Virus record (IMG/VR): IMGVR_UViG_3300044681_000488 | Span: 1 to 34,169 of that record | Reading direction: 5' to 3' (one strand) | Source: a virus | DNA: 34,169 nt | Part shown: piece after piece, positions 1 to 34,169 of the stretch | Layout of the letters: each line of letters starts with the position of its first letter | Numbering within the stretch: the stretch's first letter is position 1 | Program-made: the position numbers and the translations under genes | Notes under the pieces: generated by a model | What the model saw: the letters and a program-made list of their open reading frames with translations, nothing else | Database searches by the model: none | What the model was told of the DNA's origin: nothing

Positions 1-108
1 CTTCCATCTGGACAATCAGTAGGCAAATATGTTATTATTGAAACCTCAAATTCTTCAGATTTAAACGGAACAACTAGAATAAAAGCCAGGTCGGTTTATA
101 CTGGATGA
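1..108 (+). CDS. 3' end of a virion protein gene (5' truncated)
   Basis: Frame 1 is open from the window edge to a TGA at 106-108, giving the last 35 residues of a protein that ends in RSVYTG. The fragment is rich in Ser, Thr, Val and Ile, which suits a beta-rich structural protein. It lies directly upstream of tail or fibre genes on the same strand, so a tail or baseplate component is likely. Too little is present to name a family. Confidence 0.6.
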   Translation, partial: LPSGQSVGKYVIIETSNSSDLNGTTRIKARSVYTG

Positions 109-125
109 AATGGTAGAATGTAAAT

Positions 126-479
126 ATGGCAGACATTAATAATAAGCAGGTAAGGGCTCCTAAGTTTATACTAAGAGAGGGAGACCCTCTAATTGACGTG
201 CTTAAGCCAGAGCTTGTAAACGTTATACGTGGCGATCAACTTTATGCTAAAGTAAAGCCTGAGGAATACGACGACGGCTCAGATGATGACGGTACAGATG
301 GTCTAGGGGACGAGCCAGAAGCACCAGTCAGCTTAGAGGCACCATATTTATCAGACATAACAATTTTAAAAAAAGAAAAAGTAAGAGACGGCAACGGAAA
401 TGATTTTGTTAGATTTACCATAAATGTAAAAAATCACGTAGGAGAAGCTGTCAAAGGAGTTAAGCTTTATGGTCAGTAA
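126..479 (+). CDS. Hypothetical acidic structural-region protein
   Basis: A 117-residue protein that I do not recognise. Its centre (about residues 47-65) is a highly acidic Asp/Gly/Glu linker (EEYDDGSDDDG). It separates a charged N-terminal part from a C-terminal beta-like part that ends in KGVKLYGQ. The start ATG lies 18 nt after the previous stop. The gene overlaps the next one by 11 nt, so translation is probably coupled. Its place between a truncated virion gene and the fibre genes suggests a small baseplate or fibre-attachment protein. That role rests on position only. Confidence 0.6.
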   Translation: MADINNKQVRAPKFILREGDPLIDVLKPELVNVIRGDQLYAKVKPEEYDDGSDDDGTDGLGDEPEAPVSLEAPYLSDITILKKEKVRDGNGNDFVRFTINVKNHVGEAVKGVKLYGQ

Positions 480-1419
480 TATTAATGGCACATATATTTT
501 TTACGAAGACGGAAAAGAAATATATAGACAAAGTAATTTAATAACCAAATTTGGAAAAAGATATATAACTCAGGCTATGGCAGGAATTAATGCCAATGAG
601 AAGAAAGACATAGCTGTAGGTATAGGCTCAACTGCAGCTACAGAAAATGATACTCAGCTTGAGTTTGAGTTTTATAGGTCACAGGCAAATCTACAAAGTA
701 TAGATATTCAAACTTCTACAGTTGACGGTACAACCTCGTATGGCGTTATCTATAAAACAACCTTGCCAACGGATGCCTCTGGAATTATTTCAGAGCTAGG
801 ACTATTCCCATCCACCACATTTGGAACAACAGATTTTCAAAGCAAATTAATTTCAACATTTGAAAATACTCCCCTATGGCTTGATGAAAACCTAGACACA
901 CCAGAAACAGACACAAGTGTCGTTGCTCCCATAGGGTCATCTTGGATGTCCGTAGTATCAAGCAATGGAGCAGAAAAAGAATATTCGTATGTATCTTTAC
1001 TTGACTTGGTAGGTTATGGATCAAACGATAGCGTCTCAATTGCTTATCGCCAGTCAGACACAAATTTGGATTATGTGTTTATTAGGTTCTATAGTTCTGA
1101 TTCTGATTATTATGAAATCAGATTTGATGGTACTACTGTAGGAAATAAAATTCAAAAAATTACTTTAAGAGAAGTATACGATAATACATATCAGTATAAT
1201 GTTGGTACCCCTAATCAAAATATAATTAAGGTTGGTGTCGGTGTTAAAGCTAATACTGGTCAAAACAGCACTGTTTTATTTGATGGTTTAAGAATTAATG
1301 ATGAAGATTCTTTTAGGGTAGATTACGGAATGATTAGCAGATCTGTATTGTCTACGCCACAAACAAAAACATTGGGCAAGCAAATGGACATAGAGTATAG
1401 ATTAGGGTTGAATTTCTAA
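469..1419 (+). CDS. Putative tail tip / fibre-associated structural protein
   Basis: A 316-residue protein with no motif that names its family. Residues about 1-115 form a beta-rich domain containing the stretch IAVGIGSTAAT and end in GIISELGLFP. This kind of module occurs in phage tip and fibre adaptor proteins. Residues about 145-275 look like a jelly-roll or lectin-like domain, with alternating Tyr, Ser, Asp and Val strands (YVFIRFYSSD, YYEIRFDG). The ATG overlaps the upstream gene by 11 nt, and the large fibre gene follows after 1 nt. A carbohydrate-contacting tail protein fits the domain look and the context, but the family is not established. Confidence 0.55.
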   Translation: MVSNINGTYIFYEDGKEIYRQSNLITKFGKRYITQAMAGINANEKKDIAVGIGSTAATENDTQLEFEFYRSQANLQSIDIQTSTVDGTTSYGVIYKTTLPTDASGIISELGLFPSTTFGTTDFQSKLISTFENTPLWLDENLDTPETDTSVVAPIGSSWMSVVSSNGAEKEYSYVSLLDLVGYGSNDSVSIAYRQSDTNLDYVFIRFYSSDSDYYEIRFDGTTVGNKIQKITLREVYDNTYQYNVGTPNQNIIKVGVGVKANTGQNSTVLFDGLRINDEDSFRVDYGMISRSVLSTPQTKTLGKQMDIEYRLGLNF

Positions 1420-1420
1420 G

Positions 1421-4414
1421 ATGCCAAACTATAAAGGATATGAGCCAGTAGTTACTCCAGATCTGCAAAACAATAACGCAGATGCTGCAGCTGCTGCTGC
1501 AAAAACTTCGGCTGATTCTTTTACAGAAATAATAGATCTTCCGCTTGTAGCTTATAAAAGATATCGAATTGCTGCTGCATATAAATATGAAGACCCAGAA
1601 ACAAAACAAATTTCTTACAGCGACTATTCTCCGTGGCTTGATACTACGTTTGATATTCCAAATAAAACATTACCCGTCACAGATGTTGTTTTAACTCCAG
1701 GGATAAAGTCTTACGGAATTAAATTCTCGCTTCCGTCTGCAAGCGAACATGCTGACATTATAATATTTGAAAGTTTGACTGGAAGTTTTTCTGGAGAGCA
1801 GTACATAGTTTATACTGGAACATCTACATCTATTACAGTTCCAACTTCAGATTTTTCTCCAAGATGGGTTTTAATAAGAACTAGAGATCAATGGGAAGAT
1901 GCTAACAAGAGTGATGTAATAGCAGGCCCAGTAACTCCACAGAATGCGGACCCAGATACAACAACTCCTCCGACTGCCCCAACTGGAGTTTCTGTTACAG
2001 GATTTTTAGATTCAAGAGACGTGACTGGATTCAAGGCTGGAATAACAGCTTCTTGGACTGCAAAGACTGACGATAACACTTCTGGGTATGTAATAAGATG
2101 GACAACACAGAATCCAGCAACAACACAAAACCCAGTTTGGGAATATGGTCAAGTTGAAGGAAAAGCAACTACAACATTTACAATTACAGGATTAATACCT
2201 AACACTTTATATTATTATCAGGTAACAGCAAAAAGTCCGTACAACGCTCTATCCTGGGCTTCACCGCAATCTGGAACAGTCGGTCCAATAATAGATTCAA
2301 CCATGCCTTCAGACGTATGGGCACAATTGAAGTCTGTTATTTCAATTGGTGGTAAAACATCAGATTTATTTAAATTTGGAACTGGAATATCTCAAGATAT
2401 AAATACTTCCACAACAACAACTCCGTCTATGACAGCAGGAACCTATAGCGGAATTATTCTAAATAAATCTACAACAAATGTAGGACATAATTACTGGCTA
2501 AATACTGGACAGTTTAGAGTTGGTAGCTCAACAGCATTCCTTTACTGGGACGGATCCGATCTATATACTACTGGTAAAATTAATGCAACAGGCGGAGTAT
2601 TTTCTGGAAACGTACAAGTATCAACAGGAATAATATATGCTGGAGCATCACCAGATAGCGGTGCCAGAGTACGTATGGGATCAACTGGAGTATTTGCATA
2701 TGATGCAAATAATAATCAAGTATTTTCAGTTTCTTCAGCAACAGGGCAACTTGATGCAAGAAAAGGTTATATTGGTGGATGGTATATCGATGGAACAGCT
2801 CAAACAACAGGAAGCATTTCTAAGGGCGGTACCATACTTGACTCAAGCGGAAATATAACATTAGGTGACACAACTGGAACTCTCTCTTCTATTGTTAAAT
2901 TAAGTTCAACAGACGCAACATATAGATTATGGGTTGGAAGTCAAACAGCTTCTAATGCCCCATTCAGAGTTACAAAGTCTGGCGTTCTGTATGCAACAGG
3001 TGCAGTGTTTACTTCTTCTTCAATTGATGGATATGCTACAACTGCGATAACCACTGGACTGAATAATAGGTTAACAACAGTAGAAGGAAGTTATGTTTCA
3101 AATACAACACTAAATAGTAGCGTAGCAACCAAAAATGCTATTTTTGTTCAGAGTACAACCCCAACTGCAACAAAAGCAGGAGACATATGGATCCATGACG
3201 TTACTGGCGTATTAAAAACTTGGACTGGATCATCTTGGACACAAAGAACCGATACAACATATGCAACTAAAGTTGCTCTTGACACAAAATTAGAGGCAGG
3301 CGGATATGCAATTGCAACTGCAAATAATCAGATTACCGAAATTACTTCTAATGGTATAGTTATAACACCAGGTACGTTTAAAATTAATACAAGTCAGGGT
3401 ACCACACCTTCAACTGGTGCTTATGTAATTTTAAACTCTGCTGGACTTACAGCCTATAATGGATCAAAAACAACTTTTGCAATTGCCTCAAATAACGGAA
3501 ATGCGGCATTTAGCGGTAACATTGATTCATCATCCATTACGGGTGGAACAATTGTTATTGGGGCTGATGAAGGCAGCACTGGATACATAAACACATCTGC
3601 TTCAAAGGGCGGAATAACAACTATGGTTATTAAGGCCATAGGACATGCTAGCACATCAAACTCTGGATGGACAACATCTTGCTACCCTTGGGCAGATGCA
3701 ACTTACAGCCTAGGAACTAACTCGTTTAGCTGGAACAATCTGTATCTATCTAGCAATGCATATTTTGCAGATGGAACAACGTATTATATTAATTCAAGTG
3801 CTGACGCATATTTAAACGGATATGGAGTATCTGGAGGCTACGGAGTTACCTCAGACTGGTCTCCAAGAACCGATAACGCTAGATCACTGGGTATTTCTAC
3901 TAGAAGATGGGCAGATGTTTGGGCAGTAGATACAACAGTAAACTCATCAGATGAAAGACTTAAAACAGATATAGATTATTCCGATTTAGGTTTGGAATTC
4001 ATTAAACTATTAAGGCCAGTTTCTTATAAATGGAAAGAGACGGGCTTTGAAGAAGTAATGGAAGAGTCAACAAAAGAAATAGATGTTGAGGGTGATCTAA
4101 AAGAAGAAATTACTGTTCTTGTTCCAAAAGTAATTGGTGTAGATGAAAATGGAAAAGATATTATAGAAACTGTTTCAAGGCCAGGACTAAGAAAACACTA
4201 TGGCTTTGTTGCACAAGAGGTAAAGCAGGTCCTAGACCAAATTGGAGTCGGGGATAATTTTGCTGGTTGGGTTCTCGATGACCATAATGATCCAGACTCT
4301 AGGCAGAATTTAAGATATGCTGAGTTCATATCGCCTCTAGTTAGGTCTGTACAAGAATTGTCTGATATGGTAGAATATCTACAACAAGAAGTAAACACAT
4401 TGAAGGGTGTATAA
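1421..4414 (+). CDS. Tail fibre / tailspike with fibronectin III domain and S74 chaperone
   Basis: A 997-residue fibre. Residues about 170-290 form a fibronectin type III module introduced by a Pro/Thr-rich linker (TTPPTAPTGVSVTG). Residues about 370-840 carry repeated Gly/Ser/Thr beta segments (such as ATGGVFSGNV, GGWYIDG and TRRWADVWA), typical of trimeric fibre shafts. The C-terminus is a peptidase S74 intramolecular chaperone. The SDERLK motif at residues 843-848 supplies the family's Ser and Lys, and YGFVAQEVKQVL follows near residue 930. In known members this domain drives trimerisation and then cuts itself off just before the Ser. A charged insertion of about 45 residues separates the YKWKE and YGFVAQEV blocks. 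The protein should act at the virion tip in host recognition. Its stop overlaps the next start (TAATG). Confidence 0.9.
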   Translation: MPNYKGYEPVVTPDLQNNNADAAAAAAKTSADSFTEIIDLPLVAYKRYRIAAAYKYEDPETKQISYSDYSPWLDTTFDIPNKTLPVTDVVLTPGIKSYGIKFSLPSASEHADIIIFESLTGSFSGEQYIVYTGTSTSITVPTSDFSPRWVLIRTRDQWEDANKSDVIAGPVTPQNADPDTTTPPTAPTGVSVTGFLDSRDVTGFKAGITASWTAKTDDNTSGYVIRWTTQNPATTQNPVWEYGQVEGKATTTFTITGLIPNTLYYYQVTAKSPYNALSWASPQSGTVGPIIDSTMPSDVWAQLKSVISIGGKTSDLFKFGTGISQDINTSTTTTPSMTAGTYSGIILNKSTTNVGHNYWLNTGQFRVGSSTAFLYWDGSDLYTTGKINATGGVFSGNVQVSTGIIYAGASPDSGARVRMGSTGVFAYDANNNQVFSVSSATGQLDARKGYIGGWYIDGTAQTTGSISKGGTILDSSGNITLGDTTGTLSSIVKLSSTDATYRLWVGSQTASNAPFRVTKSGVLYATGAVFTSSSIDGYATTAITTGLNNRLTTVEGSYVSNTTLNSSVATKNAIFVQSTTPTATKAGDIWIHDVTGVLKTWTGSSWTQRTDTTYATKVALDTKLEAGGYAIATANNQITEITSNGIVITPGTFKINTSQGTTPSTGAYVILNSAGLTAYNGSKTTFAIASNNGNAAFSGNIDSSSITGGTIVIGADEGSTGYINTSASKGGITTMVIKAIGHASTSNSGWTTSCYPWADATYSLGTNSFSWNNLYLSSNAYFADGTTYYINSSADAYLNGYGVSGGYGVTSDWSPRTDNARSLGISTRRWADVWAVDTTVNSSDERLKTDIDYSDLGLEFIKLLRPVSYKWKETGFEEVMEESTKEIDVEGDLKEEITVLVPKVIGVDENGKDIIETVSRPGLRKHYGFVAQEVKQVLDQIGVGDNFAGWVLDDHNDPDSRQNLRYAEFISPLVRSVQELSDMVEYLQQEVNTLKGV

Positions 4415-4563
4415 TGGAAAAACAGGAATTAGTTATTCAAGCATTGCAGGAAAGAATTGGGCAATTGGTCTCACAATATGAGACACACATAGCAGTTCTA
4501 CGTGCAGAAATAACAAGCTTAGCAAATTCGCTTGCAGAAAAACAAGAGGATAACAAGGAGTAA
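4414..4563 (+). CDS. Small coiled-coil protein after the tail fibre
   Basis: A 49-residue ORF (MEKQELVIQALQERIG...) whose ATG overlaps the fibre stop as TAATG. It ends 2 nt before the next gene. Nearly the whole protein is an amphipathic helix with leucines or isoleucines at heptad-like spacing (L6, I9, L11, I15, L18, then L29, I33, L36, L40), which predicts a coiled coil. Tight coupling to the fibre gene suggests a fibre chaperone, capping helix or assembly factor, but this is inference from position. No family is recognised. Confidence 0.65.
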   Translation: MEKQELVIQALQERIGQLVSQYETHIAVLRAEITSLANSLAEKQEDNKE

Positions 4564-4565
4564 AA

Positions 4566-5015
4566 ATGGCAATTACAGTAGACCCAATGCAGATTAATGA
4601 TGGAGATCCAGTCACATCTGATTTGCTAAAAACAATTGTAAAAAATATTAATTTAATTGCAAAGGGTGAGCAGTCATCTGCTGTATCTATTTTAAATACT
4701 ACAGAAACAACTACTGTAAAAAGTGCAAATACTGTTATCTCTAAAAAGGTAGCAAAGAATGTCAAGCCAACAAACAAGCCTTCAGCAAGCGGAACATGGA
4801 CTTTCCCAGGAACTGGATTTACGTCTATCCCAGCATGCTGGATACAGGTTTATGGAAAATCAGGACAAGCAGAAACATTGCTTAGGGTTCATCCAGTTAT
4901 CACAAGCGTTGATGAAAAGTCAATGTCTTACGAGATAAGATCTGGTGCAGGTGCAACAGCTGGCTCTGTTGATTTTATGCTATACGCAGCAGGAACATTA
5001 GCTGCTAGTAGTTAA
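4566..5015 (+). CDS. Putative small virion structural protein
   Basis: A 149-residue protein. An N-terminal segment (residues 1-50) includes the phrase INDGDPVTSDLLKTIVKNIN, which resembles the short head of phage fibre or baseplate proteins. A Thr/Lys/Asn-rich linker leads to a compact beta domain (about residues 75-145) with GTWTFPGTGFTSIP and a hydrophobic, Ala-rich end (FMLYAAGTLAASS). It is the last gene of the tail block, 2 nt after the coiled-coil gene and just ahead of the terminator at 5064. A head-binding or fibre-tip accessory role is plausible but not established. Confidence 0.55.
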   Translation: MAITVDPMQINDGDPVTSDLLKTIVKNINLIAKGEQSSAVSILNTTETTTVKSANTVISKKVAKNVKPTNKPSASGTWTFPGTGFTSIPACWIQVYGKSGQAETLLRVHPVITSVDEKSMSYEIRSGAGATAGSVDFMLYAAGTLAASS

Positions 5016-5021
5016 CATCTA

Positions 5022-5049
5022 TTGACACAATTTTTTAATATGCTACACT
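5022..5049 (+). promoter_or_regulatory. Sigma-70-like promoter at the tail/early boundary
   Basis: TTGACA at 5022-5027 is followed after 16 nt by TACACT at 5044-5049, preceded by TGC (extended -10). The predicted start near 5056 falls inside one hairpin and just before a second, terminator-like hairpin. Transcripts would therefore run into an attenuator before the metallophosphoesterase gene at 5107. Confidence 0.55.
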
Positions 5050-5060
5050 TTTAGTGTAGC
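5042..5060 (+). repeat. 8-bp perfect inverted repeat overlapping the -10
   Basis: GCTACACT (5042-5049) and AGTGTAGC (5053-5060) pair perfectly across a TTT loop. The left arm contains the -10 hexamer TACACT, so the site is either an RNA hairpin of the upstream transcript or an operator-like palindrome. It has no U-tract, so it is less likely to terminate on its own. Confidence 0.55.
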
Positions 5061-5063
5061 ACC

Positions 5064-5087
5064 AAAGTCACGACCTCGTGACTTTTT
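5064..5087 (+). terminator. Rho-independent terminator after the tail genes
   Basis: A perfect 10-bp stem is formed by AAAGTCACGA (5064-5073) and TCGTGACTTT (5076-5085) with a very small loop. The 3' arm merges into a run of five T. It closes the tail gene block. It also lies between the promoter at 5022 and the next gene, so it could attenuate that transcript. Confidence 0.75.
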
Positions 5088-5106
5088 GTATATTATGAGG
5101 AAGTAA

Positions 5107-5907
5107 ATGGCAAACGATTTAAAATGGATGCTCTCATCTGATCAGCAATTTCCGTATCAGGATGATAAGATGATCGAGCTATGGTTCAAGGTAATGAAGT
5201 GGTTTAAGCCAGACGTGGTAGATTACCTTGGCGATACAGATGATCAAGCATGTTATAGTAAATACACAGAGGGTCGCTCTGCAGAGTTTTTACAATTACA
5301 TAAAGACGATAGTCGTGACCTTATTGTCCCATTAATGAGACATGAGGCAAAAGGCGCAAGAGATTTTTATACAAAAACACGTGAGATGCTTCCAGACGCA
5401 CAGCTTTTTTCTGCCTTAGGAAACCATGACATTCGTATTTTTGACTATATAGATAAGAAGCTTCCAGACTATGCAAAAGACGTAACGCCAGAGTCACTGT
5501 GGTCTTTGGATACTCTAGGTTACGAATACATATATTATAACGAGCTGCCAAAACGTAGATTCGGTGACATCCACGTACATCATGGACTTTCAATTGCAGC
5601 AACAGGATCTGCAAGAAAAGACATGGAGGATATGCAGGTCTCACTAATTCGTGGACACTCGCATAGAATTGCTTCTCATATGGTTACATACGAACTCAGA
5701 AACAACGGAGAAGGAGAAACTCTCCGTGGCTATGAAATTGGACATATGTGTGACGAAAAGTCAGACGGCATGAAGTATACTCAACACCATGACTGGCAGA
5801 AGGGATTTGCAATTGCACATATCGTAAATGATTACCCACATATTCAGATGGTACATGTAGCACCAGACTATTCATGTGTAGTGGATGGAAAGGTGTTCTC
5901 GGTATGA
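5107..5907 (+). CDS. Calcineurin-like metallophosphoesterase
   Basis: A 266-residue metal-dependent phosphoesterase, complete from N to C terminus. The metal-binding series is present in order: SDQQ at residues 11-14, GDTDD at 42-46, GNHD at 105-108, HVHHG at 156-160 and GHSHR at 183-187. The fold is used for phosphomonoesters, phosphodiesters and nucleic acid ends; phage members are often called DNA-repair-like phosphatases. The first motif is D-x-Q, whereas the family usually has D-x-H, so the first metal site may be altered. It is the first gene after the terminator at 5064 and has a GAGG ribosome site at 5097-5100. The next gene overlaps its stop as ATGA. The substrate cannot be told from sequence. 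Confidence 0.85.
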   Translation: MANDLKWMLSSDQQFPYQDDKMIELWFKVMKWFKPDVVDYLGDTDDQACYSKYTEGRSAEFLQLHKDDSRDLIVPLMRHEAKGARDFYTKTREMLPDAQLFSALGNHDIRIFDYIDKKLPDYAKDVTPESLWSLDTLGYEYIYYNELPKRRFGDIHVHHGLSIAATGSARKDMEDMQVSLIRGHSHRIASHMVTYELRNNGEGETLRGYEIGHMCDEKSDGMKYTQHHDWQKGFAIAHIVNDYPHIQMVHVAPDYSCVVDGKVFSV

Positions 5908-6095
5908 TGATGAAGTGTGTTAAATGCGGAGGCAGAGTTTTTGTTGATCGTGTATTCTCTCAGCTAACAAGCGTTGAGTGTTACTGCATATTATGCGGAA
6001 AAAGGTGGATGATTGATAAGGAGTCAAGTAGGTTTGGAAGATGGCTAGAGAAAAAAGAATCAGAAAACAAAAAAGCCTACGGTATTTCTTCTTAA
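5904..6095 (+). CDS. Small zinc-ribbon protein
   Basis: A 63-residue protein started at the ATG that overlaps the metallophosphoesterase stop (ATGATG). Two further in-frame ATGs follow at 5907 and 5910, so the exact start is uncertain by two codons. CVKC near the N-terminus and CYCILC about 25 residues later provide four cysteines for a zinc ribbon, followed by a basic, charged tail. Such proteins are common in phage early regions and may bind nucleic acid or protein. The last 55 nt overlap the next gene. Confidence 0.65.
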   Translation: MMMKCVKCGGRVFVDRVFSQLTSVECYCILCGKRWMIDKESSRFGRWLEKKESENKKAYGISS

Positions 6096-6523
6096 ATGAT
6101 AAAATCCATAAGGTCTTAAAAGCATCGAGGTCAAAAGACGAACTTGTGGCCTGGTGCTACCCAGATCGAAAAAGAGTTTTATATTCTTATTCGCAGGTAA
6201 AGAAAAATATGGAGACAGCTTATTCTATTTTAGAGGTTTCTGAAATATTAAATAAGCATCGTGTTACTATTCAAGATTATATAATCGAAGGTAAGGTAAT
6301 AACCCCTTCTATTATATATCCTATTAGCAAGCAGGATAATCATGTTTGGTTTAGATATATGTTTAATCAAAAACACATATATGATATTCACGAGTATATC
6401 CTAGAGTCGGGCCATTCTAAAAATGTTCCTTCAAAAACAGAGCTACAGGCTATTCTCAAAAACAATCTTATATTGTATACTAAGACTGATTCGGGTTTTG
6501 TACCAGTATGGAAGGCGGAATAA
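6041..6523 (+). CDS. Helix-turn-helix DNA-binding protein (excisionase/MerR-like)
   Basis: A 160-residue basic protein. Residues about 65-95 (YSILEVSEILNKHRVTIQDY) look like a helix-turn-helix of the excisionase/MerR type: a promoter-like helix, a turn, and a recognition helix containing HRVTI. The basic N-terminus (MAREKRIRKQKS) and the WCYPDRKRV block resemble HTH proteins I recall from actinobacteriophage early regions. I therefore keep the upstream ATG despite its 55-nt overlap with the zinc-ribbon gene. It probably acts as a transcriptional regulator or DNA-binding accessory of early genes. The target is unknown. Confidence 0.65.
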   Translation: MAREKRIRKQKSLRYFFLNDKIHKVLKASRSKDELVAWCYPDRKRVLYSYSQVKKNMETAYSILEVSEILNKHRVTIQDYIIEGKVITPSIIYPISKQDNHVWFRYMFNQKHIYDIHEYILESGHSKNVPSKTELQAILKNNLILYTKTDSGFVPVWKAE

Positions 6524-6633
6524 TGGCAAGTAGTCGCATAGTTATATGCCCTGAGTGCAGCAAAGAGCTTGAGGTAAGATCTGATTTTGCACACATGACA
6601 TTATCTAATCATATTAAAAAGGAGCACAGATGA
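6523..6633 (+). CDS. 36-residue C2H2 zinc-finger microprotein
   Basis: A 36-residue ORF that starts in the stop of the HTH gene (TAATG) and ends in an ATGA overlap with the next gene. Cys9 and Cys12 (CPEC) and His30 and His35 (HIKKEH) form a C-x2-C-x17-H-x4-H pattern, consistent with a single zinc finger. Overlaps at both ends place it in the same operon and support its being real. It may bind DNA or a partner; nothing more specific can be said. Confidence 0.65.
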   Translation: MASSRIVICPECSKELEVRSDFAHMTLSNHIKKEHR

Positions 6634-6833
6634 CAACAAAAGTAAAAGTTGATTTATCTTTTACCAGAAATTTAGGTAACTATGAGAGCATTAAAATTGG
6701 CATAGGGGTTGAAGATGATGTCCGTCAAGGTGAGACTGTTGATGTTGCAACAGAAAGAGTATACGCTTTTGTTGAAAACAAGCTGATTGAAAAAACTCAA
6801 GAAGTAGAGGAAGAGCTAAAGCGTGGCAAATAA
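6630..6833 (+). CDS. Conserved-looking hypothetical phage protein
   Basis: A 67-residue acidic protein with a beta-rich N-terminal half (KVKVDLSFTRNLGNYESIKI) and a helical C-terminal half that ends in EVEEELKRGK. The pattern 'SFTRNLGNYESI...VEDDVRQGE...ERVYAFVENKL' resembles a small protein I recall near replication genes of actinophages, with no assigned function. It is coupled upstream by ATGA and overlaps the next gene by 11 nt. Confidence 0.6.
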   Translation: MTTKVKVDLSFTRNLGNYESIKIGIGVEDDVRQGETVDVATERVYAFVENKLIEKTQEVEEELKRGK

Positions 6834-7140
6834 TAAAGAACCATATATCCTACTTTCGCTCTATACAAATTTGTACAAAGAGAAGTACGGAAAAACTCCT
6901 ACGCTAAATAAGTTTAGAGAGAAGTGGGCTATGCAAGATGTGATTGATAGCGTAGGATTTGACAGGGCAAGAGAGTTGCTGGAGTACTACTTTGGATTAT
7001 CAAAAACAGGGCACCCATTACAGTTCTTTTATTATAATTTTGACAAGATGGATTTCTTGAAAAAGGAAATAGATAAAGATAAGCTTAACAGACAAAGATT
7101 ACTTGAAGAAACCAGACAAATGGTAGAAGGCGGAGAATAA
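6823..7140 (+). CDS. Hypothetical helical protein upstream of the helicase (loader candidate)
   Basis: A 105-residue, mostly helical, charged protein that starts at GTG 6823 and overlaps the previous gene. The DnaB-type helicase gene follows immediately with a TAATG overlap. Its size, helical make-up (LYTNLYKEKYGKTPTLNKFREKW) and position match the place where phages often keep a helicase loader or replication accessory factor. There is no motif that proves this, and no Walker A as in DnaC-type loaders. Function is inferred from context only. Confidence 0.6.
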   Translation: MANNKEPYILLSLYTNLYKEKYGKTPTLNKFREKWAMQDVIDSVGFDRARELLEYYFGLSKTGHPLQFFYYNFDKMDFLKKEIDKDKLNRQRLLEETRQMVEGGE

Positions 7141-8384
7141 TGAATACAGAAGCAGAGTTGATTTCAGCTGTATGTAAAAACAAGGACATAAGCACACTAC
7201 TAGCAGATAACGTTGATGATCTGTTTACATCCCATAAAGATATTTGGGATGGGCTTAAGTCATATTACTATAAGTTTAAAGCTGTGCCAGAAGCTGGCGT
7301 TCTGATTGAAAGATTTAAAGATTTTGAAGTTGTTGAAACTAAAGCAGAAACAGGCTACTACTTAGATAAATTAAAGAACGAGTATTTATCAAACAGATTA
7401 AAGTCTATCATTCTACAAAGTGGTTCAGCATTAAAAGAAGATGCTGCAGCAAGAGTTCTTGCGGATATGCAAAGCAAGCTTGCAACATTAAGCAAGTTTA
7501 CAAATAACGTTAGAGACGTTGACGTTATTGATATTGAGTCAGCAGAAAACCATTTTCTTTCGGTAAAGGAGCGTTCTGCTATTATGGGCGGAAGCCCAGG
7601 AATCCTTACTGGGTTTCAGGCTATCGATAAGGCGTATCCAACAGGAATGGCCCCAGGACATCTTATTGTAGCAATTGGATGGCCAGGTAGAGGAAAGACT
7701 TGGTTCACATCTTATCTGGCATGCAAGGCTTGGGAACAAGGATTCAAGCCAATGATCATTTCTCTTGAAATGTCTCCAGAGAATATGCGTGACCGTATTT
7801 ACACCATGATGGGTTCAGGGCTATTTAAAGCAAGCGATTTATCAAAAGGTGACATTAACATTGATGACTTTAAGTCATGGGGTAAGAAAAAGTTTGAAGG
7901 AAAAAATAGTTTTATCCTTATATCTAATGAGGGTACTGCTGAGGTAACTCCAGCAACAGTTCAGGGTAAGATTGATCAGCATAAACCAGACTTGGTTATT
8001 CTTGATTACCACCAGTTGTTCAACGACAATAAGCGATCAAATTCTGAAGTAGAGCGAAATAGAAATATTTCTCGTGAGTTTAAGTTGCTTGCAGTTTCAA
8101 ATAACATTCCTGTTATTGATATTACAGCAGCTACTGCGGATGACATTTCGGACCAAGACAATCCTCCAATGATGAGTCAAGTAGCTTGGTCAAAGGCAAT
8201 CGAATATGATGCTGACATGGCTATGGCTATCCACAGATATCCTGGAACAAACATGATTGAGGTTATTTCTAGAAAGAATAGACATGGAAATGATTTTAAC
8301 TTCTATTTAGATTGGGATATTAATAGGGGTATAGTAAAAGAAATTTACGAGAATCCGTTTAATAATGATGCACAAGGCAATTAA
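7140..8384 (+). CDS. dnaB: Replicative DNA helicase, DnaB family
   Basis: A 414-residue hexameric helicase that should unwind the replication fork with the primase and polymerase encoded just downstream. Residues about 1-100 form a helical N-terminal domain of DnaB type. The RecA-like motor follows, with a Walker A of GWPGRGKT at residues 180-187. The H1a-type ISLEMS segment follows, then the Walker B region PDLVILDYHQL, then a polar DITAAT segment. It is slightly shorter than bacterial DnaB (about 450-470), typical for phage versions. The start overlaps the preceding stop (TAATG), and the last 20 nt overlap the next gene. All key ATPase residues are intact. Confidence 0.92.
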   Translation: MNTEAELISAVCKNKDISTLLADNVDDLFTSHKDIWDGLKSYYYKFKAVPEAGVLIERFKDFEVVETKAETGYYLDKLKNEYLSNRLKSIILQSGSALKEDAAARVLADMQSKLATLSKFTNNVRDVDVIDIESAENHFLSVKERSAIMGGSPGILTGFQAIDKAYPTGMAPGHLIVAIGWPGRGKTWFTSYLACKAWEQGFKPMIISLEMSPENMRDRIYTMMGSGLFKASDLSKGDINIDDFKSWGKKKFEGKNSFILISNEGTAEVTPATVQGKIDQHKPDLVILDYHQLFNDNKRSNSEVERNRNISREFKLLAVSNNIPVIDITAATADDISDQDNPPMMSQVAWSKAIEYDADMAMAIHRYPGTNMIEVISRKNRHGNDFNFYLDWDINRGIVKEIYENPFNNDAQGN

Positions 8385-8661
8385 AAGATTTTCTATAGAT
8401 GGCAAATTTCTTGATGACTCAAAGGCGCTATCGATTAGAGATTTAAATGAGCGTACTCTAGAAGTGCAGATGCGGGACAGAGGTTACGTTAGGGCTCTTG
8501 ACATGGACCCAGTTTGGACTGTAGAATATTCGTCTGATATGGACGAGTGGTTTTTTAAGATGTCAATATATGGCATATACATAGGAAAGAAGAGATCATG
8601 GCAGTACGAGGGAATACAACAGGGCAAATTAATTCCACGCAATATGCACCAGGCCAAATAA
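8365..8661 (+). CDS. Hypothetical protein between helicase and primase
   Basis: A 98-residue protein that I do not recognise. It has a beta-like core with several aromatic residues (WTVEYSSDMDEWFFKMSIYGIYIG) and a basic C-terminus. It overlaps the helicase gene by 20 nt and the primase gene by 64 nt. The first two codons are ATGATG, so the start could be one codon later. Its setting in the replication operon suggests a replication accessory role, which is inference. Confidence 0.6.
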   Translation: MMHKAIKRFSIDGKFLDDSKALSIRDLNERTLEVQMRDRGYVRALDMDPVWTVEYSSDMDEWFFKMSIYGIYIGKKRSWQYEGIQQGKLIPRNMHQAK

Positions 8662-9596
8662 AGTCTATCCTAAAAGAAATTGGTTTAGAGACAACCAGCG
8701 AACCTGGCAATGATATTATGTTTTATTGTCCATTTCATTCCAATAGGCACAGTGCAAGCTGTTGTATAAGCACAATATCTGGTGCTTGGCTTTGCTATAA
8801 CCCAGCATGCGGTGAGTCAGGATCTTTAGTTGAACTTGTAAGAAGGGTTTCAGGCAAAAATAACTTTCAGGTTCTTAGACTTATTGCTACAAAGGCACAA
8901 GAGTCTCTAGATGGATTTGACGAAATGCTTGAGTCATTAATGGAAGAAAAACCTGAGTTTGAAAATTTTCCTTACGATACAGTGTATCGTTTGCATTTAG
9001 ACTTAGCCGAAAACGAAAGAGCAAAATCTTATTTAAATTCAAGAGGAATAAATGTTGATTCAATGAAGCATTTTGAATTAGGCTACTCTAAAAATCTAGA
9101 CATGGTTGTAACTCCAGTTCATAGTCCAGATGGTACTCCTATAGGAATAGTAGGAAGATCTATTGAGGGTAAGGCTTTTAAAAATAGCACAAACCTTCCT
9201 AAAAGTAAAACATTGTTTAATGTCCATCGTGCAAAAAAGATTGGTGGAAACGTAATTGTTGTTGAGTCTAACTTTGATGCAATTCGTGTACATCAGGCAG
9301 GGTTCCCAAATGTTGTTGCTACGCTAGGCGGGTTTTTGTCAAGAGAGCAACATAGCTTGTTGAATAGGTACTTTAATAGAATTATTATCATGACTGATAG
9401 TGACACAGCAGGACGGGAGCTTGGGAAAGCAATATCTGAAAAATTACGCAACAAAGACATCTTGTGGTCTTCTTATGAATATGGTAAGATATATCCACAT
9501 GATGCAAAAGATGTAGGAGATATGACAGACGAAGAGATAAAATCTTGTATCAATAATTCAGTTTCTGATATTGAATACAGATCTTGGAATTTGTGA
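8598..9596 (+). CDS. dnaG: DNA primase, DnaG type
   Basis: A 332-residue primase that should lay down RNA primers on the lagging strand. The CHC2 zinc-binding domain is visible as CPFH at residues 44-47 with Cys66 and Cys71 (CYNPAC). The Toprim catalytic domain shows its acidic residue at Glu223 (VESNFDA) and the D-x-D pair at Asp267 and Asp269 (MTDSDTAGRE). It is much shorter than bacterial DnaG (about 580) and lacks the C-terminal helicase-binding domain, as is usual in phages. The start lies inside the preceding gene (64-nt overlap). A later start would cut into the region before the zinc domain but is not excluded. Confidence 0.88.
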   Translation: MAVRGNTTGQINSTQYAPGQIKSILKEIGLETTSEPGNDIMFYCPFHSNRHSASCCISTISGAWLCYNPACGESGSLVELVRRVSGKNNFQVLRLIATKAQESLDGFDEMLESLMEEKPEFENFPYDTVYRLHLDLAENERAKSYLNSRGINVDSMKHFELGYSKNLDMVVTPVHSPDGTPIGIVGRSIEGKAFKNSTNLPKSKTLFNVHRAKKIGGNVIVVESNFDAIRVHQAGFPNVVATLGGFLSREQHSLLNRYFNRIIIMTDSDTAGRELGKAISEKLRNKDILWSSYEYGKIYPHDAKDVGDMTDEEIKSCINNSVSDIEYRSWNL

Positions 9597-9602
9597 TATA
9601 AT
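9594..9602 (+). promoter_or_regulatory. Extended -10 promoter for the ssDNA-binding protein gene
   Basis: TGATATAAT combines the extended -10 TGn with a consensus TATAAT at 9597-9602. No good -35 was found. The leader of about 40 nt contains a small hairpin (GATGG 9612-9616 with CCATC 9624-9628) and an AGGAG ribosome site before ATG 9650. A dedicated promoter fits a protein needed in large amounts. Confidence 0.6.
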
Positions 9603-9649
9603 AAAGAGATAGATGGATTTATACCATCAAATATAAACTAGGAGAATAA

Positions 9650-10321
9650 ATGGGTATCGTAAAAGGACTAAAAGACCTAAACAAGGTCATGGACAAACCA
9701 CAGTCATCTGGCGGAGATGGAACAAAAGGACGCTGGGTAAAGTTAGAAGATGGTGAAAGCGTTAAGATTCGTTTTCTACAAGAGCTTGATCCAGATTCAC
9801 CAAATTATAGCGAGACACTAGGTCTCGGATTTATTGCAGTAGAGCACACAAATCCAAAAGATTATCGTCGTAAGGCTCTATGCTCAATGGAAGACCAAGG
9901 CAAGTGCTTTGGCTGCGAACAGCATCGTAAGGATTACAAAGCGGGATGGAAGGGTCGTTCACGCTTGTACATTAACGTTTTAGTTGATGATGGCAAAGAG
10001 GAACCATATGTTGCAATTCTTTCACAAGGGTCAAGTGGAAAAACTGTAACGCCAACACTAATCGAGTATGCTGGTGAGATGGGCTCAATTACAAATCTAA
10101 TGTGGCGCATTAAGCGCTCAGGTACAAAAACAGATACAAGCTACACAATCATTCCTTTGGCAAAAGATGAAACACCTTTTGATGCTTCAGGACTTGAACT
10201 GTTTAAGCTAGAAGAATCTGCTGTACGTGATTTGCCGTACACCGAACAAGAAGCATTCTTTGCAGGAGAAGGATCTCATGCGGAAGAGTCAAGTGCTTCA
10301 TCAAGCAGCGTAGATTGGTAA
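9650..10321 (+). CDS. Single-stranded DNA-binding protein
   Basis: A 223-residue protein that probably coats single-stranded DNA at the fork, in the style of T4 gp32 and actinophage SSBs. A basic N-terminus precedes a beta-rich core with a possible zinc site (CSMEDQGKCFGCEQH). The core contains RSRLYINVLV and ITNLMWRIKRSG. The C-terminus is acidic and Ser-rich and ends in SSSSVDW, the kind of flexible tail SSBs use to contact partners. It has its own promoter and terminator (10333-10360), so it is a one-gene unit. Arg codons here are mostly CGT/CGC, whereas many neighbours use AGA, which fits high expression. Confidence 0.72.
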   Translation: MGIVKGLKDLNKVMDKPQSSGGDGTKGRWVKLEDGESVKIRFLQELDPDSPNYSETLGLGFIAVEHTNPKDYRRKALCSMEDQGKCFGCEQHRKDYKAGWKGRSRLYINVLVDDGKEEPYVAILSQGSSGKTVTPTLIEYAGEMGSITNLMWRIKRSGTKTDTSYTIIPLAKDETPFDASGLELFKLEESAVRDLPYTEQEAFFAGEGSHAEESSASSSSVDW

Positions 10322-10332
10322 AAATTAAATAA

Positions 10333-10360
10333 TAAGGGGCAGTCTATTGACTGCCCCTTA
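10333..10360 (+). terminator. Terminator hairpin after the SSB gene
   Basis: TAAGGGGCAGTC (10333-10344) and GACTGCCCCTTA (10349-10360) form a perfect 12-bp stem around a TATT loop. The T-tract is weak (TGTATTT). The 3' arm also carries the -35 of the next promoter. Confidence 0.72.
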
Positions 10361-10375
10361 TGTATTTAGTAGAAT
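10347..10375 (+). promoter_or_regulatory. Promoter for the polymerase gene, leaderless arrangement
   Basis: TTGACT (10347-10352), then 17 nt, then TAGAAT (10370-10375). The polymerase ATG follows after exactly 6 nt, at 10382. Transcription would start at or next to the A of the start codon, leaving no room for a ribosome site. The -35 lies in the loop and 3' arm of the preceding terminator. Confidence 0.68.
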
Positions 10376-10381
10376 AGCGAC

Positions 10382-13300
10382 ATGAGTTTTACACACCTAC
10401 ACGTTCATAGTTATTATAGTTTAATGGATGGATTGAATTCACCCAAAGAGTTATGTCAGGCTGCCTTAGATGCAGGGCAGACGGCAATTGCAATTACAGA
10501 TCATGGCACCTTGTCATCACATCGTGAAATGCAAATTGCAGCAAAAGAATTGGGTATCAAACCAATACTTGGTGTTGAGGCGTATATTTCTCCAACTGAT
10601 AGATTTGATAAGTCTTCAAAAACAGATAAGTCTATTCAAGCTTACAACCATATTATCTTGCTAGCTAAAAACAAAGTAGGTTTAGCAAACATAAATGCAT
10701 TGCAAGAGATTGCTTGGAACGAAGGCTTTTATCACAAGCCACGTATTGATAGAGAGGTTTTAAAAGAATATGCGGAAGGTATTATTGTCCTTAGCGGATG
10801 CCTTAATGGTCTTATTAGTAAGTGCATCGAAAAGGGCGAATTGGGAGAAGCAAGGCTTATACTCAAAGACTTTAAGCAAACTTTTCAAGAAGATTTTTAT
10901 GTGGAGGTTCAATCTCATAATCCGCCAGAAATAAATTCTGCTCTTCTTGAGCTTGCTGACGAGCTGAAAATTAAGGCGGTGGCAACAGGAGATGCTCATT
11001 TTGCTAAGGGCGAAGATAAAGTTTTAGAAGAAGCAATGCTCATCTTGTCTACAAATCCAAAAATGGATAAAGATGCAGACTTTGAAATGTCTAGAAATAT
11101 GAATGATATGCTTGATAGGTTTAACTATCTTTATCCAGATAGAAAAATTTCATTTCAAGATTATAATTTATTTATTCAATCAAGGTCTGAAATTGAAGCT
11201 GATTTTAACAAGGCTGGAATTAATCGTACAGACATTTATGAAAATACAATGGAGATTGCTGAAAAAATTGGAGAATACGATTTTAACAGCGGACTAGACC
11301 TCCTGCCAGTACCAAAGACCAATGCAGACAAGAAACTGGCTGAGATGGCCTCAGAAGGCCTTAAAAGGCTAAACCTGGACCAAGATCAGACCTACATAGA
11401 TAGGCTTAATGAGGAATTGTCTGTTATTAAGGATAAAAACTTTGCCTCATACTTCCTTGTAGTGGCAGACATGATTAACTGGGCAAAGACAAATGAGATC
11501 AAGGTTGGCCCTGGACGTGGTTCAGCAGCTGGATCTTTAGTTTGTTATACATTAGGTATTACGGATGTTGATCCAATTAAATACGACCTTTTGTTCTTCC
11601 GATTTATCAACCCTGAGCGTAACGATTTTCCAGATATTGATACTGACTTTGAAGACCGTCGTCGTAAAGAGGTTAAAGATTATTTAAAGAAAAAGTTTAA
11701 GCACGTTGCATCAATTTCTACCTTTACATATTTTAAAGATAAGGGTGTAATTCGTGATGCTGCACGTGTATTCATGGTGCCTTTATCAGATGTTAATCGT
11801 GCAATGAAGTCTATTGATACATTTGAAGACTTCATGGAATCTCCTAACACAAAAGAGTTCAGGGCAAAGTACCCAGAGGTTGTGTGGCTTGCTGAAAGAT
11901 TACGTGGAAGAATTAGATCAGTTGGTGTGCATGCTGCTGGAGTTGTGGTTGCAAAAGATGATATTAGAAAGTATGCGCCTGTAGAATCTAGAGAAGATGC
12001 ACAGGATAAAGTATCTGGAAGAATTCCTGTTGTTGCTTATGACATGGATACTGTTGCTGATATTGGCTTGATTAAGCTGGATGCTTTGGGATTAAAAACA
12101 CTTTCAGTTATTTCTGATACTTTGAAATCTATTAAGGATCGAACAGGCAAAGATATAAACTTATCATCAATTTCCCTTGAAGACTCTAATGTTTATAAAA
12201 TGTTAAATGAAGGATATACAAAGGGAGTGTTCCAGGCTGAAGCAACACCGTATACCAATCTTTTGATCAAGATGGGTGTCGATAAGTTTGAAGATCTTGC
12301 AGCATCCAACGCTTTAGTTCGTCCAGGAGCCATGAAGACCGTGGGAGACGCTTATATTAAGCGTAAGCAGGGTCAACAGGATATTACTTATACGCATCCA
12401 ATCATGAGGCCTTTTACCGAAAACACATATGGTGTTATTATTTACCAAGAGCAGGTTATGCAAGCCTGCGTACACCTAGGGGGTATGACCTGGTCTGAAG
12501 CTGATAAAGTTCGTAAGATCATTGGTAAGAAAAAAGATGCAAGAGAATTTGACCAGTTCAAGGATAAGTTTGTTGATGGCGCTTCAAAGCACATTTCTAA
12601 AAAACAAGCGGAAACGCTCTGGCACATGTTTGAAGCTCACGCAGGTTATTCTTTTAACCGCTCTCATGCTGTTGCTTATTCCATGCTTTCTTATTATACG
12701 GCTTGGCTTAAGCATTATTACCCTCTCGAATTTATGTTTTCAATTCTTAAAAACGAAAATGATAAAGATGCCAGAACAGAATATCTAATTGAGGCAAAGA
12801 GACTTGGGCTAAAGGTTTTGTTGCCACATGTCAATGAATCTGACATATATTTTTCACTACAAGGTAATGCAATCAGATTTGGTCTAGCTGAAGTAAAGTA
12901 CATATCAGATAATATTGCAAATAAAATTATTGATGCTCGTCCGTTTAAAAATTATGAAGAGTTTATATCTAAGGCATCTAAGAAGGGTTCTGGAATTAAT
13001 AGTCGTGCAATTCAGGCATTAAATGCAATTGGAGGATGCGCTTTTGACGACAACCTTAGAGATGGTAATGAAAAAGATAATTACTACGAGTATTTAGGAA
13101 TACCAACATTCAATTTAGATTTGCCTCCAAGAATTAAAGCGCAGGCACGTCCTATTGAAGAATTTGATGAACTAGGTTCATTTGTGATGTTCGGCATGGT
13201 CAAGTCTATTAAGAGAGGAACTGGCTGGGCTAGAGTAGAGTTGGTTGATGAAACTGGATCTATTGGACTATTTCATAACGAACAAACTCAAATCGAAACT

Positions 13301-13648
13301 GGCCAAATGTATTTCATTTTGGTCGGAGATAATCGTATCTCTCGATACGTTAAGGTTTCCGATATTAACCCAGACTCCAATGATATATTTGTAGACTACT
13401 TATATAAAAAGCAGTACGAGTTGGATGAAGATGAATATATGGTTGTTAATTTTACACCATACCAGACCAAAGCTGGAAAGACTATGAGTCATATTGTTAT
13501 GACAAATAAAGATAAAGAGTTGGTTAGAGCAATTGCTTTTCCAACCATGTACAAACAAACTCTTGCAAGAATGCGAGAGGGAATGAAATGTAAGCCAGTT
13601 CTGTCTAAATTAGACGATGGTACTTTAAACATAAAGGAGATAAAGTAG
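10382..13648 (+). CDS. dnaE: DNA polymerase III alpha subunit (DnaE type)
   Basis: A 1088-residue family C replicative polymerase. The PHP domain starts at once (FTHLHVHS, His5/His7/His9, then AITDHGT). The palm carries GPGRGSAAGS and the catalytic aspartates in PDIDTDF (Asp418, Asp420, Asp422). The SVGVHAAGVVVA and GVFQAEA blocks follow, then a helix-hairpin-helix region and a C-terminal OB fold (SFVMFGMVKSIKRG). Length is close to bacterial DnaE (about 1160). There is no separate epsilon proofreading gene in the window; the PHP domain may or may not supply exonuclease activity. The gene appears to be transcribed from a leaderless promoter. Together with helicase, primase and SSB it gives the phage most of its own replisome. 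Confidence 0.95.
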   Translation: MSFTHLHVHSYYSLMDGLNSPKELCQAALDAGQTAIAITDHGTLSSHREMQIAAKELGIKPILGVEAYISPTDRFDKSSKTDKSIQAYNHIILLAKNKVGLANINALQEIAWNEGFYHKPRIDREVLKEYAEGIIVLSGCLNGLISKCIEKGELGEARLILKDFKQTFQEDFYVEVQSHNPPEINSALLELADELKIKAVATGDAHFAKGEDKVLEEAMLILSTNPKMDKDADFEMSRNMNDMLDRFNYLYPDRKISFQDYNLFIQSRSEIEADFNKAGINRTDIYENTMEIAEKIGEYDFNSGLDLLPVPKTNADKKLAEMASEGLKRLNLDQDQTYIDRLNEELSVIKDKNFASYFLVVADMINWAKTNEIKVGPGRGSAAGSLVCYTLGITDVDPIKYDLLFFRFINPERNDFPDIDTDFEDRRRKEVKDYLKKKFKHVASISTFTYFKDKGVIRDAARVFMVPLSDVNRAMKSIDTFEDFMESPNTKEFRAKYPEVVWLAERLRGRIRSVGVHAAGVVVAKDDIRKYAPVESREDAQDKVSGRIPVVAYDMDTVADIGLIKLDALGLKTLSVISDTLKSIKDRTGKDINLSSISLEDSNVYKMLNEGYTKGVFQAEATPYTNLLIKMGVDKFEDLAASNALVRPGAMKTVGDAYIKRKQGQQDITYTHPIMRPFTENTYGVIIYQEQVMQACVHLGGMTWSEADKVRKIIGKKKDAREFDQFKDKFVDGASKHISKKQAETLWHMFEAHAGYSFNRSHAVAYSMLSYYTAWLKHYYPLEFMFSILKNENDKDARTEYLIEAKRLGLKVLLPHVNESDIYFSLQGNAIRFGLAEVKYISDNIANKIIDARPFKNYEEFISKASKKGSGINSRAIQALNAIGGCAFDDNLRDGNEKDNYYEYLGIPTFNLDLPPRIKAQARPIEEFDELGSFVMFGMVKSIKRGTGWARVELVDETGSIGLFHNEQTQIETGQMYFILVGDNRISRYVKVSDINPDSNDIFVDYLYKKQYELDEDEYMVVNFTPYQTKAGKTMSHIVMTNKDKELVRAIAFPTMYKQTLARMREGMKCKPVLSKLDDGTLNIKEIK

Positions 13649-13842
13649 TGGAAGATATTACATTAGAAGAGTATTTTAAATCATTAAATCCAAATAAAAT
13701 TTTAATTGGTGTTTTGCAGCAAATTAAAAAAATAGAAATCCCTGTAGGATTTTTTGCAGATGTTCCAAATTCAGAACTTGTTGTTAGCGTTAATGAGGAC
13801 GGAACCTCATTTGTATTTTCTCTAAAGGATAGTAATGAGTAA
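13648..13842 (+). CDS. Hypothetical protein
   Basis: A 64-residue protein starting at a GTG that overlaps the polymerase stop (TAGTG). It has an N-terminal helical part (LEEYFKSLNPNKILIGVLQQIKK) and a C-terminal beta part ending in SLKDSNE. No family is recognised. It overlaps the MazG-like gene by 8 nt, so it belongs to the polymerase operon. Confidence 0.55.
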   Translation: MEDITLEEYFKSLNPNKILIGVLQQIKKIEIPVGFFADVPNSELVVSVNEDGTSFVFSLKDSNE

Positions 13843-14191
13843 CAGTATTAATATGGATTTGGTAACAGACTACGGCCTTGATGCTTTAGCAGCAATATTG
13901 CACGAAACTGCAGTAGAAAAAGGTTTTTGGGATGGGGAGTACTCTTATGACAAAATTGGAAATAAACTAGCACTTGTACATTCGGAAGTCACAGAGGTTT
14001 TAGAGGCTATCCGTAAAAGTCAGGGTTCTGAAAAAATTGTAGAAGAGATGGCTGATGTGATAATTAGACTGTTAGATATTTATGCAGCAATGCGTAATGA
14101 GGAAACAGTAGATCATAGCTTAGATGAAATTCTACAATATAAAATTAATATAAATAAAGAAAGACCAAGGCTTCACGGCAACCGCTTTTAA
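13835..14191 (+). CDS. MazG-like nucleotide pyrophosphohydrolase
   Basis: A 118-residue all-alpha NTP pyrophosphohydrolase of the MazG/phage HD-like group, which hydrolyses (d)NTPs to monophosphates plus pyrophosphate. The metal-binding pattern is seen as E51-x2-E54 (HSEVTEVLE) and E71-x2-D74 (EEMADVIIR). In phages such enzymes clean nucleotide pools or lower alarmone-type signals; the substrate here is unknown. It overlaps the preceding gene by 8 nt and is followed by the recA promoter. Confidence 0.78.
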   Translation: MSNSINMDLVTDYGLDALAAILHETAVEKGFWDGEYSYDKIGNKLALVHSEVTEVLEAIRKSQGSEKIVEEMADVIIRLLDIYAAMRNEETVDHSLDEILQYKININKERPRLHGNRF

Positions 14192-14200
14192 TGCTATAAT
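14192..14200 (+). promoter_or_regulatory. Extended -10 promoter for recA
   Basis: TGCTATAAT matches the extended -10 TGn-TATAAT perfectly (hexamer 14195-14200). The start codon at 14222 is 21 nt downstream, with a purine-rich AAAGAGA stretch in between that can serve as ribosome site. No clear -35 was seen. Confidence 0.62.
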
Positions 14201-14221
14201 TGTACAAAAGAAAGAGATAAC

Positions 14222-15226
14222 ATGACAATATTGATAGACGATATACTATCAAAGCTAGATCCAAAGACAAGAGCAAGGGTTCAATCAGCACAAAATGTTG
14301 TTGTTGAAAAACAATCAACACCCAGTATTGGATTAAATTTTGCTCTTCACGGAGGACTAGGGTTTGGTAGACAAGTTTTAATTTGGGGAAATAAGTCTGC
14401 TGGCAAATCCTCATTCTGTTTACAAATGATCGCAGAAGCGCAAAAAGCAGGAAAGACTTGTGCCTGGATTGATGCAGAGGCCTCATACGATCAGAGTTGG
14501 GCAGAAACCCTTGGAGTGGATTCATCTTCCCTTATTTACTCTCCAGCAAAGACAGTAAACGATATGGTTGACGTCGCCACCAAATTAATGGAGGCAGAGG
14601 TTGACGTTATTGTGGTAGATTCTATTTCTGCATTACTACCAGCAATATATTTTGAAAAAGATGGAAACGAGCTTAAAGATCTTCAGGATACTAAGCAAAT
14701 TGGAGCAGAAGCAAAGGATATGACTCATGCAGTCAAGATGTTAAATTATGCAAACAAAAATACATTATTGGTTCTCATCTCACAGCAAAGAAATCAGTTT
14801 GGATCTATGCATGCCTCCCACATTCCGACAGGGGGAATGGCAGTCAAGTTCTTTTCTTCCACGGTCATTAAGCTTTGGTCTTCAGAAGCTGAAGCTAATG
14901 CGATTAAGGCGGGCGTTAAGGTCGGTGACAAAATCATTGAACAAAGAGTTGGCAGACCAGTCAATTGGATTATTGATTACAACAAACTCGGCCCCCCTAA
15001 CCTATCAGGACAGTACGACTTCTACTACCAAGGAGAAAACATTGGAGTAGACAGAGTTGGAGAAACTCTTGACGTTGCTGAAATGTGCGGTATTGTTGAA
15101 AAGGGTGGCGCTTGGTATACAGTAAACGGAGAACGTTTTCAAGGAAGAGCAAAAGCAATTCAGTACTTGCGTGAAAATCCAGATGTTGTAGAAAAGCTAG
15201 CGGGTGAGATTAATGCCAAATATTAA
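14222..15226 (+). CDS. recA: RecA-type recombinase
   Basis: A 334-residue strand-exchange ATPase for recombination-dependent replication and repair. Walker A is GNKSAGKS at residues 56-63. Also visible are the DAEASYD segment, the Walker B VIVVDSISALLP, and LISQQRNQFGSM, which corresponds to the L1/L2 part of the RecA core. The length is near bacterial RecA (about 350), and the core is complete. Its own promoter precedes it. The next gene starts 14 nt before the stop. Together with the Cas4-like nuclease and RuvC-like resolvase downstream, it would form a phage recombination set. Confidence 0.93.
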   Translation: MTILIDDILSKLDPKTRARVQSAQNVVVEKQSTPSIGLNFALHGGLGFGRQVLIWGNKSAGKSSFCLQMIAEAQKAGKTCAWIDAEASYDQSWAETLGVDSSSLIYSPAKTVNDMVDVATKLMEAEVDVIVVDSISALLPAIYFEKDGNELKDLQDTKQIGAEAKDMTHAVKMLNYANKNTLLVLISQQRNQFGSMHASHIPTGGMAVKFFSSTVIKLWSSEAEANAIKAGVKVGDKIIEQRVGRPVNWIIDYNKLGPPNLSGQYDFYYQGENIGVDRVGETLDVAEMCGIVEKGGAWYTVNGERFQGRAKAIQYLRENPDVVEKLAGEINAKY

Positions 15227-15401
15227 TGAGTTTTTTAACAAGCCAGAAATAATTCATAAAAATGAATTAGAAAAGATAAGCGGGATTAAGCCGTGCTCTA
15301 AATGCGAAGGTAATGCAGAGGAAGCTTTCTGGGATCCATCAAGCATGATCCTTTCTTGGGAATGCCCACAGGGACACGCCAATCAAGTAAAGGTAAATTG
15401 A
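15213..15401 (+). CDS. Small zinc-binding hypothetical protein
   Basis: A 62-residue protein. I place the start at ATG 15213 and not at GTG 15204, because GGGTGAG at 15202-15208 is a good ribosome site for the ATG. CSKC in the middle, with Cys and His in ECPQGH near the C-terminus, could bind a zinc ion. It overlaps recA by 14 nt and meets the next gene as TGATG. The function is unknown, though its context is recombination. Confidence 0.6.
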   Translation: MPNINEFFNKPEIIHKNELEKISGIKPCSKCEGNAEEAFWDPSSMILSWECPQGHANQVKVN

Positions 15402-15712
15402 TGTCAGAAAGATCTGAAGCAAAAAGAGATGGTGCCAAGCAGCACAAGAACAGCGGGCGTGGCTCTTACCAAAAGGGCGATGCTCAGTGGAGAAGCTTTG
15501 TTGTTGATTATAAAGAATACGAAAAGTCTATATCAATATCTCAAAGCATATGGTCAAAGGTCTGCACAGACACATTTAAAGTAAGCAGAGATAAGTATCC
15601 TGCTTTAAAACTTATTTTAGGAAAGGATAATAGCAAAACAAGGCTTGCCGTAATAGAGTGGTCTCTATTTGAACAACTTGTTGAGTGCTGGGAAAAAGAT
15701 GATGTTAATTGA
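15401..15712 (+). CDS. Hypothetical protein next to recA; nuclease-like fold possible
   Basis: A 103-residue protein started at the ATG in the TGATG overlap. A longer reading from 15356 would overlap the previous gene by 46 nt and is not favoured. The N-terminus is basic and ends in SGRGSYQKGDAQW. The rest (VVDYKEYEKSISIS, WSKVC, PALKLILG, TRLAVIEW) shows an Asp-x-Lys then beta-strand pattern that recalls small Holliday-junction-resolvase-type folds. I cannot confirm a complete catalytic set, so this stays a hypothetical protein with a suggestive context beside recA. Confidence 0.55.
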   Translation: MSERSEAKRDGAKQHKNSGRGSYQKGDAQWRSFVVDYKEYEKSISISQSIWSKVCTDTFKVSRDKYPALKLILGKDNSKTRLAVIEWSLFEQLVECWEKDDVN

Positions 15713-15860
15713 GATTTTAAAAACAACCTTTGCAGGCGCAGCAATTGGAGCAGTGTTTGTTTTATTTAAACTTCCAGTTCCCGCCCCACCTGTATTTTCT
15801 GCAGTAATGGGTATTGTCGGACTTTGGTTTGGGGCATCATTAGCGGGGAGATTTGTATAA
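15699..15860 (+). CDS. XapX-domain small membrane protein
   Basis: A 53-residue protein starting at ATG 15699 (or 15702). Nearly all of it is membrane-like: a first hydrophobic helix (FAGAAIGAVFVLFKL), the motif LPVPAPPV, and a second helix (FSAVMGIVGLWFGASLAG). This hairpin with a central Pro-Ala-Pro-Pro matches the XapX/DUF1427 family, whose function is unknown. It overlaps the gene before and the one after. Why a phage carries it is unclear. Confidence 0.68.
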   Translation: MMLIEILKTTFAGAAIGAVFVLFKLPVPAPPVFSAVMGIVGLWFGASLAGRFV

Positions 15861-16630
15861 TGGCTACCCATCAACTTGTTGACTTTTTTTCTCAAGAAGA
15901 GTGTGACAAAATAGTTAATAGATTAGACACATTAGAAAGCCATTGGATTCGTAGAGATGTTCCAAATGGAAACTTTTTTTATACTTTTTCAAAATACTCA
16001 TCTGTAGATTGTATAAATGCTAATGAAGAAATAATTAAAGAAGTTAATGATGCAAACAGATTTTTAATTAACTCAATGCCAGAAATGTATGAAACTTTAA
16101 TTAAAAATCTAGAAGGTATTTTTGGAAAATGTGAGCTTGCTACCGACATTCCTATTCCAGGGTTTTTTATATATACAGAAAGAGACGGGGTTCAAAATAG
16201 ACCAAACGGAATACCGCTAATACATACTGACGGTGAATTTGGATACTTGGACTATTACTGGAACAGATTTAGTCAGGTAGACCACGAATCATCTTTTGGG
16301 TTTACCATTGCTTTAGAGCTTCCAAAAAGCGGAGCTGGAATGTGCGTATGGGATGAACCAGATTATGGTTTTTATTCTAATTCAGAATGGGCAAAATCTG
16401 TACAAGAATCAGATTTTTATACAAGCGAGCAAAGCATAGATTTTTTGGATAAACATATTAAAAATAAAATCCCAAACATAATCGAATATTCAGTTGGTAA
16501 AGCAATGATTCAACAGGGTGAACAAATACATTCAGTGGCTCACGGGATCAATCTGACGAATAGCGATAGAAGGATAACCCTACAGGGGTTTGGTAAAAAA
16601 TGTGATGGGGTGTGGAGGTTGTTTTTCTAA
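15860..16630 (+). CDS. Putative Fe(II)/2-oxoglutarate-dependent oxygenase (first of three)
   Basis: A 256-residue protein. The start is the ATG in the TAATG overlap with the XapX gene; an upstream in-frame codon at 15824 lies inside that gene. The 2-histidine-1-carboxylate iron site can be read as His122-Thr-Asp124 (IHTDGEFG) plus His224 or His228 (QIHSVAHG). An Arg237/Arg238 pair (DRRITLQG) then sits where 2-oxoglutarate is bound. The N-terminus (FFSQEECDKIV) resembles the opening of prolyl-hydroxylase-like enzymes. Substrate is unknown. It lies among small membrane proteins in the recombination region, far from the other two oxygenases. Confidence 0.62.
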   Translation: MATHQLVDFFSQEECDKIVNRLDTLESHWIRRDVPNGNFFYTFSKYSSVDCINANEEIIKEVNDANRFLINSMPEMYETLIKNLEGIFGKCELATDIPIPGFFIYTERDGVQNRPNGIPLIHTDGEFGYLDYYWNRFSQVDHESSFGFTIALELPKSGAGMCVWDEPDYGFYSNSEWAKSVQESDFYTSEQSIDFLDKHIKNKIPNIIEYSVGKAMIQQGEQIHSVAHGINLTNSDRRITLQGFGKKCDGVWRLFF

Positions 16631-16728
16631 TGGTTAGCTTCTTATTTGGAGTAATGACAGGTTTTGTTATTGGATACCCACTTGGACTATGGGCAATTGA
16701 TTATACAAGGAGACATAATGGAAGATAA
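16630..16728 (+). CDS. 32-residue membrane microprotein
   Basis: An ORF of 32 residues whose ATG overlaps the oxygenase stop (TAATG). Residues 2-23 form one hydrophobic helix (FLFGVMTGFVIGYPLGLW) followed by a short basic tail (DYTRRHNGR), which predicts a single transmembrane segment with the C-terminus inside. It overlaps the next gene by 11 nt. The function is unknown; it is supported by operon-style overlaps at both ends. Confidence 0.5.
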   Translation: MVSFLFGVMTGFVIGYPLGLWAIDYTRRHNGR

Positions 16729-17053
16729 AAATACTTTAGAGCTTATTAGCACTATTACTGAATTTAATGATCTGCATGAGTTTATGAAGGATGATCATTT
16801 AGACAAGGCCCTCGCTATAGTGGTAAAATTATTAATGAACCCAGATGTTCCTTCAGCCAAATCTCCAATGCTTATTATGGAGCTACAAGCAATGTCAACT
16901 AAGTTTGCAGTCATGGCTTCGTACTACTCCACTATTGCTAAGGATAAGGCTGGCACAGTTAATAACAACAAGAAGAATGTTTATTATTCAGTAAAGGAGT
17001 CCATAGACAAACTTGTAGATGCACTTAAGTATGTCGTTAGGTACAATTCATAA
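16718..17053 (+). CDS. Hypothetical helical protein upstream of the Cas4-like nuclease
   Basis: A 111-residue, mostly alpha-helical protein. The start is set at ATG 16718, which has an AAGGAGA ribosome site at 16708-16714; an upstream in-frame codon at 16664 lacks one. No family is recognised. It abuts the Cas4-like gene without a gap, so it may assist that nuclease, but this is position-based. Confidence 0.6.
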   Translation: MEDKNTLELISTITEFNDLHEFMKDDHLDKALAIVVKLLMNPDVPSAKSPMLIMELQAMSTKFAVMASYYSTIAKDKAGTVNNNKKNVYYSVKESIDKLVDALKYVVRYNS

Positions 17054-17845
17054 ATGGCTAGAGATATTGTAAAGAATCTTAAATTTAAAAAGCATACTGG
17101 AAAGCATTTTGACCCAGAACTTTTTGCACAGTTGCTTGATGAGTCATATAGAAAAACTAAACGTGCAGATGGAGAGATGACTAAAAAGTCATTTAGCCCA
17201 AGCTCTTTGGGATACGGACACGGAACCTGCCCAAGGTACTGGTATATGGCATTTAGTGGCGCTATGTTCATTGATGACAATGATGCTGTCTCTGTTGCTA
17301 ATATGGCACAAGGCACACAAGCTCATGAAAGATTGCAAAAGCTCATATCAACCATGCCGCAATTTGTTGCAGAAGAAGAAGAGATAGTTAATGAGTACCC
17401 ACCTATCCGTGGGTTTATTGATCTTATTATGGAGTATGATGGAGAGACTGTAATAGGTGAAATTAAAACAGCTAAGCAAGAGGTCTGGGATACTAGACAA
17501 GCTGAAATGAAGTCTTCTGCCAATCATATGCTGCAACTTTTGACTTACATGAAATTAAAAAATGCCAAAGAGGGCTTCTTCTTGTATGAAAATAAAAACA
17601 CACAAGAGCTGCTTGTAATCCCAATATCTATGAACGAAAAAAATAAAAAGATTATTGAGGACACATTCCTTTGGATGCAGGAAGTTTGGGATAATTTTCA
17701 ATCAGGAGATTTACCAATGAGACCAGCAGGGTCTACTAAATCCAAGATGCCTTGCACTTATTGTCCAATTAAAAAAGAATGCTACGATAAGGCAACCCCT
17801 GTTGGCACAGTACAAATAGAATTATTTGAGGTTCCAAAGATATGA
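17054..17845 (+). CDS. Cas4/RecB-type PD-(D/E)XK exonuclease with Fe-S cysteines
   Basis: A 263-residue nuclease. The core motifs are in order: AHERL, then GFIDLIM (Asp), GEIKTA (Glu-x-Lys) and HMLQLLTYM (Gln motif). Four cysteines, Cys59 (GTCPR) and Cys234, Cys237 and Cys243 (CTYCPIKKEC), have the one-plus-three layout that holds a 4Fe-4S cluster in Cas4 and AddB-type enzymes. Phage Cas4 homologues usually work in DNA end processing for recombination, not in CRISPR. No CRISPR array or other cas gene is present. The gene sits between recA and the RuvC-like gene, which supports a recombination role. Confidence 0.85.
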   Translation: MARDIVKNLKFKKHTGKHFDPELFAQLLDESYRKTKRADGEMTKKSFSPSSLGYGHGTCPRYWYMAFSGAMFIDDNDAVSVANMAQGTQAHERLQKLISTMPQFVAEEEEIVNEYPPIRGFIDLIMEYDGETVIGEIKTAKQEVWDTRQAEMKSSANHMLQLLTYMKLKNAKEGFFLYENKNTQELLVIPISMNEKNKKIIEDTFLWMQEVWDNFQSGDLPMRPAGSTKSKMPCTYCPIKKECYDKATPVGTVQIELFEVPKI

Positions 17846-18129
17846 TATGCTTTAACTCAAGTTGCAAAATAGAGTTTGAGGCAAAGACTCATAATCAAAA
17901 ATATTGTTCAGATGAGTGCTGTAGAATTGCCACCAATCGTAGAATAATGGAAAAGTATTATGAGAAAAAGGCGATTAAAAATGGCGCCGTAAGAAATTGC
18001 AAAAAGTGTAAGGCTCAATTAAGTAGATATAATGCTGTTGATATATGTCAACAGTGTGAGCATTCTACAAAGATTAAATCAAAAAATAAACTAGATGGGT
18101 TGATCGATGAGATTAAACGAATTAATTAA
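17842..18129 (+). CDS. Protein with two zinc-finger clusters
   Basis: A 95-residue protein that starts in an ATGA overlap with the nuclease gene. Two cysteine clusters are seen. The first is CFNSSC followed by HNQKYCSDECC, similar to the zinc knuckle of small phage zinc-ribbon proteins. The second is CKKC and CQQC, separated by 18 residues. The C-terminus is basic and helical. It probably binds nucleic acid or a partner of the recombination set. It overlaps the RuvC-like gene by 23 nt. Confidence 0.62.
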   Translation: MICFNSSCKIEFEAKTHNQKYCSDECCRIATNRRIMEKYYEKKAIKNGAVRNCKKCKAQLSRYNAVDICQQCEHSTKIKSKNKLDGLIDEIKRIN

Positions 18130-18673
18130 AACAAAAGCCTATAGAGTTTTGGGTATTGATGCTTCTACAAATTCTATTGCATTTTGTCTTTTAGAAAACA
18201 ATGTCCCATTAAAATGGGGTAAAATAAACATCGAAGGATCCGATATTTATGAGAAAATTTATGATGCAAAAGTTAAAATGTCAGTAATGCTTGAAGAGTT
18301 AAAGTCAGATTATATTGCTGTTGAGGGAGCGGTACTTGTCAGATCGCCTGATGCTGTGATAAAATTATCATATGTCTATGGAGTTGTTATTGCTGAGCTT
18401 ATGTCTACTGGCGCTAAGGTTATTACAATTAGCCCTACCGCATGGCAGGCGCACATTGGCAACAAAAATCCAACGAAAGATGAGAAGTCTAGAATAAGAG
18501 CCGAACATCCTGGATATGCAGACTCGTGGTATAAAAATCAATTAAGAAATATGCGAAAACAAAGAACAGCAGACTACTTTAACGAAAAGTATGGTCTTAC
18601 CCTATCAGATTTCGACGTGGCAGATAGCTTTGGAATTGCATATTATGCAAATGAGGTGCTAACAAAAAGATGA
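18107..18673 (+). CDS. RuvC-like Holliday junction resolvase
   Basis: A 188-residue RNase H-fold endonuclease. The acidic active site can be followed as Asp18 in LGIDAST, Glu73 in IAVEGA, and Asp170/Asp173 in FDVADSFG, matching the RuvC order D-E-D-D. Length is close to bacterial RuvC (about 173). It should cut branched DNA left by recombination or replication before packaging. A late insertion of basic residues (RNMRKQR) may contact DNA. It overlaps the zinc protein upstream by 23 nt and the small HTH gene downstream as ATGA. Confidence 0.82.
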   Translation: MRLNELIKTKAYRVLGIDASTNSIAFCLLENNVPLKWGKINIEGSDIYEKIYDAKVKMSVMLEELKSDYIAVEGAVLVRSPDAVIKLSYVYGVVIAELMSTGAKVITISPTAWQAHIGNKNPTKDEKSRIRAEHPGYADSWYKNQLRNMRKQRTADYFNEKYGLTLSDFDVADSFGIAYYANEVLTKR

Positions 18674-18816
18674 AACTGTATCAAAGTAAAGATTGGTTAT
18701 ATAGAAGGTATGTGGTACAAAGAAAAACAGTTACAGAGATTGCAGCTGAATGTAAGGTTTCTGCTATGACTATACAGAGACACTTAGAAAAGTTTGAACT
18801 AATTAAAAGGAGATAA
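18670..18816 (+). CDS. 48-residue helix-turn-helix protein
   Basis: An ORF of 48 residues in ATGA overlap with the resolvase gene. TVTEIAAECKVSAMTIQRHLEKF (two parts: EIAAECKVS and MTIQRHL) has the pattern of a helix-turn-helix of the resolvase/Hin C-terminal type: an alanine-rich first helix, a turn, and a polar recognition helix. The rest is basic. It could be a minimal DNA-binding regulator. Its target is unknown. Confidence 0.62.
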   Translation: MKLYQSKDWLYRRYVVQRKTVTEIAAECKVSAMTIQRHLEKFELIKRR

Positions 18817-18817
18817 G

Positions 18818-19144
18818 ATGGCGGATTTTCCAAACAGAGAAAATGGTTTTCAAGCCTGGGTTACAGACCTTCAGTTACTTGGTGTAGATGCACCAGCAGG
18901 AAACAGAATAATTACTGAGTGTCTTGAGATTGCAGAAATGCTAATAAATAAAAATAGATCCTACGGGAACTCAGCGCTTGACCCAATTCGTATTTTTTCA
19001 AAGGCGGGACCAAGAGAGCAACTGCATGTTCGTATAGATGATAAATTAAACAGGCTCATGAAGGGCACAGATTACCCAGGAGATAATGATATAGATGATT
19101 TAATTGGGTATTTGATACTGTTAAAAATAGCCAAGTCAAGTTGA
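18818..19144 (+). CDS. DUF1599-like protein (nucleotide modification-associated domain 1)
   Basis: A 108-residue protein with an AAGGAGAT ribosome site. The block NKNRSYGNSALDP, then FSKAGPREQLHVRIDDKLNRL, and the later DDLIGYLILL, match my memory of DUF1599 proteins. These are MazG-related all-alpha proteins linked to nucleotide metabolism or modified bases. The acidic residues around RIDDKLNRL and DIDDLIGY would be the metal site. It is the last gene before the promoter of the terminase genes. Confidence 0.68.
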   Translation: MADFPNRENGFQAWVTDLQLLGVDAPAGNRIITECLEIAEMLINKNRSYGNSALDPIRIFSKAGPREQLHVRIDDKLNRLMKGTDYPGDNDIDDLIGYLILLKIAKSS

Positions 19145-19169
19145 TTTTTTAGTCAACTAGGATTATAAT
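19141..19169 (+). promoter_or_regulatory. Promoter for the terminase genes
   Basis: TTGATT (19141-19146), 17 nt, then TATAAT (19164-19169). The start codon is 8 nt further at 19178, so the mRNA would have almost no leader. The -35 overlaps a short inverted repeat (AGTTGA 19139-19144 with TCAACT 19153-19158), which could end upstream transcripts or bind a regulator. Confidence 0.68.
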
Positions 19170-19177
19170 AGTATATT

Positions 19178-19720
19178 ATGAGTGAAATAGAACCATCTGT
19201 CCATTTTGACAGAATGAATAAAGTAGTCGAAGAGCTACTAAAAGGAAATACGCCAGGACAGATAGCCACGATAACGGGCTTCAATAGAAAAGAAGTTGTT
19301 GAGCTAATTGATGAGTGGAAGTCTGTTGTTCACAATGATAGCAACATGCGTGATAGAGCCAGAGAAGCTATCTCAGGGGCAGATCAGCATTACGCCATGC
19401 TTATTCAAGAAGCATGGAAAACTGTTCAGCAGGCTGACCTTCAAGATGCCTTAAATGTAAAAGCAACAACGCTTAAGCTTATTGCAGATATAGAGGCAAA
19501 AAGAATTGGAATGCTTCAGTCTGTTGGCGTTTTAGAAAATACTGAAATTGCAGCACAAATTGCTGAGACAGAAAAAAAGCAAGAGCTTCTAGTAGGTATT
19601 TTAAAAGAAGTAACAGCTCAATGTTCTCATTGCAAACTAGAAGTTGCAAAAAGATTGTCTCAAATTACTGGAGTAGTAGAGGCAGTTGTAATCCATCCAG
19701 AGGTTGCAGATGGAATTTGA
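19178..19720 (+). CDS. Probable terminase small subunit
   Basis: A 180-residue protein immediately upstream of the large terminase. Residues about 17-50 form a helix-turn-helix (LLKGNTPGQIATITGFNRKEV), used by small terminases to recognise the packaging site. Long helices (about 60-130) would form the oligomer core. A Cys pair (CSHC) near residue 150 is unusual. The call rests on the HTH, size and position, not on a family signature. The next start lies within its last 11 nt. Confidence 0.68.
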   Translation: MSEIEPSVHFDRMNKVVEELLKGNTPGQIATITGFNRKEVVELIDEWKSVVHNDSNMRDRAREAISGADQHYAMLIQEAWKTVQQADLQDALNVKATTLKLIADIEAKRIGMLQSVGVLENTEIAAQIAETEKKQELLVGILKEVTAQCSHCKLEVAKRLSQITGVVEAVVIHPEVADGI

Positions 19721-21512
19721 TTTTAATGATTTTATTGATATTCTTGATGGAGAAGAGTTTGAGGAAAGGCCAGTAGACCTTAGGACATTTGTAACTGATC
19801 CAAACTATTTAGGTCTTCCTCCTCTATCAGATTATCAATATACATTAATTGAAAAGTCTTCTCAGATTTATAAAGAGTCCACACTGATTAAGCTTTTTGG
19901 AGAAGTAGAAGGTAAGCGCATGTTTAAGCAAACATGCAATGAAGTAATTGCTCAGCTTGGTAAGGGTTCTGGAAAAGACTATACGGCTACAATTTCTGTT
20001 TCCTACATGGTTTACTTGTTGTTATGCTTAAAAGATCCAGCATCGTATTATGGCAAACCTCCAGGCGACACAATTGATATATTAAATATTGCTATAAATG
20101 CTCAGCAAGCAAATAACGTATTCTTTAAAGGATTTAAAACAAGAGTTGAGCGCTGCCCATGGTTTATTGGAAAGTATGAGCCTAAGGCGTCTGAAATAAA
20201 GTTTGATAAAAACATAACAGTACACTCAGGCCACTCACAAAGAGAAGCCTGGGAAGGTTATAACGTTATTACTGTTATTCTAGATGAGATTTCAGGTTTT
20301 TCAATAGAGAGCACCTCAGGTCACGACCAAGCAAAAACAGCTGATGCTATATACGACATGTATCGTGCCTCTGTTATTTCTCGTTTTCCAGACTACGGAA
20401 AAGTTATCCTACTCTCTTTTCCACGTTTTAAAAATGATCCAATTCAAAAATTTTATGAATCTGTTATTGCAGAAAAAGAAACTGTGTTGAGATCTGAAAG
20501 ATTAAAGATGGATGAGGATCTTCCAGATGGCACGGATGGTAACGAAATAACAGTAGAGTGGGAAGAAGATCATATTATTTCTTATGCCATTCCTAAAGTT
20601 TATGCTATTAAGAGACCGTCTTGGGAAGTAAACCCAACTAAAAAAATTAATGACTACAAGGTAGAATTTTATAAAAATATGCCTGACGCTTTAGGGCGAT
20701 TTGCCTGCATGCCTCCAGAAATGATTGATGCTTTTTTTAAGTCTCGTGAAAAAATTGAAAAAGCTTTTAACAATACTGCAATAGCTGTTGACTCATTTGG
20801 TAGGTTAGAGCCATGGTTTGCTCCAGATCCAGATAAAGAATATTTTATTCACGTTGACCTTGCACAAAAACATGACCATTGTGCTGTATCTATGTCTCAT
20901 GTTCAGAAATGGGTAAACGTAAAGGTTACTGAAACTTATTCTCAACCAGCTCCTATAGTTGAGGTTGACGCAGTAAGATATTGGACTCCAACACCAGATA
21001 AATCTGTTGATTTTACAGAAGTAAAAGATTACATCTTGTCTCTTAGAACTGCAGGGTTTAAGATTAGACTATGTACATTTGACAGATGGAATTCTCACGA
21101 TATGATGCAGCAGTTAAAGCAGTATGGAATTAATACAGAAATTTTGTCGGTAGCGAAAAAACATTATGATGACATGGCGATGGTGGTACTGGAAGAACGT
21201 CTTCACGGTCCACATATTCCTTTATTGATAGATGAATTGTTGCAGCTTAAAATAATGAAAGATAAGGTAGACCACCCAAGAAGAGGTTCGAAGGACTTGG
21301 CGGATGCCGTATGCGGATCTATTTTTAATGCAATCAGTATGACAAGACCAAATATGAATCAAGAGATAGACATTCATACTTACGAATCAATGTCTTTTGA
21401 TGATGATTTTGGCAAAGAAGCAGACGGAGAGGTGCATCATTACAATATGATTCGTGCCCCAAGAATGCCAGAACATTTAAAAGAAGCAATGGATAGGATG
21501 CAAATACTATGA
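19710..21512 (+). CDS. Terminase large subunit (packaging ATPase/nuclease)
   Basis: A 600-residue packaging motor. I choose ATG 19710, which has AGAGG at 19699-19703 with a 6-nt spacer, over TTG 19704, which has no room for one. The ATPase shows a Walker A variant LGKGSGKD (Gly84 to Asp90) and a Walker B with Asp192-Glu193 (VILDEIS). The RNase H-like nuclease shows Asp383 (FIHVDLAQKHDH) and the pair Asp529/Asp532 (KDLADAVCG). It should translocate DNA into the prohead and cut it. It overlaps the small Cys-rich gene as ATGA. It lies far from the tail genes in the window, and no portal or capsid gene is present here. Confidence 0.9.
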   Translation: MEFDFNDFIDILDGEEFEERPVDLRTFVTDPNYLGLPPLSDYQYTLIEKSSQIYKESTLIKLFGEVEGKRMFKQTCNEVIAQLGKGSGKDYTATISVSYMVYLLLCLKDPASYYGKPPGDTIDILNIAINAQQANNVFFKGFKTRVERCPWFIGKYEPKASEIKFDKNITVHSGHSQREAWEGYNVITVILDEISGFSIESTSGHDQAKTADAIYDMYRASVISRFPDYGKVILLSFPRFKNDPIQKFYESVIAEKETVLRSERLKMDEDLPDGTDGNEITVEWEEDHIISYAIPKVYAIKRPSWEVNPTKKINDYKVEFYKNMPDALGRFACMPPEMIDAFFKSREKIEKAFNNTAIAVDSFGRLEPWFAPDPDKEYFIHVDLAQKHDHCAVSMSHVQKWVNVKVTETYSQPAPIVEVDAVRYWTPTPDKSVDFTEVKDYILSLRTAGFKIRLCTFDRWNSHDMMQQLKQYGINTEILSVAKKHYDDMAMVVLEERLHGPHIPLLIDELLQLKIMKDKVDHPRRGSKDLADAVCGSIFNAISMTRPNMNQEIDIHTYESMSFDDDFGKEADGEVHHYNMIRAPRMPEHLKEAMDRMQIL

Positions 21513-21742
21513 GTGAATATCAAGAACAAGCAAAATTATGTAAATGTTGCACAAAACACGTTCCACTACCAACAGTAATGAAAGAGTATGCGGGAGAAAC
21601 AGTTTGTCCAACAACTTATCATAATATAATTGAGTATAAAAGAATATGGGAATCGTATGGTAAAAAACCAATGGGAAGCATACGTAAACATTTTTCTGAA
21701 TACGTTCAGTCTGTAGTTGAAAAAACTATTGACAATAACTGA
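21509..21742 (+). CDS. Small cysteine-containing protein after terminase
   Basis: A 77-residue protein in ATGA overlap with the large terminase gene. CKCC at residues 11-14 and one Cys in TVCPTTYH could bind a metal. The rest is helical and charged (YKRIWESYGKKPMG). No family is recognised. It is the last gene before the tRNA promoter, and the -35 of that promoter overlaps its 3' end. Confidence 0.58.
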   Translation: MSEYQEQAKLCKCCTKHVPLPTVMKEYAGETVCPTTYHNIIEYKRIWESYGKKPMGSIRKHFSEYVQSVVEKTIDNN

Positions 21743-21758
21743 TCAAATATACTATACT
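21729..21758 (+). promoter_or_regulatory. Promoter of the tRNA/katG unit
   Basis: TTGACA at 21729-21734 and TATACT at 21753-21758 are separated by 18 nt. The tRNA(CAT) begins at 21768, about 9 nt after the -10. No other strong promoter was seen before katG, so this one may drive all tRNAs and katG as one processed transcript. Confidence 0.62.
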
Positions 21759-21767
21759 ACTAACTAG

Positions 21768-21841
21768 GCGCTAATAGCTTAGTTGGTTAAAGCCCCGAAC
21801 TCATAATTCGGTAATCGTAGGTTCAAGTCCTACTTAGCGCA
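21768..21841 (+). tRNA. tRNA with CAT anticodon (elongator Met, or Ile2)
   Basis: Full cloverleaf. Acceptor stem GCGCTAA/TTAGCGC with discriminator A; D stem GCTT/AAGC; anticodon stem CCGAA/TTCGG with loop CTCATAA (anticodon at 21802-21804); T arm GTAGG-TTCAAGT-CCTAC. The first pair is G1-C72, so it is not an initiator of the usual bacterial type. CAT can be elongator Met or, if the C is lysidinylated, Ile for ATA codons; sequence alone does not settle this. CCA is not encoded. Confidence 0.92.
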
Positions 21842-21852
21842 CAGGAGGAAAT

Positions 21853-22137
21853 ATGGACGAAGATATGTTGCAGATGTATATTGAGATGGGTGTAATTAAC
21901 ATCTCTGGAGTAGATGAAAATGGCGAATTCATATTTACTATTGATGAAAGTGCAAAAGAAATAGCTCCTGAATTGTGGGAAGCCCACACAAGTTTTATTG
22001 ATGCAACCTTGATTGATTTATTTGAAAAGGGATTGCTTGACGTAGAGTATGATGAAAACCTTGAAGCGCATATGGAATTAAGCGAAGAAGGAAAACGTGT
22101 TGCAAAGGAATTAGGATTAATCGAATTAGATGAATAG
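21853..22137 (+). CDS. Hypothetical acidic protein inside the tRNA cluster
   Basis: A 94-residue, strongly acidic protein with an AGGAGG ribosome site starting 2 nt after the tRNA end. Two short beta segments (INISGVDENGEFIFTID) precede helices. The C-terminal part (HMELSEEGKRVAKELGLIEL) resembles the winged-helix end of small regulatory proteins. No family is recognised. It is probably translated from the tRNA precursor transcript. Confidence 0.62.
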   Translation: MDEDMLQMYIEMGVINISGVDENGEFIFTIDESAKEIAPELWEAHTSFIDATLIDLFEKGLLDVEYDENLEAHMELSEEGKRVAKELGLIELDE

Positions 22138-22147
22138 CAATATTAAT

Positions 22148-22220
22148 GCCCTAGTAGCTCAGCGGATAGAGCGAGACTCTTCTAAGGTCTGCGTCGGAGG
22201 TTCGATTCCTTCCTAGGGCA
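22148..22220 (+). tRNA. tRNA-Arg (TCT)
   Basis: Acceptor stem GCCCTAG/CTAGGGC with discriminator A; anticodon stem AGACT/GGTCT and loop CTTCTAA, anticodon TCT at 22181-22183, reading AGA. AGA is a frequent Arg codon in many genes of this window, so it fits the phage's codon need. CCA is not encoded. Confidence 0.92.
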
Positions 22221-22223
22221 CAT

Positions 22224-24368
<2,145 letters not shown>

Positions 24369-24402
24369 TAGTATGTCCTAGGTAAGACTTTAAACTGCCT
24401 AT

Positions 24403-24476
24403 GGTCCATTAGCTCAGTTGGTTAGAGCGCTACCCTGTCACGGTAGAGGTCGACGGTTCAAGTCCGTTATGGATCG
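24403..24476 (+). tRNA. tRNA-Asp (GTC)
   Basis: Acceptor stem GGTCCAT/ATGGATC (with one G-T pair) and discriminator G; anticodon stem CTACC/GGTAG and loop CTGTCAC, anticodon GTC at 24437-24439; T arm GACGG-TTCAAGT-CCGTT. It begins 34 nt after the katG stop. CCA is not encoded. Confidence 0.92.
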
Positions 24477-24480
24477 CTCA

Positions 24481-24552
24481 GCCCCCCTAGCTCAGTGGTA
24501 GAGCATCCGCCTTGTAAGCGGAAGGTCGTCAGTTCAATCCTGACGGAGGGCT
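24481..24552 (+). tRNA. tRNA-Thr (TGT)
   Basis: Acceptor strands GCCCCCC and GGAGGGC with discriminator T; D stem GCTC/GAGC; anticodon stem TCCGC/GCGGA and loop CTTGTAA, anticodon TGT at 24513-24515; T arm GTCAG-TTCAATC-CTGAC. Position 5:68 of the acceptor stem is a C-A mismatch, which is odd in an otherwise regular tRNA. It starts 4 nt after tRNA-Asp. Confidence 0.9.
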
Positions 24553-24572
24553 CCAGTCTAAATAAAGACTGG
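24553..24572 (+). terminator. Hairpin after the tRNA cluster, probable terminator
   Basis: CCAGTCT (24553-24559) and AGACTGG (24566-24572) form a 7-bp stem, followed by CTTATATATTTT. It abuts the tRNA-Thr 3' end and would end the tRNA/katG transcript. The next promoter lies just downstream. Confidence 0.62.
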
Positions 24573-24589
24573 CTTATATATTTTAAGAA

Positions 24590-24598
24590 TGGTATAAT
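24590..24598 (+). promoter_or_regulatory. Extended -10, leaderless promoter for oxygenase gene
   Basis: TGGTATAAT (hexamer 24593-24598) is a perfect extended -10. The start codon at 24605 follows after exactly 6 nt (CGTATA), so transcription is expected to begin at the A of ATG. There is no ribosome site upstream. No -35 of note was found. Confidence 0.68.
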
Positions 24599-24604
24599 CG
24601 TATA

Positions 24605-25267
24605 ATGGAAAAAATAATACATAAACAAGATGTAGTAGAATACCAATCCGTATTTACTAAAGAGGAATGTTCTAATTTTATATCCTATTGGAACAGCCTA
24701 GATGATTGGATGCTTTCTTGTTTTCCAGGCATGTATACCATTTCTGGCAAAAAGCCAAACGAGGGCGCTGGAAAAGAACTTGTATTTCAAGCTAAAGACA
24801 AAATGCATAAACTTGCAGAAGAAGTGTTTAGTAAAAAATTAAAGCCATTAACTCTTAGCACACATAAGTGGACCCCAGGAGCTTGGGCAGCAGATCATGC
24901 AGATAATGCCGAACTTGATGGAACCCCTAATGCATGGAAAGAAAATAAACTTGTTGCAATCGTCTATTTAAACGACGATTATGAAGGCGGAAAATTAACA
25001 TTTAGAGATCATAAAATAGGAATAAAACCAACTACTGGGAATGTAATAGTGTTTGGAGTTGGAATAGACAACGTACACGCAGTTACAGAAATATTGGGGG
25101 GAGACAGATATACAATGATGTGCTCCTTTGATTTTGAAGATTCGGTTTATGATGAAGACCTGCAGGCTCAAAAAGAATCTGTTTATGGAGCCCAGGAAGA
25201 TTTAAGAAAACAGTGGGCTGAGGGAATATTGATGCCTAAAACTACCGCCACTGACCCAACAATTTGA
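24605..25267 (+). CDS. Fe(II)/2-oxoglutarate oxygenase, prolyl-4-hydroxylase-like
   Basis: A 220-residue oxygenase with a complete iron and cosubstrate site: His98-x-Asp100 (AADHADNAE), His158 (NVHAVTEI) and Arg168 (GGDRYTMM). The strand order, with VAIVYLNDDYEGGKLTF before the second His, is that of prolyl-4-hydroxylase-like enzymes. These use Fe(II), O2 and 2-oxoglutarate to hydroxylate protein or small substrates, and are found in several large phages. The substrate is unknown. The gene appears to have a leaderless promoter and is followed by another one before dps1. Confidence 0.82.
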   Translation: MEKIIHKQDVVEYQSVFTKEECSNFISYWNSLDDWMLSCFPGMYTISGKKPNEGAGKELVFQAKDKMHKLAEEVFSKKLKPLTLSTHKWTPGAWAADHADNAELDGTPNAWKENKLVAIVYLNDDYEGGKLTFRDHKIGIKPTTGNVIVFGVGIDNVHAVTEILGGDRYTMMCSFDFEDSVYDEDLQAQKESVYGAQEDLRKQWAEGILMPKTTATDPTI

Positions 25268-25276
25268 TTATAGAAA

Positions 25277-25285
25277 TGGTATACT
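25277..25285 (+). promoter_or_regulatory. Extended -10, leaderless promoter for dps1
   Basis: TGGTATACT (hexamer 25280-25285) is followed by 6 nt (AGAATA) and the ATG at 25292. This is the same spacing as in front of the oxygenase gene. The stretch before the ATG has no GGAG-type site. Confidence 0.66.
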
Positions 25286-25291
25286 AGAATA

Positions 25292-25741
25292 ATGGAACAG
25301 TTAATATCTTTGTTAAAGAAATGGCAGGCAAATTCTTTTGTAATGTCTAATGCAGCCCACGGATTTCATTGGAACGTTGAGGGCCCTTTGTTTACACAAT
25401 ACCATGATTTCTTCGGTAAAATCTACAAGGATGTAGATGGCACAATAGATATTATTTCAGAGTGGTTAAGAAAATTTGACACTCAAGCGCCTTACACGCT
25501 TGGACAGCTGATGGTAAATCAGACAATGGTAGAAACTTTAACAACAAGCAATTCTCCAATAACAATGACAAAAGTTTTATTTGATGCAAACGAAATAATG
25601 CTGAATGACCTTACGGTATTATTTGGTGCAGCAACCCAAGCAGGTGAAGAAGGCCTAGCTAATTTTATATCTGAAAGACAAGACAGCCATAAAAAATGGC
25701 AATGGTGGCTTAAAGCAAGCTTAACACAAACAATTAACTAG
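25292..25741 (+). CDS. dps: Dps-like ferritin (Dps1), ferroxidase ligands present
   Basis: A 149-residue four-helix protein of the Dps family, which oxidises Fe(II) with H2O2, stores iron and can protect DNA. The dimer-interface ferroxidase ligands are all present with the spacing of well-studied Dps proteins: His26 (FHWNVEGP), His38 (TQYHDFF), Asp53 and Glu57 (TIDIISEW). The C-terminal helix carries WQWWLKASL. Length is typical (about 150-170). There is no long basic tail, so DNA binding is uncertain. The gene has its own leaderless promoter and is separated from a second Dps-like gene by a TauD-like oxygenase. Confidence 0.86.
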   Translation: MEQLISLLKKWQANSFVMSNAAHGFHWNVEGPLFTQYHDFFGKIYKDVDGTIDIISEWLRKFDTQAPYTLGQLMVNQTMVETLTTSNSPITMTKVLFDANEIMLNDLTVLFGAATQAGEEGLANFISERQDSHKKWQWWLKASLTQTIN

Positions 25742-25754
25742 AACGGAAAGTTAT

Positions 25755-26552
25755 ATGCAATACATTGAGGTCATCGAGTTTCCAGGTTTTGATGCAATAA
25801 AGGAAAATTTTCCATACTATAAGCAAAAATTTTTAGATTCAAAAATTTTAGCTTTTAGAAATGCTCACGCAGATTATTCTTTACAAGAGGACATAACAAG
25901 GTTTTTTGGTGATAAGCTAGACTGGTATCCAAATAATACAGTACCAAATAGATCAGACTACATAGAGGATCACCATAAGCATATGCTAGGACCAACAATT
26001 GCAACAAAAGATGAATGGATGCTAGGTTGGCATATTGAGTGGGTAGAAAACGAAAACGATTCGTTTAGAGCTGGCATATGGAACATGACTAAGTTTGATT
26101 GCGAGCCAGACACGGGTAACACATGTTTTGTAGATATGACTAGTTTATATAATTCATTGAAGCCAGAAGAGCAAGAATTTCTTGACAAATGTGTAGTTTT
26201 ATTAGATGCTCAAGGTAGAAATGTTCAGTATTCTTATATTAAAAAGCACTGGATTACTGGTGAAAAAACATTGAGGACCTTTTGTGGCAATTATGGATTT
26301 ACTACTTTAAAAGAATACGACGGAAGACATTTTACAGATGGTGAATTAAAAGAGTTTGAAAGAATACACGGTCAAATAATTGATAACGTGTGGAACAATA
26401 AAGATATAAGAATGGTACATCAATGGCAAAAGGGTGATCTATTGATACCAGATTTGTTTAAGCTTGCTCATGCAGTAACAGGCGGGTTTGTTCAAAATCA
26501 AAGACAGTTAGACGGAATGTTTGCAAAAGCAAACCCGTGGTCATTTAGATAA
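25755..26552 (+). CDS. TauD/TfdA-like Fe(II)/2-oxoglutarate dioxygenase
   Basis: A 265-residue enzyme of the TauD/TfdA type. The iron site can be read as His93-x-Glu95 (GWHIEWVE), with the distal His239 (KLAHAVTGG) and Arg250 (NQRQLDGMF) for 2-oxoglutarate. The segment TGNTCFVDMTSLYNSL matches the conserved region that follows the first motif in this family. Members oxidise small molecules such as taurine or betaine-like compounds, but the substrate here is unknown. An acidic Glu replaces the more common Asp in the facial triad. It lies between the two Dps-like genes and has a GGAAAG ribosome site. Confidence 0.76.
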   Translation: MQYIEVIEFPGFDAIKENFPYYKQKFLDSKILAFRNAHADYSLQEDITRFFGDKLDWYPNNTVPNRSDYIEDHHKHMLGPTIATKDEWMLGWHIEWVENENDSFRAGIWNMTKFDCEPDTGNTCFVDMTSLYNSLKPEEQEFLDKCVVLLDAQGRNVQYSYIKKHWITGEKTLRTFCGNYGFTTLKEYDGRHFTDGELKEFERIHGQIIDNVWNNKDIRMVHQWQKGDLLIPDLFKLAHAVTGGFVQNQRQLDGMFAKANPWSFR

Positions 26553-26563
26553 AAGAGGGTATA

Positions 26564-27040
26564 ATGAAAAAGAACGAATTAATTAAATCGCTACAAGAGT
26601 TTCAAGCTAACTCTGTAGTATTTGCACACCTAGTACACGGATTCCACTGGAATACGGAGTCTGTTTTAATGAGACAGTCTCGTATTGTTTATGAAGAAAT
26701 TTATAAAGATGCAGAAAATTCAGTGCACGAGGTTTCAGTATGGCTAAGAAGATTAAACGGTGAAGCTCCTTATACTCTAGAAGAGTTTACTAAAAATCAA
26801 ACATTGGGAAATGTAAAACCAGAGACTTACTGTGGAGTAGAGATGGCACAGCACCTTGTACCAATTAATCAAAGAATGATTGAGGATATTAAAGTTTTAG
26901 TTGAGCAAGCAATTGTTCATAGAGAGCACGGACTTGTTCAATTTTTATCAAATAGATTGGGTCAGCACCAGGAGTGGGATTGGTTCCTGCAGTCAAGCTT
27001 AAAGCTTCCGCCAAACCCATGGAAATCATTAAAGGATTAA
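26564..27040 (+). CDS. Second Dps-like protein (Dps2) with altered ferroxidase site
   Basis: A 158-residue paralogue of the upstream Dps. The shared blocks are HGFHWN, EIYKDAE, VWLRRL, EAPYTLEEF and a C-terminal WDWFLQSSL. At the ferroxidase positions only His28 is kept. The residues at +12, +27 and +31 are Arg40, His55 and Val59, where Dps1 has His, Asp and Glu. The canonical iron-oxidising site is therefore lost, unless other acidic residues (Glu45, Asp49, Glu51, Glu56) have taken over. It may form mixed shells with Dps1 or have a non-enzymatic, structural or DNA-binding role. The ribosome site is GAGGG, 5 nt before the ATG. The next gene follows after 3 nt. Confidence 0.78.
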   Translation: MKKNELIKSLQEFQANSVVFAHLVHGFHWNTESVLMRQSRIVYEEIYKDAENSVHEVSVWLRRLNGEAPYTLEEFTKNQTLGNVKPETYCGVEMAQHLVPINQRMIEDIKVLVEQAIVHREHGLVQFLSNRLGQHQEWDWFLQSSLKLPPNPWKSLKD

Positions 27041-27043
27041 TAA

Positions 27044-28096
27044 ATGCAATTAGATACAACTGTCAGCAATATATGTTTTGATGACATACTTTTACTGCCA
27101 TCTAGGTCAAACATAAAAAGCAGATCAAACGTAACTATTAAAAGTTTATTGGGTAACCCAAAAAATCCAGACGGAGTTATTGAGTTAGAAAACGCTTTTA
27201 TGACAGCACCGATGGAGTTTATTAATAGTAACAGGATGATAGAAGAAGTTACTGCTGCTGGCGGTATAGCATTTGTTCATAGGTTTATGTCATTAGAAAA
27301 AAGAATTGAGCAAATGGAGTATCAGATTCGCAATAACCCGTATTGGGACCGTGTGGGATTTTCTATAAATAATCAAGAAGCATCAGATAAGAATTTTATT
27401 GATAAGCTTATCAATATGAAAGTAAAGATTATTCTAATAGATACAGCATTTGGACATACCGACACAGCAATTTCTGCAGTAAAAGATCTTAGAAGCCTTT
27501 GCCCTTCTTCAGTACATATAATGTCTGGCAATGTTTCATCTTTTGAAGCCTATAGAGACCTTATGGAAGCAGGTGCAGATTCAGTGCGTGTAGGTATTGG
27601 AGGGGGTGCTGCTTGCACCACCAGAATAGTTACTGGTTTTGGACAACCTGTACTTTCTTCTGTTATTGACATTTATGAAAGAGTAAAAGAATCTTCAATA
27701 AATGGAATAATTTCTGATGGAGGAATTAAAAACAACGGGGATGCAGTAAAAGCTTTGGCAGCTGGTGCAAGTGCAATAATGATGGGTAATTTTTTTGCAG
27801 GACATGAAGAATGCGATAGAGATGGCAATGGCAATCTTGCTTTTAGGGGCTTAGCTTCAAGAGGTATACAGACTATGGATGGAGCCGTAGTGCCAGCAGA
27901 AAGACTGCATGTTGAAGGTGCGGAAGCAATTTTAACCAGCAGGGGTTCTGTAAAAGACTCTATTCAGCAGCTTATTAATAATATTAAAAGCGGAATGTCA
28001 TATTGCGGAGCAGAAAATTTAGATTATCTAAGAAAAGAATCAAGGTTTATTAAGGTTTCCCCTCAGTCAGCCCTAGAATCTAGTAGCAGAATTTAA
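27044..28096 (+). CDS. IMP dehydrogenase / GMP reductase family enzyme
   Basis: A 350-residue TIM-barrel enzyme of purine nucleotide metabolism. It opens with FDDILLLPSRS, as in the family. Later come SDGGIKNNGDAVKALAAGA and MMGNFFAGHEE (phosphate binding), a flap-like FRGLASRG, and a C-terminal SGMSYCGAENLDYLRKESRF block. The catalytic Cys191 lies in GGGAACTTRIVTG, where the family usually has G-x-G-S-x-C-x-T-R. There are no CBS domains, and the length fits GMP reductase or short IMPDH. Sequence by eye does not decide between making XMP from IMP and making IMP from GMP. It would tune guanine nucleotides during replication and is adjacent to dps2. Confidence 0.83.
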   Translation: MQLDTTVSNICFDDILLLPSRSNIKSRSNVTIKSLLGNPKNPDGVIELENAFMTAPMEFINSNRMIEEVTAAGGIAFVHRFMSLEKRIEQMEYQIRNNPYWDRVGFSINNQEASDKNFIDKLINMKVKIILIDTAFGHTDTAISAVKDLRSLCPSSVHIMSGNVSSFEAYRDLMEAGADSVRVGIGGGAACTTRIVTGFGQPVLSSVIDIYERVKESSINGIISDGGIKNNGDAVKALAAGASAIMMGNFFAGHEECDRDGNGNLAFRGLASRGIQTMDGAVVPAERLHVEGAEAILTSRGSVKDSIQQLINNIKSGMSYCGAENLDYLRKESRFIKVSPQSALESSSRI

Positions 28097-28103
28097 AAAG
28101 ATT

Positions 28104-28112
28104 TGATATAAT
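28104..28112 (+). promoter_or_regulatory. Extended -10 promoter for hsp20
   Basis: TGATATAAT (hexamer 28107-28112) begins 8 nt after the stop of the purine enzyme gene. It gives an mRNA leader of about 50 nt before the hsp20 ATG at 28172. No -35 was found. Confidence 0.62.
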
Positions 28113-28147
28113 TTATAAAGACCGCCTTACGGGGTCTATATAATAAC

Positions 28148-28170
28148 TTATTCGCTTAAAGGAGGAATAA
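28148..28170 (+). promoter_or_regulatory. Leader hairpin around the hsp20 ribosome site
   Basis: TTATTC (28148-28153) and GAATAA (28165-28170) can pair over 6 bp. They enclose an 11-nt loop that holds AAAGGAG, and the last G of the AAAGGAGG ribosome site is in the stem. A weak, AU-rich hairpin over the ribosome site of a small heat-shock gene is the layout of an RNA thermometer. A second stem (AGACC with GGTCT) lies upstream in the leader. This is a structural guess from pairing only. Confidence 0.35.
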
Positions 28171-28171
28171 A

Positions 28172-28591
28172 ATGGTAACAACATACGCATGGGATCTTTT
28201 TCGTGATCCCCTATTCATTGGCTTCAACGAAATGGTTGATCGCCTAAATTCAGTTCACACAGCAGCATCTCATCAATCATACCCACCATACAATATTGTA
28301 AAGGTGGAAGATGATGTCTATCGTGTTGATCTAGCATTAGCTGGATTCGACAGAAAAGATGTAGATGTTTCAGTAGATAACGGCACCCTTATAATTAAAG
28401 GTGAGGCATCTACAGAAGAATCTGGTGAAGCAATTCATAAAGGTATTGCTGCTCGTAAATTTACCCGCACATTTGCGCTTGGTGAATATATGGAAGTCAC
28501 TGGGGCTGAATTAAAAAATGGCTTGTTGTCTGTAACAGTTGAAAGAATTGTACCAGAAGACAAGAAGCCAAAGACAATTAAAATCAAGTAA
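28172..28591 (+). CDS. Small heat-shock protein Hsp20
   Basis: A 139-residue alpha-crystallin-type chaperone that should hold unfolding proteins in the host cytosol. The crystallin domain (about residues 40-130) shows YNIVKVEDDVYRVDLALAGF, VDVSVDNGTLIIKGE and the A-x-x-x-G-x-L signature region (AELKNGLLSVTVER). The C-terminal PKTIKIK contains the I-x-I motif that links subunits. The strong AAAGGAGG ribosome site and CGT-rich Arg codons predict high expression. Phage Hsp20 proteins are known from cyanophages, where a role in capsid or scaffold folding has been suggested. It follows the Dps/oxygenase island. Confidence 0.93.
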   Translation: MVTTYAWDLFRDPLFIGFNEMVDRLNSVHTAASHQSYPPYNIVKVEDDVYRVDLALAGFDRKDVDVSVDNGTLIIKGEASTEESGEAIHKGIAARKFTRTFALGEYMEVTGAELKNGLLSVTVERIVPEDKKPKTIKIK

Positions 28592-28593
28592 GG

Positions 28594-28599
28594 TATAAT
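28594..28599 (+). promoter_or_regulatory. Promoter for the structured leader and nuclease gene
   Basis: TATAAT at 28594-28599 lies 2 nt after the hsp20 stop. A partial -35 (AAGACA at 28571-28576) sits 17 nt upstream, inside the hsp20 coding end. The transcript would start near 28606 at the base of a strong hairpin. Confidence 0.55.
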
Positions 28600-28603
28600 T
28601 GTA

Positions 28604-28676
28604 GTGTCCCACAGGGTGGGGCACGGGCCAATAGTTACGCCTTAGGATACACCTGAGCAAGTGTTTAAACTGCTCA
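28604..28676 (+). ncRNA. Structured leader RNA of unknown class
   Basis: Between hsp20 and the nuclease gene lies about 100 nt with no ORF but clear structure. Stem 1 pairs GTGTCCCAC (28604-28612) with GTGGGGCAC (28616-28624) over 9 bp, with one G-T pair and an AGG loop. Stem 2 pairs TGAGCA (28654-28659) with TGCTCA (28671-28676) around an 11-nt loop that contains the palindrome GTTTAAAC. About 30 nt of unpaired-looking sequence lies between. It could be a regulatory leader, a stable small RNA or a processing signal. It does not match any tRNA or riboswitch that I recognise. Confidence 0.45.
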
Positions 28677-28695
28677 CCAAGTATTAGGGAGAGAT

Positions 28696-29103
28696 ATGTA
28701 CGAATACCGTGTAAAAAAATTACTTAGGGTAGTTGATGGAGACACAATAGATGTTGATATTGATTTAGGGTTTGACATATCCTTATCCAAAAGAGTAAGA
28801 TTGGCTGGAATTGATACTCCAGAATCTCGCACATCAGACAGATTTGAAAAATCTTTAGGCCTAGAATCAAAAGAGTATTTAAAGAACGCAATGAAAGACG
28901 CAGAAGTCATTGTTATTAAAACAGAGCTACCAGACTCTTCCGAAAAGTATGGAAGAATTTTGGGGTGGATATATATAGATAATCAAGAAAAATCAATTAA
29001 TGAAGTTATGATTGAAGACGGGTATGCTTGGTCATACATGGGAGACACTAAGGTCAAAGATTTTGCAGCCTTGGCAGCACAAAGAAAGAAAAGCGGTAAG
29101 TAG
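28696..29103 (+). CDS. Staphylococcal nuclease-like endonuclease (TNase)
   Basis: A 135-residue calcium-dependent nuclease of the SNase fold that cuts DNA and RNA. Catalytic residues can be placed as Arg35, Asp40 and Glu43 (RLAGIDTPE) and Arg87 (YGRILGWIY). The metal-site motif VVDGDTIDVD (Asp14, Asp16) lies near the N-terminus. There is no signal peptide, so it should act inside the cell, perhaps in breakdown of host nucleic acid. An AGGGAGAG ribosome site precedes the ATG. The stop overlaps the next start (TAGTG). Confidence 0.9.
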   Translation: MYEYRVKKLLRVVDGDTIDVDIDLGFDISLSKRVRLAGIDTPESRTSDRFEKSLGLESKEYLKNAMKDAEVIVIKTELPDSSEKYGRILGWIYIDNQEKSINEVMIEDGYAWSYMGDTKVKDFAALAAQRKKSGK

Positions 29104-29864
29104 TGATCATACAGATTATAGGGCTACCTGGCTCTGGTAAAACAGAACTAGCAAAAGCCTTAAAAGAACGCATTAATGCAATTCATTTAAATGCAGACGA
29201 AGTTCGTGCAACTGTAAATTCTGATTTAGGGTTTACTCCAGAAGATAGACTTGAACAAGCAAGACGAATGGGAGAGATGGCTCGCCTTATTGCAAAGCAA
29301 GGTGTTGCTCCAGTAATCGTTGATTTTGTATGCCCAACAGATGCTACAAGAGAGGCATTTGGAAAGCCAGACATCTTGGTGTATATGTATACGATATCTG
29401 AGGGTAGATTTGAAGATACAAATAAAATGTTTCAACCGCCTGCAAATTACGACATAGGTTTCCCAAGCCACCTACTTGACCCTAATCAAAAAGCTTCTAC
29501 AATCATAGATCAGTTTAGCCTGCATGATTGGTCAGCACCAACAACCCTAATGCTCGGAAGGTATCAACCATGGCACGAAGGTCATCATGCTTTATATGAA
29601 GAGGCTGGAAAGAGAACAAATCAGGTACTACTTGGGGTTCGCAATACGTATAACACAAGTGAAAAAGATCCACTTAAATTTGATGAAGTAAAAGAATATA
29701 TTGCTAAGGATGAATTTATGGATGGAGCGATGGTGCTAAGACTTCCTAATATAACCAACATAGTGTATGGGCGTGATGTGGGGTATAAAATTGAACAAGT
29801 AAAATTGGGGGATGAAATTGAAGCGATCAGCGCTACTCAAAAACGTAAAGAAATGGGTATCTAA
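29103..29864 (+). CDS. Fusion of APS-kinase-like P-loop kinase and HxGH nucleotidyltransferase
   Basis: A 253-residue two-domain enzyme that starts with GTG in a TAGTG overlap. Residues 1 to about 135 look like an adenylylsulfate kinase (CysC): P-loop GLPGSGKT at 7-14, then LNADEVRATVNSDLGF and the EDRLEQARRMGEMARL block typical of that family. Residues about 145-253 form a Rossmann-type nucleotidyltransferase with GRYQPWHEGH (His158 and His161) and a C-terminal ISATQKRK that matches the ISxTxxR motif. The transferase could be like ATP sulfurylase, NMN adenylyltransferase or a cytidylyltransferase. Domain order is kinase first. Whether it serves sulfate activation, NAD or another nucleotide product is open. 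Confidence 0.78.
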   Translation: MIIQIIGLPGSGKTELAKALKERINAIHLNADEVRATVNSDLGFTPEDRLEQARRMGEMARLIAKQGVAPVIVDFVCPTDATREAFGKPDILVYMYTISEGRFEDTNKMFQPPANYDIGFPSHLLDPNQKASTIIDQFSLHDWSAPTTLMLGRYQPWHEGHHALYEEAGKRTNQVLLGVRNTYNTSEKDPLKFDEVKEYIAKDEFMDGAMVLRLPNITNIVYGRDVGYKIEQVKLGDEIEAISATQKRKEMGI

Positions 29865-29913
29865 AATTTGGAACGTAATCACAAAACCAAATAATATGGA
29901 GTGGCCGTCATGA
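29812..29913 (+). CDS. Possible 33-residue basic microprotein
   Basis: An ORF of 33 residues (MKLKRSALLKNVKKWV...NMEWPS) in another frame, overlapping the 3' end of the fusion gene by 53 nt. It ends in an ATGA overlap with the DUF2061 start, the same junction used by many genes here. It is basic and amphipathic. A GGGGG run lies directly before the ATG but is too close to be a good ribosome site. It could be a real coupled gene or a chance reading frame. Confidence 0.35.
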   Translation: MKLKRSALLKNVKKWVSKIWNVITKPNNMEWPS

Positions 29914-30113
29914 AAGTTAGTAAACAAAGATCAGCATTAAAAGCAATCACATGGCGCATAATTGGAACAATAGATACATTTGTTCTATCATGGGTTATAA
30001 CAAAGGAGCCAGTTACAGCTGGAGCAATTGCAAGCTTTGAGGTTTTAACCAAAACTATCCTTTACTATTTCCATGAGCGAGGTTGGAATAAGGTTCAGTG
30101 GGGTAGAAAGTAA
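29910..30113 (+). CDS. DUF2061 small membrane protein
   Basis: A 67-residue protein. The start is ATG 29910, with GGAG at 29898-29901 and an 8-nt spacer; the in-frame GTG at 29901 overlaps that site. The blocks SALKAITWRIIGTIDTFVLSW, EVLTKTILYYFHERGWN and the final KVQWGRK match DUF2061, a family of predicted two-helix inner membrane proteins of unknown function. As I recall, such genes often lie beside sulfate-activation genes in bacteria, which would fit the CysC-like domain upstream. The stop overlaps the next start (TAATG). Confidence 0.78.
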   Translation: MKVSKQRSALKAITWRIIGTIDTFVLSWVITKEPVTAGAIASFEVLTKTILYYFHERGWNKVQWGRK

Positions 30114-30301
30114 TGCCAGTATATGAATATAAGTGCATTGAAGATGATTCACACCCATTACTTTCAGTAACAAGATCAATATCTGAAGATGATCCAGGAT
30201 ACATTTGTGAAGAATGTGAAGCAAAAATGATTAGACACTTCAGCCCATTTGGTATTCAGTTTAAAGGTTCTGGCTTTTACAAAACAGATAATGCTAAGTA
30301 G
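30113..30301 (+). CDS. FmdB-family zinc-ribbon protein, first knuckle degenerate
   Basis: A 62-residue protein with the FmdB layout: MPVYEYKC at the start, CEEC in the middle, and FKGSGFYKTD at the end. The function of FmdB proteins is not well known; some regulate transcription. The first knuckle is usually C-x2-C, but here Cys8 is followed by IEDDSH without a second Cys. Zinc binding may therefore be weakened or use His14. It is coupled to DUF2061 by a TAATG overlap. Confidence 0.75.
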   Translation: MPVYEYKCIEDDSHPLLSVTRSISEDDPGYICEECEAKMIRHFSPFGIQFKGSGFYKTDNAK

Positions 30302-30316
30302 TTTAAATTAACATTC

Positions 30317-30325
30317 TGGTATAAT
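30317..30325 (+). promoter_or_regulatory. Extended -10 promoter for the large secreted protein
   Basis: TGGTATAAT (hexamer 30320-30325) is a perfect extended -10. The leader, starting near 30332, holds a hairpin and the ribosome site of the TTG-started gene at 30369. Confidence 0.64.
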
Positions 30326-30327
30326 TA

Positions 30328-30357
30328 CTAAGTAATCAAAAATATTGCATTACTTAG
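30328..30357 (+). promoter_or_regulatory. Leader inverted repeat next to the ribosome site
   Basis: CTAAGTAAT (30328-30336) and ATTACTTAG (30349-30357) pair perfectly over 9 bp with a 12-nt loop. The right arm runs into the AGGAG ribosome site (30356-30360). The hairpin could block translation of the downstream gene, or the repeat could be an operator at the promoter's start site. Confidence 0.5.
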
Positions 30358-30368
30358 GAGATACCTAG

Positions 30369-33239
30369 TTGACTAGAAAGTTTAGATTAAGTTTATTTAG
30401 CCTGCTAGTAATGGCATGGCTATTTTTTGTTTCTGCAGACCATTCTTTAGCTGCAGATGAAGTCACAGTTCAGGTAACTCCAGCTGATCCAAACACTACC
30501 TCAGAGACCATATCTACAACTACTACTGTTACAGTTGAGACAGTTGAAACAAAAATAAATGAGGCACAAGAAGCTTTAGATCAAGCTGCTGAAACTCAGT
30601 CAACTACTATTATAACTACCATTCAGGCTAATGTGCCAAATACAGATACTCAAGCTGCTACGACAATTGCTACGACGCAAGAGCCAATAGCTACAGCAGT
30701 AGCAGAAGCAACAGTAAAGGTTTCAGAGGCGAATACTGCTATCCAGTCTGCAGAAACAGCCGTAGCCGTTGCTACAGTTGCACAGAATAATGTTGAATCA
30801 CAAACAGCGGTTGTAGCCACAGCAGTTACGGTGGTTGAGTCAGCTACAGCAACAGTAGCTACAGCATCTACCACCTTGGCTACAGCAACAGCAGCAGTAG
30901 AATCACAGACAGCAGTGGTAGAAGTAAAGGCAGATATAGTAGAATCTGCCACAGCAATAGTAAATGCAAATACATCCCCTGGGTTAAATATAACAGTTTA
31001 TAGTAACCCAGGAACTAATGCCTCTCCACAAATGGGTGGAACAGTTGTATATACTGGAACAGATACAAATGGAATTAATGAGCAATGGGGTTCTGGTGGA
31101 CCAACAGTAAATGGTGCAACTACAACTACAACAGTTACAGAAACTTTTGCAGGAAATAAATTAAATACAACTATTGGAATTACAGTAGATGGAACTACAG
31201 TCTCAACCACTAATAATGGCGGAACATACATTGGTGCAATTGGATTTCCAAATCCAGGATCTGATCCATCATTAGTTGAACAAGGTGCTACCAAAAATAC
31301 ATTAATTACTTTGCCAGCAAACACTACATCTGCAGGGTTTGATGTGTTTGCTAAGAACGGTAATTCAACTGGAACAGTTACGTATACAGATGGAACTACA
31401 GAAACATTTGTTATTCAAGACGATGTTAATGCTAACTACCCTGGCTATGTTCATAAAGAAACATTTATAGCTCCCGAAGGAAAGACTATTTCAACAATAC
31501 TTATCCCAGCAGATTGGGATTACTATGCAATAGATAACATATCTGCAACTAGAACAATTACATCTACAACAACAGTAACTGAGGATTTTCAAGTTAAATG
31601 GCAAGGTCAATGGACTCCACAAACAACAGGAACTCAATATATTACAGCCCCAGCAGACGATGGAGTTAGATTGTATCTAGATGGAGAACTAGTTATAGAT
31701 GACTGGGTAGATAAAGGTGGTGGAGGCTCAACTGCCGATGTTTCAACCACTGCTGGCGTATCAAAAGCATTTGAAATGTGGTATTACGAAAATGGCGGAG
31801 GGGCAAATGTTGCTTTGATGCGTTATACAGGAAGCGGATGGGAAATAATTCCAGCATCTGAATTTAGCACATCTACTGCTACTCCAGAACAAATAGCTGC
31901 ATTGCAGGCAGCCACCACTGAACTTGCTTCCAGCACAGCAGTATTAACAACTGTCACAGCAGAAAAAGTAGTAGCAGAGACAAATCTAACAACCGCTCAA
32001 GCAAACCTAACAACTGCTAATGAAAACCTAACAACAGAACAACAAAACCTAGCAACTGCAAATCAAAACCTAACAATTGCTATTCAAACAGCAGATACCT
32101 TGGCCAATACTGCAGCGGTTAAGGTAGAAGAAGCAGTTGTTGCAATGACAAATGCAGCACAAGTTACAGTTAATTATTATGCAGAGCAACAAGCAGCAGC
32201 TCAAGCCGCTGCAAATGCCGCAGCAGAAGCAGCAGCAGCACAAGCAGCACAGGAAGCAGCAGCAGCGGAAGCTGCAGCACAAAGAGCCGCTGCACAAGCA
32301 GCAGCTGCAGAAGCAGCAAGAGTTAAAGCAGAAGCAGAAGCCAAAGCAGCAGCGGAAGCTGCAGCAAAGGCAGAAGCAGAAGCCAAAGCAGCAGCGGAAG
32401 CTGCAGCAAAGGCAGAAGCAGACCGTATAGCAGCAGAAGAAGCCGCTGCTAAAGCAGAGGCTGATCGTGTAGCAGCAGAAGAAGCAGCAGCAAAGGCAGA
32501 AGCAGAAGCAAAGGCAAAAGCAGAGGCAGACGCAAAAGCAGAAGCAGACAGATTAGCAGCAGAAGCTGAAGCCGCTGCACAAGCAGAAGCAGACGCAAAG
32601 GCGGAAGCAGAAGCAAAGGCTCAGGCGGAAGCTGAAGCAAAGGCTGAAGCAGAGGCCAAGGCACAAGAAGAAGCTAATGCAAAAGCAGAGGCTGAAGCTA
32701 AAGCAGCAGAAGCAGAAAAAGCTAAAGCAGAAGAAGATGCATTAAAGAAGGCAGCAGCGGAAGGTAAATTAACTGAAGAACAGAAAAAAGTGGTTGTAGA
32801 ATCATTATTTGAAAACCTTAAGCCTGGGCAGGCTGTTACAGCAGCAGCAATAGTTGCATCTGGAATTTCATATTCTGACCTTCCCCCATCTACACCCGTA
32901 GAAGTTCGTACAGACGAAAATGGAAATGCTCTTGTTATTACCGCAGAAGTTGCTGCAAATGTTGAATTGGTTCAAGATCCAGGAGCATTACTTGAGGCAG
33001 CTTTAACAGATCCAGGAGCAGCATTGGCAGCTCTTGGAAGTATTGGTGCAGATATGACTGAAGAGGAAAGAGAAGAAGCAACTAAAATGGTTGTAGCAAC
33101 AGTTGTTGCAACAGGTGCTGCACTCAACGCTGTTGGGGCTGCTGCAGGCGGTGCTGCTGGCGGAGGAACTGGCGGAGGAAGTTCTGGTGGGGGCTCAGGA
33201 GCAAATTCACCAGGTCAAGGAGGTAGAAGAAGATGGTAA
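30369..33239 (+). CDS. Large secreted protein with PA14 domain and Ala/Glu-rich coiled coil
   Basis: A 956-residue protein started at TTG 30369, with AGGAG 8 nt upstream. A later ATG at 30411 would remove the basic start of the signal peptide. Residues 1-28 form a Sec signal peptide (basic RKFR, hydrophobic LFSLLVMAWLFFV, SLAA end). Residues about 30-200 are Thr/Ala/Val-rich and probably coiled. Residues 205-400 are a beta-rich domain. Residues 405-500 are a PA14 domain (WQGQWTP, DDGVRLYLDGELVIDDW), a carbohydrate-binding module. Residues 600-795 are an Ala/Glu/Lys coiled coil like TolA. A final region ends in a Gly-rich tail and RRRW. It precedes the lysis genes. It may be displayed on the host envelope or virion; lysis, adhesion and exclusion roles are all open. 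Confidence 0.75.
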   Translation: MTRKFRLSLFSLLVMAWLFFVSADHSLAADEVTVQVTPADPNTTSETISTTTTVTVETVETKINEAQEALDQAAETQSTTIITTIQANVPNTDTQAATTIATTQEPIATAVAEATVKVSEANTAIQSAETAVAVATVAQNNVESQTAVVATAVTVVESATATVATASTTLATATAAVESQTAVVEVKADIVESATAIVNANTSPGLNITVYSNPGTNASPQMGGTVVYTGTDTNGINEQWGSGGPTVNGATTTTTVTETFAGNKLNTTIGITVDGTTVSTTNNGGTYIGAIGFPNPGSDPSLVEQGATKNTLITLPANTTSAGFDVFAKNGNSTGTVTYTDGTTETFVIQDDVNANYPGYVHKETFIAPEGKTISTILIPADWDYYAIDNISATRTITSTTTVTEDFQVKWQGQWTPQTTGTQYITAPADDGVRLYLDGELVIDDWVDKGGGGSTADVSTTAGVSKAFEMWYYENGGGANVALMRYTGSGWEIIPASEFSTSTATPEQIAALQAATTELASSTAVLTTVTAEKVVAETNLTTAQANLTTANENLTTEQQNLATANQNLTIAIQTADTLANTAAVKVEEAVVAMTNAAQVTVNYYAEQQAAAQAAANAAAEAAAAQAAQEAAAAEAAAQRAAAQAAAAEAARVKAEAEAKAAAEAAAKAEAEAKAAAEAAAKAEADRIAAEEAAAKAEADRVAAEEAAAKAEAEAKAKAEADAKAEADRLAAEAEAAAQAEADAKAEAEAKAQAEAEAKAEAEAKAQEEANAKAEAEAKAAEAEKAKAEEDALKKAAAEGKLTEEQKKVVVESLFENLKPGQAVTAAAIVASGISYSDLPPSTPVEVRTDENGNALVITAEVAANVELVQDPGALLEAALTDPGAALAALGSIGADMTEEEREEATKMVVATVVATGAALNAVGAAAGGAAGGGTGGGSSGGGSGANSPGQGGRRRW
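32328..32411 (+). repeat. 42-bp exact tandem repeat in the Ala/Glu coiled coil
   Basis: A 42-nt unit starting GCAGAAGCAGAAGCC is repeated directly (32328-32369 and 32370-32411) and encodes 14 residues (AEAEAKAAAEAAAK). A third copy starts at 32412 and diverges after 12 nt. The surrounding 32200-32750 consists of similar GCAGAAGCN codons. Such repeats allow length change by slippage or recombination without frameshift. Confidence 0.85.
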
Positions 33240-33415
33240 AAATAATAAATAATATAATCAAAGACCTAATAGACCAGGCCTGGACCCTTCTAGGCATGTT
33301 CATTGCTTGGGTGGTTTTGGATGGAAGTGCTAAAACTGTAGTTGGATATGGAATTGTCTTGACAACTGCTATTTGGATTATCACTAGCCCAATTAGAAAT
33401 AGAGATTTGGAATAG
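33233..33415 (+). CDS. Small membrane protein, holin candidate
   Basis: A 60-residue protein with two hydrophobic stretches (LLGMFIAWVVLDG and GYGIVLTTAIWIIT) and a charged C-terminus (SPIRNRDLE), so one hairpin in the membrane is likely. It overlaps the secreted protein gene by 7 nt. Size, topology and position upstream of the endolysin suit a holin or antiholin, but other small membrane roles are possible. Confidence 0.55.
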   Translation: MVKIINNIIKDLIDQAWTLLGMFIAWVVLDGSAKTVVGYGIVLTTAIWIITSPIRNRDLE

Positions 33416-33417
33416 TG

Positions 33418-33423
33418 TATAAT
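33418..33423 (+). promoter_or_regulatory. Leaderless promoter for the lipoprotein gene
   Basis: TATAAT at 33418-33423 is followed by 6 nt (AGGAAT) and ATG 33430. This is the same arrangement as before the polymerase, oxygenase and dps1 genes. AGGAA in the gap is too close to the ATG to serve as a usual ribosome site. Confidence 0.58.
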
Positions 33424-33429
33424 AGGAAT

Positions 33430-33648
33430 ATGAAAAAAATAGCTGCTATTGCTTTATCAGGCCTACTAGTGATATCATTGACTAGTTGCGGTTATGACGG
33501 CTCTTACAGATATCCATGTCAGGATCCAGCAAATTGGGAAAAGGCTGAGTGCAACCCTCCAATTTGTGAAGCAAGCGGAACATGCACTAAAGATGTAATT
33601 GGTAAGGCACCAACTACTACTACTGAGACAGGTACTACAAATGGCTAA
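33430..33648 (+). CDS. Small lipoprotein
   Basis: A 72-residue protein. The ATG at 33430 is preferred over GTG 33415. It gives a clean lipoprotein signal (MKKIAAIALSGLLVISLTSC) with lipobox LTSC and sits 6 nt after a -10 hexamer, while the GTG lies upstream of that hexamer. The mature part has several cysteines (CQDP, CNPPIC, TC) that may pair as disulfides and a Thr-rich tail. It lies within the lysis region, so it could act like a phage spanin or superinfection lipoprotein. This is inference from location. Confidence 0.65.
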   Translation: MKKIAAIALSGLLVISLTSCGYDGSYRYPCQDPANWEKAECNPPICEASGTCTKDVIGKAPTTTTETGTTNG

Positions 33649-34051
33649 AGAAAAGCTGAGTCCACAAGACTTAGATGCTAGATTAAAATTTATTTTGGGA
33701 ATCACACTTGGTTCCATTCTATTCCTAACATCAATAGGAATTTTGTACGGATTACTTTTTGTGACACAACCAATCGGAGCACAATCAGAGAATGATAAGA
33801 TGTTCTTCAATGTTCTTGGAAGCGTAGCAACATTTATTACAGGAACACTGGCAGGCTTGTTAATAGGAAACTCTGGTGCAAAAGATATAATGTCTGCACA
33901 ATTAGCAAATAAAGAAATGGATGCTAAAAATACTCAAGCAGATAAAAAATTAGAAGCAGAAATTGATGTAACTATGGCACGTCTTGCTGCAAAGCCAGAC
34001 GGACAAATGCCAGAGGAACAACCAGTTGACACTGATTGGGATAAGGATTAA
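33641..34051 (+). CDS. Membrane protein with two helices, holin candidate
   Basis: A 136-residue protein started at ATG 33641, which overlaps the lipoprotein stop. A longer in-frame reading from 33599 would lie inside the lipoprotein gene. Two transmembrane helices are clear (FILGITLGSILFLTSIGILYGLLF and FFNVLGSVATFITGTLAGLLIG, each over 20 positions). A charged, soluble C-terminal helix and an acidic end (DTDWDKD) follow. The next gene is the endolysin, only 2 nt downstream, which makes this the better holin candidate of the two. Confidence 0.62.
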   Translation: MAKEKLSPQDLDARLKFILGITLGSILFLTSIGILYGLLFVTQPIGAQSENDKMFFNVLGSVATFITGTLAGLLIGNSGAKDIMSAQLANKEMDAKNTQADKKLEAEIDVTMARLAAKPDGQMPEEQPVDTDWDKD

Positions 34052-34053
34052 TA

Positions 34054-34169
34054 ATGGCAGAACAAGGAACAGTTGAGCGCTTAATTGAAGTTGCTACAGC
34101 AGAATTAGGAACAATTGAAGGTCCTAAAGATAATGAAACTAAATACGGAGCTTATACAAAGGCTAATTT
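34054..34169 (+). CDS. Endolysin N-terminus (CHAP-type), cut by the window end
   Basis: The first 38 residues of a gene that continues beyond the window. The sequence includes ERLIEVATAELGTIEGP and then NETKYGAYT. This matches the start of CHAP-type cysteine peptidases and amidases, where a helix with AELG and the phrase TKYG precede the catalytic Cys. It should cut host peptidoglycan at lysis. Its place behind two membrane proteins supports this. The catalytic Cys and His lie outside the window. Confidence 0.68.
   Translation, partial: MAEQGTVERLIEVATAELGTIEGPKDNETKYGAYTKAN

Follow-up and report, generated by a model that had tools for sequence, protein, structure and literature searches.

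Dps mini-ferritins (PF00210), among them Thermosynechococcus Dps (2c41), B. subtilis MrgA (2chp) and H. pylori NAP, combine a four-helix fold with a short BC helix. In phages, the family is represented by Dps1-type proteins (phrog_3636, including the Dps of S-SRM01), which in many phages occupy a locus beside the terminase genes, and by prohead-protease-Dps fusions (A0A6J7XDU5, A0A6J7WPK9 and the L155 protein described below), in which a phage Dps domain is linked to a capsid maturation enzyme. Several cellular Dps paralogues with different tails are found in Streptomyces (DpsA, DpsB and DpsC; PMC3613396). Dps proteins without iron site are little studied, and none from phages was found in the papers searched.

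The window analysed here, the whole 34,169-base virus record IMGVR_UViG_3300044681_000488, encodes two proteins related to these systems, referred to as Dps1 and Dps2 (Table 1). Streptomyces phages with genomes near 130 kb, of which one has been assigned to Stanwilliamsviridae, encode a terminase 60-63% and a DNA polymerase 56-58% identical to those of the window. Dps2 is predicted to have the four-helix fold and short BC helix in common with the Dps mini-ferritins, but is only about 20% identical to them, lacks their ferroxidase ligands and displays an invariant block (residues 80-102) and a C-terminal tail of its own. The phage Dps family, ancestral to Dps2 and sharing its terminase-side locus in many phages, differs from it by the retention of the ligands in the Dps1-type members and by the absence of the Dps2 tail. 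Compared with the L155 fusion, which has an iron site, Dps2 is a stand-alone protein encoded among enzyme genes. The Streptomyces paralogues resemble the present case by their multiple copies and varied tails, and no sequence link between these tails and that of Dps2 was found.

Table 1. Coordinates of Dps1, Dps2 and associated features in the window
Feature	Coordinates	Strand	Support and remarks
Terminase large subunit	19704..21512	+	PHROGs; fixed neighbour marking the Dps locus
Dps1, 149 aa	25292..25741	+	PF00210 (Ferritin) 51.2 bits; four ferroxidase ligands kept
TauD-family 2OG-Fe(II) oxygenase, between Dps1 and Dps2	25755..26552	+	PF02668 39.7 bits
Dps2, 158 aa, Dps-fold, without ferroxidase ligands	26564..27040	+	PF00210 35.9 bits; predicted fold
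Former ferroxidase positions of Dps2	26645..26740	+	H28 26645-26647; R40 26681-26683; E44 26693-26695; H55 26726-26728; V59 26738-26740
Dps2-specific conserved block, residues 80-102, TLGNVKPxTYCGVEMAxHLxPIN	26801..26869	+	Invariant C90, E93, H97; pN 0.061 vs pS 0.674
Dps2 C-terminal tail KLPPNPWKSLKD, residues 147-158	27002..27037	+	Nearly invariant in amino-acid sequence; pN 0.036, pS 0.794
GMP-reductase/IMP-dehydrogenase-like gene, 3 bp after Dps2	27044..28096	+	PF00478 247 bits; constant companion of Dps2

Fold and ferroxidase positions of Dps2

Dps2 is confidently predicted to retain the Dps fold. The AlphaFold2 monomer model computed from the family alignment (mean pLDDT 90.1, pTM 0.85) contains the five Dps helices (residues 3-30, 34-63, 72-78, 91-118 and 122-145), with a tail of low confidence (mean pLDDT 53 over residues 151-158), and matches solved Dps structures of the PDB with TM values of 0.82-0.89 and Z values of about 21-23. 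The Dps1 model (pLDDT 94.1) shows the same helices. Dps2 can thus be placed among the Dps/mini-ferritins by the four-helix fold with a Dps-type BC helix of its model, as well as by homology and descent, its PF00210 score, like that of Dps1, exceeding the Pfam Ferritin cut-off of 24.5 bits and its sequence being nested in the phage Dps tree. The inter-subunit His, His, Asp and Glu ligands that characterize a ferroxidase Dps are not found as a full set in any of the 36 distinct Dps2 proteins, which are therefore classed as Dps-derived and not as ferroxidase Dps.

From the sequence of the window, it had been proposed that one paralogue keeps the ferroxidase site and that the other has lost it, with H28, R40, H55 and V59 of Dps2 standing in place of H26, H38, D53 and E57 of Dps1. 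The pairwise alignment reproduces these correspondences exactly, and the contrast extends to the families: the four ligands are present in 76/76 Dps1-type phage sequences and in 6/6 reference Dps, against 0/36 Dps2. In the Dps1-type set, these four columns have an entropy of 0.00 bits. The set was assembled from relatives of intact Dps, using patterns that contain both ligand His, so that retention of the His (not of the Asp and Glu) is partly selected for. The fifth canonical ligand, Asp67 of E. coli Dps, corresponds to Gly42 in Dps1 and Glu44 in Dps2; among the 76 Dps1-type sequences its column is occupied by G, E, S, L, A, K or Q and never by Asp, and Dps1 accordingly keeps four of the five ligands.

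The former ligand columns of Dps2 are occupied by F/Y/H/W/V/Q at position 28, R/Q at position 40, H/M/D/L/N/E at position 55 and T/L/V/E/N/I at position 59. When the 158 positions of the protein are ordered by increasing entropy, positions 28, 55 and 59 come 145th, 148th and 152nd. Position 40 is Arg in 26 sequences and Gln in the remaining 10, and never His. Glu59 is retained in the early-branching L058, L028 and L032, the latter two having also kept His28, and Arg40 is already present in them. This pattern fits a stepwise loss of the ligands starting with the His at position 40.

Origin of Dps2 and its exchange with Dps1

All Dps2 sequences form a single clade (support 100/100) with a long stem (1.42) within the phage Dps radiation, and this clade groups with Dps1 of the window in a larger one (99/97). 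The tree topology shows that Dps2 descends from a ferroxidase-type phage Dps. In many phages, either a Dps1-type gene or Dps2 fills the same slot, between the terminase and a CHAP/Hsp20 block; in one large Dps2 subclade, the gene sits in a different neighbourhood. About seven changes between the Dps2 and Dps1-only states were counted on the terminase tree, four of them forced by supported branches, and pairs of phages with 95% identical terminases differ in this state. From these gene and tree comparisons, Dps1 and Dps2 are in most cases substitutes for one another at the position behind the terminase.

An intact Dps1-type gene was found together with Dps2 in seven of 50 Dps2 records, namely L058, L076 and five records closely related to the window, the two genes being adjacent in L058 and L076. 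The Pfam Ferritin search revealed no second ferritin in Dps2 records of 116, 120, 110 and 90 kb; since some Dps2 fall below the threshold of this search, it could overlook a second copy that is highly divergent, an intact copy scoring far above. A significant Ferritin match was lacking in 7/50 Dps2-encoding records, and in L076 Dps1 alone was matched. As many of the contigs are fragments, absences weigh less than presences in these counts.

Conserved regions of Dps2 and its companion gene

The Dps2 set was obtained by a profile search of IMG/VR, which returned 68 viral contigs and 36 distinct proteins with identities down to 64%. No match to Dps2 was found in the INPHARED phages, even at an E value of 5, and no relative was found in cellular genomes with the Dps2 profile patterns. 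The reading frame is open in 36/36 distinct sequences and the median dN/dS is 0.13. C90, E93 and H97 do not vary among the 36 sequences, where conservation at residues 88-94 is partly selected for because TYCGVEM was one of the search patterns, and also wherever they are readable in a second set gathered by the tail pattern alone. The tail was not among the patterns of the first search. Its synonymous codons vary freely with no sign of nucleotide-level constraint, which rules out such constraint as the source of its conservation; dN/dS is close to zero over the tail although synonymous changes are abundant there. A degenerate DNA pattern for the tail retrieved 65 stretches in IMG/VR, all belonging to Dps2-set contigs, and two stray matches, taken as chance, in 84,980 cellular genomes (257 Gb). 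Apart from these two, no tail was found on a non-Dps2 protein in either collection, and its confinement to the Dps2 contigs of IMG/VR makes it diagnostic for Dps2. Taken with the entropies above, the alignments show that conservation has moved in Dps2 from the ligand positions to residues 80-102 and to the C-terminal tail. The expectation that the altered subunit is specialised for something else is borne out by this displacement and by the strong constraint on the gene. DNA binding, one of the specialisations first suggested for it, receives no special support from the composition of the protein: Dps2 is less acidic than Dps1-type proteins without being basic (median net charge -2.5 versus -8), and its tail is Pro/Trp-rich, not Lys-rich.

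A protein of the IMPDH/GMPR family (338-353 residues) is encoded directly after Dps2, at a distance of 1-4 bp in most phages with Dps2 at the terminase (TerL) locus. This GMP-reductase-like gene is present in 51/61 Dps2 records; the ten others all end less than 10 kb upstream of Dps2 and belong to a subclade whose GMP-reductase-like gene is located 13.5-17 kb upstream of Dps2. It is absent from 21/23 Dps1-only records, the other two having a GMPR-type gene elsewhere, with scores of 297 and 345 bits versus 217-263 for the complete copies of Dps2 phages. On the terminase tree it follows the Dps2 state in every independent pair, although the four supported pairs (p 0.125) cannot on their own bring the association to significance. 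Distance matrices revealed no co-evolution of Dps2 with this protein beyond the phage phylogeny (r 0.70, versus 0.70 for Dps2 and terminase). The catalytic Cys is intact in 25/25 copies examined (motif GGGAACTTR in the window); 24/25 lack the Arg-Tyr-Phe string of the IMPDH flap, and the window copy has no Arg-Tyr flap. Judged by known IMPDH and GMPR motifs, this points to GMP reductase chemistry.

In the L036 subclade, the place of the GMP-reductase-like gene is filled by a radical SAM/SPASM gene, which starts 1 bp after Dps2 in L036 (5390-6388), L031, L034, L035, L038, L045, L053, L055 and L056; the GMP-reductase-like gene lies 13.5-17 kb upstream there where the contig reaches.

Possible roles of Dps2 and surrounding genes

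The reading that we favour, and to which we would give slightly better than even chances, is that Dps2 is a neofunctionalised duplicate of a phage Dps that no longer oxidises iron and uses its tail to dock a partner. The sequences show that the ligand at position 40 is lost in every member and that the other ligands drift; under this proposal, Dps2 would no longer oxidise iron at the classical dimer-interface site. It would still assemble as a Dps-type oligomer, whose exposed tails and conserved helix-C block would dock one conserved partner, the likeliest candidates being the co-inherited GMP-reductase-like enzyme or a phage component from the same part of infection. A more specific version, in which the iron-storage shell has become a non-iron scaffold whose invariant C-terminal peptide recruits the GMP-reductase-like purine-salvage enzyme into one complex during infection, seems unlikely to us. 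Against docking in general, the tail may fold back on the shell and neighbouring genes may travel together without interaction of their products. Furthermore, a new metal site formed by C90, E93 and H97 would overturn the absence of a metal role. Such a replacement of the ferroxidase site by a site on helix C would agree with the invariance of the three residues and with their i, i+3, i+7 spacing, which would put them on one face of the predicted helix 91-118; we hold it to be quite unlikely, as invariance is just as complete at many adjoining residues that are not ligands, a pattern no less compatible with an interface, and C90 and E93 belong to a peptide used as search pattern.

By analogy with the targeting peptides of encapsulin cargo, the short, invariant C-terminal peptide, of low confidence in the model, might instead bring the Dps fold into the capsid and make Dps2 a virion or prohead protein. 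In many of these phages, Dps2 follows the terminase genes at a short distance, which would agree with this, and among the nearest viral models in BFVD are Dps domains of proteins named prohead protease. The 813-residue L155 protein (2610-5051) unites a Peptidase_S78 prohead serine protease with a TUDOR-like domain and an intact Dps domain. Fusions of this kind show a link between certain phage Dps domains and head assembly, but they do not place Dps2 there: the Dps domain of L155 has retained its iron site, being one of the 76 intact sequences, and is therefore not a Dps2. The named neighbours of Dps2 encode enzymes, no capsid gene having been seen next to it, and the neighbourhood differs in the large subclade mentioned above. 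A place in the virion appears fairly unlikely. Mixed shells of Dps2 with Dps1 or with a host Dps, comparable to those of L-chain with H-chain ferritin, had been raised in the original prediction and would be favoured by the predicted common fold and by the co-occurrence of both genes in the window and seven other records. As a general role of Dps2 this idea fails, since most Dps2 records, those of 90-120 kb among them, showed no Dps1 in the Pfam Ferritin search; the two states mostly replace each other. Dps2 may mix with host Dps, and mixed shells of either kind are on the whole very improbable. That Dps2 is a decaying gene or a copy degraded by chance, as the lost ligands alone might suggest, is hardly conceivable and is refuted by the 36 open frames, the low dN/dS and the low pN of the invariant tail.

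The loss of the site in Dps2 arose once, is fixed throughout a broad family and is accompanied by a newly invariant surface, which makes the role of an iron-less Dps shell directly testable, and close phages carrying either an active Dps or Dps2 at the same locus are natural paired controls. In this group of uncultured phages, the lost iron centre and the almost unvarying tail suggest that a stress protein has been put to a new use by the viruses, as a part that binds something else.

Other genes of the locus deserve mention. In the window, Dps1 is flanked by two different 2OG-Fe(II) oxygenases (24605-25267 and 25755-26552), the first of which belongs to the largest cluster of neighbours in Dps2 contigs (86 members in 33 contigs). 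A full-family catalase-peroxidase, KatG, is encoded at 22329-24368 (NCBIfam PRK15061 1092 bits and TIGR00198 976 bits, both above cut-off), and KatG is also found near Dps2 in L024 (= L004), L032, L077 and L084. In the Dps1-only relatives L101 (3756-4894) and L102 (3756-4894), an AhpC-type peroxiredoxin and an AhpD-like (CMD family) gene lie beside Dps, which makes the region downstream of the terminase look like a hot spot for oxidative-stress genes with alternative cassettes. Further downstream in the window, the protein encoded at 29103-29864 is APS-kinase-like in its N-terminal part, and its C-terminal part is a nucleotidyltransferase resembling NMN adenylyltransferase.
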